Assembly (NCBI RefSeq): GCF_009664085.1
Contig: NZ_CP039268.1
Location: forward strand, 2,709,001 to 2,773,000
Length of the DNA stretch: 64,000 bases
From: Thermochromatium tepidum ATCC 43061
Lineage (GTDB): Bacteria; Pseudomonadota; Gammaproteobacteria; Chromatiales; Chromatiaceae
Reading direction: 5' to 3'
Shown: positions 1 through 64,000 of the stretch, piece by piece
How the letters are laid out: every line of letters starts with the position of its first letter
How positions within the stretch are numbered: the first letter of the stretch is position 1
Translations under genes and position numbers: made by a program
The notes under the pieces: generated by a model
Told to the model about the DNA's origin: nothing
Database searches by the model: none
What the model saw: only the letters and a program-made list of their open reading frames with translations

Positions 1-203
1 TGTTGTAGATCTGGAGCATCGCGGCGATTTCGGGATGGCGGGATTTGAAATAAACGACAGCAGATTTACATGTTAACAAAGGCGCGGGCTTGGTAGGCGA
101 TCCATCTGCGCCCAAACCGGTCCGCCAGACGCGATCGGTCAGGCAACTCCACGACGATTGCACTAAGATATCTCGCCTGTCATCGTAATAGCCGCCAGAG
201 ACC

Positions 204-2108
204 ATGCCACATCGCACCCTGACCGATTCCGGCGTCGGCTCACCCCGACGTCCGCTCTTGGACTCGATCGACAGCCCAGTCGACCTGCGCGCCCTGTCCG
301 AGGACCAGCTGCCCGAACTCGCCAGCGAGCTGCGTTCCTTTTTGATCGAATGCGTCTCCAAGACCGGCGGACACCTCGCGGCCGGGCTCGGTGTGGTGGA
401 GCTGACGATCGGATTGCACTATGTCTTCAACACCCCGCACGACCGGCTGGTGTGGGACGTCGGCCATCAGGCCTATCCGCACAAGATCCTCACCGGACGG
501 CGCGCTCGCATGTGCACCCTGCGCCAGAAGGGCGGACTCTCGGGCTTCCCCAAGCGCAGCGAGAGCGAGTACGACGCCTTCGGTGTCGGACACTCCAGCA
601 CCTCGATCGGTGCCGCGCTCGGGATGGCGCTCGCGGCCAAGCAAAAAGGCGAACGGCGCGCCGTGGTCGCCATCATCGGTGACGGGGCGCTGGGTGCCGG
701 CATGGCCTTCGAGGCGCTCAATCACGCCGGTTCGATGGACATCGACCTGGTGGTGATCCTCAATGACAACAAGATGTCGATCTCGCCACCGGTGGGGGCG
801 ATCAGCAACCATCTGGCACGCCTGCTCTCGGGCAAGCTCTACACCAGTGTGCGCGAGGGCAGCAAACAGGCACTCGCCGGGATGCCGCAGCTGCGCCAGT
901 TGGTTGGGCGCTGGGAGGAACACATGAAGGGGATGCTGATGCCCAGCACCCTCTTCGAAGAGCTGGGATTCAATTACATCGGCCCGGTCGATGGGCACGA
1001 CCTGGATGGACTGCTGCGCACCCTGCGCAACATCCGCGACATGCCGGGACAGCGGCTGTTGCACGTCGTCACCAAGAAGGGACGCGGCTTCGAGCCGGCC
1101 GAGGGTCAGCCGGTGATCTATCACGGCGTCGCCCCCTTTGATCATAAGACCGGACAGATCCTCAGTTCCAAGGGTGCGGGACCGACCTATACCCAGATCT
1201 TCGGTGGCTGGCTGCACGACACGGCTGCATCCGATCCGCGTCTGGTCGGCATCACCCCCGCCATGTGCGAAGGCTCGGGTCTGACGGCCTTCTCCAAGCG
1301 CTTCCCCGAGCGCTATTTCGACGTCGGTATTGCCGAGCAGCACGCCGTCACCCTGGCGGCAGGCCTGGCCTGCGAGGGACTCAAGCCCGTGGTCGCCATC
1401 TATTCGAGCTTTCTGCAACGCGCCTATGACCAGCTCGTGCATGACGTGGCGCTCCAGAACCTGGATGTGACCTTCGCTGTCGATCGCGCTGGACTGGTCG
1501 GGCCGGACGGTGCCACCCATGCCGGCAGCTTCGATCTGAGCTTCTGCCGTCCGATCCCGAACCTGGTGATCCTGGCGCCCTCCAACGAGAACGAATGCCG
1601 ACGGATGCTCAAGACGGCCTATGAATATCCGGGACCGGCGCTGGTGCGTTATCCGCGCGGCACCGGTCCGGGGGTGGCCATCGACCCCCAGGCCCCGGCG
1701 CTGCCGATCGGCAAGGGCAAGATCCTGCGCGAGGGATCGCGGCTGGCGCTGCTCGCCTTTGGCCCCCTGGTCCAGGCCGCGCTGGAGGCCGCCGCGGTCT
1801 TCGATGCCACGGTCGCCGACATGCGCTTCGTCAAGCCGCTCGATGAGGCCCTGATCCTGGATCTGGCCGCCCGTCACGAGCTCCTGGTGACCCTAGAGGA
1901 AAACGCGATCGCCGGCGGGGCGGGTAGTGGCGTGGCCGAATTGCTGTCGGCACACGGGGTGGTCAAGCGCTGTCTGCATCTGGGGCTCCCCGATCGCTAT
2001 GTCGATCAGGCCGAGCACCACGAACAGCTCGCCGAGGTCGGGTTGGATACGCCGGGCATCATCGCCAGCCTGGGCGCCGAGCTCGCACGGCACGAACAGG
2101 GGGACTGA
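204..2108 (+). CDS. dxs: 1-deoxy-D-xylulose-5-phosphate synthase
   Basis: Thiamine-diphosphate enzyme that condenses pyruvate with glyceraldehyde 3-phosphate to 1-deoxyxylulose 5-phosphate, the first step of the MEP isoprenoid pathway; cytosolic. The protein is 634 residues, close to the usual 620-640. The TPP/Mg site is seen as [18 protein letters not shown] (from about residue 159) followed by LNDNKMSIS (Asn188). The transketolase pyrimidine domain follows with the [16 protein letters not shown] motif, and the C-terminal transketolase domain is complete. The chosen ATG gives an N-terminus slightly longer than some homologues, so the exact start is not certain. gloB begins four bases after the stop, so the two are probably co-transcribed. 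Confidence 0.96.
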
Positions 2109-2112
2109 GACC

Positions 2113-2889
2113 ATGCTCGAGGTCCAACCGATCCCGGCCTTCGAGGACAACTACATCTGGCTCCTGACCGAAGGGACAGGAAAGGCCGTCGTGGTCGATC
2201 CGGGCGATGCCGAGCCGGTGCTGAAACGATTGAGCGACGAACGGCTGACCCTGACTGCGGTACTGATCACGCATCATCACTATGATCACATCGGCGGGCT
2301 GGAGGACCTGCTCGCCGCCTTCCCTGAACTGGAGGTCAATGGCCCGGACGACGATCGCATCCGCGCCCTCACCCGGCCTCGGCGCGAGGGCGAGACCTTC
2401 GCCCCGGCGGGGCTCGATACGGTGTTCCAGGTGCTGGAGGTCCCGGGCCACACCGCGAGCCACATCGCCTATCTCGGCGCTGGACGGCTGTTCTGCGGCG
2501 ACACCCTGTTCGGAGCCGGTTGTGGACGGGTCTTCGACGGCAGCTTCGAGCAGCTCGCCCGCTCGCTAGAACGGATCGCCGCCCTGCCAGATGAGACGCT
2601 CTGCCATTGTGCGCACGAATACACCCAGTCCAATCTCGGGTTTGCCACCTGGGTTGAACCCAACAGCCCGGCTCTAGTCGAGCGCGTGCGCCAGGTTCAA
2701 TTCCTGCGCTCCAGTGGCCAACCGACCGTCCCCTCGCGTCTGGATCTGGAACGCGCCACCAACCCCTTTCTGCGCACCCGCGAACCCAGCGTCATCGCCG
2801 CCGCCGAGCGCCAGGTTGGACGCCGGCTGACCACGAGCGCCGAGGTGTTCACCGCCCTCAGACGCTGGAAGGACGAGCACTACGACTGA
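2113..2889 (+). CDS. gloB: hydroxyacylglutathione hydrolase (glyoxalase II)
   Basis: Hydrolyses S-lactoylglutathione to D-lactate and glutathione, the second step of methylglyoxal detoxification. The protein is 258 residues, the normal size. The metallo-beta-lactamase metal motif THHHYDH is at residues 53-59, with further ligands in VPGHTASHIAY and in the FCGDTLFGAGCGR segment. The C-terminal glyoxalase II domain ends RRWKDEHYD. The ATG at 2113 is preferred over upstream in-frame starts because it gives the family-typical N-terminus MLEVQPIPAFEDNYIW and because upstream codons lie inside dxs. It follows dxs by four bases. Confidence 0.95.
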   Translation: MLEVQPIPAFEDNYIWLLTEGTGKAVVVDPGDAEPVLKRLSDERLTLTAVLITHHHYDHIGGLEDLLAAFPELEVNGPDDDRIRALTRPRREGETFAPAGLDTVFQVLEVPGHTASHIAYLGAGRLFCGDTLFGAGCGRVFDGSFEQLARSLERIAALPDETLCHCAHEYTQSNLGFATWVEPNSPALVERVRQVQFLRSSGQPTVPSRLDLERATNPFLRTREPSVIAAAERQVGRRLTTSAEVFTALRRWKDEHYD

Positions 2890-3171
2890 GACGTCCGCCC
2901 CGCGGCGATCAGGGGCTCGATCTACGGCGAACCAAGTGCGATTGGGCGGCCCTGCCAGACGGAATCCCAAGGGACCTCCACCTAAGGCGTCGATCCATTG
3001 ACGCTCTCCACGCCCCTCGGCGCCCGACGCCGGGCATGACGGCCCGGCAACCTCTGCCGGGCCTGGACCAGGCACCCGGCGTCATAGAATTGGCTCGAAT
3101 TATGCTTTTGAGATCTCAAAGACGCTGCGGCTGACCGCCGGCGCGCCACCACCACTCAATCGAGGTTCATC

Positions 3172-4275
3172 ATGTTCGAGTCGATCGCCGATGTCGTCGT
3201 CCTGATCCTGGAGCATCTGGATTCGAACCTGGTCACGGGTCTGTTCGTGCTGCTCATGGTCATGCTCTTCTCACTCGCCCTCGCCGCCACCCTGACCCGA
3301 CGCGCGGCGGCCTTCCATCAAGCGACCCCGACGTTGCTGACCACACTCGGCATCCTGGGGACCTTTCTCGGCATCGCCATCGGGTTGCTGGACTTCGACG
3401 CCAGCCGGATCGAAGACAGCATCCCGCTCCTGCTGGAGGGGCTAAGGCTTGCCTTCATTACCAGTATCGTCGGTATCCTGCTTGCGACCGCACTGCGCCT
3501 GACGCAGGTGCTCAAGCGTGACGCCGCCGCAACCACCAGTGGACGTGCGAACGCAGCGACGCTCGATGCCAGCGACCCGATGGCCCTGTTCAGGCTCCAG
3601 ATCCAGCTCGCCGACGCCCAGCTTACCACCACCCGTCAGCTTGGCGAACAGCTTGCGCGGATGGACCTGCACCTGATCCAGACCCTGGAGCGGCAACACG
3701 AGGCGCAACTGGCTGCGTTCCGGGACTTCGCCGACCAACTGAGCGAACTGGGTTCGCGCCAGCTCATAGCCGCGCTCGCCTCTGTCATCCAGGACTTCAA
3801 CAACCAACTCGCCGCCCAGTTCGGCGAGAACTTCAGTCATCTCGACGCCTCGATCGGCAAGCTGTTGGAGTGGCAGGCGCAGTACCGCGACCACATGGAC
3901 GCCCTGGGGGCACAACTCGAGCTGGCCGTCGCTGGGGTCGAGCGTTCACAGACCAGTCTCCAGACACTCACGCAGCAGGCCAGCCAGATCACGACCCAGG
4001 TCGAGGATCAGCGATCGATCATGCAGGCGCTCAAGCGCGAGACCCTGGAACTGGAGTCGCTGCTCGGCGCTGTGGCCGAATTGCGTGAACGGGCCAAGGA
4101 GGCCTTTCCGGCCATCGATCAGCGGCTAAGGACCATGCTGGAGACCATCGAGGGCGCGGTGCTCTCGGGGCTGGAGGCCCAGCAGCGCATCGGACGGCTT
4201 GGGGGCACGGCCTCGCCGCTGCCCGCCGCGCGCTTCGGCGCCGGCCATCTGGATCTCGCGAGGGCCTCGGCATGA
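3172..4275 (+). CDS. ZorA-like MotA/TolQ/ExbB-family proton-channel protein with long coiled-coil tail
   Basis: Inner-membrane protein of 367 residues. Three hydrophobic segments are visible at about 20-41, 53-74 (TLLTTLGILGTFLGIAIGLL) and 92-112, a MotA/TolQ/ExbB-type core. From about residue 125 the protein becomes a hydrophilic, glutamine-, leucine- and alanine-rich helical tail typical of a long coiled coil. The next gene overlaps by four bases and encodes a single-span OmpA-type partner, so the pair probably forms a peptidoglycan-anchored, ion-driven motor. This arrangement (channel with long intracellular tail plus OmpA partner) matches ZorA/ZorB of the Zorya anti-phage systems, but the tail is shorter than I expect for type I ZorA and no effector gene follows. 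A function outside defence is possible. Confidence 0.72.
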   Translation: MFESIADVVVLILEHLDSNLVTGLFVLLMVMLFSLALAATLTRRAAAFHQATPTLLTTLGILGTFLGIAIGLLDFDASRIEDSIPLLLEGLRLAFITSIVGILLATALRLTQVLKRDAAATTSGRANAATLDASDPMALFRLQIQLADAQLTTTRQLGEQLARMDLHLIQTLERQHEAQLAAFRDFADQLSELGSRQLIAALASVIQDFNNQLAAQFGENFSHLDASIGKLLEWQAQYRDHMDALGAQLELAVAGVERSQTSLQTLTQQASQITTQVEDQRSIMQALKRETLELESLLGAVAELRERAKEAFPAIDQRLRTMLETIEGAVLSGLEAQQRIGRLGGTASPLPAARFGAGHLDLARASA

Positions 4276-5012
4276 AGACGATCCCAAACCCCTGGTCGAA
4301 CGCATTGAGCGCCGCGATTCCAGCGGAGGACGAGGGCCACTGGCTGACGGTCTCGGACCTCATGGCCACCCTGATGATGATCTTTCTGTTCCTGGCCGTG
4401 TTGCACATGGTCCAGGTCGAACGGCTGCATCAGGCCGAGACCGAGGTGCGTGTCACCGCCGCCGAGTCGCGTCAGGCCATCTACTCGGCACTGGAACGTG
4501 AGTTTCGCCACGATCTGCCGCGTTGGAATGCCGAGCTGGTCGAGCGCACCCTGACCCTACGTTTTCGCGAACCAGACATCCTGTTCGATCGCAACTCGGC
4601 GCGCATCAAGCCCGAATTCGAGGCGATCCTGAACGACTTCTTGCCACGCTATGTCGCCCAGCTCGAACCCTTCCGCGACGTCATCCGCGAGATCCGGATC
4701 GAGGGCCACACGTCAAGCGAATGGAAGGCGGGTACCCCGCCGCTGGAGGCCTATTTTCTCAACATGGAACTGAGCCAACAGCGCACCCAGGCCGTGTTGC
4801 GATTCGCCTATGGGATCGACCTGATCAAGGGTAAGGACTGGTTCCGGGAGCGGGTTGCGGCGGTTGGGCTCTCGTCCTCGCGTCCGGTACTGGATGCGTC
4901 TGGGCACGAGGATACCGCTGCCTCGCGCCGGGTCGAGTTCAGTGTCCTGACCAACTTCGAGTCGCGTCTGCTCGAGCCGATTCGGCTGGAATCCGATGCA
5001 TGGCGCCGATAG
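4272..5012 (+). CDS. ZorB-like OmpA/MotB-family peptidoglycan-binding stator partner
   Basis: Protein of 246 residues. A single membrane helix lies at about 28-47 (SDLMATLMMIFLFLAVLHM) and carries Asp29 at its start, the position where MotB-type stators have the proton-binding aspartate. The periplasmic part from about residue 95 shows OmpA-like features: LFDRNSARIKPEF, EGHTSSEW, then LSQQRTQAVLRFAYG and a final ASRRVEFSVL. It should bind peptidoglycan and anchor the channel encoded just upstream, with which it overlaps by four bases. The next gene is convergent and encodes a glycosyltransferase, so no zorC, zorD or zorE homologue is adjacent. The family assignment is firm; the link to Zorya is inference. 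Confidence 0.72.
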   Translation: MKTIPNPWSNALSAAIPAEDEGHWLTVSDLMATLMMIFLFLAVLHMVQVERLHQAETEVRVTAAESRQAIYSALEREFRHDLPRWNAELVERTLTLRFREPDILFDRNSARIKPEFEAILNDFLPRYVAQLEPFRDVIREIRIEGHTSSEWKAGTPPLEAYFLNMELSQQRTQAVLRFAYGIDLIKGKDWFRERVAAVGLSSSRPVLDASGHEDTAASRRVEFSVLTNFESRLLEPIRLESDAWRR

Positions 5013-5027
5013 AGAGGGGTGTGACGA

Positions 5028-6020
5028 TCAAGGACGATCGGACTCGGCCTGTCTCTCCTCGTGCATCCGCTCGACCGTCCCCTTGATCCGGGCGGCGCGA
5101 AAGAGCGCGGCATAGGCGCGATGCAGAAGTTGGATGAAACGCGGGTCGAGTTCCAGATCCTGTTCGAGACGTGCGTTGGCCCAGCGGTCGAGTCCGCGCG
5201 CGCTTGCAAGCAGGCGTTCATAATGAGGTGCGATGCGAGCCCACTCGTCCTCGACCCCATCGACCTGGGTCCAGGCGCGCACCAGTGTGTTCGGGTGGCG
5301 CTGATAGAAGATCCAGTTTGATCGCCCCTGCAGGATACAGCGGCATGCAAAATCATCGACGCTCAGGGTGCGGATCATGGTGCTGATCGCCTGGGCATCG
5401 TAGCGCACGCGCAGGCCGGCCGCGCGCAGCCGAAAGGCGAGTTCGATATCCTCGGCGCCGAAGCGGAACACCGGATCGAACAGACCGTGCTCAAGGAGCA
5501 GGGCGCGCTTGCAGGACGAACGTCCGCCCCAGAAGAATGAAAAATCCAGCTCCTGACCGTCCTTGAGCGCGGGGTAATGAAACAGCTGACAGCCTACGCC
5601 CGTGATATAGCGCATCAGTGGCGAGCGCGCTTGTTCGTATCCCAGACCCGTATAGCCGAGCACCGCGACCTCGGTTTGAGGATAGCGTCGATGGCTCAGC
5701 CAGTGCCGCTCCAGGCCGCGGCTGTCGAGCACGTCGTCATCGTCGAGAAAGACTAAGATCGGCGCACGCGCCAGGCAGACGCCATGGTTCTTGGCCGCCG
5801 CCAGGCCCGAGTTCGGCTGGCGGACGTAACGGAGATCGAGCAGTGGTGCGAAGGTCGCGGCGACCTGAGCGGTGTCGTCGCTCGATCCGTCGTCGATGAG
5901 CACGACCTCGAACTGTTCCGGGCCGAGCGTCTGGGCACAGAGCGCGCCGAGCGCCCGCGCCAGCAGAGGCGCGCGATTGTAGGTGCAGAGGATGGCGCTG
6001 ATCAGGGGAGTCCGGCTCAT
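5028..6020 (-). CDS. family 2 glycosyltransferase
   Basis: Protein of 330 residues with a GT-A fold. The N-terminal LISAILCTYNRAPLLARAL and VVLIDDGSSDDT are the family 2 nucleotide-sugar motifs, FLDDDDVLDSRGLE carries the DXD metal site, and FGAEDIELAFRLRAAG is the usual acceptor-side acidic motif. It is expected to transfer an activated sugar to a cell-surface glycan or glycoprotein; donor and acceptor cannot be told. It overlaps the upstream two-domain glycosyltransferase by four bases, which indicates translational coupling within one operon. Confidence 0.85.
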   Translation of the reverse strand: MSRTPLISAILCTYNRAPLLARALGALCAQTLGPEQFEVVLIDDGSSDDTAQVAATFAPLLDLRYVRQPNSGLAAAKNHGVCLARAPILVFLDDDDVLDSRGLERHWLSHRRYPQTEVAVLGYTGLGYEQARSPLMRYITGVGCQLFHYPALKDGQELDFSFFWGGRSSCKRALLLEHGLFDPVFRFGAEDIELAFRLRAAGLRVRYDAQAISTMIRTLSVDDFACRCILQGRSNWIFYQRHPNTLVRAWTQVDGVEDEWARIAPHYERLLASARGLDRWANARLEQDLELDPRFIQLLHRAYAALFRAARIKGTVERMHEERQAESDRP

Positions 6021-8158
6021 GGGGCGCTCGTGGTCGGACCGGTCAGTGGGTAGGTCAGGTCGGCGATGCAGGCCTCAGACAGGCTCAGATGTGGATGGCG
6101 GGCTAAAAACGCCCGCATGGCGTCCTGGGTCTGGGTGTAGTCGTAGGTGCTGACCGGCTTGCGCAGGGCATGTCGAACCGGCACGGCATCGACGATGCCG
6201 AGCCAAAGGCCCTGGGCCCCAAGGAGGATGGGCCAGACGAAGTCCAGCCCCCAGCCCATGGGCGCCTCCTCGTCGAACGGCAGGAGTGCCGCGAACCCGT
6301 CGCGGCGTAGCGAGAACAGCGGCCCGATCTCGACGAAGCGGGTGCGGCGTGACTCAACGCCCGGGAGCTGATTGACGAATGGATGATCGGTATAGCTGTC
6401 ATGAGTGCGCGCCGGCTGGGCTAAGGTGAAGTCGCGCGCCTCCTGAATGGCGAGAAAGCGATCGACGAAGCCTGGCGGTAGCTCGATGTCGTCGTCAACC
6501 ACCATCAGATAGCGATAGCGCTCGATCTCGATCTCGGCGAGCAGCCGGTTGAGCAGCACGAACTTGGGCAGGCGCTCCGGGCTGTGCAGTCGCGTCAAGG
6601 ACTCCAACTGGGGCGCGGGCGGCTCGTCGCCCTTGGGGCCGACCGATGCCCAATACAGATCGATCTCCCAATCGTGCGAACCGAGCAATTCGCGTGAAAT
6701 CATCGCGGCATGGTTGGCGATCCCCGGCAGATAGACGCCCAGGATCAGGATACGGCGGTCAGTCTCACGAGGCGGCAGGCTCGCCCTCTGCGCCCCCTCC
6801 TCGCGGCTCCAACGTGCGACGGAGCCTGGTTGACCGCCGGTTCCAACACCGGGCACGGAACCTGAGACCGGCTCGGGCGGCGATTCAGTCAGCAGCGCGC
6901 GCAGGCGCTCGGCCACCACGGGCATCGAATAGCGCGCCCGCATCAGCGCCAGACCCGACTCGGAGAGACGCGCCCACAGCGTCTCGTCGCGATAGAGCCG
7001 CGTGACCGCCGCCGCGAAGTCCGCCGGATCTTCGGCGATCAGGGCGTCTTGCTCGTGCGTCAGACCCATTCCTTCGGCACCGATCGACGTCGTGACCACC
7101 GGCAACCCCTGGCTCAGACTCTGGCCGATCTTGCCCTTCATGCCGGCACCATGCCGTAGGGGCGCGACGAAGACCCGCGCTTGGTCAAAGTAGGGCTCGA
7201 CCTGCGCCACATAGCCGACCACCTCGATGGCGGGTGAGGCCAGTCGGCGGATCGACTCGGGCATCTGGCTGCCGACGATGCGCAGTCGCACCTCAGGCAA
7301 CTCGGCGCGCACCAGCGGCAGGATCTCGGCAGCGAAATAAAGCATGGCATCGACATTGGGTTCGTGCTGAAAGCCGCCGATGAAGAACAAATCACGCCGT
7401 CCATTCAGGGGCGCGGCCCGGTCGACGACCGGATGGACGTTTGGCAATACGTGCACGTCGAGCCTCGGATCTTCCTGGAGCAGACGCGCGCGCTCGTCCT
7501 CGGTGATGGCGACGACGCGATCGGCCGCGCGCGCATTGGCCAGTTCGAGCCGGCGATACCGATGCGCGCGTTCCAACAGCTCGGTTGGATCGGCGGCGAA
7601 GGCGGCGCCGCGTTCAAACCGCACCCAGTGCAGATCGACCGTGTCATAGATGACCATCGCCTGGGGGGCATACGCCCGCACCGGCGCCAGATAGACCTCG
7701 GCGAACTCAGGACGCGAGATCCAGACCTGCTTGTACCGATGCCCCTGGGCGACCAGATGCTCGAGCGCCGCCGTCGGACCGATCAGGGTTCGAATGCCGC
7801 GTGCGCGCAGCGCCTCGGCATAGTCCGGGCGCTCGGCCTCGCAATCGCCGATGAAGTCGACCGCCACGCCCGACTCCAGCAACAGATCCAGAATCAGGCG
7901 CAGACGATAGGACCCGGAGTCGAGATCGGGCGTCGGCGGTTTCCAGTCGATGACGAGCAGCCGGTCGGCCGGCTCATCGAGCGGCGGCAGCAGGACGCGC
8001 CAGTCACCGTCCCAGGCCGGTACATCGAGCACGGCCATCCGACGCGACCCGAGAGCCGCGAGCGGTCCTTGCAATAGCCAGTGTTTGATGCGCCGACGCC
8101 AGTGGATATCGATGGGCAGGGCGCGCCAGAGCTGACGCAACAGATCGATCGGACTCAT
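6017..8158 (-). CDS. two-domain glycosyltransferase (GT4-like followed by GT2-like)
   Basis: Protein of 713 residues. The first about 430 residues look like a GT-B, family 4 type enzyme: YDTVDLHWVRFER, RRDLFFIGGFQHEPNVDAM and PLRHGAGMKGKIGQSLSQG followed by LPVVTTSIGAEGM. After a low-complexity linker near residue 440, the last about 250 residues form a GT-A-like domain with YLMVVDDDIELPPGFVDRF as its DXD region and PMGWGLDFVWP further on. The protein may add two sugars in sequence. Its GT4 half is clearly related to the GT4 half of the protein at 10029-12065, where the domain order is reversed. No membrane segment is evident. Substrates are unknown. Confidence 0.8.
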   Translation of the reverse strand: MSPIDLLRQLWRALPIDIHWRRRIKHWLLQGPLAALGSRRMAVLDVPAWDGDWRVLLPPLDEPADRLLVIDWKPPTPDLDSGSYRLRLILDLLLESGVAVDFIGDCEAERPDYAEALRARGIRTLIGPTAALEHLVAQGHRYKQVWISRPEFAEVYLAPVRAYAPQAMVIYDTVDLHWVRFERGAAFAADPTELLERAHRYRRLELANARAADRVVAITEDERARLLQEDPRLDVHVLPNVHPVVDRAAPLNGRRDLFFIGGFQHEPNVDAMLYFAAEILPLVRAELPEVRLRIVGSQMPESIRRLASPAIEVVGYVAQVEPYFDQARVFVAPLRHGAGMKGKIGQSLSQGLPVVTTSIGAEGMGLTHEQDALIAEDPADFAAAVTRLYRDETLWARLSESGLALMRARYSMPVVAERLRALLTESPPEPVSGSVPGVGTGGQPGSVARWSREEGAQRASLPPRETDRRILILGVYLPGIANHAAMISRELLGSHDWEIDLYWASVGPKGDEPPAPQLESLTRLHSPERLPKFVLLNRLLAEIEIERYRYLMVVDDDIELPPGFVDRFLAIQEARDFTLAQPARTHDSYTDHPFVNQLPGVESRRTRFVEIGPLFSLRRDGFAALLPFDEEAPMGWGLDFVWPILLGAQGLWLGIVDAVPVRHALRKPVSTYDYTQTQDAMRAFLARHPHLSLSEACIADLTYPLTGPTTSAP

Positions 8159-8391
8159 GTCGCGTCGGACAATCGCACAGCTTTGAAAGACATGGAGAGA
8201 CTCTTAAATACGCATCTGATCGTCGAAACAGGCCTGCCAATGGTGGTGTGAAGTCTGCCTAGAATCGCAACGAAACGCCAGTGATGACGCAGCGCGTGCA
8301 TCGATCCGCCGCTCAGGGGGCGTCACAAAGGGGCTAACCCTCGCTTGCGTGATGGCGTACACTGGCCCTTTGTCTGGCAGGGAGACTCTTC

Positions 8392-9270
8392 ATGTGCAAT
8401 ACCTGTGGCTGCAACATCACTTCCAGTAACGAACATCTGATCCAGGGCGACGGGCGTCACGCCCACACCGCCGACGGTAAGTCCGCCGTCGCAGTGCTCC
8501 AGGGTCTGCTCTCAGAGAACGATCATCAGGCCGCTCACAATCGCGAACATCTGGATCATCACGGTGTGCTGGCGGTGAATCTCATGTCCTCGCCCGGCGC
8601 CGGCAAGACCAGTCTGCTGGAGGCGACCATTGAGGCGCTCGGCCAGGAGCTGCGCGTGGCGGTCATCGAGGGCGATCTTGCAACCGAGAACGACGCCGCG
8701 CGCATCCGTGCCAAGGGCGTTTTGGCGATTCAGATCACCACCGGCAGCGCCTGCCATCTCGATGCCCACATGATCCACGAGGCACTCCACCGACTGGATC
8801 TTGACGGTATCGACTTGCTTTTCATCGAGAACGTCGGCAATTTGGTGTGCCCGGCCAGCTTCGATCTGGGTCAGCACCTGAACGTCATTCTGCTGTCGGT
8901 CCCCGAAGGCGACGACAAACCGGCGAAGTATCCGGTCATGTTCCGTGCGGCCGACCTGGTGCTCTGCTCCAAGTCCGATCTACTTCCGTTGATGCCTGAG
9001 TTCGATCCAAAACGCGCCGAGCATCATCTGCGCGCGCTTGCCAGCACGGCGCCTTTCGCGTGCGTCTCAGTGCGCTCGCGCGCGCACCTGGAACCCTGGT
9101 TACACTGGCTACGCGACGAATGGCGGGTCCAAGGCGCGCGGCTAGAAACCCAGGGCGCGATCCGTCCGGGTCGGCGGCACGAGGGCGAACACCGCTCGGA
9201 TCCGACAGGCACCTCCGTCCCCAGATACCAGGATCATCACCACCATGAGCCATCACCCACACACGGCTGA
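8392..9270 (+). CDS. hypB: hydrogenase nickel incorporation GTPase HypB
   Basis: GTPase that delivers nickel to the [NiFe]-hydrogenase large subunit during maturation. The protein has 292 residues. The N-terminal MCNTCGCN is the high-affinity metal motif, the P-loop MSSPGAGKTSLLE lies at about 65-77, and the switch and recognition motifs EGDLATENDAARI, ENVGNLVCPASFDLG and CSKSDLLPL follow. Unlike many HypB proteins, where the histidine-rich nickel store lies near the N-terminus, the densest His run here (YQDHHHHEPSPTHG) is at the C-terminus after a long arginine- and glycine-rich extension. No other hyp or hydrogenase gene is in the window, so it is separated from its usual partners or belongs to a dispersed set. 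Confidence 0.92.
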   Translation: MCNTCGCNITSSNEHLIQGDGRHAHTADGKSAVAVLQGLLSENDHQAAHNREHLDHHGVLAVNLMSSPGAGKTSLLEATIEALGQELRVAVIEGDLATENDAARIRAKGVLAIQITTGSACHLDAHMIHEALHRLDLDGIDLLFIENVGNLVCPASFDLGQHLNVILLSVPEGDDKPAKYPVMFRAADLVLCSKSDLLPLMPEFDPKRAEHHLRALASTAPFACVSVRSRAHLEPWLHWLRDEWRVQGARLETQGAIRPGRRHEGEHRSDPTGTSVPRYQDHHHHEPSPTHG

Positions 9271-9369
9271 TCGGCTTATCCAATCACGGATGTCAGACGA
9301 GCGGCGCCTATCGCCGAGGTATCGCGTCAGGATGACCGAAAAAACCATAAAGCCCGATCTGGAGGATTC

Positions 9370-9861
9370 ATGTCAGTGTCCGTACAACGCAAACACGCCC
9401 TCTCCATCCCAGCCTTGAGCGCCGCAGCCGCCATCCTGGCCTATGCACCTGTAGGCCAGGCCTTTAATTTCGGCGATATGATGAATCCAAACCGCTGGTT
9501 CGGTGGCGGCGACCGTTACAACGACCGCTATGACGATCCCTACTGGGGTGGTGGACCCTATGGTCCCGGCCCTTACAGCGGCTATGGTTATCCAGGCGTC
9601 TATGGCACCCCCTATGGTCTGCCCTATGGCGCACCAGGATTTGTCGTGCCGTCTGCCGGCTATGGGACCGCCGCGCCCCCAGCGCCCACGACAACACCGG
9701 CACAATCGACGCCGACTCAGTCCAGGGTCGATCCGGGTGAGGTCGAGGCGCTCAAGCGTCGAATCGAGGCGCTAGAGTCGCGCCAAAAGCAGGATCAGCC
9801 TAAACCGCAGACGTCCGAATGGCCGGCGCCCTCCTCCTTCAGACCCATGAATCAATACTGA
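9370..9861 (+). CDS. secreted Gly/Tyr/Pro-rich protein, possibly sulfur-globule-envelope-like
   Basis: Protein of 163 residues. An N-terminal signal peptide ending near AYAPVGQA is followed by FNFGDMMNPNRWFGGGDRY. A strongly repetitive segment rich in G, Y and P follows (PYWGGGPYGPGPYSGYGYPG), then a proline/threonine linker and a short helical tail, VEALKRRIEALESRQKQ. Composition and secretion signal recall the structural proteins that coat periplasmic sulfur globules in Chromatiaceae, but the coiled-coil tail is unlike the short SgpA/SgpB proteins, so this is only a suggestion. A GGAGG-type site (GGAGGATTC) directly precedes the ATG. Confidence 0.6.
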   Translation: MSVSVQRKHALSIPALSAAAAILAYAPVGQAFNFGDMMNPNRWFGGGDRYNDRYDDPYWGGGPYGPGPYSGYGYPGVYGTPYGLPYGAPGFVVPSAGYGTAAPPAPTTTPAQSTPTQSRVDPGEVEALKRRIEALESRQKQDQPKPQTSEWPAPSSFRPMNQY

Positions 9862-10028
9862 TCCGCGTTCCAACCATGCCCGGAACACCGAGCCGTCCTC
9901 GTCGGTCCATACCCGGTCACGAGAACAGGCGCTGGGCTCCGAGTGGCACGGTTGGGATCGCCCCCTGACCTCGCATGTTTCAGTACGCCACACCGGGTTC
10001 AACCAGCGCCTTGGACGACTCGCCCTGA

Positions 10029-12065
10029 ATGACTATCGTGCGCGCCCAGTCCACGAGTCTCCTTGAGATCGCCCTGCGCTACCTGCCGCGGATGCTCCAT
10101 GTGCTGCGCACCGAGGGGGTGGTTGTTCTGCTGCGTAAGCTACGTCGGCGGCTGAATATCCGTCCGTTGGCGTCCGGGGGACCACCGATCCTGCTCGCGC
10201 TCAAAGAACCCTTTGACCCTATCGCCTTTCCGCGTCATGCCGAACCGCGCATCTCGGTCGTCATCGCGATCCAGCGATCGCTGCGGTCCATCCATCATTG
10301 TCTTGCGGCGCTCGCCGGTGCCGAGACCCGGACCGCGTTCGAGGTCGTGCTGGTCGCCGGGACGGTCGATGATCGAACGCGCCAACTGGCACGCTATCCA
10401 GGCACGCGCCTGATCCAGGCGACGAACGCCTCCGGACTCGCCGCCGTGCTCGACCAGGGGGCACGTGCGGCCCGCGGCGAGTTCATTGTCTTTCTGAGCG
10501 ACGACACCCAGGTCCAGCCCGGCTGGCTGGACGTGCTGGCACAGAGCTTCGCGGAGACGCCCGACGCCGGCATCCTCGGCTGCCGTCTGCTCTACCCCGA
10601 TGGACGCCAGCGCGAGATCGGGCGTCGGATCGATCCAGATGGATCCATCCATCGGCTAGGCCGGCTGGGCGACCCAGACCAGCCCGCCCACGGCTACCGG
10701 CGCGCGGTCGATGCCTGTTCACCCGCCGCGCTCGCGATCCGCGCCGAGCTGTTCCAACGTCTGGACGGTTTCGACCCGACCCTGATCGAGGCCGATGACC
10801 TGGCGACCGACCTGGCCTGCCGCGCACGCGCCCAGGGATGGCGGGTCTACTGTCAGCCGCTCTCGCGTGTGGTCCGGTTCGGATCCATCGACGAGCCCCG
10901 GCTTAAGCCGAACCCTGGACTTGTCCCCCGGGCGCAGATCGGATCCGAGGGGGTGCTGAGGCGCGTGCTGGTGGTCGACAGCTACATGGTCACGCCCGAC
11001 CGCGAGTCCGGCTCATTGCGCATGCTCAACCTGTTTCGCATCCTTCAGGGACTTGGCTATCAGGTGACATTCGCCGCCGCCAATCTGGAAGCCCCTCAGC
11101 CCTATGTCGCCGACCTGCAACGTCAGGGGGTCGAGGTGCTCTATCGCCCCCATGTGCGCTCGATCAGCCGACATCTAGCCGACGAAGGTGCGCGCTATGA
11201 TCTCGTGATCCTGAGCCGGGCTGATGCCGCCGCCCAGGTCATGGGTGCCGCGCGGCGCCACTGCACGCGGGCGCGGATCGTCTTCGACACGGTTGACCTG
11301 CACTTCCTGCGTGAACAGCGGCTTGCCGAACTGCGCGGCGACCGGGGCACGCGCCTGCTCGCCGAGGCGCGCAAGCGTCAGGAATTGGAATTGATGCGTC
11401 AGGCTGATCTGACCCTGGTGGTGAGCGAGGCCGAGCGCGACTTGCTGGCCGTGGAGGCGCCGGACGTCAATGTGCGTGTGATCTCCAATATCCACCAGAT
11501 CTTCGGCTCGGCCAACCCGCCCGAGGCAAGGCGCGATCTGCTCTTTATCGGTGCCTTCTCGCATCCGCCCAATCGCGACGCCGTGCTCTTCTTCTGCGAC
11601 GAGGTCATGCCACGACTGCGCGCGCGTCTGCCCGGGATCCGGCTCAAGGTCATAGGCTCAGATCCACCGGACGAGGTACTGACGCGGGCCGGGGACACGA
11701 CCGGCGTCGATGTGCTAGGCCATGTGCCGGACGTCGCGCCCTTTTTCGCCGCTTGCAAGCTCTCGGTGGCGCCGCTGCGCTATGGCGCTGGGGTCAAGGG
11801 CAAGATCAATCAGAGTCTCGCCTACGGCTTGCCGGTCGTTGCCACCCGCTTGGCGATCGAGGGGATGCACCTGGTCGATGGCGAGTCCGTCCTGGTCGCC
11901 GACACGCCCGAGGCCATGGTCGAGGCCGTGATCCGTCTGCATCTGGATCCTGCGCTCTGGCGGCGGCTGTCTGCGGGCGGCCTGGCGGTGATGGAGGCGC
12001 ATTTTAGTTTCGCGGCGGCCGAGCGGGCCGTGCGCGCGGCACTCGTTCCGGAGTTTAGCCCTTGA
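10029..12065 (+). CDS. two-domain glycosyltransferase (GT2-like followed by GT4-like)
   Basis: Protein of 678 residues. Residues about 75-300 form a GT-A family 2 domain: ISVVIAIQRSLRSIHHCLAA, FIVFLSDDTQVQPGWLDVL (acidic metal site) and IEADDLATDLACRARAQG. Residues about 320-670 form a GT-B family 4 domain: VFDTVDLHFLREQR, RRDLLFIGAFSHPPNRDAV and APLRYGAGVKGKINQSLAYG followed by LPVVATRL. The GT4 half resembles that of the protein at 6017-8158, but here it is C-terminal. The gene is the first of three overlapping plus-strand genes (10029-13995), probably an operon for a surface glycan. Sugar specificity is unknown. Confidence 0.82.
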   Translation: MTIVRAQSTSLLEIALRYLPRMLHVLRTEGVVVLLRKLRRRLNIRPLASGGPPILLALKEPFDPIAFPRHAEPRISVVIAIQRSLRSIHHCLAALAGAETRTAFEVVLVAGTVDDRTRQLARYPGTRLIQATNASGLAAVLDQGARAARGEFIVFLSDDTQVQPGWLDVLAQSFAETPDAGILGCRLLYPDGRQREIGRRIDPDGSIHRLGRLGDPDQPAHGYRRAVDACSPAALAIRAELFQRLDGFDPTLIEADDLATDLACRARAQGWRVYCQPLSRVVRFGSIDEPRLKPNPGLVPRAQIGSEGVLRRVLVVDSYMVTPDRESGSLRMLNLFRILQGLGYQVTFAAANLEAPQPYVADLQRQGVEVLYRPHVRSISRHLADEGARYDLVILSRADAAAQVMGAARRHCTRARIVFDTVDLHFLREQRLAELRGDRGTRLLAEARKRQELELMRQADLTLVVSEAERDLLAVEAPDVNVRVISNIHQIFGSANPPEARRDLLFIGAFSHPPNRDAVLFFCDEVMPRLRARLPGIRLKVIGSDPPDEVLTRAGDTTGVDVLGHVPDVAPFFAACKLSVAPLRYGAGVKGKINQSLAYGLPVVATRLAIEGMHLVDGESVLVADTPEAMVEAVIRLHLDPALWRRLSAGGLAVMEAHFSFAAAERAVRAALVPEFSP

Positions 12066-12964
12066 CCGATCTTGATTCCCTGTCTATTCCGTCCGTCAGC
12101 GTGATCCTGGTCAACTATAACGCCGGTCCATGGCTCACGGAGGCGGTGGGTGCCGCGCTTGACTCCAGCGTTGCGGTCGAGGTCATCGTCAGCGACAACG
12201 GGTCAAGCGACGAGAGCCTGGAGCGGCTGAGACGGGTCCATGGCCGAGACGCGCGCCTGCGGATCCTGGAGAACGGCGCCAATCTCGGTTTCGCCGCTGC
12301 CAACAACCGGGCACTGTCCCTGGCACGTGCCGAGCGGCTGTTGTTCCTCAATCCCGATTGCCTGATCGCGCCGGATACGCTCGAGCGTCTGATCCACTAT
12401 TTCGACGCCCGTCCCGATGTGGGGATGATCGGGTGCCTGGTGCTCGATCCGGACGGGAGCGAACAGGTCGCCTGTCGCCGCGCCATTCCCGATCCCTGGA
12501 TCGCGCTGCGGCGGATCCTGCGCCTGGATCGTTTGAGCCGCTCGGCGTCCGGGCGGTGTCTGGACCAACGCCATCAGCCACGACCGACCGCGCCGGTCGA
12601 GGTCGAGGCGATCTCCGGCGCCTTCATGCTGACGACCCGCCGAGCCCTGGAACGGGTCGGCCCGCTCGACGCGGGCTATTTCCTGCATTGCGAGGATCTC
12701 GACTGGTTCGTGCGCTTCCACGAGGCAGGTTTGAAGATCCTGTTCGTGCCGGACGTCAGTGTCACCCATCATAAGGGGGCCTGTAGCACCGGCGATCCAC
12801 TGGCCGTCGAGCGCCACAAGCATCGCGGTATGGTGCGCTTCTTTCGCAAGCATCAGATGCAACGCCATTCGCGACTGTTCGGCTGGCTCGTGATCCTCGG
12901 CATCTGGGCTCACTTCGGACTCAGGGCGGTTGCGATCTGGCTCGGATCCGGGGGCCGTCGATGA
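12062..12964 (+). CDS. family 2 glycosyltransferase, rhamnosyltransferase-like
   Basis: Protein of 300 residues. It shows VSVILVNYNAGPWLTEAV, VSDNGSSDESLERL, the ANLGFAAANNRAL segment and LFLNPDC, the pattern of WbbL/rhamnosyltransferase-type family 2 enzymes. ISGAFMLTTRRALERVGPLD and CEDLDWFVRFHEAG complete the catalytic domain. A hydrophobic C-terminus (LVILGIWAHFGLRAVAIWL) suggests membrane association. It starts at a TTG overlapping the stop of the preceding glycosyltransferase (TTGA), so translation is likely coupled. The rhamnose specificity is inference from motif similarity only. Confidence 0.82.
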   Translation: MTDLDSLSIPSVSVILVNYNAGPWLTEAVGAALDSSVAVEVIVSDNGSSDESLERLRRVHGRDARLRILENGANLGFAAANNRALSLARAERLLFLNPDCLIAPDTLERLIHYFDARPDVGMIGCLVLDPDGSEQVACRRAIPDPWIALRRILRLDRLSRSASGRCLDQRHQPRPTAPVEVEAISGAFMLTTRRALERVGPLDAGYFLHCEDLDWFVRFHEAGLKILFVPDVSVTHHKGACSTGDPLAVERHKHRGMVRFFRKHQMQRHSRLFGWLVILGIWAHFGLRAVAIWLGSGGRR

Positions 12965-13995
12965 CGAACAGGACACAGGTGTCAGAACTCGGCCCCGTCC
13001 TGGTCACCGGGGCGACCGGCCAGGTCGGGCGTCGTCTGGTCTCTGCCCTGCTCGCCAGCGGACATCCGGTGACCGTCCTGACCCGCGCCCCCGCGTCGGT
13101 GCGACGGCTGTGGCCAAACCACCGGGTTGGGGTCCATGTGGGCGATCTGACCGAGGCCGAGACGCTCGCCGGTCTCGGTGCCGGGATCCAGACCCTCTTT
13201 CATCTGGCCAGCTATACCCCGCGTCCCGAGGAGCCGGATCTCTACAACGCCCCCGGGCACTGGCGCGTGACCGCCGAGGGCACGGTCAATCTGGCGGTGG
13301 CACTCGCCGAGGCACCGATCGAGCGGTTGATCTATGTGAGCACCGTCAAGGCGATGGGAGATCAGGCAGGTTCGCTCGGTCGTCCGGCCAGCGCCGCCAT
13401 GCCTCCGGAGCCGGACTGTCTCTATGGCCGGGCCAAGCTGGCCGCCGAGCGGCAGCTTCTGGCCTTCGGCCGGGCGCGTGGGATCAAGGCGAGCGTGATG
13501 CGCCTGCCGATGGTCTATGGGCTCGACGGCGCCGGCAACCTCGCCCGCCTGGTCGAGGCCGTGGCCGCTGGACGCTTCCCACCCTGGCCGCGTCTCGACA
13601 ATCGGCGCTCGGCGATCCATGTCGATGACGCGATCGCCGCCGCGCTCTTGATCATACGTCACCCAGAGACCGGCGATCAGACCTATATCGCCACCGATGG
13701 CCGGACCTATTCGACCCGCTGGATCTATGAGCGGACCCTGTCGGCGCTGGGGCGTCCCATCCCGCACTGGACTGTGCCGCTGTGGGTGCTGCGAGGCGTC
13801 GCATTCGCTGGCACGCTGGCCGAGCACAGGCTCGGGCGCCGGATGCCGCTGACGCGCGAGACGCTTTCAAAACTGATGGACGATGCCTGGTACGACTCCA
13901 GTGCGCTCAGGGCACTGGGGTTTGCGCCTCGACATGGGCTGGAGGATGAGATCAAGCGCCTGGCGCAGCGACTGGAGACTGGACCCGCTCCATGA
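12961..13995 (+). CDS. NAD-dependent epimerase/dehydratase family protein
   Basis: Protein of 344 residues, an extended short-chain dehydrogenase/reductase. The dinucleotide site VLVTGATGQVGRRLVSALL is at about 14-32. LFHLASYTP follows, then the catalytic triad region with IYVSTVK (Ser) and DCLYGRAKLAAERQLL (Tyr-x3-Lys). VMRLPMVYG precedes the substrate domain. It probably modifies a nucleotide sugar for the glycosyltransferases encoded just before it, with which it overlaps by four bases (ATGA). The 3' end overlaps the convergent DUF1631 gene by 44 bases. Exact reaction not determinable. Confidence 0.82.
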   Translation: MTNRTQVSELGPVLVTGATGQVGRRLVSALLASGHPVTVLTRAPASVRRLWPNHRVGVHVGDLTEAETLAGLGAGIQTLFHLASYTPRPEEPDLYNAPGHWRVTAEGTVNLAVALAEAPIERLIYVSTVKAMGDQAGSLGRPASAAMPPEPDCLYGRAKLAAERQLLAFGRARGIKASVMRLPMVYGLDGAGNLARLVEAVAAGRFPPWPRLDNRRSAIHVDDAIAAALLIIRHPETGDQTYIATDGRTYSTRWIYERTLSALGRPIPHWTVPLWVLRGVAFAGTLAEHRLGRRMPLTRETLSKLMDDAWYDSSALRALGFAPRHGLEDEIKRLAQRLETGPAP

Positions 13996-16207
13996 GCCGT
14001 GTCACGGCGCGTTCGGTCAGTGGATTCTGGCTGAGCAGACGCGCGGTTCCCTTGCGCAGATGCGCCGCCAGACTCGCAGCAGCCAGGGTCATGGCGTTCT
14101 CGCCCTGACGATTGGTGAAGAGATAGACGCCCTTGAATTCGCTCACCCAGTTCAAGCGCAGGGTATGGCGGGTTCCTCGTTCCGTTTGGAACTCGATCCA
14201 GGCCCCAGGCTCAAGCGCCCGCACCAGTTTGAGATGGGGGTCGTCGTCCGGCAGCGTGCCGGGACGACCGGGAGGCGTCGGCCTGGACGGCGGCGTCACT
14301 GTGGGCTCAGGTGTCGGACGTGCGGTTGAAGACGGCGACGACGCCACCTCGCTCGTCACGGCACCTTCTCCCCGTAAGGCCGCCACATGACGCTGGATGA
14401 GCACATTGAAGAACTCACTCCACGCCGCTTCCTGACCCAGGCGCGCCAGTCCCGAACGCAATCCCTGGATCAGGCGCGGTAGCAGACCGATGAAACGCTC
14501 ACGATCCGCTGGATGGATCTTTGGCTCCAGGCTCCAGATCAGATCATCCATGAGCTGGATCGCTTGGGTCCATTCCGCGTCCGTCGGTCCCTGGCGCACG
14601 AAGATCTCGCTTAGCACCTGACTCCAGCCGCGCTCCAGAAACTCCACAATCAACCCCGGAACCCCGGGACGGGTGACGCGCCTTTGGACCTCGGCGGCGA
14701 CATGGGTGGCGGCCAGATCCTGGCGCTCGCGTCGTGCAAGTCCGGCGACCAGTCCGACGGCACGGTCACGCGACTGAGTCTCCTCCTCGGCCAGAAAGGC
14801 TTCGAGTCTCTGGACCTGCTCGGCCAGGATCCCGATATCGGACTCGAATCCCTCGATCACGCTCGTGACGACCGAGCGAATCATGTCCAAAAACCTCGGC
14901 TGCTCGTCTTCTCCTCGTCCAAGTCCTGCTTGGGCGATGAGATCGAGCAGACGCCGCGCCGGATGTTGGCGATCGGAAAAGAATCCCTTGTCGAGCAGGG
15001 CGACCTTCAACACCGGAATCTGGAGCTTGGCGATTTCGGCGCGCACTGCCGCCGGTAGATCGGGATCATCGAAGATCGCCTCGAAAAGCATGGCCACGAT
15101 GTCGATCGTCATGGCATCCAGCCGGGGCGATCCCTTGGCCATGGGTGTGGCGCGCAATTGAGCGATGGCATTGCTGGCCCAGGGGTCAAGGGGCGCCATC
15201 CCCAGACCCGGTGCCGCCCCTGGAATCAGGGGTCCGCGTTGCAGACTGCTCAGCGTCTGCATCAGTCGCTCGTGCTCGAATGGTGTGAGCGTACTGTCAG
15301 CAACCGCGGCAGACACGGCAGATCCGGCGACAGTAGGCGGCAACACCGGATAGCCGGGGGGCGGCTGTAACAAACTGACCAAGCGCGCAAAGATATCAGC
15401 GGGCGGGAGCGGCGGTCCGCTTGACATCGCCGTGTCTGTGGCCGGCCCCCTTGGCGCGGACGTCGAACCTGCAAGGTTTGACTGGACAGCGGTTGTTTGC
15501 GGTCCACTCAGTGGGATCTTGGGCAGGATCCCAGACTCGATCAGATAACGATTGATCTCGTTGTAGATCTCGGGAAGTTCGGCCGATGTCTGGCGCTCGA
15601 ACACCTGCATCAGAAAGATCGCCAGCTCACGGCTGGCATCCAGGCTGGTGAGTGCCTGGAACAAGGCGCGATAGAGGGTGATCGGGTGCAGGGGATTGTC
15701 TTCCGGCGTGATGCGCGCCCCATTCAACAAGACCGCCAGACGTCGATCGAGCGCCAACAGAGGTTGGGCACAGTTGAAGGACGCCCGCGTCGTCAGCTTG
15801 GAGAGCGCCAGATCGACTTCAAAGTCTTCTTCGTCGACCAGCTTGAGTTCCTCGGGCACTCTGGTCGGCATGGGTGCATCCGGGCGTCCCAGGCATTCGA
15901 TGGCCTCATTGAAGCGCTCCACATAGGCTGCGCGGAAACGCTGCAACAACAGAGGCGTGCGATTGGCAAGCAGAGATACAGCGTCGAAACACAGCTGACG
16001 CAGACCCTGATCAACTGCTTGATCCATCATATCGAACAATTCATCGTTCGCGCGTCCGACGTGGCGCGTGAAGACAGCCAGCACCGTATCGATCAGACGC
16101 TCTCGACAGGTCTCGAGAATGGATACGGTCTCAGCCCGTCTGACATCGGGGGAGCTGGCCTCCCGCGCCCCAAAGGGGATGACATTCGAGTTGGGTTGTT
16201 TGATCAT
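13952..16207 (-). CDS. DUF1631 family protein
   Basis: Protein of 751 residues with no signal peptide or membrane helix. The N-terminal region (CRERLIDTVLAVFTRHVGRA, DELFDMMDQAVDQGLRQLCF) and the helical middle with VAMLFEAIFDDPDLPAAVRA and LDLIAQAGLG are typical of the DUF1631 family, whose members are often misannotated as thymidine phosphorylase. A proline/threonine-rich linker near 620-650 leads to a small C-terminal beta domain (EPGAWIEFQTERGTRHTLRL, EFKGVYLFTNRQGENAM) that looks PilZ-like. The biochemical role is unknown to me; involvement in cyclic-di-GMP responses is only a possibility from that C-terminal domain. Confidence 0.75.
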   Translation of the reverse strand: MIKQPNSNVIPFGAREASSPDVRRAETVSILETCRERLIDTVLAVFTRHVGRANDELFDMMDQAVDQGLRQLCFDAVSLLANRTPLLLQRFRAAYVERFNEAIECLGRPDAPMPTRVPEELKLVDEEDFEVDLALSKLTTRASFNCAQPLLALDRRLAVLLNGARITPEDNPLHPITLYRALFQALTSLDASRELAIFLMQVFERQTSAELPEIYNEINRYLIESGILPKIPLSGPQTTAVQSNLAGSTSAPRGPATDTAMSSGPPLPPADIFARLVSLLQPPPGYPVLPPTVAGSAVSAAVADSTLTPFEHERLMQTLSSLQRGPLIPGAAPGLGMAPLDPWASNAIAQLRATPMAKGSPRLDAMTIDIVAMLFEAIFDDPDLPAAVRAEIAKLQIPVLKVALLDKGFFSDRQHPARRLLDLIAQAGLGRGEDEQPRFLDMIRSVVTSVIEGFESDIGILAEQVQRLEAFLAEEETQSRDRAVGLVAGLARRERQDLAATHVAAEVQRRVTRPGVPGLIVEFLERGWSQVLSEIFVRQGPTDAEWTQAIQLMDDLIWSLEPKIHPADRERFIGLLPRLIQGLRSGLARLGQEAAWSEFFNVLIQRHVAALRGEGAVTSEVASSPSSTARPTPEPTVTPPSRPTPPGRPGTLPDDDPHLKLVRALEPGAWIEFQTERGTRHTLRLNWVSEFKGVYLFTNRQGENAMTLAAASLAAHLRKGTARLLSQNPLTERAVTRLMERVQSPVAAPGA

Positions 16208-16422
16208 GACAAAGGACGCAAACCCTTGGTAATAAATCGTGTCACGAGTTTTAAGGGTCTAGAAGATGGATCGAGGATGGCCGGACGCCCCAACGTCTAA
16301 ATGGAGCTGACACCGGATTCGAGAGGCGGTTTACCGAGAGTCAAGTTTAGAAACCTGGGCCAAGTCTGTTTGCCAACCCCGTCACACTCCGGGCAAAAGT
16401 CCTCGTCTTCCAAGCGTCGAGA

Positions 16423-18255
16423 CTATTCCACGGTCACCGACTTGGCCAGATTACGCGGCTGATCGACATCCGTGCCCTTGAGCACGGCGACATGATAGGC
16501 CAGCAGCTGCAGCGGGATGCTGAAGATCAGCGGATCGATCAGATCATCGGTTTCGGGCAGACGCACGATCGTCAGGCCCTTGGTCTCCTCCAAAGGTACC
16601 TGGAAATCGGCGAAGGCGATGAGCTGACCGCCCCGGGCGCGCACCTCCTCCAGATTGGACTTGAGCTTGGCGAGCAGGATGTTGTTGGGCACCAGGGCTA
16701 CCACTGGCATCTGCTCGTCGATCAGGGCCAGGGGACCGTGTTTGAGCTCGCCTGCGGCATAGGCCTCGGCGTGGATATAGGAGATCTCCTTGAGCTTGAG
16801 CGCACCCTCCATGGCGATCGGGTAGTGTTCGCCACGCCCGAGAAAGAGCGCATGCTGTTTGTCGATAAAACGCTCGGCGAGCGCGGCGATGGTCGCATCG
16901 AGTCGCAGCACCTCATCGATCCGCCCCGGCAAGCTGCGCAACAAGGCGACCAGCCTGGACTCAGTCGCCGCATCCAGCTGGTGGAAGCGTCCGAGCGCGA
17001 TGGTCAGGAGCAACAAGGCCACCAACTGGGTGGTGAAGGCCTTGGTCGAGGCCACCCCGATCTCGGGCCCGGCATGGGTGAGAAAGACCAGATCCGACTC
17101 GCGCACCAGTGAGCTCTCGGGCACATTGCAGATGGCGAGCGTCGCCAAATAGCCCAAGTCCTTGGCACGGCGCAGTGCCGCCAGGGTATCCGCGGTCTCA
17201 CCCGACTGCGAGAGGGTCAAAAACAGCGCCCGCTCGGGGACGATATGCCGCCGATAGCGATACTCGCTCGCCACCTCGACCTGACACGGCAGACCGGCGA
17301 TCCCCTCGATCCAGTGACGCGCCACCAGGGCGGCATGGAAGCTGGTCCCACAGGCCACGATGGTCAGGGCCCGCGCCTCGGCGAAGAGCCCAGCGGCCTG
17401 GGTCCCAAAGATCTCCGGCAGGACGCGATCGTCCATCAGACGCCCTTCCAGGGTGTCGGCGATGGCGCGCGGCTGCTCGAAGATCTCCTTCTGCATATAG
17501 TGCCGATAGGGACCGCGTTCGGTGAGCTCGGGTGAGACCGTGGAGAGCCTGAGCGGGCGTTCGACGAGCCGGCCAGACCGATCCCAGATACGGACCTGAT
17601 CACGGCTCAGCTCGGCCAGGTCGCCATCCTCCAAGAAGATGAAGCGATTGGTGACCGGCAGGAGCGCAAAGACGTCTGAGGCGATGAAATGCTCGCCGAA
17701 CCCGACCCCGATCACCAGTGGACTGCCGTGGCGTGCCGCGACCAGGTGGTCGGGATCAGCGGCATCGATGACGCCCAGCGCATAGGCCCCGCGCAGACGC
17801 TGGCTGACCTTGCGCACGGACTCGACCAAGCTGAGTCCGCGCCTCAGTTCGGCATGGATGGCATGGACGATGACTTCGGTATCCGTTTCCGAGGTAAAGA
17901 CATAGCCGTCCGCCCGCTGCTGGTCTCGCAGCTCGTTGTGGTTTTCGATGATGCCGTTGTGGACCAGGGCACAGCGCTCCCCGCTGAGATGGGGGTGTGC
18001 ATTGTGGGTCGCAGGCTCGCCGTGGGTCGCCCAGCGCGTATGGGCGATGCCGAGCGTGCCCGACACCGGATCGGCGGCGATCAACTCGGCCAGGCGCGCG
18101 ACCTTGCCGAGCGTGCGCCGCCGCTCGAGCCGACCCGAATCGCCGAGCACGGCCAGCCCGGCCGAGTCATACCCACGATACTCGAGCCGGCGCAACCCTT
18201 CCAACAGGATGGCTGCGACCGGGCGTTGAGCAATGGCACCGACGATTCCGCACAT
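16423..18255 (-). CDS. glmS: glutamine--fructose-6-phosphate aminotransferase (isomerizing)
   Basis: Makes glucosamine 6-phosphate from fructose 6-phosphate and glutamine, the entry to UDP-GlcNAc for peptidoglycan and lipopolysaccharide. The protein is 610 residues, the standard length. The N-terminal [12 protein letters not shown] exposes the catalytic Cys after Met removal, and the glutaminase domain continues with [14 protein letters not shown] and [10 protein letters not shown]. Two SIS isomerase domains follow ([29 protein letters not shown] and [20 protein letters not shown]), ending LAKSVTVE. An AGGAG ribosome site precedes the ATG. No glmS ribozyme is expected or seen. Confidence 0.97.
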
Positions 18256-18531
18256 GATGACAGGAGGCTCCTGATTCGAATAGGGTTGACAGCCTAGTCA
18301 GTCGACAGCGGGCTGTAAATCGATTCCACTCGATCCACCCCTTTGGGTAGCTCGGGCAGGTCAGGGCTGGATGCACCCATGCACTCGCCGCCTCGCCACG
18401 CGGCACTACAGATCCATCGTCTCAGGAACTACACTGGGATCCGGAACGCGCACGTCAACAAGTGACCTGCCGAACGTTGACGACGCTTCGCAATGACTAA
18501 AAAGTAGTCTAGGGTTTTCCGTGTCATTTAA

Positions 18532-19392
18532 TTGAAAAGTGATAATGACGTGACGAACACTTTCATACTGAAGTCCCTTGATGGTAATACAACGCTTCAC
18601 CTGCAACAGAAAGAATACGTTGTGGGCCGAGGGTCGAACTGTGATGGTATAGTCGCGCACAATAATGTCTCACGGCGCCACGCACTATTTCGGGTAACGC
18701 CTGAGGGGGTCACCGTGCAAGATCTAGGGTCCACCAATGGCACCGCGGTCAACAACCAACGCATAGCCCGCGAGACTCAGATCCGTCCGGGGGATGTGAT
18801 CACTCTAGGCACGATTTCATTCTGCCTTATGGTCGAAAAGGATCCCAACGAAACGGTTCTGATGCAAAACCTGTCCGGTGTGTTGAAGGAGGCTGAAAAT
18901 TCATTCGTCGAGGAGGTGATTTCAATAGGTGGAGAGACCATCATCCGTGAAAAATTTCCGACGCCGCCGGGTTGGGTGAATGAGGGCGAAGACGTTACCT
19001 CAGGAGCCTCAAGACATCGCGCCAGTTCCAGGGCGGTCGAGGCTTTGCTGACCAGATGCCAGCAAGACCCAAACAATGCGGCAGCCTTGGTCGTTCTGTC
19101 CGGAGCCGAGAAATCTCGTGTTGTTTGTCTTGCCGTCACAGCCAATCAGCAACGCTGGACTATCGGACGCGATCACCAGGCGCAGATCCAATTCACAGAC
19201 CCCGGAGTCAGCCGCCATCACGCCGAACTGATTTATGAATTCGGTATATGGCGCATAGAAAACAAAAGCTCAAAAAACCCTGTCTTGGTCAATGGTTCCC
19301 AGATGCCTTCCATGCTACTGAATCATCGGGATGAAATCAATTTAGGTGGTGTTTTAATGGTCTTCTTTGTAATTGATAGGAGGTCTACCTGA
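18532..19392 (+). CDS. tandem FHA-domain protein
   Basis: Protein of 286 residues with two forkhead-associated phosphothreonine-binding domains. The first, at about 10-95, has YVVGRGSNCDGIVAHNNVSR then RHALF and LGSTNGTAVNNQRI. The second, at about 205-280, has WTIGRDHQAQIQFTDPGVSR then HHAEL and NKSSKNPVLVNGSQM. Between them lies a polar linker with the low-complexity NPNETVLM region. The start at 18532 is a TTG with AT-rich sequence and only a weak ribosome site, so the true start could lie elsewhere in the first few codons. The gene and its flanks are visibly more AT-rich than neighbours, which suggests recent acquisition. No kinase or secretion partner is adjacent. Confidence 0.78.
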   Translation: MKSDNDVTNTFILKSLDGNTTLHLQQKEYVVGRGSNCDGIVAHNNVSRRHALFRVTPEGVTVQDLGSTNGTAVNNQRIARETQIRPGDVITLGTISFCLMVEKDPNETVLMQNLSGVLKEAENSFVEEVISIGGETIIREKFPTPPGWVNEGEDVTSGASRHRASSRAVEALLTRCQQDPNNAAALVVLSGAEKSRVVCLAVTANQQRWTIGRDHQAQIQFTDPGVSRHHAELIYEFGIWRIENKSSKNPVLVNGSQMPSMLLNHRDEINLGGVLMVFFVIDRRST

Positions 19393-19700
19393 GGAAACAC
19401 GGATCAAACTCACTCGCCCCGCTTGCGGGGGAGCGGTTTAGTGTGAGGGGCTAAGCGACGGCGCGCTGTGATATCTCGGCTGCGGGGTCGGTGAGCCCGT
19501 GGCGTGGACCTTCATCGAGCGCGGCTGGACGGTGGGGGTCGATTCTGTCAGGCCATGCTGGAGTTGGCTACAGGGGCCTGCCCACCGATGGAAGGCATCC
19601 AGGCCGACAGGCGCGAGGTCGAGTTTCCAGCCGCCGGTCGTTTCGATGCCATCTTTTTCTAGTCTAAAGCCTCTTTACATGCTCCGAGGCCCGAAATCGC
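19393..19700. other. gene-free stretch after the FHA gene
   Basis: About 308 bases with no convincing gene. It holds a GC hairpin, CCCCGC-TT-GCGGGG at 19417-19430, 24 bases after the FHA stop codon. The hairpin lacks a following T run, so it is either a repeat-type palindrome or a poor terminator. A short open frame at 19499-19738 shows no recognisable family and ends inside the next gene on the opposite strand. The rest may be gene debris. Confidence 0.5.
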
Positions 19701-20510
19701 TCAAGCGCGATAGGGTTCAAAGAGAAACACCCAGGTGAGCCCGAGCAGGCCGACGAGGGTTACCCACAGGGCAAGCCTGTGGGTCAGGCGCCAGCCGGCA
19801 TTGGCCTTGCGCACGATCTGGAAGTCCTCGACATGGATGGTCTCACAGGCGCCGTTCCCCCGGTCGTCGCGGGTGATGCTGGTGTCGCGCCGAAAGCCGC
19901 CAGCGTGTGAATAAGCGGCCAACTGACCACGCAGATAGATCTGGTCGCCGACCTCGGCCGATTTGATCGCCTTTTGCACGAGGCCGACATGACTGAGCAA
20001 ATGATTGTTGGAGAGTTGATTCCAAGCAAAATCCCGCGCCGCTTGCGGATCCTCGGTCGAGACCCAACAGGTCCAGGTGCTGTTTTTGTAGTGCATGGCG
20101 CGAAAGACACCGCGGGCGACATTCTCGCCCCAGACCACGCACAGGTCGCGGATGTTGATGAAGTCCTGCCAGTCCTTGGTGTGGTAGATGTCCCAGAAGA
20201 CGTCGCTGTCGTGCAGACTGACCACCACGCCGTCGAGTTCGTAGTCGAACTGCGGCTCGATGCGATAACGAATGCCCTCGGCCTCGATCTCGAACGGCTC
20301 GGTGAGGGTGCGCGTCTGACGCGGCTCGACCAGCCGTTCGAGGGCATAGAACGCAGGCGGCGGGAATTGATCCTTTTTCCAATGGCTCCAGATCGCCAGA
20401 CCCAGACTGGCCAGGAAGAACAGCAGAAAGAACTGCTTGATCAGCCGCCAGGGAGGCCCTGGTTCATCGAGCGAGACCGAACGCATCGAGATACCCCCGT
20501 GCACTGACAT
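19701..20510 (-). CDS. uncharacterized two-span membrane protein
   Basis: Protein of 269 residues (261 if translation starts at the internal ATG at 20486, MRSVSLDE). A hydrophobic segment near residues 24-42 (IKQFFLLFFLASLGLAIW) and another at the C-terminus (LALWVTLVGLLGLTWVFLF) flank a soluble domain rich in aromatic residues. That domain contains LHDSDVFWDIYHTKDWQDFI and YLRGQLAAYSHAGGF. I do not recognise the family. It overlaps the upstream glycosyltransferase gene, so it is probably co-transcribed and may serve envelope-polysaccharide assembly; that link is only positional. Confidence 0.65.
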   Translation of the reverse strand: MSVHGGISMRSVSLDEPGPPWRLIKQFFLLFFLASLGLAIWSHWKKDQFPPPAFYALERLVEPRQTRTLTEPFEIEAEGIRYRIEPQFDYELDGVVVSLHDSDVFWDIYHTKDWQDFINIRDLCVVWGENVARGVFRAMHYKNSTWTCWVSTEDPQAARDFAWNQLSNNHLLSHVGLVQKAIKSAEVGDQIYLRGQLAAYSHAGGFRRDTSITRDDRGNGACETIHVEDFQIVRKANAGWRLTHRLALWVTLVGLLGLTWVFLFEPYRA

Positions 20511-21681
20511 CGAGCCGATAGTCGCTCACCGCCTCACGCAAGATCTCCGGTGCCAGGGGCTCGCGCAGGGTCTGCACCATGGCCCGCGCCAGCGCCTCGA
20601 CGTCGCCGACCGGAACCAATGGACCATAGCGCCCGCCCTGGAGGATCTCGCGCGGACCGCTGCGACAGTCGGTCGCGACCACGGGCACGCCGAGTGCCAG
20701 TGCCTCGGTCAGGGCGTTGGGCGAGCCTTCCCAGCGCGAGGACAGCACGAACAGCCCCGCACGCCCCAGGAAGCGATACGGATTGGGATCGAACCCATGC
20801 AGATCGACCCCCCCGCTGACACCCAATTCTTTCGCCAGCCGCTCAAGCCGCGCACGCTGGCGTCCCTGGCCGAGGATGAGCAGCCGGCATGGACGTTGCC
20901 GCTGCACCAGGGCGAAGGCACGGATGAGCGTCGTGAAATCCTTCTGGAGCCTTAGCCCCCCGATCCCCATGATCACCGGCGGCTCACCGGGCGCGAACCA
21001 GGGATGATCGAGCGGCGCGCGTGCGCTCTGCTCCAGCTCCGGGGTGATGTTGGGATTGCGCACGACCCGGATGCGATCGAGCGGCAGACCGGTGATCGCG
21101 GCGATATCCTCGGCCACGCCGCGCGAAACGGCGATGACGCCGTCGGCACGCTGGTAGAGCGCACTCAACTGACGCCGCTCCCACCAGCGCTTGAGCGGAT
21201 TGCGCCTGCGCGCGTTCCAGCGCTCGGACTGGGTGGTGCCCGGACGCAGGAAATAGCGCGTGTCGCCGGACTGAGCGGCCTTGACGGCGAGCGCGACCCG
21301 ATCGTCGTCGGTCTTGGCCGTGAGCACGATCGCCGGGCGCTCACGTTCGACATAGTCGTGCAGGAAACGACGACGCGCGCGCCGGTCGCGCTCGGTCAGA
21401 GGATGCAGACGCACGCTCGCCGGCAGCGTATCCAGATAGGGCGCGTCGGGCGGACCGACCACGAAGTCGACCGCAAAACCCTGTTCGGCGAGGCCGCGGG
21501 CGATGTTGGCCATCATGCGTTCCACGCCGCCATCGCCAAAGCTCGGCAGAAACAGACAGATGGGACGTGAACGCCCAAACACGGCGGCGGGCGCGGATTC
21601 GGCTGACACGGCGACGGATCTCCATCCACAGGCGGCGCGGGCCGCGTTGAGCCTGAAGGGCTGACGGCCTGGCGTCCACAA
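20464..21681 (-). CDS. family 4 glycosyltransferase
   Basis: Protein of up to 405 residues with a GT-B fold. The N-terminal ICLFLPSFGDGGVERMMANI is the acceptor-side glycine loop. The donor half shows PVIMGIGGLRLQKDFTTLIR, LLILGQGRQRARLERLA and SRWEGSPNALTEALALGVP, then VVATDCRSGPREIL with the conserved E-x7-E pattern. The first about 25 residues are poorly conserved in character, and a downstream start near the AVSAES segment is possible. It resembles the protein at 23094-24209 throughout, so the two are probably paralogues that flank the O-antigen-ligase gene and act on the same glycan. Confidence 0.85.
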   Translation of the reverse strand: MWTPGRQPFRLNAARAACGWRSVAVSAESAPAAVFGRSRPICLFLPSFGDGGVERMMANIARGLAEQGFAVDFVVGPPDAPYLDTLPASVRLHPLTERDRRARRRFLHDYVERERPAIVLTAKTDDDRVALAVKAAQSGDTRYFLRPGTTQSERWNARRRNPLKRWWERRQLSALYQRADGVIAVSRGVAEDIAAITGLPLDRIRVVRNPNITPELEQSARAPLDHPWFAPGEPPVIMGIGGLRLQKDFTTLIRAFALVQRQRPCRLLILGQGRQRARLERLAKELGVSGGVDLHGFDPNPYRFLGRAGLFVLSSRWEGSPNALTEALALGVPVVATDCRSGPREILQGGRYGPLVPVGDVEALARAMVQTLREPLAPEILREAVSDYRLDVSARGYLDAFGLAR

Positions 21682-21750
21682 ACCAGGCGAGGCGCACTAT
21701 TATAGCGGCTCCAGCGCCCTCCCCATCCGCCATCCCGCGAGAATCCCTGC

Positions 21751-23130
21751 ATGTCATCGACACTCGACCGCTCGCTTCCGTTCGCGACCCAAGATGGCGT
21801 GGAGCGTCTCGGTCTGTTCGGACTCTATCTATTCGCGGCCTTCGCCTGGCTTGGGACCACACCCGCCACGCTTGGCCTGGCGCTCCTGACCCTGGCCTTC
21901 GTCCTGAATCGTCCGGATTGGCCTGTGCTTGGACGCGATCCAGTCGTGCGGCTGAGCCTGATCCTGATCGTCTTTCTGGTCGTCCACAGCCTCGCTCTGG
22001 CCTGGATGGCGCCCAGTGCGGAACGGGCAGCGACCATCCTCGACGGCGGCGGAAACTGGCTCAAGCTGATGCTCTTCATCCCGCTCGCCCACTGGTGCAC
22101 CGGACAGCCCGAGCGGGTGCGCGGACTGCTGCTGCTCGCCGCGCTGGGGTTTACGCTCGCGGTGCTGCGCAAGATCGACTGGGCGAACTTCGGCCCCGCG
22201 TTCTTCTCGACCCGGTTCGAATCCTATCTGCCGGCGATCGCCTTCGGCATGTTCACCGGGCTTGGCGCGCTCGGACTCATCGTCCTGCGTCAGGCGTTCT
22301 GGAGACGCTTCGCGTCGGGCTGGGCGCGTTGGCTGGGCGTGATACTCTGGTCATTGTGGCTGCTATTCATGCTGGAGGGGCTGTTGCTATCGCAGTCGCG
22401 CGGCTCCTGGTTCGCCTTTCTTGGCGCCCTGACGCTGTTGGTCATCCTCGAATGGCGCGGGTACGCGCACCCTGCGGGCGATACCATGCGCGCGCGACGA
22501 CGTCGCTATGGGCCGGCAGCCTTGGTCATTGTCATTGGACTGGCGCTGATCAGCGGACTGCTGGTGCAGACCGAGACCCTTCACAAGCGCCTCAGCGAAC
22601 ACAGGGGCACACTGATCGACATCGCGCGCGGCGAGACATCTGCCCTGGAGTCCGATCCCGTGGGACTGCGCTTCAAGGCCCTGCTGTTTGCGCGCGAGAC
22701 CTGGAGCGCGCGACCCTGGTTCGGCTGGGGCGCGGGCACCAGTCGCGAGCTGATCGCCGCCAGCGGACGTCCCGAGGCGCTGTTCGACCACGACCACTGG
22801 CTGCCACATCTGCACAACACCTATGCCGAGATCCTGGTCCAGTTCGGCCTCGTCGGTCTGATCCTGATCGCGGCCCTGATCTGGGGGCTCGCGCGCTCTG
22901 GTCTCAGGTCTGGTCGTGCCGGACACCTGCCCGCTGATCTCGGACGCTTCTATCTGGTCGCCTTTGTCTTCATGCTGATCTGGTGTCTGTTCAACTATCG
23001 TGTCGTGCACACCGACTGGATCTTCTTTTGGATCCTGGTCGCCGGTACCCTGCATGGACTCAGTCGCGGCACAGGCACGTCTCGCTCTGGTGCTCAGGCC
23101 CAGGCCGGCAATCCCATGGCCTCGAGATAG
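21751..23130 (+). CDS. O-antigen ligase family membrane protein
   Basis: Polytopic inner-membrane protein of 459 residues with about ten to twelve hydrophobic segments. The signature of the WaaL/Wzy_C family is seen: a large periplasmic loop with SQSRGSWFAFLGALTLLVIL before it and GWGAGTSRELIA and LPHLHNTYAEILVQFGLVGL within and after it. The conserved His-Asn-x-x-x-x-x-x-x-x-x-G pattern is the usual acceptor-loop motif. It should ligate or polymerise undecaprenyl-linked glycan on lipid A-core or another acceptor. It is flanked by two related family 4 glycosyltransferases on the opposite strand; its 3' end overlaps one of them by 37 bases. Confidence 0.85.
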   Translation: MSSTLDRSLPFATQDGVERLGLFGLYLFAAFAWLGTTPATLGLALLTLAFVLNRPDWPVLGRDPVVRLSLILIVFLVVHSLALAWMAPSAERAATILDGGGNWLKLMLFIPLAHWCTGQPERVRGLLLLAALGFTLAVLRKIDWANFGPAFFSTRFESYLPAIAFGMFTGLGALGLIVLRQAFWRRFASGWARWLGVILWSLWLLFMLEGLLLSQSRGSWFAFLGALTLLVILEWRGYAHPAGDTMRARRRRYGPAALVIVIGLALISGLLVQTETLHKRLSEHRGTLIDIARGETSALESDPVGLRFKALLFARETWSARPWFGWGAGTSRELIAASGRPEALFDHDHWLPHLHNTYAEILVQFGLVGLILIAALIWGLARSGLRSGRAGHLPADLGRFYLVAFVFMLIWCLFNYRVVHTDWIFFWILVAGTLHGLSRGTGTSRSGAQAQAGNPMASR

Positions 23131-24209
23131 GCGCTGGTCGCAGACTCGATCTCGAAACGCCGCGCCGCCTGCTGGAGTTCCTCACGCGGCAGCGGGGCAT
23201 CAAGGGTGGCAGCCATGGCCTCGGCCAGCGCCGCATCGTCGCCGACCGGCACCAGGCGGCCATAGCGCCCGTCATCGAGGATCTCGCGCGGACCGCTCGG
23301 ACAGTCGGTCGAGACCACGGGTGTCCCGACCGCCAGCGCCTCGACTGGGGCGAAGGGCAGCCCTTCCCAGCGCGAGGAGAAGGCAAAGAGCGCAGCATGG
23401 GCCATATAGGCATAGGGTTGGGGCACGAAACCGGGCAGCGCGAAATCTTCTCCGACCCCAAGGCTCGCCGCTAAAGCGAGCAGAGGTGCGCGATGGCGCC
23501 CCTCGCCAAGGATCATCAGTCGGGCCGGGCGGCGGGCGCGCAGCCGGGCGAAGGCGCGCAGGAGCGTGGCGAAGTCCTTGCGCGCGCAAAGTTCACCGAC
23601 GCTCAGGATCAGCGGCGGCTGTCCGGGCGCAAACCAGGGATGATCCGGTACCGGCAGCTGTCCCTCGAACAGATGCGCTGGCACCACCGGCGAGGGCACG
23701 ACCTGGATGAAGACAGGCGGAAGCCCGGTATAGTCTGTCATGTCGGCGGCGGCACCGAGACTGGGTACCAGCACCCGATCGGCGTAGCGATAGAGCCAGC
23801 CCATCGATCGGCGCTGGATCCAGCGGTCGAGCACGCCGCGCGCGGCCAGATCCACCGAGATGGTGATCCCGGAACGCAGGATCAGCCGTGTCGGCGTCCC
23901 GGCCAGGGCGCGTGCCGCCAGTGCCAACCGATTGACGCGATCCTTGTCCGAGAGCATGACGGCTGGGCGCTCAAGGCGTAGATAGCGCACCAGGGCCGGC
24001 AGGGTCAGCAGGGTATGCGCCGTCCCGAGATCGACGATGCGCGGCGCCGGGTCAGAGTGTTCGAGATGCGGTCCATGCTCGCGGACCTTGAGCAGATCGA
24101 CCCGGTAACCGCGCCGAACCAGTGTCGGCAATAGATGGCGCGCAAGCCGATCGACACCGCTATGACCGGAAGTTGAGAAAAAACAGGCGATGCGAGTGGG
24201 ATAAGACAT
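23094..24209 (-). CDS. family 4 glycosyltransferase
   Basis: Protein of 371 residues, GT-B fold. It starts RIACFFSTSGHSGVDRLARH and continues with PLILSVGELCARKDFATLLR, LMILGEGRHRAPLLALA and SSRWEGLPFAPVEALAVGTP, followed by VVSTDCPSGPREIL. It closely mirrors the family 4 enzyme at 20464-21681, including the end of the catalytic domain and the C-terminal QAARRFEIESATSAYLEAMG segment. It is divergent from recC and convergent with the O-antigen-ligase gene. Likely role in lipopolysaccharide core or O-chain synthesis; the sugar is unknown. Confidence 0.85.
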   Translation of the reverse strand: MSYPTRIACFFSTSGHSGVDRLARHLLPTLVRRGYRVDLLKVREHGPHLEHSDPAPRIVDLGTAHTLLTLPALVRYLRLERPAVMLSDKDRVNRLALAARALAGTPTRLILRSGITISVDLAARGVLDRWIQRRSMGWLYRYADRVLVPSLGAAADMTDYTGLPPVFIQVVPSPVVPAHLFEGQLPVPDHPWFAPGQPPLILSVGELCARKDFATLLRAFARLRARRPARLMILGEGRHRAPLLALAASLGVGEDFALPGFVPQPYAYMAHAALFAFSSRWEGLPFAPVEALAVGTPVVSTDCPSGPREILDDGRYGRLVPVGDDAALAEAMAATLDAPLPREELQQAARRFEIESATSAYLEAMGLPAWA

Positions 24210-24350
24210 GTGGCAGCGATTTTATTGGCTCGGACATTCAGTGACCCGGTGCGCACCACACCACGCCATTCAGGACCGGGAGGGTGTCAACTCGACGCCG
24301 GCCCGGGCCAGGCTCAGCGGCGCCCAAATCTGTTTGGAGCGGTCAATAGT

Positions 24351-27300
24351 ATGCCGTTAAGGTCGCAGTCGCTGTCGGACTGGCCGACCGGTTTCATGTT
24401 GATTCAGGGCAACCGGCTCGAAGATCTGTGCGCGCTCCTGGTTGCCTGGCTGCGCCGTCACCCACTGGCGCCGCTCGAGCCCGAAACCATCCTGGTCCAG
24501 AGCAACGGGATGGCGCAGTGGCTCAAACTCGCCCTGGCCGCAACGCCCACAGACGACGCGACCGCGGGCGGGCTTGGCATCGCCGCTGCGCTCGATCTGA
24601 TCCTGCCGGCCCGTTTCGTCTGGCGCGTCTACCGCGCCATACTCGGCGAGCTGCCCGAGACCTCCCCCTTCGACAAGGCGCCCCTGACCTGGCGGCTGTA
24701 TCGCCTGCTCGAACGCCTTCTGGAGTCGATACCGCACCAGACGAGCGAGGATGCCCTCGAGGCGCTTGCCCCGCTGCGCAGTTTTCTGGCGGTCGATGAA
24801 GCGGAGATGCCACGCCGGCGCTATCAACTCGCCGAACGGCTCGCCGATCTCTTCGATCAGTATCAGGTCTATCGTGCCGATTGGCTGGAGGACTGGGGTC
24901 AGGGTCGCGATCATCTGACCGGTCCCAGGGGCGAGCGCCACCCGATCCCAGCCGGTCAGTCCTGGCAGCCGGTCCTGTGGCGTGCCGTGCAGGCGGACGT
25001 CCGCGATGCGTATGGCCTGAACGCGCCGCCGCTTTCATATGCCAGCCGGGCCGAGATCCACCGATCCTTTCTGAAACGGATCGATCAGGGCAAAGACCTC
25101 AGCCCGGAGCGCCTCACCGAGCGGCGATCGGCTGGACTGCCGCGGCGGGTGATCGTCTTCGGTGTATCCTCGCTGCCGTGCCAGATGCTGGAGGTCCTGG
25201 AGGCGATCGCCCCCCTGTGTCAGGTGATGGTGTTTGCGCTCAACCCCTGCCGACACTATTGGGGCGATCTCATCGAGGGTCGCGACCTGTTTCGCCGTCC
25301 CTATCGGCGCCAGACGGCGCGCAAGGTGCCGGATCTGCCCGACGAACGCGAGCTCCATCTCTATGGTCACCCACTGCTCGCGGCCTGGGGCAAACAGGGG
25401 CGCGACTATCTCCGGCTGCTCGATGAGTACGACGATCGCCACCGTTACGAACCCTATTTTCAGTCGCACAGTCTCAAGATCGACCTCTTCGCCTCGCCCG
25501 GCAGCGACTCCTTGCTGCATCAGTTGCAGGACGACATCCTGGAGCTGCGTCCGCTCCACGAGCGTCAGCAAAGAGAAACCATCATCGACCCCGAGCGCGA
25601 CCGCAGTTTGGAGTTCATCGTCGCCCATAGTCCACAGCGCGAGATCGAGATCCTGCACGATCGTCTGCTCGACGCCTTCGAACGTTCGGCGGGCACCGAT
25701 CGCCCACTTCAGCCACGCGAGGTCTTGGTGATGGTGCCCGACATCGCCGTCCATGCCCCGCACATCCAGGCCGTCTTCGGGCGTTTCGATCCGGACGACC
25801 GGCGCTACATCCCGTACCAAATCGCCGATCAGGGCCAGCGTCATCGCCATCCACTGGTGATCGGGTTGGAACATCTGCTGAATCTACCCCAGAGGCGTTT
25901 CCTGGTCAGCGAGCTGCTCGATCTGCTCGACATCCCGGCACTCCAGGCGCGATTCGGGCTTGCTGAGACCGATCTGCCACAGCTGCGCGCCTGGATCCTG
26001 GGGGCCAATATACGTTGGGGTCTGAATGGCGAACAGCGCGCCAGCCTCGGACTGCCGGAAGGGTTGGAGCACAATACCTGGCGCTTCGGACTGCATCGGC
26101 TGCTGCTCGGGTTCGCCAGTGGTGGGGCCGGCCCCTGGCGCGGGGTCGAGCCACACGACGAGGTCGGGGGTCTGGAGGCGGTGTTGCTGGGCCCCTTGGT
26201 GCAGCTGCTCGATCGTCTGGAGAAGACCTGGCGAGCTCTCACCCAACCGCGTTCGCCATCTGACTGGGTCGCCCTGGTCGGTGGGCTGATGGACGACTTC
26301 TTCGCCGAGTCGAACGAATCCGATGGCTCCACACTCACCCGCATCCTGCACGCGCTCGCTGACTGGGAGGCAGACTGTCTTCAGGGGGGGCTGGCTGAAG
26401 AGCCCATCGCGCTCGAGGTCTTCCGCGATGCCTTCCTCGCCCGGCTCGATCAGACGAGCCTCAGTCAGCGCTTCCTGGGTGGGGCGGTCAGTTTCGCCAC
26501 CCTGATGCCGATGCGGGCCATTCCGTTTCGTCAGATCTGGTTGTTGGGGATGAATGAGCCCGATTATCCGCGCCGGCGCGTGCCGTTCGATTTCGATCTC
26601 ATGGCGAACGACTATCGTCCCGGTGATCGCTCGCGGCGCGAGGACGATCGCTATCTGTTTCTGGAGGCATTGCTCTCGGCGCGCGAGAAGCTGGTCATCG
26701 GCTGGGTTGGGCGTAGTATCCGCGACAACAGCGAGCGCCCGCCCTCGGTGTTGGTTGGACAGTTGCGCGACCATCTGGCCGCTGGCTGGCGCTCGCCCAG
26801 CGGCGACGGTAGCCAGTTGGTCGCGGATTTGACGAGCGTGCATCCGCTCCAACCGTTCGGGCGCCGCTATTTCGAGCCCGATCGCCCGCCACTGCTCTTT
26901 ACCTATGCGCGCGAGTGGCGTGCGGTGCACGATCCCGTGGGAATGAGCGAGGTCGGCGCTGAACGGCTCGCGCCCTGGTGCCCCGAGACGTCGCTGGATC
27001 TCGATCAGCTCCAGCGCTTTCTGCGCGATCCGGTCACGGCCTTGTTCGAGCAGCGGCTGCGGATCAAGGCGCCGGACGAGGTCGTGGCCCCGCCCGAGGT
27101 CGAGACCTTCAGTCTCAAGGGTCTCGATGACTGGCGGATCAAGGATGCCCTGATCGAGCGCACCTTCGAGCCTGGGCTGGATGTGTCGACGCTCAAACAG
27201 CGTCTGCACGCCGGCATCGCGCGCCTCCAGGCCCAGGGACGCTTGCCGGGCGGAAGCCTGGGCGAACACCTGGGGCAGAGGGTCAGCGCCGATCTACCCA

Positions 27301-27947
27301 CACTGTACACCGCCTGGGATGAGGCCCTGGCCGAATGGCCCCAACCGCTTGCTCGTCCGGTCCCGATCGCCGTGGAGGTCATCACAGCTTCCGGGCGGCT
27401 GGGACTGGAAGACATGTTGGACGGGCTGCGCGCGGGTGATGGCGGTCGCGGTCAGATCATCTTGCAGGCCAGCGGTCTGACCAAGGACAACCACTATCAG
27501 TGGCGCAATACAGTGCGCGCCTGGGTCTGGCATCTCGCCGCCCAGCTCGGCGGCGAGCCGGTCACGACCCGGCTGCTGACACCCACGGGCAAGGCACGTC
27601 TGGATCCCGTGCCTGCCGATGAGGCGCGCGCTCGGCTTGAGGACCTTCTCCTCGCCTGGTGGGAGGGGATGCAGCGACCGCTGCCGGTTGCGCTCAACGC
27701 CGGCATGGCCTGGCTCGACCAGGGCGGACCCGAGACACTCGAGGATGACGCGCGGCCTGAGTCACTCAGGGCCTGGAGCGCGTCCGCCCAAGCCCTCAAA
27801 CAGGACCTCGAATACAACGCCTATCTCGGTCGCTGGTACGACGGCTTCGCGGCGCTCTGGTCTGGGGGCGAGTTTGCGCGCTGGGCACATCGGCTCTATG
27901 CCGACCTGCACACGGCCTTTTCCGCATCGGGAGGAAAAGACGCGTAA
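24351..27947 (+). CDS. recC: exodeoxyribonuclease V gamma subunit RecC
   Basis: Chi-recognising subunit of the RecBCD helicase-nuclease, which resects double-strand breaks and degrades linear foreign DNA. The protein is 1198 residues from this start (E. coli RecC about 1122). Family motifs are LEPETILVQSNGMAQWLKLA near the N-terminus, FGVSSLPCQMLEVLEAIAPL, MPMRAIPFRQIWLLGMNEPD (DYPRRRVPFDFDLM) and the nuclease-like C-terminal fold. The ATG at 24351 has GGAG eleven bases upstream; the internal ATG at 24396 (MLIQGNRLEDL) aligns better with E. coli RecC, so either start is possible. recB follows after a 113-base spacer that carries two mobile-element-like hairpins. Confidence 0.95.
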   Translation: MPLRSQSLSDWPTGFMLIQGNRLEDLCALLVAWLRRHPLAPLEPETILVQSNGMAQWLKLALAATPTDDATAGGLGIAAALDLILPARFVWRVYRAILGELPETSPFDKAPLTWRLYRLLERLLESIPHQTSEDALEALAPLRSFLAVDEAEMPRRRYQLAERLADLFDQYQVYRADWLEDWGQGRDHLTGPRGERHPIPAGQSWQPVLWRAVQADVRDAYGLNAPPLSYASRAEIHRSFLKRIDQGKDLSPERLTERRSAGLPRRVIVFGVSSLPCQMLEVLEAIAPLCQVMVFALNPCRHYWGDLIEGRDLFRRPYRRQTARKVPDLPDERELHLYGHPLLAAWGKQGRDYLRLLDEYDDRHRYEPYFQSHSLKIDLFASPGSDSLLHQLQDDILELRPLHERQQRETIIDPERDRSLEFIVAHSPQREIEILHDRLLDAFERSAGTDRPLQPREVLVMVPDIAVHAPHIQAVFGRFDPDDRRYIPYQIADQGQRHRHPLVIGLEHLLNLPQRRFLVSELLDLLDIPALQARFGLAETDLPQLRAWILGANIRWGLNGEQRASLGLPEGLEHNTWRFGLHRLLLGFASGGAGPWRGVEPHDEVGGLEAVLLGPLVQLLDRLEKTWRALTQPRSPSDWVALVGGLMDDFFAESNESDGSTLTRILHALADWEADCLQGGLAEEPIALEVFRDAFLARLDQTSLSQRFLGGAVSFATLMPMRAIPFRQIWLLGMNEPDYPRRRVPFDFDLMANDYRPGDRSRREDDRYLFLEALLSAREKLVIGWVGRSIRDNSERPPSVLVGQLRDHLAAGWRSPSGDGSQLVADLTSVHPLQPFGRRYFEPDRPPLLFTYAREWRAVHDPVGMSEVGAERLAPWCPETSLDLDQLQRFLRDPVTALFEQRLRIKAPDEVVAPPEVETFSLKGLDDWRIKDALIERTFEPGLDVSTLKQRLHAGIARLQAQGRLPGGSLGEHLGQRVSADLPTLYTAWDEALAEWPQPLARPVPIAVEVITASGRLGLEDMLDGLRAGDGGRGQIILQASGLTKDNHYQWRNTVRAWVWHLAAQLGGEPVTTRLLTPTGKARLDPVPADEARARLEDLLLAWWEGMQRPLPVALNAGMAWLDQGGPETLEDDARPESLRAWSASAQALKQDLEYNAYLGRWYDGFAALWSGGEFARWAHRLYADLHTAFSASGGKDA

Positions 27948-27952
27948 ACAAC

Positions 27953-28042
27953 CCTCGACTGAAGTCGAAGGCTTTATTGTAAGACGCAGCAAACATGGTT
28001 GACCACATCCCCAACATTTCCTCCCGCGACTCAAGTCGCGGG
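27953..28042. mobile_element. IS200/IS605-type terminal hairpins, small non-autonomous remnant
   Basis: The recC-recB spacer holds two related palindromes about 50 bases apart. The first is CCTCGACTGAAGTCGAAGG at 27953-27971; the second is CCCGCGACTCAAGTCGCGGG at 28023-28042. Both share the core CGACT-N-AAGTCG. Subterminal hairpins of this kind flank IS200/IS605-family elements and their tiny palindrome-associated derivatives, which carry no transposase. The second hairpin ends ten bases before the recB ribosome site. No open reading frame lies between them. An RNA-level role such as attenuation between recC and recB is an alternative. Confidence 0.55.
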
Positions 28043-28060
28043 TTTCCTTGTGGAGGGTCT

Positions 28061-31000
28061 ATGAAGGCCGCCATCCAGTCACTCAACCCGCTCGAAGTCC
28101 CCCTGTACGGCTCGCGTCTGATCGAGGCCAGTGCCGGTACCGGCAAGACCTTCACCCTGGCCATGCTCTATCTGCGTCTGGTCCTAGGACACGGCGGCGA
28201 GACGGCCTTCCCGCGTCCGCTCATGCCGCCTGAGATCCTGGTCGTGACCTTCACCAATGCCGCAACCGAAGAGCTGCGCGAGCGTATCCGGCGCCGGTTG
28301 GTGGAGGCGTCCGCCGTCTTTCGCGCTCAGACACCGCGCGATCCAAACGATCCATGGCTGCTCGGCCTGCGGGATCAATTGGCCGACAGCGATCTCGCCG
28401 ACCACGCCCGCCGCCTGGAACTGGCCGCCGACTGGATGGACGAGGCGGCCATCTCGACCATCCATGCCTGGTGCTACCGGATGCTGCGCGAACATGCCTT
28501 CGACGCGGCCTCTGCCTTCGAGCAGACCCTGGAGAACGACGACGCCGAACGTCTGCAACGGGCGGCTGAGGACTACTGGCGAACCTTCGTTCTGGGGTTA
28601 AGCGCACTGCATCTGGAGCCGGTTCTGGAGCAGTGGTCGCAGCCATCGGATCTGGCCAAGGCGGTCTGCGGTCTGCTGCCCCTGGCCGAATCTCTGCCGC
28701 CGGTCGCCGACCCGCCGGACGAGAGCGTCGGACGCTGTCTCAAGACCCGCCGAGACAGGATCGCGACGCTCAAGACCGACTGGCGCACCCAGGATCATAT
28801 CGGCGCCCTGGAGCGACTCTTCGAGCAGGCCGTCAAGGACAAGGCCTTCAAGCAAACCGCGCTCAACAAAAACCACCGCGCCAAGGTGCTGGATGGATTG
28901 CGGGCCTGGCTGGGGACGCCGGATCAGACCGAACTCGACATCTTCGGCGGCCAGTCCTGGAAGCGGATGTCCTCGCTGGCCATCGGCGAGATCTGGAACG
29001 ATCCGGACAAGGCCCCGGTCGACCATCCAGCCTGCCGCGCGCTGGCCGAGCTGCATGAAACATTCATCAGCCTGCCCGATCCCACCGAGGATCTGCTGAC
29101 TCACGCCGTCCACTGGATCAAAAGCCGCGTCGAGCGCGAAAAGCATCAGGGCGCGATCCTGACCCAGAACGACCTGCTGATCCGGTTCGATCAGGCACTC
29201 CAGGGCGAGGGCCGCGAACGCCTGGCCGCCGCCATCCGCCGACAGTTCCCGGTCGCCCTGGTCGACGAGTTCCAAGACACCGACCCGCTCCAGTACCGCA
29301 TCTTTTCATCCATCTACGAGATCCAGGCCAATCAGGCCGCGACCGGATTCTTCATGATTGGCGACCCCAAGCAGGCGATCTATGCCTTTCGTGGCGCCGA
29401 CATCCACACCTATCTGATCGCGCGTGCCGCCACCCAGGGCCGTCACTACACCCTGGATGTCAACTATCGCGCCTCGACCGACCTGATCGCGGCGATCAAC
29501 GCACTCTTCGAGCACGGCGAGCGCACCACCACGCACGGCGCCTTCCTGTTTCGCGAACCGAACGGTCAGGGCAACCCGGTCCCCTTCCATCCGGCCCAAG
29601 CCCGCCCACAGTCCGAACGGACCCTGACCATCGACGGCCGTCCCTGTCCGCCGCTTCAGGCCTGGATCATCCCGCCCGGCCCCAGCGGCACCCTGAACAA
29701 AGAGGCCTATCGCGCAGGCACCGCCAAGGCCGCCGCCCGCACCATCGCCGAGCTGTTGCGGCTCGGACAGGAGGGACGCGCCCTGTTGCCGCTGGATCCG
29801 GATGGCGAACGTCCACTCCAACCCAGCGATCTGGCCGTCCTGGTCAACAATCGCACCGAGGCCGAGGCCATCCGCGCCGAACTGCGCCGGCTCGGCGTGG
29901 CCAGCGTCTATCTCTCCGAGCGCGGCAATGTCTTCGACACCCAGATCGCGCGTGATCTGGCGGTGTTGCTGCGCGCCATCGCCGATCCCTTCGACGACCG
30001 GCTGATGCGTCAGGCATTGGCCACCCGCCTGCTCGCCCAGGGCCTGACGGATCTGGACCGGCTCAACAACGACGATCTGTATTGGGAGACACTGGGCGAG
30101 CGCCTGAGCGCCCTCAATGGGCGCTGGCGTCGTCAGGGATTCCTCCCCATGCTCTACCGTCTGATCGGCGAGTTCCAGATTGCCGAGCGTCTGCTCGCCA
30201 CCACGGACGGCGAGCGCACAATGACTGATCTATTGCATCTAGGCGAACTGCTCCAGCGCGCCAGCGAGGCGCTCGACGGTGAACAGGCCCTGGTGCGTTT
30301 TCTGGAAGAGGCCATCGCCGACAGCCGCATGGCCACGGGAGAGGCCCCGGAGGCGCGCCAACTGAGACTCGAAAGCGACGCGCGCCTGGTGCGGGTCGTC
30401 ACCATCCACAAATCCAAGGGGCTCGAATATCCCTTGGTGTTCCTGCCATTCATCGCCGACTGTCGGCGCGTCAGCGACAAGGATCGTCCACTCACGACCC
30501 ACGACGCCGAGCATCGGCTCCAGGTGCATCTGAGTGCAGACCCGGCGCGCGTCGCCCAGGCCGACCGCGAGCGTCTGGGCGAGGACCTGCGCAAGCTCTA
30601 CGTGGGGCTGACGCGCGCACGCTATGCCAATTGGTTGGGGTTGGGGGCGATCTCAGACCTCAGGCACTCGGCGCTCGGCTATCTGCTCGGCCTCAACGAC
30701 CTGGGTGAGAGGCCGGCAGGTGGGTCTGTCGCGACCGCTCGCGACGATCTCGCCGAGCGACTGCGGCCACTGACCTGGCTGACCTTGATCGAGCTGCCCT
30801 CCGGCGATCCACCCCGTCTGCGGGCCGAGATGCCGCTTAAACTCGAGGGCGCTCGCCCCGCACCCGAGTGGTACCCGCGCCCCTGGTGGATCAGTAGTTA
30901 CTCGGCGCTGAGTCGGGGCGCGCGGTTGGCCGAGACGCTCGACCCATCCGAGACCCTAGGATCTGAACGGCTCGAAGACAGGGTGGAAACGGCAAGCGAC

Positions 31001-31852
31001 GAGACAGCGCTCGAGGAGGCATCGCACCCAGACAACCCACTGGAGAGGCACTCGCCCGCAGGTAGCCTGCATGCCTTCCCGAGTGGCGCGCGCTACGGCA
31101 CCTTTCTACATGGACTGCTGGAATGGGCCGGACGTGCGAGCAGTCAGGCTCGACACGGCTTTGACTGCGCCCTCGCCATGACCGGGTCAAGGCGCCAGAT
31201 GCTCGAAAGGAGCTGCACACGGCGCGGACTGGGCGATTGGATCGAACCGCTCGACACCTGGCTGACCACACTGATTGACCGCACCTGGCACCTCGATGCG
31301 CTCGCCCTGCCCGATGGCAGGATTCCACAGCTGCGACTGGCTGACCTGGATCCAGACAGCTATCAGGTCGAGCTTGAATTTTGGATCGAGTGCTGCACGA
31401 TCGATCTGGGTCGACTCGACCAGCTCATCACCCAGCACACGCTCGCCGGTCGCAAACGGCCCAGGCTCGTCGCCTCCAGACTCAACGGGATGCTCAAGGG
31501 CTTCATCGATCTGGTGTTCGAGCACGAAGGGCGCTATTACGTGCTGGACTGGAAATCAAACCAGCTCGGCCAGGACGACAGCGCCTATACCCAGGAGGCC
31601 ATGTGCGCGGCCATCACCGAACGGCGCTATGATCTGCAATACGTCCTTTATCTGCTGGCACTGCACCGTCAGCTCCGGGCGCGTCTGCCGGACTACGACT
31701 ATGACCGCCATCTCGGCGGGGCCATCTATGTCTTTCTGCGCGGCACTAGCTCGGCAAGCCAGGGCCTGTTCATGGAGCGCCCGCCGCGCGCTTTGATCGA
31801 GTCGCTCGATCGACTCTTTGCTGGAGCTTTTATTAACCAGGCCCTTAAATAG
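28061..31852 (+). CDS. recB: exodeoxyribonuclease V beta subunit RecB, C-terminus altered by an inserted element
   Basis: 3'-5' helicase and sole nuclease of RecBCD; 1263 residues from the ATG at 28061, which has GGAGGG four bases upstream. Walker A is IEASAGTGKTFTLAMLYLR near residue 20, followed by VTFTNAATEELRERIR and LVDEFQDTDPLQYRIF (Walker B). VNYRAS and VVTIHKSKGLEYPLVFLPF are helicase motifs. The nuclease domain has GFIDLVFEHEGRYYVLDWKS with the catalytic acidic residues and lysine. The last eight residues and stop lie in the inverted repeat of a transposon remnant beginning at 31827, so the natural C-terminus after LFAG is replaced. The nuclease core is intact. Confidence 0.95.
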   Translation: MKAAIQSLNPLEVPLYGSRLIEASAGTGKTFTLAMLYLRLVLGHGGETAFPRPLMPPEILVVTFTNAATEELRERIRRRLVEASAVFRAQTPRDPNDPWLLGLRDQLADSDLADHARRLELAADWMDEAAISTIHAWCYRMLREHAFDAASAFEQTLENDDAERLQRAAEDYWRTFVLGLSALHLEPVLEQWSQPSDLAKAVCGLLPLAESLPPVADPPDESVGRCLKTRRDRIATLKTDWRTQDHIGALERLFEQAVKDKAFKQTALNKNHRAKVLDGLRAWLGTPDQTELDIFGGQSWKRMSSLAIGEIWNDPDKAPVDHPACRALAELHETFISLPDPTEDLLTHAVHWIKSRVEREKHQGAILTQNDLLIRFDQALQGEGRERLAAAIRRQFPVALVDEFQDTDPLQYRIFSSIYEIQANQAATGFFMIGDPKQAIYAFRGADIHTYLIARAATQGRHYTLDVNYRASTDLIAAINALFEHGERTTTHGAFLFREPNGQGNPVPFHPAQARPQSERTLTIDGRPCPPLQAWIIPPGPSGTLNKEAYRAGTAKAAARTIAELLRLGQEGRALLPLDPDGERPLQPSDLAVLVNNRTEAEAIRAELRRLGVASVYLSERGNVFDTQIARDLAVLLRAIADPFDDRLMRQALATRLLAQGLTDLDRLNNDDLYWETLGERLSALNGRWRRQGFLPMLYRLIGEFQIAERLLATTDGERTMTDLLHLGELLQRASEALDGEQALVRFLEEAIADSRMATGEAPEARQLRLESDARLVRVVTIHKSKGLEYPLVFLPFIADCRRVSDKDRPLTTHDAEHRLQVHLSADPARVAQADRERLGEDLRKLYVGLTRARYANWLGLGAISDLRHSALGYLLGLNDLGERPAGGSVATARDDLAERLRPLTWLTLIELPSGDPPRLRAEMPLKLEGARPAPEWYPRPWWISSYSALSRGARLAETLDPSETLGSERLEDRVETASDETALEEASHPDNPLERHSPAGSLHAFPSGARYGTFLHGLLEWAGRASSQARHGFDCALAMTGSRRQMLERSCTRRGLGDWIEPLDTWLTTLIDRTWHLDALALPDGRIPQLRLADLDPDSYQVELEFWIECCTIDLGRLDQLITQHTLAGRKRPRLVASRLNGMLKGFIDLVFEHEGRYYVLDWKSNQLGQDDSAYTQEAMCAAITERRYDLQYVLYLLALHRQLRARLPDYDYDRHLGGAIYVFLRGTSSASQGLFMERPPRALIESLDRLFAGAFINQALK

Positions 31853-32470
31853 ACTGGTGATGGTTAGGGTATCCGGGCAGCCTGAGCAGGCCCGTCTCCC
31901 GCCCGCGGGAGCATAGGTATCTACACAATTTCATCTTCCCTTTGGCGCGCACCAGCCACAACTGGCCGTCGCGCGTCCAGCGGCGCAGATGGCCGACCGA
32001 ATCCGCTTCGCGATCAATCACATGTACCAACCGGGGGCCGAATTTCTGCTGCTCCAGCCAACTCAGCCGCTCGCTCAATTCGTCCAGAGGCGAAGACACC
32101 TTGGGGCTGATCGTGTCGGCACACGAGCTCCAGACGCCTTGGGCCGTCACCAGATCCTGCACCGGCACCCCCAAGGGCGCGCCATCCTCGGCACTGACCA
32201 GGAGGCTGCTTTGCAGTTCGTCGCCCACATCCGTGGCATGGGTCATTTGCAGGCGATCCCGTTTCGAGGCGTGCCCTCCATCGTTCACTCTCGACCAGTC
32301 CGCCACCGCCAACACATACTCACCGCCATTTTGTACCTTATCTTCCCCGCGAGAAATCCCCCGAATAGAGCCGGGTTTGTGTAGATACCCATGCCGCGGG
32401 AGAGGGGGACATAGGCGAGCGTGTTGCCGCCCCAGACACCGAATGGATTTAAGGGCCTATTTAATAAAAG
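31827..32470. mobile_element. decayed insertion sequence with 24-bp inverted repeats, entering the recB 3' end
   Basis: Imperfect 24-bp inverted repeats bound the element: left at 31827-31850 and right at 32447-32470, 22 of 24 positions pairing. Inside is a second inverted pair, 31911-31928 and 32377-32394 (17 of 18 match), and remnants of an IS4-like transposase on the minus strand. At 644 bp it is too short for a functional IS4-family element, so it is internally deleted or nested. No clear target duplication was found: the flanks of the two ends differ. The left repeat supplies the last codons and stop of recB. Confidence 0.65.
31845..32430 (-). pseudogene. IS4-like transposase fragment
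   Basis: Minus-strand remnant of a DDE transposase. The best frame (31845-32315) reads LAVADWSRVNDGGHASKRDR, then SLLVSAEDGAPLGVPVQD and VHVIDREADSVGHLRRW followed by WLVRAKGKM. The DREAD motif with its preceding VIxD is the second catalytic region of IS4-family enzymes. The N-terminal zinc/helical region and the C-terminal catalytic glutamate region (the YREK signature) are missing, and a second frame at 32285-32488 covers other debris, so a frameshift and deletions have occurred. Not functional. Confidence 0.7.
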
Positions 32471-32643
32471 ACTTGATTTAAGCGCCAAGTTCGATATTAT
32501 CGAGCGCGGCTGACACGGCCACTCTGACCCCGAAATCTGTTGTATTTTTGGTCAAAACTTGACCTAACTTTTTTGCCGACTCTCTGTGTATGCTTGAGCT
32601 TGTCTATCAGATTGATTTTTCAAGCAAAAGTTATCCACAAGGG
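32471..32643 (+). promoter_or_regulatory. probable CRISPR leader
   Basis: The 173 bases before the first CRISPR repeat are noticeably AT-rich against this GC-rich genome, with T runs at about 32568 and 32615. This is on the side where the repeats are identical, while the opposite end of the array is degenerate, as expected for a leader. The last bases contain TTATCCACA at 32631-32639, an exact DnaA-box sequence four bases before repeat 1. No clear -10/-35 pair could be assigned. Confidence 0.6.
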
Positions 32644-33167
32644 GTTCGCATCGAGACCCGCTTTTGAGGGGATTAAGACTCCGACCGGGCCAGCGCGATT
32701 CCGTATTAGTTAGGTTCGCATCGAGACCCGCTTTTGAGGGGATTAAGACTCGTCTGTTTCGCGGCAGACGACAAATTTGTTTAGTTCGCATCGAGACCCG
32801 CTTTTGAGGGGATTAAGACGCCATAGGCGCTCTGACACAAGGGCCGCGCGGAGTTCGCATCGAGACCCGCTTTTGAGGGGATTAAGACCCCAGTTTCGAG
32901 GCGCGGATGACATCGAAACGGCGTTCGCATCGAGACCCGCTTTTGAGGGGATTAAGACCACAGGCCGAACGCATACTTGAAAAACATTTTGTAGTTCGCA
33001 TCGAGACCCGCTTTTGAGGGGATTAAGACCGCTCAAGATCTAAAGCTTCCGCCCGCTCTTGCGTTCGCATCGAGACCCGCTTTTGAGGGGATTAAGACCG
33101 CTCAAGATCTAAAGCTTCCGCCCGCTCTTGCGTTCGCATCGAGACCCGCTTTTGAGGGGATTAAGAC
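32644..33167 (+). CRISPR. orphan CRISPR array, eight identical 36-nt repeats
   Basis: The repeat begins GTTCGCATCGAGACCCGCTT and ends GAGGGGATTAAGAC. Copies start at 32644, 32714, 32784, 32853, 32923, 32994, 33063 and 33132; all eight look identical. The seven spacers are 33-35 nt. Spacers 6 (33030-33062) and 7 (33099-33131) are identical, a repeat-spacer duplication. The 3' end ATTAAGAC resembles the usual ATTGAAAC handle, which with the AT-rich leader on the left supports plus-strand transcription. No cas gene lies in the window, so the subtype is not assignable and maturation would need Cas proteins encoded elsewhere. It lies between recB and recD. Confidence 0.97.
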
Positions 33168-33175
33168 TTGCCCCC

Positions 33176-33262
33176 CTGTCGTCCCCCCGCACGCGGGGGG
33201 ACGAACTATCTGTAACTGAACTTGTCGACCGTCACGCTGTCGTCCCCCCGCACGCGGGGGAC
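33176..33262 (+). repeat. two type I-E-like CRISPR repeats at the distal end of the array
   Basis: Two copies of a second palindromic repeat occur 61 bases apart: one beginning CTGTCGTCCCCCCGCACGCG at 33176, the other with the same start at 33237. The second copy has one G fewer in its G run. A 61-base period equals a 29-nt repeat plus a 32-nt spacer, the geometry of type I-E arrays, and the G/C-rich stem resembles I-E repeats. The second copy runs directly into the degenerate 36-nt-type repeat at 33263. A simple pair of GC hairpins is the alternative reading. Confidence 0.6.
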
Positions 33263-33299
33263 GTTCGCATTGAGAACCGTTTCTGAGGGGATTATTAAC
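33263..33299 (+). repeat. degenerate terminal CRISPR repeat
   Basis: A 37-base sequence beginning GTTCGCATTGAGAACCGTTT and ending GAGGGGATTATTAAC matches the main 36-nt repeat with several substitutions and one extra base. It marks the trailer end of the original array. The two type I-E-like repeats lie between it and repeat 8, so foreign repeat material was placed inside the older array rather than beyond it. Confidence 0.85.
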
Positions 33300-33638
33300 C
33301 CAGCCGCAAATAAAGACGTGGATCACTCCTGAAGACCTCCCCCGCCAACGCCTCCGGTAGGAGCGGCTTTAGCCGCGATTTTGGCGGTTGAGGCGGGAGA
33401 GGCGCATGAATCGCACCTTACGGCGCTCCTCCATCGTGCTTTGATCAAGGTGCCTTTTGAGCCTTCTTCCCAAAGATATTTATGGGCCACCTTAATAAGG
33501 TGACCGATCAAGACCCTCGGGCCAAAAGGCTAAAACACGCCGTAGGAGCGCCGTAAGGCGCGATCCACATCTAATGGCTCAGGCCACAAGGCTTAAACCA
33601 GCGTCGGGTCGAGCGCATCACGTAACAGCTCGGGGTCC
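33300..33638. repeat. REP-like intergenic repeats between CRISPR and recD
   Basis: No gene is seen. The stretch holds several short repeats. GTAGGAGCGGCTTTAGCCGC at about 33357 and GTAGGAGCGCCGTAAGGCGC at about 33542 are of one REP-like family. An inverted copy of the second type lies at about 33408-33431. Direct repeats GGCCAAAAGGCTAAAAC (about 33520) and GGCCACAAGGCTTAAAC (about 33582) flank the second copy. This looks like a cluster of genome-wide palindromic repeats, possibly spread by a REP-associated transposase. Confidence 0.6.
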
Positions 33639-35903
33639 ATGCGAATCGACATCGGTATGTTGGTAGGCAACATGATCGCGCACGACGGGGAGGGACAAAG
33701 GGCCTTGCAGCTAGAGGACTGGGATAGGCTTGGCGCCCTACGCCCGCTCGATCTGGCCCTGACCCGATTCATCCGGGCGCATGGACCGGAAACGGATCCC
33801 TGGGTCCTGTTGGCGATCGCCCTGACCAGCGCGCGCACCGGTCAGGGTCACATCTGTCTAGACCTGAAGGCCGCGCTCGAATCGCCGCACACCCTATTGA
33901 CCGCAGGCGACGCGGATCTGCCCGCGTCGCCAGGACCTGGTGCCGAGCTGGCTGCATGGCTCGCGACCCTGACGCTGGACGACTGGGTGGCGCGTCTGAC
34001 GCAGTCCAGCGTGATCGAGAAGGCCTGGGCGTCGCGCCCGCCATCCGACACCACTGCGGCCAAGATAGCCGCGCCCCAGTCCGAGCCGGCGCCCCTGGTC
34101 CTCGGCGGGACGCCTGAACGCCCGTTGCTCTATCTACGCCGCTACTGGACCTATGAGCAACGCATCCAGGCAGGCCTCTCAGCGCGTCTTCACCGGACGC
34201 TCGACCAGCCTGAGGACAGGATGCGCGCCTTGCTCGAGGTGCTCTTTGAGGCCGAGGAGTCCGGCACACTCCCCTGGCAACGCATCGCCTGTGCGCTGGC
34301 CGCGTGCCGTGCCTTCGCCATCATCACCGGCGGTCCGGGCACAGGCAAGACCACCACGGTCGTGCGTCTGCTCGCCTTGCTGCAAAGCCTTGCGCTGGAG
34401 GCCGGCGCATCGCCGCTGCGTATCCGGCTTGCTGCCCCGACCGGAAAGGCGGCGGCACGGCTCAACGAATCCATTGCCGGACAGGTTGAACGCCTGCCTT
34501 TCGACCGACTCCCCGACATTCGCCCAGCGATCCCGATCCAGGCCGTCACCCTGCATCGTCTGCTCGGTCCGCTCCCAGACAGCCGCGGCTTCCGCTATCG
34601 CGCCGGGCATCCGCTGCCGGCTGATCTGGTGGTCGTCGATGAGGCCTCGATGCTTGATGTCGAGCTGATGGCGGCGCTCCTCGATGCGCTGCGACCCGAG
34701 GCGCGCCTGATCCTACTCGGCGACCAGGATCAACTCGCCTCGGTCGAGGCCGGTGCCGTGCTGGGCGACCTGTGTCGGCGCGCCCGCGCGGCGCATTACA
34801 CCCCCAAGACGCGCGACTGGTTGGAGCGGGTGACAGGCGCGCGCTTGCCTGAAGCGCTGATCGATCCGGCGGGCCGACCGCTGGATCAAGCCATCGTCAT
34901 GCTGCGTCACAGCTATCGCTTTCGCGCCGAGGGCGGGATCGGCGCCCTGGCCGAGCTGGTCAACACCGGGCGGCTGGACGGCGCACCGGTCAGCGCACCC
35001 TGCACCGCCTTGGATACCCTCTTTGCTCGCCGCTCCGACCCAAGTCTCGGACAGATCCGGCGGATTCGTCTGAGCGACGAACGCGACCCCCGCTTCGACC
35101 AACTGGTGTTCACGGCCTACTGGGGACGCTCGGGCTATCTCGCACTGCTGCACGAACAGCGCCCACCGGACGATGCCCCTCCCGAAGCCTTCGACGCCTG
35201 GGCGCGCGCCGTGCTCAGGGCCCAGGCGGGATTCCAGCTGCTCACCGCCTTGCGCCAAGGACCCTGGGGGGCCGAGGGACTGAATCGGCGCATCCAGCAT
35301 CGATTGAGCCAGGGCCCAGATGCATCCAGCCTCGGCGCAAGGACATCAACTCAGATCCAGATCCAAGGCGGCCAACCTTGGTTCGAGGGACGCCCGGTGC
35401 TCGTGACCTGCAACGACTATCGTCTGGGCCTGATGAACGGCGATATCGGGATCACCCTGCGCGTGCCGGTCAAATCCACTCCCCCCCAAAGGTGGGAGAG
35501 AGGACAGGGTGAGGGGGCGCAGCCATCCAGCGTGCTGCGCGTCGCCTTCCCGTCCGGTGATGGCAGCGACGCCATTCGCTGGATCCTGCCCAGCCGCTTG
35601 CAGAACGTCGAGACCGTGTTTGCCATGACGGTGCACAAGTCGCAGGGTTCAGAGTTCGACCATACCGCCCTGATCCTGCCCCCAGTCTCCAGTCCGGTTC
35701 TGACACGCGAGCTGCTCTATACCGCGATTACCCGCGCTAAGTCGGTCTTCACCCTGATCGACACCCAAGAGGAGGTGCTTTGCGGGGCGCTCGGGCGGCG
35801 GGTGGAGCGCGCGAGCGGACTGGCGCTGGCGCTCGACTCGGACCAGGACGCCTCTTTGAACGAGGATCAGCCGTCCGCCCGGGGCGGGGCGAGCGACTCA
35901 TAG
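33639..35903 (+). CDS. recD: exodeoxyribonuclease V alpha subunit RecD
   Basis: 5'-3' helicase of RecBCD. The protein is 754 residues, well above the 608 of E. coli. Walker A is ITGGPGTGKTTTVVRLLALL at about 228-247, then LRIRLAAPTGKAAARLNES, VVVDEASMLDVELMAALLDA (Walker B) and ILLGDQDQLASVEAGAVLGD. The C-terminal motifs are LMNGDIGITL, FAMTVHKSQGSEFDHTALIL and ELLYTAITRAK. Between GITLRV and VAFPSGDG an extra segment, VKSTPPQRWERGQGEGAQPS, is encoded by a repeat-like sequence inserted in frame. The start could also be a later ATG at 33657 or 33672. The 3' end overlaps the convergent dehydrogenase gene by 37 bases. Confidence 0.95.
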   Translation: MRIDIGMLVGNMIAHDGEGQRALQLEDWDRLGALRPLDLALTRFIRAHGPETDPWVLLAIALTSARTGQGHICLDLKAALESPHTLLTAGDADLPASPGPGAELAAWLATLTLDDWVARLTQSSVIEKAWASRPPSDTTAAKIAAPQSEPAPLVLGGTPERPLLYLRRYWTYEQRIQAGLSARLHRTLDQPEDRMRALLEVLFEAEESGTLPWQRIACALAACRAFAIITGGPGTGKTTTVVRLLALLQSLALEAGASPLRIRLAAPTGKAAARLNESIAGQVERLPFDRLPDIRPAIPIQAVTLHRLLGPLPDSRGFRYRAGHPLPADLVVVDEASMLDVELMAALLDALRPEARLILLGDQDQLASVEAGAVLGDLCRRARAAHYTPKTRDWLERVTGARLPEALIDPAGRPLDQAIVMLRHSYRFRAEGGIGALAELVNTGRLDGAPVSAPCTALDTLFARRSDPSLGQIRRIRLSDERDPRFDQLVFTAYWGRSGYLALLHEQRPPDDAPPEAFDAWARAVLRAQAGFQLLTALRQGPWGAEGLNRRIQHRLSQGPDASSLGARTSTQIQIQGGQPWFEGRPVLVTCNDYRLGLMNGDIGITLRVPVKSTPPQRWERGQGEGAQPSSVLRVAFPSGDGSDAIRWILPSRLQNVETVFAMTVHKSQGSEFDHTALILPPVSSPVLTRELLYTAITRAKSVFTLIDTQEEVLCGALGRRVERASGLALALDSDQDASLNEDQPSARGGASDS
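35479..35519 (+). repeat. repeat element inserted in frame in recD
   Basis: The sequence CTCCCCCCCAAAGGTGGGAG followed by AGAGGACAGGGTGAGGGGGC has a C-rich arm pairing with GGTGGGAG and the GAGAGGRCAGGGTGAGGGGG tail typical of a common proteobacterial intergenic repeat. A related sequence lies upstream of argS at about 40251-40288. Here it is translated as part of RecD without disrupting the frame. Confidence 0.6.
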
Positions 35904-36739
35904 AGCGCCGAATAGTCCGCCTCGGCAAAGCCCCTGGCCTCGGCCTCGCGACAGCCGGACTCGATGGCCGCGATCAGCCGGACATCCAATCCAGAGGCTT
36001 CGGCCACGCGCCTGAACAGCACGACATCCTTGTGCAGATGTTTGAGCGGAAAGTTGGCCATTCCGTAGTCGTGCGCCAGATACCTGGCGAGCTTCTTGTC
36101 GAAGGTCTGGGCATACAGCGCGCTTGCACGCAGGAGTTCCATGAAGGTCTCGACTGCGATCCCCTCGCGCCGCACCAATCCGAGGCTCAGGGCAAAGGTC
36201 GCCGTCAGACCGGCGATCAGCTGATTCATGGCCAGCTTCAGGACCGCGCCCTGCCCCACGGGGCCGATCAGGTGCGGATCCCGGCTCAGGGCGCGGAAGA
36301 CGGGCAGACAGCGCGCATAGAGATCCGGGTCGCCACCCGCCATGAGGATGAGCCTCCCATCGCGCGCCTCGGGCAGACTACCGAGCACCGGGGCCTCCAG
36401 ATAGGCGCCACCCGCGGTAGACACCCGCTCGGCGATCTCCTGGCTCTCGTCTGGGGCGATGGTCCCCATCTGAATCAGGATGCGCCCGGCCAACGACTGG
36501 GTCTCGCCCGGTTTGAACAGGGTCGTATGGATGGCCTGGGCATCGCTCAAGAGGAGCAGGGTCAGATCCGCGGCCTCGATCGCCTCCCAGACATTGCTGG
36601 CTAGATTGAGCCCGCGCCGGCGCGCCGACTCGGCCCGCTCGGCACCGCGATTCCAGCCGATGACCTCATAGCCCTGATGCTTGAGCCGTAGCGCGACCTC
36701 GGCGCCAAGTAGACCCATCCCCAATACCGCGACCTTCAT
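35867..36739 (-). CDS. NAD(P)-dependent beta-hydroxyacid dehydrogenase family protein
   Basis: Protein of 290 residues in the 3-hydroxyisobutyrate/6-phosphogluconate dehydrogenase family (GLYR1/GarR type). The N-terminal Rossmann motif is [20 protein letters not shown]. The substrate-binding signature [18 protein letters not shown] is near 110-130, and the catalytic lysine lies in [20 protein letters not shown]. The C-terminal helical domain includes [13 protein letters not shown]. Likely reduces or oxidises a small hydroxyacid or semialdehyde such as glyoxylate or succinic semialdehyde; substrate not determinable. aroE begins just upstream with a four-base overlap, so the two are co-transcribed. 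Confidence 0.85.
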
Positions 36740-37566
36740 GGCTGAGACTCCAGGTGACGGAGTGAGGCGATGACGGGCGCGGTGTCCGGACGCACCCCGC
36801 GCCAGAGAAAAAACGACTCGGCCGCCTGCTCGACCAACATCCCCAGGCCATCGAGCGCCTGGGCCGCGCCCTGTTCGGCACCCCAGCGACAGAAGGGGGT
36901 TGGTTGATCACCGTAGAGCATGTCATAGACCCAAGCACCGGGCGCCAGACAGTCGTTCGGGATCGCCGGCACGGCAGCGTCCAATCCTGCCGAGGTGGCG
37001 TTGATGATGAGGTCGAAACGCTCGCCCGCCAACGCGCCGAACCCGCAGCCGGTGACCGGACCCAAAAGTCTGGCGCGACGAGCGAGATCCAGCGCCCTGG
37101 ACTCGGTGCGATTGGCGATGACCAGGTGTGCGAGCCCGGTTGCAAGCAGCGACTCGAGCACACCGCGCGCCGCCCCACCGGCACCGACCAACAGGACCCG
37201 CGCTCCCTGGAAGTCAAAGCCGTGATTGCAAGCCAGATCGCGCACCAACCCCACTCCATCGGTGTTGTCGCCCCTTAGCCGACCGTCCTTGAGCCGGATC
37301 AGGGTATTGACCGCACCGGCAAGTTCAGCACGCTCGCTGCGCTCTTCGGCCAGGGCAAAGGCCTGCTCTTTGAACGGCAGGGTCACGTTCAGACCCCGCC
37401 CACCCGCAGCCAGGAAGCGACTTACGTCGCCGGCGAAGTCGTCGAGCGCACCGAGCAGCCGCCCATACTCCAGATCCTGACCGGTCTGGCGTGCAAAGGC
37501 CGCATGGATCAGGGGCGACTTGCTGTGGGCGATCGGATTGCCGATGACGGCATAGCGGTCGGTCAT
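36736..37566 (-). CDS. aroE: shikimate dehydrogenase
   Basis: NADPH-dependent reduction of 3-dehydroshikimate to shikimate in aromatic amino acid synthesis. About 276 residues. The shikimate site is seen as [20 protein letters not shown], and the catalytic lysine and aspartate region as [13 protein letters not shown]. The NADP fold is [20 protein letters not shown] with [16 protein letters not shown] at 37566 (MTDRYAVIG) is preferred; an in-frame GTG nine bases upstream is the alternative. It overlaps the following dehydrogenase gene by four bases. Confidence 0.95.
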
Positions 37567-37575
37567 GATTGTCAC

Positions 37576-37928
37576 CTATCGGGCCCGGGAAACTCGACAA
37601 ACGGCAGGTGGCGGCTGGTGATAAGACAACAAAAGGAAAGACACTTAAGGATCATATCAGACTTGGCGCCAAGCGGTTCACCGCCCTGCCTTCACTGTCC
37701 ATCGCGTCTGCGCAACCCTCGAGGGAGGATAGCCAAGGCCACTGCAACCGCTCGGTCAGACTGACTCAATCCGGCTCAACCAGCGGCCTGCGGCGCGCGC
37801 AGGCGGATGACGCTCGCGGTAGCGCATTCACCCTCTCGTCCATTCGGAGCAGGATTGACATCCGCTGTCGAGCCGGTGAAAACCTTCAAAAGGTCACAGC
37901 AACTAGATAAACACGCAGGAACGAGCAG
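37576..37928. other. intergenic region between aroE and priA
   Basis: About 350 bases between divergent genes aroE and priA. No convincing gene was found. The only -35-like element noticed is TTGACA at 37855-37860 on the plus strand, but the hexamer 17 bases after it (GAAAAC) is a poor -10. AGGA at about 37916 serves as the priA ribosome site. Confidence 0.4.
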
Positions 37929-40196
37929 GTGTCTAAAGAGACTGTTCAAGCCCTGACTGATTCGTCGATAGACGGCCTGGATCGGGCAGCCATATGGCGG
38001 GTCGCGGTAGAGGCGCCACTGGCCGACACCCTCGACTATCTGCCACCGCTCGATCCGCCGCCTGCTGGGTCGCGTCCGGGACTGCGTCTGCTGGTACCCT
38101 TTGGACGCGGCGCTCGGGTGGGAATCTTGATCGAGGTCGTCGACCAAAGCGCGCATCCAGCCGACAAGCTCAGGCGGGTCGAGCGGGTGCTGGATCCCGA
38201 GCCGCTGTTCGACGTCCTGGACCTGAGACTGCTGGCCTGGGCGGCGGCCTACTATCAGCAACCGCTCGGCGCGGCGCTGTTCGCCGCGCTCCCGGCGCGT
38301 CTGCGCACTCCCGAGCCACTGTCGGTGGAAACCGCGCCTGGACTCCGGGCGACCGAGTCTGGCCGGGCGGTCGATCTGGAGACACTCAGCCGCGCGCCCA
38401 AACAACGCGCGCTCCTCGATGCCCTGCGTTCCGAACCTGAAGGACTGACGCTCGGCGAGCTAACGGCGCGACTCGGCGACAGCCAGAGCGCCATTCGCAC
38501 GCTCAGGTCCAAGGGATGGATCACCGACGTTCAGCTCGCGCGTGCGCCCGATCCCGTCACCGAAACGCCGCCGCTCGCCGGCCCTGAACTCCATGCCGAA
38601 CAGCAGGCCGCCGTCGAGGCCGTTCAAGCCGCTTTCGGCGCCTTTGGCGCCTTTCTGCTCGACGGCGTGACCGGCAGCGGCAAGACCGAGGTCTATATCC
38701 GGCTGATCGAGTCTGTCATCGCCCAGGGGCGACAGGCACTCGTCGTCGTGCCTGAAATCGGCCTAACGCCCCAGTTGCGTGAGCGCTTCCGCACCCGACT
38801 GCCCGGCCCCATTGCCGTGCTGCATTCGGCACTCAAGGCCAGCGAGCGCGAGCGCAACTGGCTGCGCGCGGCGCGCGGTGAGGCCAATCTGATCCTCGGC
38901 ACCCGCTCGGCGGTGCTGGCGCCGATCCCGCGTCTGGGACTGATCGTGGTCGACGAGGAGCACGATGACTCATTCAAGCAACAGGATGGACTGCGCTACT
39001 CGGGACGCGATCTGGCGGTACGCCGTGCCCAGCTCGCTGGCTGTCCGGTGGTGCTGGGTTCGGCCACGCCCTCGCTGGAGACACTGCGCAATGCCAAGCT
39101 CGGACGCTACGGTTGGCTGCGTCTGACTAAGCGCGCCGGCGGTGCGCGTGCGCCGACGATCTCGATCCTCGATATCCGTAATCAGCCACTGCGCGCCGGA
39201 CTCTCGCCAGTGTTGCGCGCGCACATGCACGCCGAGCTCGCGGCGGGCAACCAGATCCTGCTCTTTCTCAACCGACGGGGCTATGCGCCCGTACTCACCT
39301 GTCATGCCTGCGGCTGGGTCGGCGAGTGTCCGCACTGCGACGCGCGTCTGACCCTGCATCTGAGCGAGCGCCGGCTGTGGTGTCACCATTGCGGCTGGTC
39401 CTGTCCCCAACCTGATCTCTGTCCCGCGTGCCGGCGTCCGGAGTTGCAGATGCTCGGACGCGGCACCGAACGGCTGGAGGAGGAACTGGTCGCGCTCTTC
39501 CCCGAGACGCGCATCGCCCGGCTCGATCGCGACAGCACGCGCCGCCGGGGCGAACTCGGGCGGGTGCTGGACGCGGTCCACAGAGGCGAGATCCAGATCC
39601 TGCTCGGTACCCAGATGCTGGCCAAGGGCCATGACTTTCCGGGTGTGACCCTGGTCGGCGTCCTGGAGCTCGACCAGGCGCTCTATGCCAGTGATTTCCG
39701 CGCCGCCGAGCGCATCGCCCAGCTCATCGTCCAGGTCGCCGGACGGGCCGGGCGCGCCGAGCGTCCAGGGCGGGTCGTGCTTCAGACCCGTCATCCCGAG
39801 CATCCGTTGTTGCAATCACTGTTGCGCGAGGGCTATTCGGGCTTCGCGGAGGCCGCGTTGCGCGAGCGCGCCGAGGCCGAGCTACCGCCCTACAGTCATC
39901 TGGCGCTGGCACGCGCCGAGTCACCCAACCCCGAGGATGCCCTGGCCTTTTTGCGCCAGGCGCACGAACTGGGCGAACGGCTCGCCGCTGACTCGGGCGC
40001 GATCCAGCTGCTGGGGCCGATCCCGGCACCGATGGAGCGACGCGCTGGACGCCATCGCGCCCAGCTCCTGATCCAGTGTGCCGAGCGTCCGCGCCTGCAA
40101 GGCTTCCTCACCCGCTGGGTGAACGAGGTCCGCACCCTGCCAAGACGCAAGGGACTGCGCTGGTCGCTCGATGTCGATCCACGCGATCTGCTGTAA
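37929..40196 (+). CDS. priA: primosomal replication restart helicase PriA
   Basis: Reloads the replisome at repaired forks; 3'-5' DNA helicase. The protein is 755 residues. The DNA-binding N-terminal domain has RLLVPFGRGARVGILIEVVD. The helicase core has LLDGVTGSGKTEVYIRLIES (Walker A), LILGTRSAVLAPIPRLGLIV, VDEEHDDSFKQQDGLRYSGR and LGSATPSLETLRNAKLG. The zinc-binding insertion shows CHACGWVGECPHCDARL and CHHCGWSCPQPDLCPACR. Motif V/VI is LLGTQMLAKGHDFPGVTLVG and IVQVAGRAGRAERPGRVVLQ. The start is GTG at 37929 with AGGA nine bases upstream. Confidence 0.95.
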   Translation: MSKETVQALTDSSIDGLDRAAIWRVAVEAPLADTLDYLPPLDPPPAGSRPGLRLLVPFGRGARVGILIEVVDQSAHPADKLRRVERVLDPEPLFDVLDLRLLAWAAAYYQQPLGAALFAALPARLRTPEPLSVETAPGLRATESGRAVDLETLSRAPKQRALLDALRSEPEGLTLGELTARLGDSQSAIRTLRSKGWITDVQLARAPDPVTETPPLAGPELHAEQQAAVEAVQAAFGAFGAFLLDGVTGSGKTEVYIRLIESVIAQGRQALVVVPEIGLTPQLRERFRTRLPGPIAVLHSALKASERERNWLRAARGEANLILGTRSAVLAPIPRLGLIVVDEEHDDSFKQQDGLRYSGRDLAVRRAQLAGCPVVLGSATPSLETLRNAKLGRYGWLRLTKRAGGARAPTISILDIRNQPLRAGLSPVLRAHMHAELAAGNQILLFLNRRGYAPVLTCHACGWVGECPHCDARLTLHLSERRLWCHHCGWSCPQPDLCPACRRPELQMLGRGTERLEEELVALFPETRIARLDRDSTRRRGELGRVLDAVHRGEIQILLGTQMLAKGHDFPGVTLVGVLELDQALYASDFRAAERIAQLIVQVAGRAGRAERPGRVVLQTRHPEHPLLQSLLREGYSGFAEAALRERAEAELPPYSHLALARAESPNPEDALAFLRQAHELGERLAADSGAIQLLGPIPAPMERRAGRHRAQLLIQCAERPRLQGFLTRWVNEVRTLPRRKGLRWSLDVDPRDLL

Positions 40197-40250
40197 ATCC
40201 CTTGTGCCGCCGATTCAGGTATGCTTAGCGCCTCGGATCAGCCCCGCCCA

Positions 40251-40288
40251 GGGCCCTCTCTTCTCGCGAGAGAGGGGTGGGAGAGAGG
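40251..40288. repeat. palindromic repeat upstream of argS
   Basis: The sequence CCCTCTCTTCTCGCGAGAGA followed by GGGGTGGGAGAGAGGGGC pairs as a hairpin around CTCGCGAG and matches the style of the insert in recD (GTGGGAGAGAGG shared with the recD copy's GGTGGGAGAGAGG). It lies between priA and argS and could also act as a transcription attenuator, though no T run follows. Confidence 0.5.
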
Positions 40289-40382
40289 GGCAACCGCCCG
40301 ATCATGTCATTCACCCCAGCAGACCGCCTCGCCCGACGCCTGGCATCCGCTCGAGCCGTCCCGGCGCGCGGTGGTCGAGCCC

Positions 40383-40391
40383 TTATCCACA
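40383..40391 (+). promoter_or_regulatory. DnaA-box sequence abutting the argS start codon
   Basis: TTATCCACA, an exact strict-consensus DnaA box, ends at the base directly before the ATG of argS. No good Shine-Dalgarno is seen there. A single 9-mer can occur by chance in 64 kb, so function is unproven. Confidence 0.4.
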
Positions 40392-42173
40392 ATGAAGTCA
40401 GACATCAAAGCCCTGCTCTCCGCTGCGCTCGACACCCTGATCGGTGAGGGCCGACTCCCTCTCGCCGAACCACCCGAGATCCAGGTCGAGCGCGCCAAGG
40501 ACAGCGCGCACGGTGATTTTGCCTCTAACCTGGCCTTGCTGCTGGCCCCATCACTCGGCACCAGACCGCGCGACCTTGCACACCAGCTCGTCGCCGCCCT
40601 GCCCGACTCGCCGCTGGTGGCACGGGTCGAGATCGCCGGCCCCGGATTCATCAATTTCTTCCTGGCCGAGGACGCCTATCTGGCCCTGGTGCCGCGCATC
40701 CTCGCGTCCGGTCACGACTATGGTCGGAGTCGTCTCGGTGCCGGGCGGCGGGTCCAGGTCGAGTTCGTCTCGGCCAATCCGACCGGGCCGCTTCATGTCG
40801 GCCACGGTCGGGGGGCGGCCTATGGCGCCGTGGTCGCCGATCTGCTCGAGGCCGTCGGTTTCGAGGTGCACCGCGAATACTATGTCAACGACGCCGGGCG
40901 CCAGATGGACATCCTGGCCACCTCGGTCTGGTTGCGCTATCTGGAACTGTGCGGCGAGGAGCTACGCTTCCCGAGCAATGGCTACCGCGGCGACTATGTC
41001 TGGGACATCGCCGCCACCCTCCATCGCGAGCACGGCGACGCCTATCGGGTCGAGGCCGAGCAGGTCTTCGCTGGGCTCCCCGCCGATGCCCCGGTCGAGG
41101 GCGAACCGCAGGATCAGCCGGGCGACAAGGAGGCCCATATCGACGGACTGATCGCGGCGGCCAAGCGGTTGTTGGGCGATAACCGCTATCGCTATGTCTT
41201 TGAGCTGGGCTTAAACACCATCCTCGACGACATCCGCGAGGATCTGGCGCAGTTTGGCGTGACCTATCAAGAATGGTATTCGGAGCGCTCGCTGGCCGAG
41301 CGCGGCGCGGTCAATCGCGCCATCGAGCGGTTGCGCGAATCCGGGCACATCTATGAGCAAAACGGCGCGCTTTGGTTTCGCTCGACCGCCTTCGGCGACG
41401 AAAAGGACCGGGTGGTGGTGCGCGAGAACGGACAGACGACCTATTTCGCCTCCGATATCGCCTATCACCTAGACAAGCTCGAACGCGGTTTCGACCGGGT
41501 CATCGACATCTGGGGGGCCGACCATCACGGCTACATCCCGCGCGTCAAGGCGGCACTCCAGGCGCTCGGCGAGGACCCCGACCGGCTCGAGGTGCGGCTG
41601 GTGCAGTTTGCCATCCTCTATCGCGGCGGCGAGAAGGTACAGATGTCGACCCGCTCGGGCGAGTTCGTCACCCTGCGCGAGCTGCGCCGGGAGGTCGGAC
41701 GTGACGCCGCGCGCTTTTTCTATGTGATGCGCCGTTGCGAGCAACACCTGGATTTCGACCTGGATCTGGCCAAGTCCGAGTCCTCCGACAACCCGGTCTA
41801 TTATGTGCAGTATGCCCATGCGCGCCTCTGTGCCGTATTGCGTCAGGCCGCCGAGCGCGGACTGGTGATCGAACCGAGCCCAGGGATGCACAACCTGGAG
41901 CGCCTCACCGAGCCCCAAGAACAGGCCCTGCTGCGCACCCTGAGCCGCTATCCCGAGGTCGTCGAGCAGGCCGCGCTCAAGGCCGAACCGCATCAGCTCA
42001 CCCACTATCTGCGCGAGCTGGCCAACGATCTGCACACTTATTACAACGCCCATCCATTCCTGGTCGAGGACCCAGATCTGCGCGACGCCCGGATCAAGCT
42101 GATCCTGGCCACCCGCCAGGTGCTGCGCAATGGACTAGGACTGATCGGTGTCTCGGCACCGGAGACGATGTGA
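40392..42173 (+). CDS. argS: arginyl-tRNA synthetase
   Basis: Class I aminoacyl-tRNA synthetase charging tRNA-Arg; 593 residues. The HIGH motif region is [20 protein letters not shown] at about 116-135. TDIAYHL-type residues appear as [20 protein letters not shown] with [16 protein letters not shown]. The KMSKS equivalent is [20 protein letters not shown]. The C-terminal DALR anticodon domain ends [12 protein letters not shown]. The ATG at 40392 is chosen because the upstream in-frame extension is low-quality sequence that includes a repeat. The SPOR gene follows one base after the stop. Confidence 0.95.
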
Positions 42174-42174
42174 C

Positions 42175-42807
42175 ATGCCCAAGGACTACTATCGCGGCAA
42201 ACCCCCACCACCTTCCCCGCCCTCCACCCCACCCATCCGGCGCAAGCCAAACCGCTCCTGTATCGGCTGGCTGGTCGGAGGGATGGCGCTGGGCGTGGTC
42301 AGCTCCAATGTCCTCGCACCCAAGGCCAAATTGCCTGCGGACACACTGAGCGCGGCACGGGCCGGTCAGTCTGTGTCCAAACCGACCTTTACCTACGAGA
42401 AGATCCTGAGAGAGGCCGAGGTGGACATCAGTAAGGGACCGCCGCCGCCACCACCAGCCCCGCGACCCCAGCCACAACCGCCACAAGCCAGTATCGGGTC
42501 CCTGGACACATCCGAGCCGATTTCGCCAGTGGCGTCGGAGGATCAGCTCCCGCCACCGACAACACCGAGCCCCGGGACCTATGTGGTACAGGTGGCCTCC
42601 TTCAGTCGTCAGGCCGACGCCGAACGGCTCAGGGAACGACTAGCTCAACTCGGTCTGGCGACCAGTATCCAAACGGCCACGCTCGAGAATGGCAAGATGG
42701 CCTATCGGGTACGGACCGGCGGCTATGCCGACCGGGCGCAGGCCGAGCAGGTACGTGCCCTGCTCAAGCGCCATGGGCAGGACGGCATGACGATCCCGAT
42801 CAAGTGA
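42175..42807 (+). CDS. SPOR-domain membrane protein
   Basis: Protein of 210 residues. A short cytoplasmic proline-rich N-terminus is followed by a membrane helix at about 30-46 (IGWLVGGMALGVVSSNVL). A proline-rich periplasmic linker with the run KGPPPPPPAPRPQPQPPQ leads to a SPOR peptidoglycan-binding domain at about 135-210 (GTYVVQVASFSRQADAERLR). This is the FtsN-like layout; SPOR domains bind denuded septal glycan. It sits directly after argS, the usual place of ftsN in gammaproteobacteria, and may be the FtsN equivalent, although the family-wide FtsN core segment was not verified. Confidence 0.85.
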   Translation: MPKDYYRGKPPPPSPPSTPPIRRKPNRSCIGWLVGGMALGVVSSNVLAPKAKLPADTLSAARAGQSVSKPTFTYEKILREAEVDISKGPPPPPPAPRPQPQPPQASIGSLDTSEPISPVASEDQLPPPTTPSPGTYVVQVASFSRQADAERLRERLAQLGLATSIQTATLENGKMAYRVRTGGYADRAQAEQVRALLKRHGQDGMTIPIK

Positions 42808-44113
42808 GGTTGGAGCGCCGCGCCAGACGATAGGCCAACCAGCCGACCCCGACGGTCGCGGCGCCAACAACGACCACCAACGGGCGCTCCTGGATGGCAT
42901 GGAGCACCATCCAGACCATGAGTGTGATGAAGGCAAGTGAGGTGACCGGATGTCCCCAAGTGCGATAGGGCCGGATCAGTTCCGGCTCGCGCACTCGCAA
43001 GACGAAGACGCCCGCGACCGTGAGCGCCGCAAACACCGAGAGCGTGAAACCAGCATAGCTGATCAGGGCCTCGAAGCTTGCTGTGATCAGCATCAGCTGC
43101 GCCAAACCCGTTTGAAACCAAATCGCAATCAGCGGTCCACCACCCTTGACACGGCGCGCAAGCAGCCGCATCGCCGGATAATCGCGCCCCATGGCTTCAT
43201 AGATGCGTGGCCCGGTCATGACCAGGGCGCCCACGGTCGAGATCAGTCCTAGGGCGATCAGACTGCTCAACAGACGTCCGCCCGACGCGCCGAAGACATG
43301 GCTGGCCGCCACATGGCCGACACGCTCGTTGGCTGCCGCCAGCTCCTCGGTGGGTACGGCACCGAGGAAGACTGCATTCACGCCTAGATAGAGCAACGTG
43401 ACTGTCAGGGTCCCCAGGATCAGCGCGATCGGCAGCCGGCGCCCCGGGTCTCGTACCTCGCCTGCCACATAGGCAGCGGCATTCCAACCCGCATAGGCAT
43501 AAGAGATATAGATCAAGCCGACCGCGAAGGCCGGCGAGAACAGGGCGTCAAGCACGGGCGGTCCCTCGTCGCCGAGCAGATGCTCGGGGATGACGACAAA
43601 GATGCCGCCCAGGATGAAGATCAGGATCAGGAGCGCCTTGAGCAGGGTGAACAGATCCTGAACGCGGCTGCCGGTACTGAGTCGGATCGAGTGCAGCGCC
43701 GAGGCCCCGATCACCAGCGCCGTCGCGGAGACGAGCGGCGGGATGCGTTCCGAGCCGAGCGCTAGATTCAGATACTCGCCGAAGGCGATCGCGCTTGCGG
43801 CGATCGGCGCGGCAAAGCCCACCACCAGTGACACAAACCCGGCGATGAAGCCCAGCGCCGGGTGATAGATCCGTCCAAGCAGCTGATATTCCCCGCCATT
43901 GTGCGGCAGGGCCGCGACCAGCTCGGCATAGGCCAGCGAGCCGCAGGCCGCCGCCAGCCCGCCCAGCAGCCAGGCCATCAGCACTGCCGGTTGAGATCCC
44001 AGGTCGCGCAGCAGAAAGCCCGTGGTCGTAAAGACCCCGGTGCCGATCATGGTCGCGATCACGAGCAGGGTCGCGGTGCGCAGGCCGAAAGGCGGATGGG
44101 GGTCGCTGGGCAT
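42800..44113 (-). CDS. APC-family amino acid permease
   Basis: Polytopic inner-membrane protein of 437 residues with about twelve hydrophobic segments. The N-terminal helix shows LLVIATMIGTGVFTTTGFLL, the unwound-helix GTGVF motif of APC transporters. SLAYAELVAALPHNGGEYQL matches the second signature, and YAYAGWNAAAYVAGEVRDPG the helix 6 region. The protein should exchange or import an amino acid; the substrate cannot be told. It is convergent with the SPOR gene, overlapping by eight bases, and divergent from feoA. Confidence 0.85.
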   Translation of the reverse strand: MPSDPHPPFGLRTATLLVIATMIGTGVFTTTGFLLRDLGSQPAVLMAWLLGGLAAACGSLAYAELVAALPHNGGEYQLLGRIYHPALGFIAGFVSLVVGFAAPIAASAIAFGEYLNLALGSERIPPLVSATALVIGASALHSIRLSTGSRVQDLFTLLKALLILIFILGGIFVVIPEHLLGDEGPPVLDALFSPAFAVGLIYISYAYAGWNAAAYVAGEVRDPGRRLPIALILGTLTVTLLYLGVNAVFLGAVPTEELAAANERVGHVAASHVFGASGGRLLSSLIALGLISTVGALVMTGPRIYEAMGRDYPAMRLLARRVKGGGPLIAIWFQTGLAQLMLITASFEALISYAGFTLSVFAALTVAGVFVLRVREPELIRPYRTWGHPVTSLAFITLMVWMVLHAIQERPLVVVVGAATVGVGWLAYRLARRSNLT

Positions 44114-44301
44114 GGAAGGCGCGTCGAGGGAAGGGTCGAGTCGATGATTTGAACCCTAAAGGCGTTCCGGATGCAAAGGGTTTCACCGATTTGGTTCAGC
44201 GCACGATGGGCCAAGTCTGCGCAACAGATCAGGTTCAGGTTATGCTTCAGCTTCTCATTCAATTCAATGCCGTGCCCGATGGTTCCGAGCCGTACCGAGC
44301 T

Positions 44302-44592
44302 ATGTCCCAGACCTCAGATCCGCTTCGCCTCACCGATCTTCCGGACGACACCCCGGCGCGACTCGCCGAGGTCCGGGGCGGACATCAGCTCAGGCGCCGG
44401 CTGCTGGCGCTGGGGTTACGTCAGGGCAGCCCGCTTCGCATCCTCCAGCGACGCGGCAGGGGATTGGTGCTGGCCAGCGGTGAACTGCGCATCGCCATCG
44501 GTGCCGGGATCGCCGAAAAACTCTGGGTGACGCCGGAGAGCGATCAGGCCATGTTCGCGATGCAAGGGCAGTCTGGAGACGAGATGGCGTGA
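44302..44592 (+). CDS. feoA: ferrous iron transport protein A
   Basis: Small SH3-like cytosolic protein, 96 residues from the ATG at 44302, that supports FeoB-mediated Fe(II) uptake. The fold is seen as LRLTDLPDDTPARLAEVRGG, then LRRRLLALGLRQGSPLRILQ and VLASGELRIAIGAGIAEKLW. It overlaps feoB by four bases. No convincing Fur box was found in the 188-base divergent region upstream, although CTTCTCATTCAATTC at about 44252 is weakly similar. Confidence 0.88.
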   Translation: MSQTSDPLRLTDLPDDTPARLAEVRGGHQLRRRLLALGLRQGSPLRILQRRGRGLVLASGELRIAIGAGIAEKLWVTPESDQAMFAMQGQSGDEMA

Positions 44593-46925
44593 ACGGAACC
44601 GATCGTACCGCCGCCGAGGTCGTCAAGCTACGCCCACCGCTGACGATCGCGCTAGCCGGCAATCCCAACTGTGGTAAGTCGGCCCTTTTCAACGCCCTGA
44701 CCGGCATTCGCCAGACCACAGGCAACTGGCCGGGTGTGACGGTCGAACGCAAGGAGGGCTCACTGGAACTGGACGGACGCCGGGTGCGGGTGATCGACCT
44801 GCCCGGGATCTACTCGCTCGACGCCAGCTCGCTCGACGAGAGGGTCACGCGCGACTATCTGCTCAGTCACGAGGCCGATCTCATCGTCAACGTGATCGAT
44901 GCCAGCAACCTGGAGCGTCATCTTTATCTGACGGTACAGCTCTTAGAGATGGGCGTGCCGGTCCTGATCGCGCTCAACATGATGGACATCGCGCGCAAAC
45001 GCGGTATCCGGATCGACACCGGGGGGCTGGCCGAGGCGCTTGGCTGTCCAGTGGTGCCCCTGGTGGCGGTCAGCAAAGAGGGTCTGACCGAGTTGCAGGC
45101 GCGACTGCTGGCCGTGGCTGAGGGACGCGAGCCGTCCGGCAGGGCGCTCACGCATGGCGAATGCGTCGAGGCGGCGGTGCTGGAGTTACTGCCCCGGCTT
45201 GACTTGATCGGTGGCGCCGACGTTGGACGCGCCAACGCGCGCTGGCTGGCGCTCAAGCTCCTGGAGTCAGACCCCATCGCCGAGCACGCCGTCGGTCCTG
45301 AGACACTGAAGCTCGCCGAGTCACTGCGCCGGCGGATCGCCGAGCGCACCGGTGAAGACACAGATCTACACATCGCTGACACCCGCTTCGGTCATGCCCA
45401 TGCACTCGCCCGGCGCGTGCTGCGCGAGGAGCGGCGGGTCGAGCGCACGGTCTCGGACCGCATCGATCAGGTGGTGCTCAGCCGGGTGTTCGGCATCCCG
45501 CTGTTTCTGCTGATGATCTATCTGATGTTCATGTTTACCATGAACATCGGCGGGGCCTTCATCGACTTCTTCGATCAGGTCGGACAGGCGCTGTTCGTCG
45601 ACGGGCTCGGCGAGCTGCTGGGGCGTCTTGGCGCGCCCGACTGGCTGACCCTGGTGTTGGCCACGGGCATCGGCGGCGGTCTCCAGGTGGTCGGGACCTT
45701 CATCCCCATCATCGCCAGTCTCTACATCGTGCTCGCGATCCTGGAAGACTCGGGTTACATGGCGCGCGCGGCCTTCGTCATGGACCGTTTCATGCGCTCC
45801 ATCGGGCTACCGGGCAAGGCGTTCGTGCCCCTGATCGTGGGTTTCGGCTGCAATGTGCCAGCGGTGATGGCCACGCGTACCCTGGAGAGCGAGCGCGAGC
45901 GCAAACTGACCATCCTGATGAACCCCTTCATGTCCTGTGGGGCGCGGCTTCCGGTCTATGCGCTATTTGCCGCCGCCTTCTTTCCGCATTCGGGTCAGAA
46001 TCTAGTGTTCGTGCTCTATCTGACCGGGATCGCGGTGGCCATCCTCTCGGGGCTGGTGATGAACCATACCCTACTCAAGGGCGAGAGCTCAGGTCTGCTG
46101 ATGGAACTGCCGCCCTATCACCTGCCGACCGTCAAGGGCGTACTGCTGCGTACCTGGGACCGGGTCAAGCTGTTTCTGCGCGAGGCCGGTCGGGTGATCG
46201 TGCTCATGGTCCTGGCGATCAACCTGTTGGCGACCATCGGCAGTGACGGGAGTCTGGGCAATACCGACAGCGAGCGCTCGCTTCTGGCCGAGATCAGCCG
46301 GGGCGCTACACCACTCTTTGCGCCCATGGGGATCCGCGAGGACAACTGGCCGGCGGTGCTCGGGATCTTTTCCGGCGTGCTGGCCAAGGAGGTGATCGTT
46401 GGGACGCTCGACTCGCTCTATGGCCGGTTGGCGGTCGAGTCACACCCGATCGAGGAACCAGAACCCTTCGATCTGTGGTATGCGCTGGGCGCGGCAGCCG
46501 GCTCGATCGGCGAGAATCTCGGACAGCTCGGCGAACGCCTGCTCGATCCGCTCGGGCTCGACATCGGTGAGGCGAGCGACCGTGAGACGGCCGCCGCCGA
46601 GCAGGGCGTCCAGACTGACACCTTCGGTACCATGGCCGAACGTTTCGACGGACAGGCCGGGGCCTTTGCCTATCTGCTGTTCGTGCTGCTCTATTTCCCC
46701 TGTGTGGCCACCATCGGCGCCATCGTGCGCGAGGCGGGTGCTGTCTGGGCGACCTTCGTCGGCGTCTGGACCACGGGTATCGCCTTCCTGACGGCGACCC
46801 TCTTTTATCAAATCGCCTCCTTCGAACGCGACCCGCTCACATCCGGACTCTGGATCGGCGGCGGATTGGGATCCTTTTTCGTGGTGCTGATCGGCCTGCG
46901 GCTATGGGCGGCACGCACGCCCTGA
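44589..46925 (+). CDS. feoB: ferrous iron transporter FeoB
   Basis: Inner-membrane Fe(II) transporter, 778 residues with an N-terminal G-protein domain. G1 is LAGNPNCGKSALFNALTG, G2 includes TGNWPGVTVERKEG, G3 is IDLPGIYSLDASSLDERV and G4 is LNMMDIARKRG. The membrane part has the twin Gate motifs, VPLIVGFGCNVPAVMATRTL and the later IVGTLDSLYGRL region. Starts at GTG overlapping the feoA stop. No feoC follows. The next gene is mnmE on the opposite strand with a terminator between. Confidence 0.95.
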   Translation: MNGTDRTAAEVVKLRPPLTIALAGNPNCGKSALFNALTGIRQTTGNWPGVTVERKEGSLELDGRRVRVIDLPGIYSLDASSLDERVTRDYLLSHEADLIVNVIDASNLERHLYLTVQLLEMGVPVLIALNMMDIARKRGIRIDTGGLAEALGCPVVPLVAVSKEGLTELQARLLAVAEGREPSGRALTHGECVEAAVLELLPRLDLIGGADVGRANARWLALKLLESDPIAEHAVGPETLKLAESLRRRIAERTGEDTDLHIADTRFGHAHALARRVLREERRVERTVSDRIDQVVLSRVFGIPLFLLMIYLMFMFTMNIGGAFIDFFDQVGQALFVDGLGELLGRLGAPDWLTLVLATGIGGGLQVVGTFIPIIASLYIVLAILEDSGYMARAAFVMDRFMRSIGLPGKAFVPLIVGFGCNVPAVMATRTLESERERKLTILMNPFMSCGARLPVYALFAAAFFPHSGQNLVFVLYLTGIAVAILSGLVMNHTLLKGESSGLLMELPPYHLPTVKGVLLRTWDRVKLFLREAGRVIVLMVLAINLLATIGSDGSLGNTDSERSLLAEISRGATPLFAPMGIREDNWPAVLGIFSGVLAKEVIVGTLDSLYGRLAVESHPIEEPEPFDLWYALGAAAGSIGENLGQLGERLLDPLGLDIGEASDRETAAAEQGVQTDTFGTMAERFDGQAGAFAYLLFVLLYFPCVATIGAIVREAGAVWATFVGVWTTGIAFLTATLFYQIASFERDPLTSGLWIGGGLGSFFVVLIGLRLWAARTP

Positions 46926-47193
46926 CTCTAGGCCGACAGCCGCGCGTTGTCCTTGGCCCTCGACTCCTCCATGAACACACGCTTACCTCCGACAGGGCAC
47001 ACGGGCGTCGCGCTGAGGGTATCGGCCCGTTTCAGGCGGTCGTGGAACGAGGGATTGGCCGGCGGCAGCCGTTGGCTTGTGAGCAACTGGTCATTCATTG
47101 GGCACAGCGTTCCTAATATGAGGAAAGTCAGAGGAACAGCGATGGGAACGCGGCTTTAACGGATGACTGCAGAACAGGTAAGCCATCCTCGAA
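46926..47193. other. intergenic region after feoB
   Basis: About 270 bases between the convergent feoB and mnmE genes, up to the mnmE terminator. Short open frames are present on the plus strand (46947-47159 and an overlapping one) but show no family, no good ribosome site and unremarkable codon use. Nothing else recognisable. Confidence 0.4.
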
Positions 47194-47220
47194 ACAAAAA
47201 GCCCGCATTTAAGCGGGCTT
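47194..47220 (-). terminator. rho-independent terminator of mnmE
   Basis: An eight-base perfect stem, AAGCCCGC (47199-47206) pairing with GCGGGCTT (47213-47220), has a six-base loop. On the minus strand it is followed by TTTTT (47194-47198), the classic intrinsic terminator form. It lies 44 bases past the mnmE stop codon. Confidence 0.85.
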
Positions 47221-47263
47221 ACGGGGTTTTTGTGGAAGACTTCGGACGACGCAGGAAGGCTTA

Positions 47264-48604
47264 TTATTTTCCGATACAGAAGCTGGAAAAGATCCGATTC
47301 AATAGATCCTCTGAGGTGAACTCGCCCGTGATCTCGCCGAGCGCGCGTTGCGCCAGATGCAGTTCCTCGGCAACCAGCTCGGCACCGAGTCTAAGCTCTA
47401 GGTTGGCTGCCGCCGCTTGCAAGGTACTGCGCGCGCGTTCGAGCGCTTCGAGATGACGGCGCCGCGCGATGAAGGCACCCTCGGGATGGGCACTCAGACC
47501 GGCGTGTGCCTTGATCTGTCCCCTGAGCAGCTCCAGGCCTGCGCCGGTCACCGCCGAGAGCGCGATCTCAACCTCGCCGTCCCGCTCGACGAGACGCGCC
47601 GGCTCGCCGACTAGATCGATCTTATTGCGGATCAGGATAACGGGACAGTCGGTAGGGAAACTCGAACGGATCGATGCATCTGGTTCCTGATCGACCGACC
47701 GGACCCAGAGCACCAGGTCGGCGTCGTTCAGGGCCGCCTGGGCGCGCCGCACGCCCTCCCGCTCGACCGGATCCTGGCTGTGGCGCAGCCCGGCGGTGTC
47801 GATGATGCGGATCGGCAGCCCATCGACCTGGATGTCGAATTTAAGCAGATCGCGCGTCGTGCCCGGGATGGCGGTGACGATGGCGGCCTCCGTGCCGCAG
47901 AGTGCATTGAGCAGGCTCGACTTGCCGACATTAGGCGCCCCGGCGATCACCACCGCCAGGCCCTCACGGATGATCTGGCCCTGATGGGCATCAGTGAGGA
48001 GCTGCTCGACATCCGCTACGAGTCTATGCAGATCGGCGGCGAGCCGGGTGTCCTCGGCGAGATCGAGCTCTTCGTCTGGGAAATCGAGCCCAGCCTCGAC
48101 CTGGAGCCTCAGTTGGATCAGGCGCTCGAGGAGTGCTGCGATCCGCTGCGAAAAAACCCCTTGCAGACTGCGCCCGGCCAGCCGCGCGGCGAGGCTGGTC
48201 GAGCTTTCGATGAGATCGGCGACCGCCTCGGCCTGGACGAGATCGAGCTTGCCGTTTAAGAAGGCGCGCTCGCTGAATTCGCCTGGACGCGCCAGGCGCG
48301 CGCCCAGCTCCAGACAGCGGCGCAACAGCAGATCCATGACGACGGGTCCGCCATGGCCCTGGAGCTCGAGCACATCTTCGCCAGTGAAGGAGTGCGGGGC
48401 CTGAAAATAGAGCGCCAGACCCATGTCGATGAAGGTCCCATCGGACTCGTGAAAGACGCCGAGGACCGCGCGTCGCGGTTCGGGGATCCGCCCCAGGATG
48501 GCCGCGGCGATCGCCGGTGCCTGTGGACCGCTGACCCGCACAATCCCCACCCCACCCATCCCGGGCGGGGTGGCGATGGCGGCGATGGTGTCAGGGGTCG
48601 TCAT
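47264..48604 (-). CDS. mnmE: tRNA uridine-5-carboxymethylaminomethyl(34) synthesis GTPase MnmE
   Basis: GTPase that with MnmG makes cmnm5U34 in tRNA anticodons. Length 446, typical. The N-terminal folate-binding domain shows [18 protein letters not shown] and [20 protein letters not shown]. The G domain has [27 protein letters not shown] and IIDTAGLR, with LIRNKIDL as G4. The C-terminal FCIGK contains the essential cysteine. Partner genes mnmG and rsmG, often just downstream, are not here. The gene lies nineteen bases after yidC. Confidence 0.96.
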
Positions 48605-48623
48605 CGCAGCGACGTCGCCTGGC

Positions 48624-50282
48624 TCAGTGGCGACGCTTGGCCATCTCCCGTTCCAGGTCGCGCGTGATCTTCCATTGCTGGGCGATCGATAGCAGGTTGT
48701 TGACCGTCCAGTAGAGCACCAGACCCGAGGGGAAGAAGGCGAAGAACACAGTGAACACGAACGGCAGGCTCATCATGATCTTGGCCTGGAGCGGGTCCGG
48801 GGGGGCGGGATTGAGCTTCTGCTGCACGAACATGGAGACACCCATGATCAGCGGCAGGATGAAATAGGGATCCGGCGCCGAGAGGTTGTTGAGCCAGAGC
48901 ACGAAGGGCGCCTGACGCAGCTCGACGCTCTCCAACAGCACCCAGTAGAGGGCGATGAACACCGGGATCTGGATCAGGACCGGCAGACAGCCACCGAGTG
49001 GATTGATCTTTTCGGTCTTATAGAGCTCCATCATCGCCTGATTCAGACGTTGCTTGTCGTCGCCATAGCGGTCCTTGAGCGCCTGAAGCCGAGGCGTGAT
49101 CTGACGCATGTGCGCCATGGAGCGATAGCTGGCCTCCGAGAGCTTGTAGAAGGCAAGCTTGATCAGGATGGTCAGTACGATGATCGCCCAGCCCCAGTTT
49201 CCGACCACGGCATGGATCCAGCTCAGCATCCAGAAGATCGGCTTGGCGATGACGGTCAGCCAGCCATAGTCGACCGCCAATTCGAGCCCTGGGGCGACGT
49301 CCTCCAGCTTATTCAGGAGCTTGGGACCGACGAAGAGCCGATCATCGAACACATGCACTGTACCAGGCGCGATGCTGACCGGTGTCGAGTATTTACCGAT
49401 GATATAGCGCGGCTCGTTCGGGCCCGACAGCGCCTTGGTATAGAGGGTCTGGGGTATACCCTGGGGCGGGATCCAGGCTGCAAGGAAGTAGTGCTGCATC
49501 ATGGCGATCCAGCCATCGGTCACGGTGCGGTCGAGCTTGCCCTTGGCCATGTCTTCCAGCGAGACCTTTTTGTATTTCTCCTCCGGGCTGTAATAGACAC
49601 CGCCGGTAAAGGTGCTGATGAAGCGGGTCTCGTTGGGGTCGTGCAGTGCGGTGCGTTGGAGCTGGTTGTAGGCGCGCGCGATCACGGGGGTAGGGCTGTG
49701 ATTCTCGACCACCTGGCGCGATTCGATCAGATAGCTGCCGCGGGTGAAGGTGTAGATCTTCTTGACTCGGAGCCTGGCGTCTTCATTGGTCCATTCGAGG
49801 ACCACCTCGAGCCGGTCGGCCCCAGGCTGGAGATCATATCGTGTCTGGGCGCTGCTAAAGAGCGCTTCGTGGGTCGGCAGGAGCTCCAGGCGGTCGCCGA
49901 GCAGTCCCGACTGGACGATGAACATGTTCGGCGGCGTCTGCTTCAACAGCTGGAACTTGTCGTCCGGGCGCTCGGGGACGACCGCATAGTCGAGCAACCA
50001 GGCATTCAGGAGTGTCCCGCCGCGCGGCGAGATCTCGAGACGCAGCACATCGGTCTCGACCCGGATCGGCGTCTCTTCGGGAGCCAGGGTGTTTGTCACG
50101 AGGCCAGGGGCAGTCGAGATGGTCGGGATCTCATTGGCGGTGGGCACGGTAACGCCGGCGGCGTCCTGGATCTGCTCCTGGGCAACTTGGGCAGGACGGC
50201 CATAGTCCTGCATCCAGGACTCATAGATCAGAAATAGCACCGCGGCCAGTGCCAGAAAAAGGAACAAGCGCTGGTTATCCAT
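48624..50282 (-). CDS. yidC: membrane protein insertase YidC
   Basis: Inserts and folds inner-membrane proteins, alone or with SecYEG. 552 residues from the ATG at 50282 ([20 protein letters not shown], first membrane helix). The large periplasmic beta-sandwich spans about 60-330 ([17 protein letters not shown]-type core). The conserved insertase domain follows with [40 protein letters not shown] and [20 protein letters not shown]. The start overlaps the yidD stop by eight bases. Longer upstream in-frame sequence overlaps yidD and is not part of the protein. Confidence 0.96.
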
Positions 50283-50511
50283 GAATCGTGGTCTGCCTTT
50301 TCTCAGGGACAGGATCGATGCCGCCTGGATGCCAGGGGTGACAGCGCAACAGGCGACGCAGGGCCAGATAGCCCCCGTATAAGAAACCGTGGACCTCGAT
50401 GGCCTCCACGGCATAATGGGAACAGCTGGGGTAGAAACGACAACGCGGACCGAGTAGAGGGCTGATCAGGTATTGATAGGCCCGAATCGCCCCGATCAAG
50501 ATTCGACGCAT
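50275..50511 (-). CDS. yidD: membrane protein insertion efficiency factor YidD
   Basis: Small membrane-associated protein that helps YidC-dependent insertion. 78 residues from the ATG at 50511. The family core is [20 protein letters not shown] then [14 protein letters not shown] and [18 protein letters not shown], with its three conserved cysteines. It overlaps the end of rnpA by sixteen bases and the start of yidC by eight. Confidence 0.94.
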
Positions 50512-50882
50512 GATGAACTCTCGAGATGGATCCACACCTGTTCTAGGGCATCGAACAGACGTTGGTTCGACTCGGCAGTAGCTCTCGGTGTACACATCAC
50601 CACGATATCAACCCCTGGAAGACGCCGATAGGCACGGCGAAAGCTCTCACGCGCCAGTCGCTTGAGCCTATTGCGGTCGATGGCGCGGCGGGCACATTTC
50701 TTGGAGATGGCCAAGCCTAGCCGGGGCCGGTCGAGTCCATTGGATCGATAGAGCACAACAAAACCACCGAGGACTACGCGACGCGGCTCGACGAAGACAC
50801 GACGGAATTGACCGGCACTCGTTAGCCGCCGCTCGCGCCCGAAGCCCTGGCCAGGGTCGCTGCTTTGCGCGTTGGCGCTCAG
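50496..50882 (-). CDS. rnpA: ribonuclease P protein component
   Basis: Protein subunit of RNase P, which matures tRNA 5' ends. The visible protein includes [20 protein letters not shown], the RNR motif in [20 protein letters not shown] then [20 protein letters not shown] and DIVVMC. It ends [10 protein letters not shown]. No ATG precedes the conserved part; a CTG at 50882 overlapping the rpmH stop (CTGA) would give 128 residues, and a GTG at 50756 would give only 86 and lose the N-terminal strand. The true start lies between these and is uncertain. Confidence 0.88.
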
Positions 50883-51013
50883 GGGATGAGGTGCGCACGG
50901 CCCTTGGCACGCCGCGCACTCAGAACCTTGCGGCCATTGCGGGTGGCGCTACGGGCACGGAAACCATGGGCGCGAGCACGCTTGAGGCGGCTGGGCTGAA
51001 AGGTGCGCTTCAT
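50879..51013 (-). CDS. rpmH: 50S ribosomal protein L34
   Basis: Ribosomal protein of 44 residues reading [20 protein letters not shown] and ending [10 protein letters not shown]. Standard length and the highly basic family sequence. It heads the minus-strand operon rpmH-rnpA-yidD-yidC-mnmE next to dnaA. Confidence 0.97.
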
Positions 51014-51083
51014 GTTAACGATACTCCAGAGAAATCTGTGGTGGGACGCAGGGGTCTGATGACCCAGCTAAAAAAGACGTGGA

Positions 51084-51112
51084 AGCCTAGGTAATTTTTT
51101 GCCAGAAGTCAA
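51084..51112 (-). promoter_or_regulatory. sigma70 promoter of rpmH operon
   Basis: On the minus strand TTGACT (51107-51112) and TAGGCT (51084-51089) are separated by exactly 17 bases. The inferred start site, about 51077, leaves a leader of about 64 bases before the rpmH ATG. This is the best -35/-10 pair in the region. Confidence 0.7.
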
Positions 51113-51140
51113 TCAAAAGACGTGCCCAATCGGTTCGGGC

Positions 51141-51149
51141 TGTGGATAA
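51141..51149 (-). promoter_or_regulatory. DnaA box
   Basis: TGTGGATAA is an exact match to the strict 9-mer on the minus strand, 154 bases upstream of the dnaA ATG. Likely used in dnaA autoregulation or origin function. Confidence 0.65.
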
Positions 51150-51302
51150 GTCGACGCAAGGGCGCTAGACTTGGCCGGTGGTTCAGGCCAGGAGGCCACG
51201 TCCGGCTGCTGTGCGCACCGGCTTCATCATCAAATCCACTCCTTATGCAATCATCCGGGTGGCGCCATCGCGCGCGCTGCCGTATCCAAACCGAGACGAC
51301 GC

Positions 51303-52646
51303 ATGTCGGGAAACGACTTAGCCCTATGGGAGCACTGCATCAATCAATTGAAGGCCGAGTTGACATCCGCCGAGTTCAACACCTGGATCCTGCCCCTGCA
51401 AGCGCGCGTGGATGGCTCATTGCTCAGGTTGTTAGCGCCGAATCGGTTCGTGCTCGACTGGATCCGCAAGCATTATGCCGATCGTCTGCGCGAACTCTGT
51501 ACGCGCCACAGTCAAGGCGAGGTCTCTGAACTTTATTTCGAGGTTGGCGAGTTTGGTGCAGAGAAAGGACAGGGTGCCCGCTCGAAGTCCAGTGTGATCG
51601 GCTCGGATCTGGCCGATCGGCGCGCGACGGCCAATCTGAACGCCGACTTCAATTTTGAGACCTTCGTCGAGGGCAAGTCCAACCAGTTGGCACGCGCGGC
51701 TTCGATCCAAATCGCGCGTAACCCGGGCGGAACCTACAATCCGCTGTTCATCTATGGTGGGGTCGGGCTGGGCAAGACGCATCTGATGCACGCGGTCGGC
51801 AATGGCATCCTCACCTCCAATCCAAGTGCGCGAGTCGTCTATCTGCACTCCGAGCGTTTCGTCGCCGAGATGATCAAGGCCCTGCAGCACAACCGCATCG
51901 AGGAGTTCAAGAAGACCTATCGCTCGGTCAACGCGCTCCTGATCGACGATGTACAGTTCTTCGCCGGCAAGGAACGCTCACAAGAGGAATTCTTTCATAC
52001 CTTTAATGCGCTCCTGGAGTCACGCCAACAGATCGTGCTGTCTAGTGACCGTTTTCCCAAGGAGGTGACTGGACTGGAGGAGCGTCTGCGCTCGCGTTTC
52101 GGCTGGGGTTTGACGGTGGCCATAGATCCGCCCGACCTGGAGACCAGAGTGGCCATCTTGCACTGTAAGGCCAGTCAGCTCGGCGTCGAACTGCCTGAGG
52201 ACGTGGCCTTTTTCGTCGGGCGGTGTATCCGTTCCAACATCCGCGAACTCGAGGGGGCGCTCAGACGTCTGGTGGCTAATGCCCACTTCACCGGCAAACC
52301 CATTACCTTGGAGTTTGCGAAGCAGGCGCTGCGTGATGTGCTCATCGCTCAGGACAGGCAGGTCAGTCTGGAGAACATTCAGCGCACGGTCGCCGACTAC
52401 TACAAGTTGCGCACCTCCGATCTGCTCTCAACCAAGCGTAGTCGCTCGCTGGCACGTCCGCGCCAAATGGCCATGGCGCTCGCCAAGGAGCTCACCAAGC
52501 ATAGTCTGCCCGAGATCGGTCAGGCATTCGGAGGCCGCGATCACACTACGGTTCTGCATGCCACCCGCAAGATCAAGAGCCTGCGTGAAAGCGATGCGAC
52601 GATCGAGGAAGACTACCGCAGCCTATTAAGAATGCTGACGTTGTAG
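51303..52646 (+). CDS. dnaA: chromosomal replication initiator DnaA
   Basis: Origin-binding AAA+ initiator. 447 residues from ATG at 51303. Domain I is [20 protein letters not shown]. Domain III has [20 protein letters not shown] (Walker A), [20 protein letters not shown] (Walker B) and the sensor motifs after [20 protein letters not shown]. Domain IV carries the DnaA-box signature [19 protein letters not shown]. Upstream in-frame sequence in the longer open frame is spacer DNA. dnaN follows after 103 bases. Confidence 0.97.
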
Positions 52647-52692
52647 AACACTCCAGCCAACCAAATCCGATGCACCCCCATCCCTCTGAGTC

Positions 52693-52725
52693 GATGACTA
52701 GCTTACCAAGCCAGCGCTAGTCATC
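52693..52725. other. inverted repeat upstream of dnaN
   Basis: GATGACTAGC at 52693-52702 and GCTAGTCATC at 52716-52725 form a perfect ten-base inverted repeat with a 13-base spacer, 24 bases before the dnaN ATG. No T run follows, so it is more likely an operator or an mRNA hairpin than a terminator. Confidence 0.55.
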
Positions 52726-52749
52726 TCGGCGAGAATCATGGAGCCCCTG

Positions 52750-53850
52750 ATGGAATTCATTGTCAACCGAGAAACCGTCCTGCCTGCGCTCAATAAGGTG
52801 ACCGGCGTCGTTGATCGGCGCCAGACCCTGCCGATCCTAGGTCATTTGCTCGTCGTGGCCCGCGACGGGCGCGTCAGCCTCACAGGGACAGATTTGGAGG
52901 TCGAGGTCAAGACCAGCTTCGAGGCCGAGATCTTGCAAGAGGGCGAGACCACGATCCCAGCCCGCAAGCTGTTCGACATCTGTCGCCAGCTGAGCGAGGG
53001 CGCCGAGATCCGGTTTCGCCTCAGGGATGAGCGCTGTGTCATCACCGCAGGGCGCGGACGCTTTACGCTTGGACAGCTACCGGCGACCGACTTCCCGATC
53101 ATGGATCTCCCGGCAGACGGTTTCGACTTTCAGATCCAGGAAGGCCAGCTCAAGCACGTGCTCGACAAGACGGCCTTTGCCATGGCGCAACAGGATGTCC
53201 GTTACTATCTGAATGGTCTGCTGCTGGAACTAAAGGCAGACGCCCTGATCGCGGTGGCGACGGATGGACACCGGCTGGCCAAGTTCGTTACGCCGCTCGA
53301 TCTGGCGCTGGACACTGAGCGTCAGGGGATCGTGCCCAGCAAGACCGTGATGGAGCTTAAGCGTCAGCTGGGCGGATCGGATGCCCCGGTCGCACTCCGT
53401 CTCAGCGAGCGCAGTCTGCGCGTGGTGGTCGGCACCATGACCCTGACCTCCAAACTCATCGATGGTCGCTACCCTGACTATGAGCGCGTGATTCCAGGCC
53501 GTGATGGGGGTATGGCCATCGTCGAGAAGGATGCCTTAAGACGCGCGCTCTCACGCGTCTCGATCTTCTCGAACGAAAAATATCGCGCCGTGCGTCTGGA
53601 CTTCGAACCAGGCAGGCTCAAACTGCTGGCGCACAATCCCGAGCAGGAAGAGGCCGAGGAAGAGATCGAGCTCGATTACGCGGGCGAGCCAATCTCGATT
53701 GGTTTCAATGTCGCCTATCTCATGGACGTGCTTGGCGCCATCGATGCGCCAGCGGTCAGCCTCTATTTTCAGGATGCCAACAGTAGCTCGCTCTGGCGCG
53801 GCGCAGACAGCGAGAGCGAGACCTTTGTCGTCATGCCGATGCGACTGTGA
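52750..53850 (+). CDS. dnaN: DNA polymerase III beta sliding clamp
   Basis: Processivity clamp, 366 residues, the same as E. coli. Features include LPILGHLLVVARDGRVSLTG, DLEVEVKTSF, FAMAQQDVRYYLNGLLLELK and the C-terminal ESETFVVMPMRL, the hallmark end. The ATG at 52750 is chosen because GGAG lies six bases upstream and the N-terminus (MEFIVNRETVLPAL) then matches the family; an in-frame ATG at 52738 exists. Confidence 0.97.
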   Translation: MEFIVNRETVLPALNKVTGVVDRRQTLPILGHLLVVARDGRVSLTGTDLEVEVKTSFEAEILQEGETTIPARKLFDICRQLSEGAEIRFRLRDERCVITAGRGRFTLGQLPATDFPIMDLPADGFDFQIQEGQLKHVLDKTAFAMAQQDVRYYLNGLLLELKADALIAVATDGHRLAKFVTPLDLALDTERQGIVPSKTVMELKRQLGGSDAPVALRLSERSLRVVVGTMTLTSKLIDGRYPDYERVIPGRDGGMAIVEKDALRRALSRVSIFSNEKYRAVRLDFEPGRLKLLAHNPEQEEAEEEIELDYAGEPISIGFNVAYLMDVLGAIDAPAVSLYFQDANSSSLWRGADSESETFVVMPMRL

Positions 53851-53970
53851 TCCGCATACATGCACGGACGCGAATATCCTGATCCAGTCGATCTGAAGTC
53901 AGGTTCCGACATGGAACACTTCAACATCGTTGCAGAGTCGCCCAGTCCAGCGTTTCAGGGGTCAGGCCCG

Positions 53971-55071
53971 ATGTTTCACGTGGAACATTCGGGCCTGACC
54001 CCTGACCCTGGTCTGCGCTCACTTCGGATCAAGTCGCTACGCAACATCCGACAGCTCGATCTCGCCATCGATACGCGGACACTGCTGCTGACAGGGGCCA
54101 ATGGTGCCGGCAAGACCAGTGTCCTGGAAGCCATCTATCTACTGGCGCGCGGGCGGACCTTCCGTGGAACCAAGTCCGGGCCGCTTACTACTCAAGGCGA
54201 GCCATATACCCGTGTTGAGGGTGTCTATCAGGCGTCTGGCTATGACAGGATTCGCCTCCGCTATGTCAAGGAAGGCGCCACGGCTGCACGTGACATCCAT
54301 CCGCCGCTATGGATGGAGACCGGGGACGCCGATTGGCGTTCACCCTTGCAGGTCAAGCTGATCGGCGAAAACGCGCAGATCCTGCTCGAGGGCGACCCAA
54401 GTCTGAGACGTCGTTTCCTGGACTGGAATGTGTTCCACGTGGAACACCGTTTCGCTCAGATCCACAGGGATTTCACGCGCGTCTTGATGCAGCGCAATGC
54501 GGCCATTCGGTCTGGTGGCGGCCAACAGGGGCTCTGGGATCGCAGTTTCATCGCACTGGCCGAATCCATAGATCGCCGACGTGCCGCATTCCATGCCGAA
54601 TGGCGTGCGTACTTTCGGGCGCTGTGTGATGACTATCCGTTTTTGCAAGGGGCCGATCTGCGCTATCGACGCGGTTGGCCAGATGGCTGGGAGCTCGGCG
54701 AGACCCTAGCATCACTGGCCGATCAGGAGTTGGCGCGCGGCTATACCCTGGCCGGTCCGTCACGTGCCGACTTTTGTGTCGACTGGGGGGAGGGTAGACG
54801 CGGCTTTTCGCGCGGACAGGCCAAGATTGTGGTCGCGCTACTGCAGCTCGCGGCTGAACGTGTCCATCGTGCGCATGGGCGTGAGCCGGTCATCTGGCTG
54901 CTCGATGACCTCGAAGCCGAGCTGGACCGCACCATGGCTGAGCGCTTGTGGAGCGCCTTTGGTTCCACGGGCAATCAGGTCATCGCCACGCGCGTGGCGA
55001 ACGATGGCGATCCTGGAATCTTTGGTGGTACGGAGTCGCTGACGATGTTCCACGTGGAACATTCCGGCTGA
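53971..55071 (+). CDS. recF: DNA replication and repair protein RecF
   Basis: SMC-like ATPase that loads RecA at gaps. 366 residues from ATG at 53971, near the normal 357-365. SLRIKSLRNIRQLDLAIDTR leads to Walker A LTGANGAGKTSVLEAIYLLA. LLEGDPSLRRRFLDWNVFHV is the conserved mid-domain, and SRADFCVDWGEGRRGFSRGQ and WLLDDLEAELDRTMAERLW are the signature and Walker B. Starts at 53860 or 53911 are also in frame, but they add non-conserved sequence. Three parS sites lie in the coding region. gyrB, the common next gene, is absent; the following gene is convergent. Confidence 0.95.
   Translation: MFHVEHSGLTPDPGLRSLRIKSLRNIRQLDLAIDTRTLLLTGANGAGKTSVLEAIYLLARGRTFRGTKSGPLTTQGEPYTRVEGVYQASGYDRIRLRYVKEGATAARDIHPPLWMETGDADWRSPLQVKLIGENAQILLEGDPSLRRRFLDWNVFHVEHRFAQIHRDFTRVLMQRNAAIRSGGGQQGLWDRSFIALAESIDRRRAAFHAEWRAYFRALCDDYPFLQGADLRYRRGWPDGWELGETLASLADQELARGYTLAGPSRADFCVDWGEGRRGFSRGQAKIVVALLQLAAERVHRAHGREPVIWLLDDLEAELDRTMAERLWSAFGSTGNQVIATRVANDGDPGIFGGTESLTMFHVEHSG
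53972..53987. promoter_or_regulatory. parS-type site 1
   Basis: TGTTTCACGTGGAACA, one mismatch from the perfect palindrome. It overlaps the preferred recF start codon (ATG at 53971) and lies in a larger inverted repeat with arms at about 53955-53971 and 53988-54005. ParB would be expected to bind and nucleate the partition complex. Confidence 0.85.
54431..54446. promoter_or_regulatory. parS-type site 2, inside recF
   Basis: TGTTCCACGTGGAACA, a perfect 16-bp palindrome identical to the Pseudomonas-type parS consensus. It encodes the FHVE residues of the conserved RecF segment DWNVFHVEHRF. Confidence 0.92.
55046..55061. promoter_or_regulatory. parS-type site 3, at the recF 3' end
   Basis: TGTTCCACGTGGAACA, perfect. 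It encodes the last residues of RecF, LTMFHVEHSG, eight bases before the stop codon. Confidence 0.92.
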
Positions 55072-55115
55072 GACGACTTGAGTCCGGAAACACGCCTGGC
55101 TTTGCGATCTGACGA

Positions 55116-55131
55116 CGTTCCACGTGGAACA
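55116..55131. promoter_or_regulatory. parS-type site 4, after recF
   Basis: CGTTCCACGTGGAACA, fifteen of sixteen bases of the palindrome, in the convergent intergenic space 45 bases after the recF stop. Confidence 0.85.
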
Positions 55132-55160
55132 TTTTCAGTGAAACCTCGAGTCAAGAACGC

Positions 55161-56273
55161 TCAACCCACCCGGATCCGGTCTCCATAGCCGGTCATTTCC
55201 AGATAGCCGCGCCCGATCTCGCGTTCGTCCTCGAACCCACGTACCGCGCCCTCCCAATAAATGGTTCCCGTCGAGCGACGGCTGTCGAGTTCCTGGTCGT
55301 CCATCAGCGGCTGGAGGCGGTAGCGACGCTCACCGATACCCAGATCCCATTCGATCGGGTATTCGATCCCAGTGCGTGGCGACCGCCAGCGCCGCCGCGG
55401 GAACCAGGTGACCTGCTTAGGTCCGAGCGACTGGGTTCGACCATCGCTCAAGCGTCGGGTAGCGCTCGCCCAGAGCGCCGTGCCGTCGGGACGGCGCATC
55501 CGAAAGGCCATGAGGGCGTCACCATCGTCCAGGTTCAGACCGACCCAGTCCCAACCCTCGGCCTCTTCGGGGCTGTAGGCACTCGACCATTCATGATCCA
55601 TCCAGGCGCGCCCGCTGACCGTCCGACGCTGACCCTCCAACGTCACCTGGCCATCGACCCGCAACTGAGGCCGGCTGTAGTAATAGCTGGAATGCAGCGG
55701 GTCCGGCGCCTTGCGACTAAAGCCCTGGTCGCCGTTGAGCATGGGGGGTCCAGTGAAGACGAGTCTGAGGTCATAGTCAAAGTCCTCGGCGTTCACGCGG
55801 GCAGCATAGTGGTCCTCCATCTGCTCGAACGACCAGTCATGGATCCAGACGTGCGCCCGATCCGTGCTGTATCCGGCGCGCTCGAAGCCTGTACGGGCGG
55901 CACGCTGAGCGTGACGCAAGCGACCCAATCGCGGATCGGCGATGGCGGCATGCGCCAGCAGCAGCTGGCGTGGGGCAAAGGCGCTCGGGTTGTCCTCACC
56001 GATGCCAGTGCGCACGCGAAAGAAGGTGATCTGAAAGCCGAACGGATCGCCGTCCGCCTCGATCCAACCGGTCACATACCACCATTCGGTGCGAAATCCC
56101 GGGTGGCCTCCCTCGTCGTTCGGGAAGCGAAGGACGCGACCGGGGAGCACGGCGTCGAAATTGACCTCCGGTTTAGTCTCTGCGCCGACGTTTTTAGCGG
56201 TCGGCTCAGTCGCCGCCAGGAGGGGGGTCAGGGGTAGGCTGGCCAGGGCCAGCAGAGAGGTCCGTCGCTGCAT
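55161..56273 (-). CDS. AttH/CrtC-fold lipocalin-like exported protein
   Basis: About 370 residues with a signal-peptide-like N-terminus (TSLLALASLPLTPLLA). Features of the AttH/carotenoid 1,2-hydratase superfamily are seen: GGHPGFRTEWWYVTGWIEAD, FGFQITFFRVRTG, VSGRAWMDHEWSSAY and GWDWVGLNLDDGDALMAFRM. It is encoded downstream of, and translationally coupled to, an FtsX-type permease, which is the standard companion of AttH proteins. It is therefore more likely an ABC-system substrate-handling or envelope protein than the carotenoid enzyme CrtC. The ligand is unknown. Confidence 0.8.
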   Translation of the reverse strand: MQRRTSLLALASLPLTPLLAATEPTAKNVGAETKPEVNFDAVLPGRVLRFPNDEGGHPGFRTEWWYVTGWIEADGDPFGFQITFFRVRTGIGEDNPSAFAPRQLLLAHAAIADPRLGRLRHAQRAARTGFERAGYSTDRAHVWIHDWSFEQMEDHYAARVNAEDFDYDLRLVFTGPPMLNGDQGFSRKAPDPLHSSYYYSRPQLRVDGQVTLEGQRRTVSGRAWMDHEWSSAYSPEEAEGWDWVGLNLDDGDALMAFRMRRPDGTALWASATRRLSDGRTQSLGPKQVTWFPRRRWRSPRTGIEYPIEWDLGIGERRYRLQPLMDDQELDSRRSTGTIYWEGAVRGFEDEREIGRGYLEMTGYGDRIRVG

Positions 56274-58786
56274 CACCAATCCTCACGCACCGCCAGCACG
56301 GCGTCCTGGCGCATCGCCTGCCGGCCTGCGAGCACGGCGGACAGACTGGCCAAGACGGCAAGCGTGCCCGCAAATACCAGGAGTGAGCGCCAGGGGATGC
56401 TCAGATCCATGCTCCAGTGAAAGCTTTGACGATTCACGACCTGGATCAGAATCCAGGCGATGGCGCCGCCAACCGCCAGCCCGCCGAGTATGCCGACACC
56501 AGCCACCAGGCTGCCTTCGAGGGCGAGTAGACCCCCGATCTGGCCGCGCGTCAGCCCCAGGTGGCGCAGTAGACCGAACTCCCGGCGGCGCGCGGCCGCG
56601 AGCGCCGCAAAGCTGGCCGCCACACCCGCCAGCCCGATGACGACGGCCGCCGCCTCCAGGACATAGGTCACGGCGAAGGTGCGATCGAAGATCCGCAGAC
56701 TGATGGCGCGAATCTCGCCCGGGGCCGTGACCTCCAGCGCCCCCGAACCAGCCGCTGCCTTGAGCGCCTTGGCCAGGCTGAACGCATCGGTGCCCGGCGC
56801 CAGCCAGATGGCGGCATCCTGTACTGAGCGATCGCCGGTCAGACGGCGGTAATCGGTAAGATCCAGCATGAGACTGCCGGTCTGGCGCGCATAGTCACGC
56901 CAGACCCCGGCGACCCTGACCGGCACCTCGGATCCGGACAGCGGAAGACGAACACGATCACCCGGACGCCAACCCTGGAGGTCATGCAGTGCCTCGGAGA
57001 TCCAGATCGCCGTCTCGCCTTCGGCCACCGCTTGGGCCGAACCGACCAGCGGGAGTTCGTGTCCATCGGGTGACACGGGCCGAGCCAGCAGGGCGACCGG
57101 CGGTCGGCCGGGGACCAATCGCAGGCTGTCATGGCGGGTGAACTCGATATGGGCCACGCCAGGCACATCCGCAAGTCGCCGCTGGAGCGCCTCGTCCAGG
57201 ACACCGCCGCTCTGAGTGCGCCCGGCGCGCAGATAGAGGTCAGCCGACAGGATCTGGTCGAGCCAGACCTCGACCGAGTCGCGCAGTGAGTTGACCATGA
57301 TCGCCATAGCGACCACCAGGGCCACGCCGGCGAGAACGCCCGCGGCGGCGACCGCCCCCATCCCCGGGACGGCCCGCAACCGGGCGACGGCCAGCCGTAC
57401 CGGGACAGGTCCCCACAGCGGCAAGACTCGACCGAGTCCGGAGGCGAGCAGCGGCAGCCACAGGAGGCTTCCTACCAGGAGACCGAAGATAGCCAGATAG
57501 CCCCCGATCGGCAGCCCCAGGAACGGCGGCAGGGTGCAGAGTGGCAGACTGGCAATCATCAAGGCGAGTCCGAGCCTGGGGTGTCCGCGTCGCGGCGACA
57601 GGGCCGAATCGCCACCAGACTTAAGTGCCTGGGCCGGCGCGATCCTGGAGGCTTCACGTGCCGGTAGCCAGGCCCCGGCCACACCGGCCCCCACGCCGAG
57701 CAGGATATACAACCCACTGGTCCAGGGATCGAAGCTCAGGGTCGGCGACAGGCCGGCAAAGAATCCGGCACCCAGATCGCCACCGAGGAGTTCGAGCAGG
57801 GCGAAGGCGACCCCATGCCCGAGCGCTACACCGACCACGCCCCCCAGGAGTCCCACGAGCGCCCCTTCCGCCAGCAGCCAGACAAAGAGCTGACGGCGCC
57901 TCAGCCCGATGGCGCGCAGGAACGCCAGTTCGGTATGCCGGCGAACGACCGACAGCGCCTGCGCCGAGAAGACCAAGAACGCCCCCGTCACCAAGCCCAT
58001 GACCGCCAGAAGACCGAGATTGACCCGATAGGCGCGCGAGAGATTCGCCGCCTGACCCTCGGCCGTCTCTGGGACCTCCAGCCACACACCCGCCGGCAGG
58101 AGCGGTGCCAGTGCGGCACGGGCCGTCTGGACGTCGAGTCCCTCGACCAGCTTCAAATCGATGCGCGTCAGCCGCCCGAACTGAGCGAAGTGCCTCTGAA
58201 CCGCCGCGATATCCATGACCGCGAGCTGGCGATCTTCGGCAGCTCCCGGCATATCGCCGGCCACCCGGAGCTCCAATGGCTGGGAACCGGCATAGACGCG
58301 CAGCCGCTCGCCGGGTCTGACGGCGAGGGCCGTCTGAGCGGCGGCACTGAGAAAGAGGCTGTCCTCGGCCAGCACAGCGCGACGCGACTCGGACTCGGCT
58401 CGATCCGCAGACCTCGCCGGACGCGCCAGGAGCGCGGGCGTGACGGCGGCGGCCGCGAACGGATCCAAACCCAGGATATGGAGCCTATCCGTGGTGCCGA
58501 GACGCTCGGTCCAGACCTCCAGAACCGGACTGGCCTGTGCGACCTCGGGGCGTGTCGCCAGGTGCGCATAGAGCGCCTCGTCGAAGCCGGTGCGCGGACC
58601 CAAGACCTGGAGGTCGGCGGCGCCGGCCAGGGTGCGCAGACCGCGACCGAACTCAGCGAGTGCAGCCTGATTGACGGCGTGCACGGCCATACCGAGCGCC
58701 ACACCCAGCACAATGGCGGCGAAAGACAGGAGGGTCGCGGCGCGCCGCCGCCCCAGCGAGCCGAGAAATACCGGTGCCAGTCTCAT
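56273..58786 (-). CDS. FtsX/MacB-family ABC transporter permease
   Basis: Inner-membrane protein of 837 residues built as two repeats, each with a periplasmic domain. The N-terminal helix is AATLLSFAAIVLGVALGMAV. FtsX-like clusters follow at about 250-400 (VVRRHTELAFLRAIGLRRRQ), and a second half ends ALAAARRREFGLLRHLGLTR then GLLALEGSLVAGVGILGGLA. Permeases of this class extract lipids or lipoproteins or drive envelope conformational change rather than import. It overlaps the ATPase gene by four bases and the AttH gene at the stop/start (TGATG). Confidence 0.85.
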   Translation of the reverse strand: MRLAPVFLGSLGRRRAATLLSFAAIVLGVALGMAVHAVNQAALAEFGRGLRTLAGAADLQVLGPRTGFDEALYAHLATRPEVAQASPVLEVWTERLGTTDRLHILGLDPFAAAAVTPALLARPARSADRAESESRRAVLAEDSLFLSAAAQTALAVRPGERLRVYAGSQPLELRVAGDMPGAAEDRQLAVMDIAAVQRHFAQFGRLTRIDLKLVEGLDVQTARAALAPLLPAGVWLEVPETAEGQAANLSRAYRVNLGLLAVMGLVTGAFLVFSAQALSVVRRHTELAFLRAIGLRRRQLFVWLLAEGALVGLLGGVVGVALGHGVAFALLELLGGDLGAGFFAGLSPTLSFDPWTSGLYILLGVGAGVAGAWLPAREASRIAPAQALKSGGDSALSPRRGHPRLGLALMIASLPLCTLPPFLGLPIGGYLAIFGLLVGSLLWLPLLASGLGRVLPLWGPVPVRLAVARLRAVPGMGAVAAAGVLAGVALVVAMAIMVNSLRDSVEVWLDQILSADLYLRAGRTQSGGVLDEALQRRLADVPGVAHIEFTRHDSLRLVPGRPPVALLARPVSPDGHELPLVGSAQAVAEGETAIWISEALHDLQGWRPGDRVRLPLSGSEVPVRVAGVWRDYARQTGSLMLDLTDYRRLTGDRSVQDAAIWLAPGTDAFSLAKALKAAAGSGALEVTAPGEIRAISLRIFDRTFAVTYVLEAAAVVIGLAGVAASFAALAAARRREFGLLRHLGLTRGQIGGLLALEGSLVAGVGILGGLAVGGAIAWILIQVVNRQSFHWSMDLSIPWRSLLVFAGTLAVLASLSAVLAGRQAMRQDAVLAVREDW

Positions 58787-59436
58787 GCGTGCAAGCCCTC
58801 GGGCGTGAGCTGCAACACGCGATCGGTACCCTTGGCCGCCTCTGGCGAGTGCGTGACCAGGATCCCCATCGCCCCTGAGTCCCGAATGCGCTCACCCAGC
58901 AGCTTCAGCACGCGGGCGGCATTGGCCGGATCCAGGTTGCCCGTGGGCTCATCGGCCAAGATCAGGCGCGGGCGGTGCACCAGGGCGCGGGCGATGGCGA
59001 CGCGCTGCATCTCGCCTCCAGACAGCTCGTGTGGCCAGCTCTCGGCGCGATCGCCCAAGCCCACGGCCTCCAGGAGTGAATCGGCCTGACGCTCCGCGCG
59101 CCGACCGCCCTGACCCTTGAGCCAGAGCGGCAAGGCGACATTCTGACGCAGGGTGAGATGGGGCAGGATATGGAACGCCTGAAACACAAAGCCGAGTTTG
59201 TCGCGCCTCAGCCGGGTCAGGGCGTCCTCGTCGAGCCTCGCATAGTCCTCGCCGTCGAGCACCAGACGTCCGCGATCAGGTCGGTCCAGGCCAGCGATCA
59301 GATTCAGCAGCGTCGACTTGCCGACGCCGGACTCACCGACGATGGCGACATATTCGCCCGGTTCTAGACACAGTGAGATGGACTGAAGGACCAAGCGACC
59401 GTCGAACCGGCGACACAGGTTGGAGATTTCGAGCAT
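58783..59436 (-). CDS. ABC transporter ATP-binding protein
   Basis: Nucleotide-binding subunit, 217 residues from ATG at 59436 ([20 protein letters not shown]). Walker A is [20 protein letters not shown], signature [20 protein letters not shown], Walker [17 protein letters not shown] with the H-loop in LVTHSPEAA. LolD/MacB-like. It energises the permease encoded next. The longer in-frame extension upstream lacks conserved sequence. Confidence 0.9.
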
Positions 59437-59832
59437 GGAGGCCAGGAAACCAAGGCGATTGGAGGCACTGGGCCATATGTCGCCTAGGGTGGTATCACAA
59501 TAAGGCAACAACAAGACCACCAGGATTTGCCGCTGCCCTTTTAGCAGCGTGCTAACCTGTTGCTCGTTACATAACGCAAGCGGTCGCCCGCAGCGCCATG
59601 GAACCCGAGATCCCGCGCAGCGGGTATGGTGAGTCCGGTCATCGAGCATGCAGCGACTGAACGCCCGAAAGCCGCCTGAGGTCTGCGCACCTGACAGGTC
59701 GACTCATTCAGGCCGGAGTAGCCCAGCTTGTTCACGTTTAGGTGTCAAGATGTTCAGCGGAAATTCAGCTTGCCGGATCAGACTACGCATCGCTTGGTCA
59801 AGCATCTGGTCAACGAGACCCGGGTCATCACC
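59437..59832. other. divergent intergenic region before the PepSY gene
   Basis: About 396 bases between the ABC operon (minus) and the PepSY gene (plus) with no convincing coding sequence. The right part contains a pair of direct TTCAGC repeats (59753-59769). A short imperfect palindrome, CCCGCGCAGCGGG, lies at about 59613. Confidence 0.5.
59753..59769 (+). promoter_or_regulatory. candidate response-regulator operator
   Basis: TTCAGC at 59753-59758 is repeated at 59764-59769, an eleven-base period as used by OmpR/PmrA-type dimers bound head to tail. It lies 64 bases before the PepSY start and upstream of the response-regulator gene at 60159, so it may be the autoregulatory site. Inference from spacing only. 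Confidence 0.45.
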
Positions 59833-60141
59833 ATGACGCCTATCACTCATCTGTCATGCATCCTCATCAGTGTGCTGGCCTTCAATGCCTCGGTTCTGGG
59901 CGATCACCTGGATCACGACAGCGTCAAACGCCTATGTGATGAGGGCCGTATCCTATCGATGTCTGAGCTGATGAGACGGACCGCACGGATTCAGCCGGGT
60001 CAGTGGCTTGAGGCTGAGCTGGATCGAGTGCATGGGCGCTATGTCTACGAGATTCGCATCCTCGAACCATCCGGTCGAATCCACAAACTCGAACTCGATG
60101 CCGTCAGCGGCGCCCTGATCAAATTGGGGCACGACAACTGA
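59833..60141 (+). CDS. exported PepSY-domain protein
   Basis: 102 residues. Signal peptide MTPITHLSCILISVLAFNAS. The remainder is one PepSY domain with LSMSELMRRTARIQPGQWLE, VHGRYVYEIRILEPSGRIHK and ELDAVSGALIKLG. Small periplasmic PepSY proteins often sit beside two-component genes and cytochrome clusters and may modulate the sensor. It is the first gene of the PepSY-response regulator-kinase set. The ATG at 59833 is chosen for the signal peptide; an upstream ATG at 59728 lacks it. Confidence 0.82.
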   Translation: MTPITHLSCILISVLAFNASVLGDHLDHDSVKRLCDEGRILSMSELMRRTARIQPGQWLEAELDRVHGRYVYEIRILEPSGRIHKLELDAVSGALIKLGHDN

Positions 60142-60158
60142 GTGGGAGAGACATCCGT

Positions 60159-60818
60159 ATGCGTTTGTTACTGGTCGAAGACGATCCCGCACAGATCACG
60201 GCCTTGTTTCCGGCCCTGAACGCCGCCGGCTTCGCGGTCGATCAGGCCCAGGACGGTGTGATCGGCGAGCGCCTGGGCGAGACCGAACCCTATGACGTCG
60301 TCGTTCTCGATCTCGGTTTGCCCAAACGCCCTGGCCTGGAGGTGCTAAGACACTGGCGCGCCGGTGGTCTGGCCATGCCGGTGCTGATCCTGACCGCGCG
60401 CGATGCCTGGCATGAGCGTGTCGATGGACTTAAGGCCGGCGCCGACGACTACCTGGGAAAACCGTTCTATGTCGAGGAACTGATCGCGCGTCTCAACGCC
60501 CTGACGCGGCGTGCGGCGGGCAACCTGCGCCCAGCGCTTGCCGTCGGCGGTCTGTCGCTCGACGAGGAGAGACAACAGGTCATTCGCCCCGACGGCGAGA
60601 GGCGTGAACTGACCGGAATCGAGTTTCGTTTGTTGCGCTATCTGATGCTCAATCCAGGGCGTATCCTGTCGAAGGCTCAGCTCCTGGAGCATGTCTATGA
60701 GCTGGAGGCCGAACGCAGCGACAATCTAATCGAGGTCTACATCCGGCGCCTGCGCGCGAAGATCGGCCGCGATCACATCCAGACCCTGCGTGGCCAGGGC
60801 TATCTACTAAAACGATGA
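60159..60818 (+). CDS. OmpR-family response regulator (QseB/PmrA type)
   Basis: 219 residues. Receiver domain with acidic pocket VEDDP (residues 6-10), phosphoacceptor Asp51 in VVLDLGLPKR and Lys101 in GKPFYVEEL. C-terminal winged-helix domain from about 125 (LTGIEFRLLRYLMLNPGRIL, LIEVYIRRLRAKIGRDHIQT). All key residues are present. The stop overlaps the start of the cognate kinase gene (ATGA), but that kinase is truncated, so the regulator may now be driven by another kinase or by small-molecule phosphate donors. Confidence 0.92.
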   Translation: MRLLLVEDDPAQITALFPALNAAGFAVDQAQDGVIGERLGETEPYDVVVLDLGLPKRPGLEVLRHWRAGGLAMPVLILTARDAWHERVDGLKAGADDYLGKPFYVEELIARLNALTRRAAGNLRPALAVGGLSLDEERQQVIRPDGERRELTGIEFRLLRYLMLNPGRILSKAQLLEHVYELEAERSDNLIEVYIRRLRAKIGRDHIQTLRGQGYLLKR

Positions 60819-61075
60819 CATCGCTCGAAGGCCGACTCAGCCTGGGGCTGGCGCTCAGTCTGGCGCTGCTGATCGGGGGCGCCTGGTGGCTCGGGCATGC
60901 TGCCCTGCACCATACCGCCAATGCCTTTGTGCTCTCGCGTCTGGAACACGACGCCGAGGGACTGCTCGGCGCGCTCAGCTTCGATGCACAGGGTACCCCG
61001 CGTCTGGAATCACCGCGCCTGACGCCCGTCTATGAACAACCCTATTCGGGACGTAACTGTTCAGGTTCCCCATAA
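60815..61075 (+). pseudogene. truncated sensor histidine kinase
   Basis: Only the first about 80 residues of a QseC-like kinase remain: MTSLEGRLSLGLALSLALLI (membrane helix), FVLSRLEHDAEGLLGALSFD and [10 protein letters not shown]. This last segment is the conserved sensor-domain motif that normally continues with a further strand, membrane helix, HAMP, dimerisation histidine and ATPase domain. After YSG the sequence departs into unrelated codons (RNCSGSP) and stops. None of the signalling parts is present. Confidence 0.82.
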
Positions 61076-61204
61076 AAGAGTCTCTGATCGTCACTGTTTA
61101 GCCCGCCTGAACCGCGATACCAAACCGGTATGCGAGCGGATCGAGGCGCCCGAGCCGGTCCGCAGCTGCTAGCCCGAGTCTGAGATCGCCGCCAATGCAA
61201 CGTC

Positions 61205-61526
61205 AACCCCGAGGAACTCGGCAAACTGGGACTGAGCGCCGACTGACCAAGCGCGGCCAGCGCCTGCGCCTTGCCATGCCCGAAACGATGTTCGGCGTCG
61301 GCTGGACTCAGTGACCAGCGCACGGCGAGCAGCGTCAGCAGGGAGGTCATGGCATCCATGGCTGAGTCCATCAGGACGCCAGGACTGTGATGGACCCCGT
61401 CATCCCCCAGGCAATGAGCTTGACCAGGATCAGCAGGCCGGCCGTGAACACCGAGGCGTGGGTCGCCAAACGCAACAGCCTGGCGGTTTCGACGGACGTC
61501 GCTGGTTCGCATGGTTCAATGGACAT
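61205..61526 (-). pseudogene. cation diffusion facilitator (FieF-like) remnant
   Basis: The N-terminal part of a Zn/Fe efflux protein is broken over two frames. The first frame reads [20 protein letters not shown] then [16 protein letters not shown] second frame continues [20 protein letters not shown] and [20 protein letters not shown], which includes the family DSxxD metal site and HxFGHGK motif. After about 61210 homology ends. A frameshift near 61380 and a C-terminal deletion make it non-functional. The deletion point faces that of the truncated kinase. Confidence 0.75.
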
Positions 61527-61528
61527 AC

Positions 61529-62110
61529 TCAATCCTTCCAACGTCCGAATCCAGGGATCTCGACCAGACGCTCGTCGAAGATCCCGGCCTCGGCGCCGAT
61601 GTGACAATGGTTGCACTGACTGAAGCTGCCGACCTCGGGGTTGTCCGTGACCAATGACCCCGGGATCCGGTGGTGCTTGCGGATGAAATAGGGCGTCGCG
61701 GTGATACGCGGCAGCTCGGTGTCAGAACCCGCTGGATCGGGTACGGCAAAGGCCCGCTCGCGGATTCTGGCCGATCGGTCGGCGGCATTGGTCATCAGAT
61801 AGGTCCGCAACTCGGCGACCAGGTCATCCGGCAGCGAGGTGTCATCGCCATAGTGATCGGCGAGTGACTCGGGCGCCAGGATCCGGTCCCAGGACGCCGC
61901 CGGCAGGACCCCGGGCGGATAGGCCAGGTGGCAGGAACCACACTCCTCAAGATAGGCCGGCTGAGTGGCTGGAGCGATGTTTGGAAACAGCCGTAGCAGC
62001 CAGGGGCGCCCATCCTGGGGCGCGTCCTCTGTGGCTGCCAAGGCGGCGCCGGTCGCGACGAGCAGCAGCCCCGCCAGTACAGGTCGCGGAATGGAAGGGC
62101 GGATAGGCAT
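61529..62110 (-). CDS. diheme cytochrome c (DHC type)
   Basis: 193 residues with signal sequence (VLAGLLLVATGAALAA). Two CXXCH heme sites: CGSCH in YLEECGSCHLAYPPGVLP and CNHCH in GSFSQCNHCHIGAEAGIFDE. Other conserved parts are LADHYGDDTSLPD and EIPGFGRWKD. Periplasmic electron carrier that in related clusters donates to SHP. Start 62110 has GGAGA eight bases upstream. It resembles the protein at 63373-63969 over its whole length. The cytochrome b gene lies upstream on the same strand, 30 bases away. Confidence 0.9.
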   Translation of the reverse strand: MPIRPSIPRPVLAGLLLVATGAALAATEDAPQDGRPWLLRLFPNIAPATQPAYLEECGSCHLAYPPGVLPAASWDRILAPESLADHYGDDTSLPDDLVAELRTYLMTNAADRSARIRERAFAVPDPAGSDTELPRITATPYFIRKHHRIPGSLVTDNPEVGSFSQCNHCHIGAEAGIFDERLVEIPGFGRWKD

Positions 62111-62140
62111 GGTGTCTGTTCTCCGGGTCGCCTGAGGCAT

Positions 62141-62767
62141 TCATTCCAGTCCTTGCCGCTTGTAGCCGCTGATCATGGCCGCGATCAGGTTCTCGCGATG
62201 TAACCAGCTCGAGACCAACACCCCGGCCACATGGATCAGGATCAGGCCGAGCGTGAGATTGGCGAGCACCTCATGGGTCTCTTCTAGGACCTCGCCCCAG
62301 AATGCCGGCACTCCCCGCATCACCCCGGCCAGCGGACCGGCGAACTCCTCAGCACCATAGAGCGCCAGACCGCTGATGCCGGTCGCAGCGAGTGCAATCA
62401 GGAGCAGCAGGATCATGGCCCCGCCGGCCGGGTTGTGCCCCAGATAACGCGGCGCGCGCCGACTCAGGACAGCGCGCAGATAGGCCAGCACTGCCCGCGG
62501 ACCGCGCACGAAGTCGCTGAAGCGGGCATGGCGCGTGCCGATCAGACCCCACACCAGACGCACAGCGACGAGGGCGAGCACCAGATAACCGGCCCAGACA
62601 TGGACGCCGAGCAGGTCATCCTCGAGGATGAAGGCGGTGGCGAAGGCGCCCACCAGCGACCAGTGGAACACACGCACCAACGGATCCCAGACGCGAATCC
62701 GCTCGGGTGTCTCCAGTCCGGGACGATTGGGTTGGGTGGCGGTGTCGTTCGGATAGTCGTTCGGCAT
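62141..62767 (-). CDS. cytochrome b561-type membrane protein
   Basis: 208 residues with four membrane helices: VFHWSLVGAFATAFILEDDL, VWAGYLVLALVAVRLVWGLI, MILLLLIALAATGISGLALY and LTLGLILIHVAGVLVSSWLH. Histidines in helices 1, 2 and 4 (FHW, DLLGVHVWAGY, LIHVAG, WLH) can ligate two b hemes. It resembles the cytochrome b of SHP/DHC clusters and of [NiFe]-hydrogenases. Probably oxidises quinol and passes electrons to the diheme cytochromes. GGAGA ribosome site. Confidence 0.88.
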   Translation of the reverse strand: MPNDYPNDTATQPNRPGLETPERIRVWDPLVRVFHWSLVGAFATAFILEDDLLGVHVWAGYLVLALVAVRLVWGLIGTRHARFSDFVRGPRAVLAYLRAVLSRRAPRYLGHNPAGGAMILLLLIALAATGISGLALYGAEEFAGPLAGVMRGVPAFWGEVLEETHEVLANLTLGLILIHVAGVLVSSWLHRENLIAAMISGYKRQGLE

Positions 62768-62984
62768 GGTTCGATTCTCCGTGGAGAATTAAGTTGGTTT
62801 GTCGGTTCGGACGTATCGAGGCGCCCTAAAGCGGCAGATTAACCACGGACACCTGACCAAAGGCTGGCAACCGCTGTCAGCCTCTTGTCAGGCAGCCCTC
62901 CGTAAGCTGTCGGCACGGCCTGACCCAGCCGGCGGAAACCCCGACCAGCACCAGGCTGAGCGATCACCCACGGAGAACCGACCG

Positions 62985-63341
62985 ATGAAACGACACCTCG
63001 CCACAGTCCTGCTCAGTGCCAGCGCCCTGATCCTGCCGGCCAGGCTCTGGGCCGCCGATCCAGCCGCCGGTGCGGCGGCCTGGATCAAGGAATATCCCCA
63101 AGCCGATGGCTCTGCAGCGCGTAGCTGTGCCACCTGTCATGGTCGCGACCTGACCCAGCCCGGACGCCAGGTCAACACCGGCAAGGTCATCGAACCCATG
63201 GCGCCCTCAGTCAATCCGCAGCGCCTCAGCGATCCGGCCAAGGTCGAGAAATGGTTGACCCGCAACTGTCGCTGGACCCTGGGGCGCGAGTGCAGCGTCG
63301 ATGAAAAGGCCGATTTCATCGCCTACATCAAGACTCAATGA
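62985..63341 (+). CDS. SHP-like monoheme cytochrome c (DUF1924)
   Basis: 118 residues: signal peptide KRHLATVLLSASALILPARL WA-AD, then the single heme site CATCH in AARSCATCHGRDLTQPGRQV. Conserved VIEPMAPSVNPQRLSDPAKV and WLTRNCRWTLGRECSVDEKA identify the family of the oxygen-binding Sphaeroides heme protein. The last segment also has the disulfide cysteine pair seen in SHP. In related bacteria SHP is encoded with DHC and cytochrome b and is reduced by DHC. It is divergent from the cytochrome b gene; the 217-base spacer likely carries both promoters. Confidence 0.88.
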   Translation: MKRHLATVLLSASALILPARLWAADPAAGAAAWIKEYPQADGSAARSCATCHGRDLTQPGRQVNTGKVIEPMAPSVNPQRLSDPAKVEKWLTRNCRWTLGRECSVDEKADFIAYIKTQ

Positions 63342-63372
63342 CATCGAGCCCAATGTGCTGGAGAATCGATCC

Positions 63373-63969
63373 ATGAACCCGTTTCCATTGAAATCCGTCC
63401 TGACCCTTCTGCTCACCGGGGCGCTGGTCATGGGCACGGCCCATCTGGCACTTGCCGATAACGATGACGGTGATGAAGAGGATGAACGCGAAGAAGGCCG
63501 CTGGTTCGAGTCGCACCGAGCACTGGGGCCGGTCGACAATGCCACCTATACCCAGGAGTGCGGCTCCTGCCACCTGGCCTACCCGCCGGGCCTGCTCCCG
63601 GCACAAGACTGGGCGCAGATCATGACGCCGGAGGCGTTGGCCAATCATTATGGTGACGATGCCAGTCTGTCCGAGGCCGTGCGTTCTGAGATCAGCGCCT
63701 TCCTGGCGGCCAACGCCGGCGATGGGGCTTGGCAGAGGGACGCAACAAGCGGCCTCAGCCACGGGGACGCGCCCCCTGGCGACCTACCTCGCATCACGGC
63801 AACCGTCCAGTTTAGACGTGAGCACAAAGAGATCCCGGCCCGTCTGGTGACGGGTAACCCCGGGGTCAAGAGTTTCAGCCAGTGCAACGCCTGTCATCGC
63901 AAGGCCACCGAGGGCCAGTACGACGAACGCTGGATCGACATCCCGGGCTATGGCCCCTGGAGTGATTGA
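63373..63969 (+). CDS. diheme cytochrome c (DHC type), second copy
   Basis: 198 residues, signal peptide (SVLTLLLTGALVMGTAHLAL), an acidic stretch DNDDGDEEDEREE, then hemes CGSCH (ECGSCHLAYPPGLLPAQDW) and CNACH (FSQCNACHRKATEGQYDERW). It parallels the protein at 61529-62110 throughout (NHYGDDASL against DHYGDDTSL, DIPGYGPWSD against EIPGFGRWKD). 31 bases after the SHP gene, so the two form an operon. Probably the direct electron donor to SHP. The acidic insert is unique to this copy. Confidence 0.9.
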   Translation: MNPFPLKSVLTLLLTGALVMGTAHLALADNDDGDEEDEREEGRWFESHRALGPVDNATYTQECGSCHLAYPPGLLPAQDWAQIMTPEALANHYGDDASLSEAVRSEISAFLAANAGDGAWQRDATSGLSHGDAPPGDLPRITATVQFRREHKEIPARLVTGNPGVKSFSQCNACHRKATEGQYDERWIDIPGYGPWSD

Positions 63970-64000
63970 GCCTAGACCCCAGGCACCACACCATGACACC

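Follow-up and report, generated by a model that had tools for sequence, protein, structure and literature searches.

The recF gene of Thermochromatium tepidum and the bases just after it carry four palindromes of the parS type, three of which are also read as RecF codons. Two questions follow: are these palindromes the centromere of the chromosome, and, where one stretch of DNA must serve both a partition site and a repair protein, which of the two dictates the other?

Four palindromes beside the presumed origin

Within the window (the whole 64,000-nucleotide stretch of the T. tepidum chromosome that was analysed), the four sites, all on the forward strand, lie at 53972..53987 (site 1), 54431..54446 (site 2, the middle site), 55046..55061 (site 3, the C-terminal site) and 55116..55131 (site 4). 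They are where the original prediction had put them, and they are the sole matches to TGTTTCACGTGAAACA at three or fewer mismatches; shuffled windows hold a mean of 0.06 such matches and none of 100 shuffles reaches four. Two of the palindromes had been called perfect, and the 16-mers of sites 2 and 3 are. That of site 1, TGTTTCACGTGGAACA, is one base off, and that of site 4, CGTTCCACGTGGAACA, departs only at its outermost base and keeps a perfect 14-bp core. A genome-wide parS search, which had been proposed as a check, was run on the single contig of 2,958,290 bases (2.96 Mb). It found the exact core GTTYCACGTGRAAC four times, always in or just after recF, and a reversed control pattern not once. 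Allowing three mismatches in 16 adds two scattered imperfect matches versus five for the control pattern, and allowing two mismatches in 14 adds four versus six. The locus therefore holds the 14-16 bp palindrome around CACGTG that defines parS, as four exact cores and two perfect 16-mers. The four palindromes are real and beyond chance, and they are very likely functional parS sites.

Their neighbourhood is that of a presumed replication origin. A consensus DnaA box, TTATCCACA (51141..51149, reverse strand), lies just upstream of dnaA and marks the presumed oriC side. Then follow, all on the forward strand, dnaA (51171..52646, with Pfam DnaA domains; the start is that of the longest frame and the true one may lie further in), dnaN for the beta clamp (52738..53850, three DNA_pol3_beta domains) and the recF frame (53860..55071, TIGR00611 and SMC_N), which holds three of the four sites. 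The sites lie 2.8-4.0 kb from the DnaA box and dnaA, which clusters them near the presumed origin; GC skew gave no clear origin mark there. The frame is a RecF by its TIGR00611 score (237.5 bits, cut-off 172), and the best fold matches of its predicted model (mean pLDDT 85.1) are solved RecF structures. In that model the middle motif lies at a helix end and the C-terminal motif at or just after the last strand. Site 4, downstream of the recF stop codon, is non-coding and sits between recF and a converging crtC-like lipocalin-domain gene (55161-56279, reverse strand). The crtC-like gene follows recF here, versus gyrB in E. coli. The order recF then gyrB is the usual one in many relatives.

The reading of the coding sites as F-H-V-E-H proved correct, and the three share one codon phase: site 1 gives M-F-H-V-E-H in an N-terminal extension of RecF, site 2 V-F-H-V-E-H and site 3 M-F-H-V-E-H. 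Site 1 is translated only if recF starts at or upstream of the ATG at 53971. It is also the centre of a 51-bp inverted repeat (53955..54005, no strand assigned) that covers this ATG, a possible recF start, and whose 17-nt arms are 100% complementary. The RNA of 53935-54025 folds at -59.6 kcal/mol (z -8.7), which predicts a very stable hairpin. Site 1 recurs in two genomes of the same genus, G073 and G103, and in G073 a diverged repeat, still partly complementary by eye, occupies the same place. The N-terminal extension of the G073 recF (L048) bears two parS sites, each preceded by an ATG. The idea that the site-1 palindrome belongs to a dispersed repeat was rejected, its 45-mer being unique in the genome at up to three mismatches; its arm, too, is in no excess in the window (seven matches, two of them the arms themselves, versus 4.45 expected).

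The genome has a single parB match, in a parAB locus about 115 kb from recF and the parS cluster (genome positions 2646829-2647761; G000, L001), and the adjoining frame is parA-like, a name given from its sequence. A match to the ParB family model alone is no proof of a chromosomal parB, because the E. coli control genome also matches it. The contact residues of this ParB, G-K-S-R, N and G-H-A-R, fit the parS type, and it has the equivalents of R173 and G201 (numbering of PMC7383237), residues which the accessible part of that paper describes as conserved among ParBs. With parS-type contacts and a parA-like neighbour, the pair is probably the cognate ParB and ParA of these sites.

Distribution of the sites across the class

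I compared recF genes in three samples. The family sample comprised 116 genomes, 87 with a RecF match, of which 82 gave 83 rows (G030 gave two) and five (G048, G055, G059, G074 and G113) were left out as RecF fragments or weak matches. In the class sample of 134 genomes, one per family, 110 of the 133 besides the window's own were read, and in the phylum sample 45 of the 53 genomes outside the class. The 83 family and 110 class loci make 193 RecF rows, and 80 named loci were also read; most of the 193 and the 80 were chosen by similarity or by even draws. The G030 draft has two different recF genes on separate contigs (L092 and L096), each with both parS sites, and is possibly a mixed assembly.

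At least one exact core was found in 95 of the 116 family-sample genomes and in 117 of the 134 class-sample genomes, and exactly two cores is the count in 82 of the 133 class-sample genomes besides the window's own. Core counts reach 10 in G108, 10 in G074 and 12 in G232; in G108 (L113) seven exact cores lie within one 1.9-kb stretch at recF. The cores are mostly inside the gene: of the 215 cores in 110 class genomes 178 fall in the recF frame, and 76 of the 104 class genomes with any core have them nowhere else.

The internal sites were said to lie at conserved places in the protein, and they do occupy homologous positions, mid-protein after D-W and near the C-terminus, recurring across the class at the same codons. 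Among the 193 RecFs the middle site is exact in 165, the C-terminal site in 159, both in 145 and neither in 14. Over 285 class RecFs, rows that are not all distinct species since the 193 and the 80 named rows overlap partly (L406 with G012:C3), the exact core is found at the middle in 215 and at the C-terminus in 216, the C-terminal count being lowered by a few broken or partial RecFs (L129, L244 and L245). For the 80 named loci the figures are 43 (middle), 49 (C-terminal) and 41 (both). Of 13 Pseudomonas-group loci (L334-L346), 12 have both sites at these same codons, and so do named loci of Onishia, Chromohalobacter, Vreelandella, Marinobacter, Rheinheimera and Pseudoalteromonas. The listed loci of Enterobacterales, Pasteurella, Vibrio, Photobacterium, Shewanella, Marinomonas, Marinobacterium and Salinicola have no exact core at either position.

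Outside the class, not one of the 45 RecFs has an exact core at either site, and FHV[EK] is found in none at the middle and in one at the C-terminus. For these rows I drew only on the lack of the core and of the FHV[EK] peptide, since one alignment, stretched at this place, puts the H in 31 of the 45 and another shows no such H. On a FastTree tree of 330 rows each site changes 36 times. The simplest history is a gain near the base of the class with repeated loss afterwards, its direction resting on the outgroup. No relatives were confirmed in viral contigs.

The DNA site and the RecF peptide

Where the peptide FHV[EK] is present, its codons are nearly invariant. Across the 193 rows, it is written CAC-GTG-RAA from the H onward in 165 of 167 middle motifs, when the genes' own codon usage would give 9.6±3.0, and in 161 of 164 C-terminal motifs (10.0±3.0 expected). 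In the same recF genes an HV without the preceding F is written CACGTG in only 1 of 57 cases. Synonymous codons are fixed at these two places beyond what the protein requires.

The original prediction supposed that parS makes use of codons that the protein needs. An explanation of this kind, in which FHVEH is required by RecF in both motifs and parS came to lie on codons that the protein already held fixed, has something in its favour: among 70 class RecFs without an exact middle site F is kept in 61 and H in 46, and the C-terminal FHVE survives with other codons in Vibrio and Shewanella. However, protein need cannot fix synonymous codons, and the remaining residues behave differently. In the same 70 RecFs V is kept in only 8 and E/K in 33, and among 63 readable rows without an exact C-terminal site F is kept in 51, H in only 23, V in 34 and E/K in 38. 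Moreover, 21 of the 215 exact middle sites and 40 of the 216 at the C-terminus encode K in place of E, a reversal of charge that parS allows. I regard this protein-first account as improbable. The synonymous base of the F codon was strongly tied to the choice of E or K in raw counts (Fisher 4e-13 at the middle, 1.7e-6 at the C-terminus), and the link was dropped when independent pairs gave median p values of 0.125 and 0.625.

Judged by which residues persist in rows without an exact site, F looks intrinsic to RecF, parS seems to have imposed the V of the middle motif and the H of the C-terminal one, and the rest look mixed. In 59 rows with more than two mismatches at the middle site, a cut that is partly circular, V is kept in 2% and E in 34%, against 97-100% for the neighbouring R-R, D and W. 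The whole FHV[EK] without an exact core remains in 6 of 70 middle and 13 of 69 C-terminal class rows. Because FHV[EK] is so rare without parS codons, part of the RecF peptide seems to owe its sequence to selection for the DNA site, and the causal order first proposed is largely reversed: on these alignments the partition site appears to dictate this part of RecF more than RecF dictates the site.

When independent pairs are compared on the tree, the peptide disappears along with the site in 11.9 of 15 at the middle and 12.2 of 16 at the C-terminus, and the reverse never occurs; the test is one-sided by construction, since a RecF with the exact core necessarily has the peptide. The two sites show only a weak tendency to be lost together (7.1 of 15 pairs, median p 0.04). 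The amino acids do change when the site is lost, with exceptions, and the paired losses, the codon lock and the class-wide positions together bear out the broader proposal that parS and RecF sequence co-evolved. Free variation of the codons under a retained peptide, which would have told against that proposal, is confined to a minority, 6 of 221 middle and 13 of 229 C-terminal FHV[EK] rows, the 13 being mostly Vibrio and Shewanella; the rest are locked. These rows, with FHV[EK] kept in non-parS codons, indicate that the peptide can persist after the site has gone, or serves some purpose of its own.

A structure in the recF message that controls translation or decay, and not a DNA-binding protein, might also hold the codons, and site 1 does form the tip of the predicted hairpin over the ATG. 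The predicted folds of sites 2 and 3, however, are just slightly more stable than those of shuffled sequence (z -2.3 and -1.6), and that of site 4 is no more stable (z -0.3). Nor would a role in the message account for a fourth site beyond the gene or for a core that occurs nowhere else in the genome, and I hold this reading to be very improbable. Least probable by a little is that the palindromes are operators of some other regulator of the dnaA-dnaN-recF operon that shares the parS sequence: expression of the P. aeruginosa operon genes drops under excess ParB, as the accessible part of PMC5521831 reports, and a regulatory side effect is likely for that reason, but the sequence is the parS consensus and, in the accessible part of PMC4368675, ParB is shown to bind the matching recF sites of P. 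aeruginosa.

Losses, variants and known systems

The relation between site, ParB and peptide can be followed where nature has disturbed it. Within the genus, G073 has four exact cores, all in recF. G103 has one at the N-terminal position and three others 7.8-12.4 kb further on, and its middle and C-terminal peptides read LLYAKP and LVRLTQ. G026, a draft in 90 contigs, lacks both an exact core and a parB match; it has two loosened matches on other contigs, and its peptides read FQAAP and VHMPI. Absence of parB from a draft is not proof of its loss. In the class sample an exact core is lacking from 4 of the 6 genomes without a parB match versus 13 of the 128 with one (Fisher p 0.002), and some of these 13 have variant sites. 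Two drafts, G245 and G246, have no parB match, yet cores are present. The RecF of E. coli K-12, whose family is reported to lack par genes (accessible part of PMC4368675), reads CFHNEP at the middle and MFTVEK at the C-terminus.

In a few genomes matching variant sites stand at both positions. G212 has GTTTCATATGAAAC at both recF sites (read FHMK), G139 has GTTCCACATGGAAC at both (FHME), G118 has GTTTCACATGAAAC and its reverse complement, and G146 has GTTCTACGTAGAAC (FYVE) and GTTCCACGTAGAAC (FHVE). The loosened pattern matches nothing but the recF variants in G139, G118 and G146, and in G212 it matches two further sites that differ in sequence. When 12 of the 13 ParBs were aligned (that of G164 was left out), departures at parS-contact residues were found in G139 (K171L, R204K), G146 (S172P, R204K) and G212 (G170S, K171R). 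Among other genomes with variant sites, G118, G121 and G089 have standard contact residues save for K171R in G118 and G121, a change also found in G103, whose sites are normal. In G164 the parB match is weaker, and even the loosened pattern finds no site. Such comparisons are suggestive, not proof, of a three-way co-evolution of ParB, parS and RecF. I would put at even odds the wider proposition that in most of the class the centromere is an ancestral pair of sites in the recF coding sequence, that ParB, parS and RecF evolve as a unit in which drift of the ParB contacts would lead to rewriting of both sites and of RecF, and that lineages which have lost ParABS, such as E. coli with its CFHNEP and MFTVEK, keep in the protein a decaying fossil of the centromere they once had.

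For T. tepidum itself I am considerably more confident, and consider it highly probable, that the four sites are the centromere of the chromosome and that those embedded in recF fix codons and RecF residues, with RecF tolerating them. ParB would load as a CTP clamp at parS, 2.8-4.0 kb from the origin, and the ParB-parS complexes would be moved apart by ParA. Two of the sites would be long-standing in the class, each built into its own fixed place among the recF codons. Because recF stays beside dnaA-dnaN, the centromere would stay by the origin even where parAB has moved; and since the DNA site cannot give up the CAC-GTG at its centre, selection on the DNA would fix the codons and with them RecF amino acids, most clearly V at the middle and H at the C-terminus, and E/K and others in part. 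RecF would tolerate the residues imposed on it, which would drift after loss of the sites or of parB. ParB binding and segregation in T. tepidum, the reason that recF was chosen and the tolerance of RecF are what I infer here. The middle E/K and the C-terminal V, kept about half the time without an exact site (33 of 70 and 34 of 63), speak against this account.

If it is true, some residues of a widely conserved repair protein have been set, throughout a whole bacterial class, by a site for chromosome mechanics and not by what the protein does, and the apparent "conserved motif" of RecF should not be taken as a catalytic or binding motif. It would also suggest that a centromere can be kept next to the origin through being written into the origin operon, and the many natural losses and variants would allow direct tests of how ParB, parS and a bystander protein evolve together.

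That parS1 and parS2 of P. aeruginosa lie inside recF is published (accessible parts of PMC5521831 and PMC3909081). What is apparently new is the class-wide codon lock and its effect on RecF, of which I found no statement in the literature searched, in so far as its texts were accessible and with few subscription papers covered. Among the closest known systems, the chromosomal parS of Caulobacter crescentus is of the same palindrome type and has the same type of ParB (PMC5815017 and PMC7383237, as far as accessible), but it is not tied to recF codons, and none of the 45 RecFs outside the class carries the site. The parS of Xanthomonas citri likewise lies close to the origin, within the dnaN-recF pair or adjoining it; there, according to the accessible part of PMC3937727, it is the 3' end of dnaN, whereas here two positions in recF are used. 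In a third close system, parS1 and parS2 of P. aeruginosa, the palindrome and the gene are the same. The accessible parts of PMC5521831 and PMC4368675 place these recF sites among parS1-4, any one of which suffices for segregation, and the latter also describes intragenic parS mutated without amino-acid change. P. aeruginosa has ten parS sites, four near the origin and six elsewhere (PMC4368675, accessible part), whereas T. tepidum has four exact cores, all within 1.2 kb at recF.
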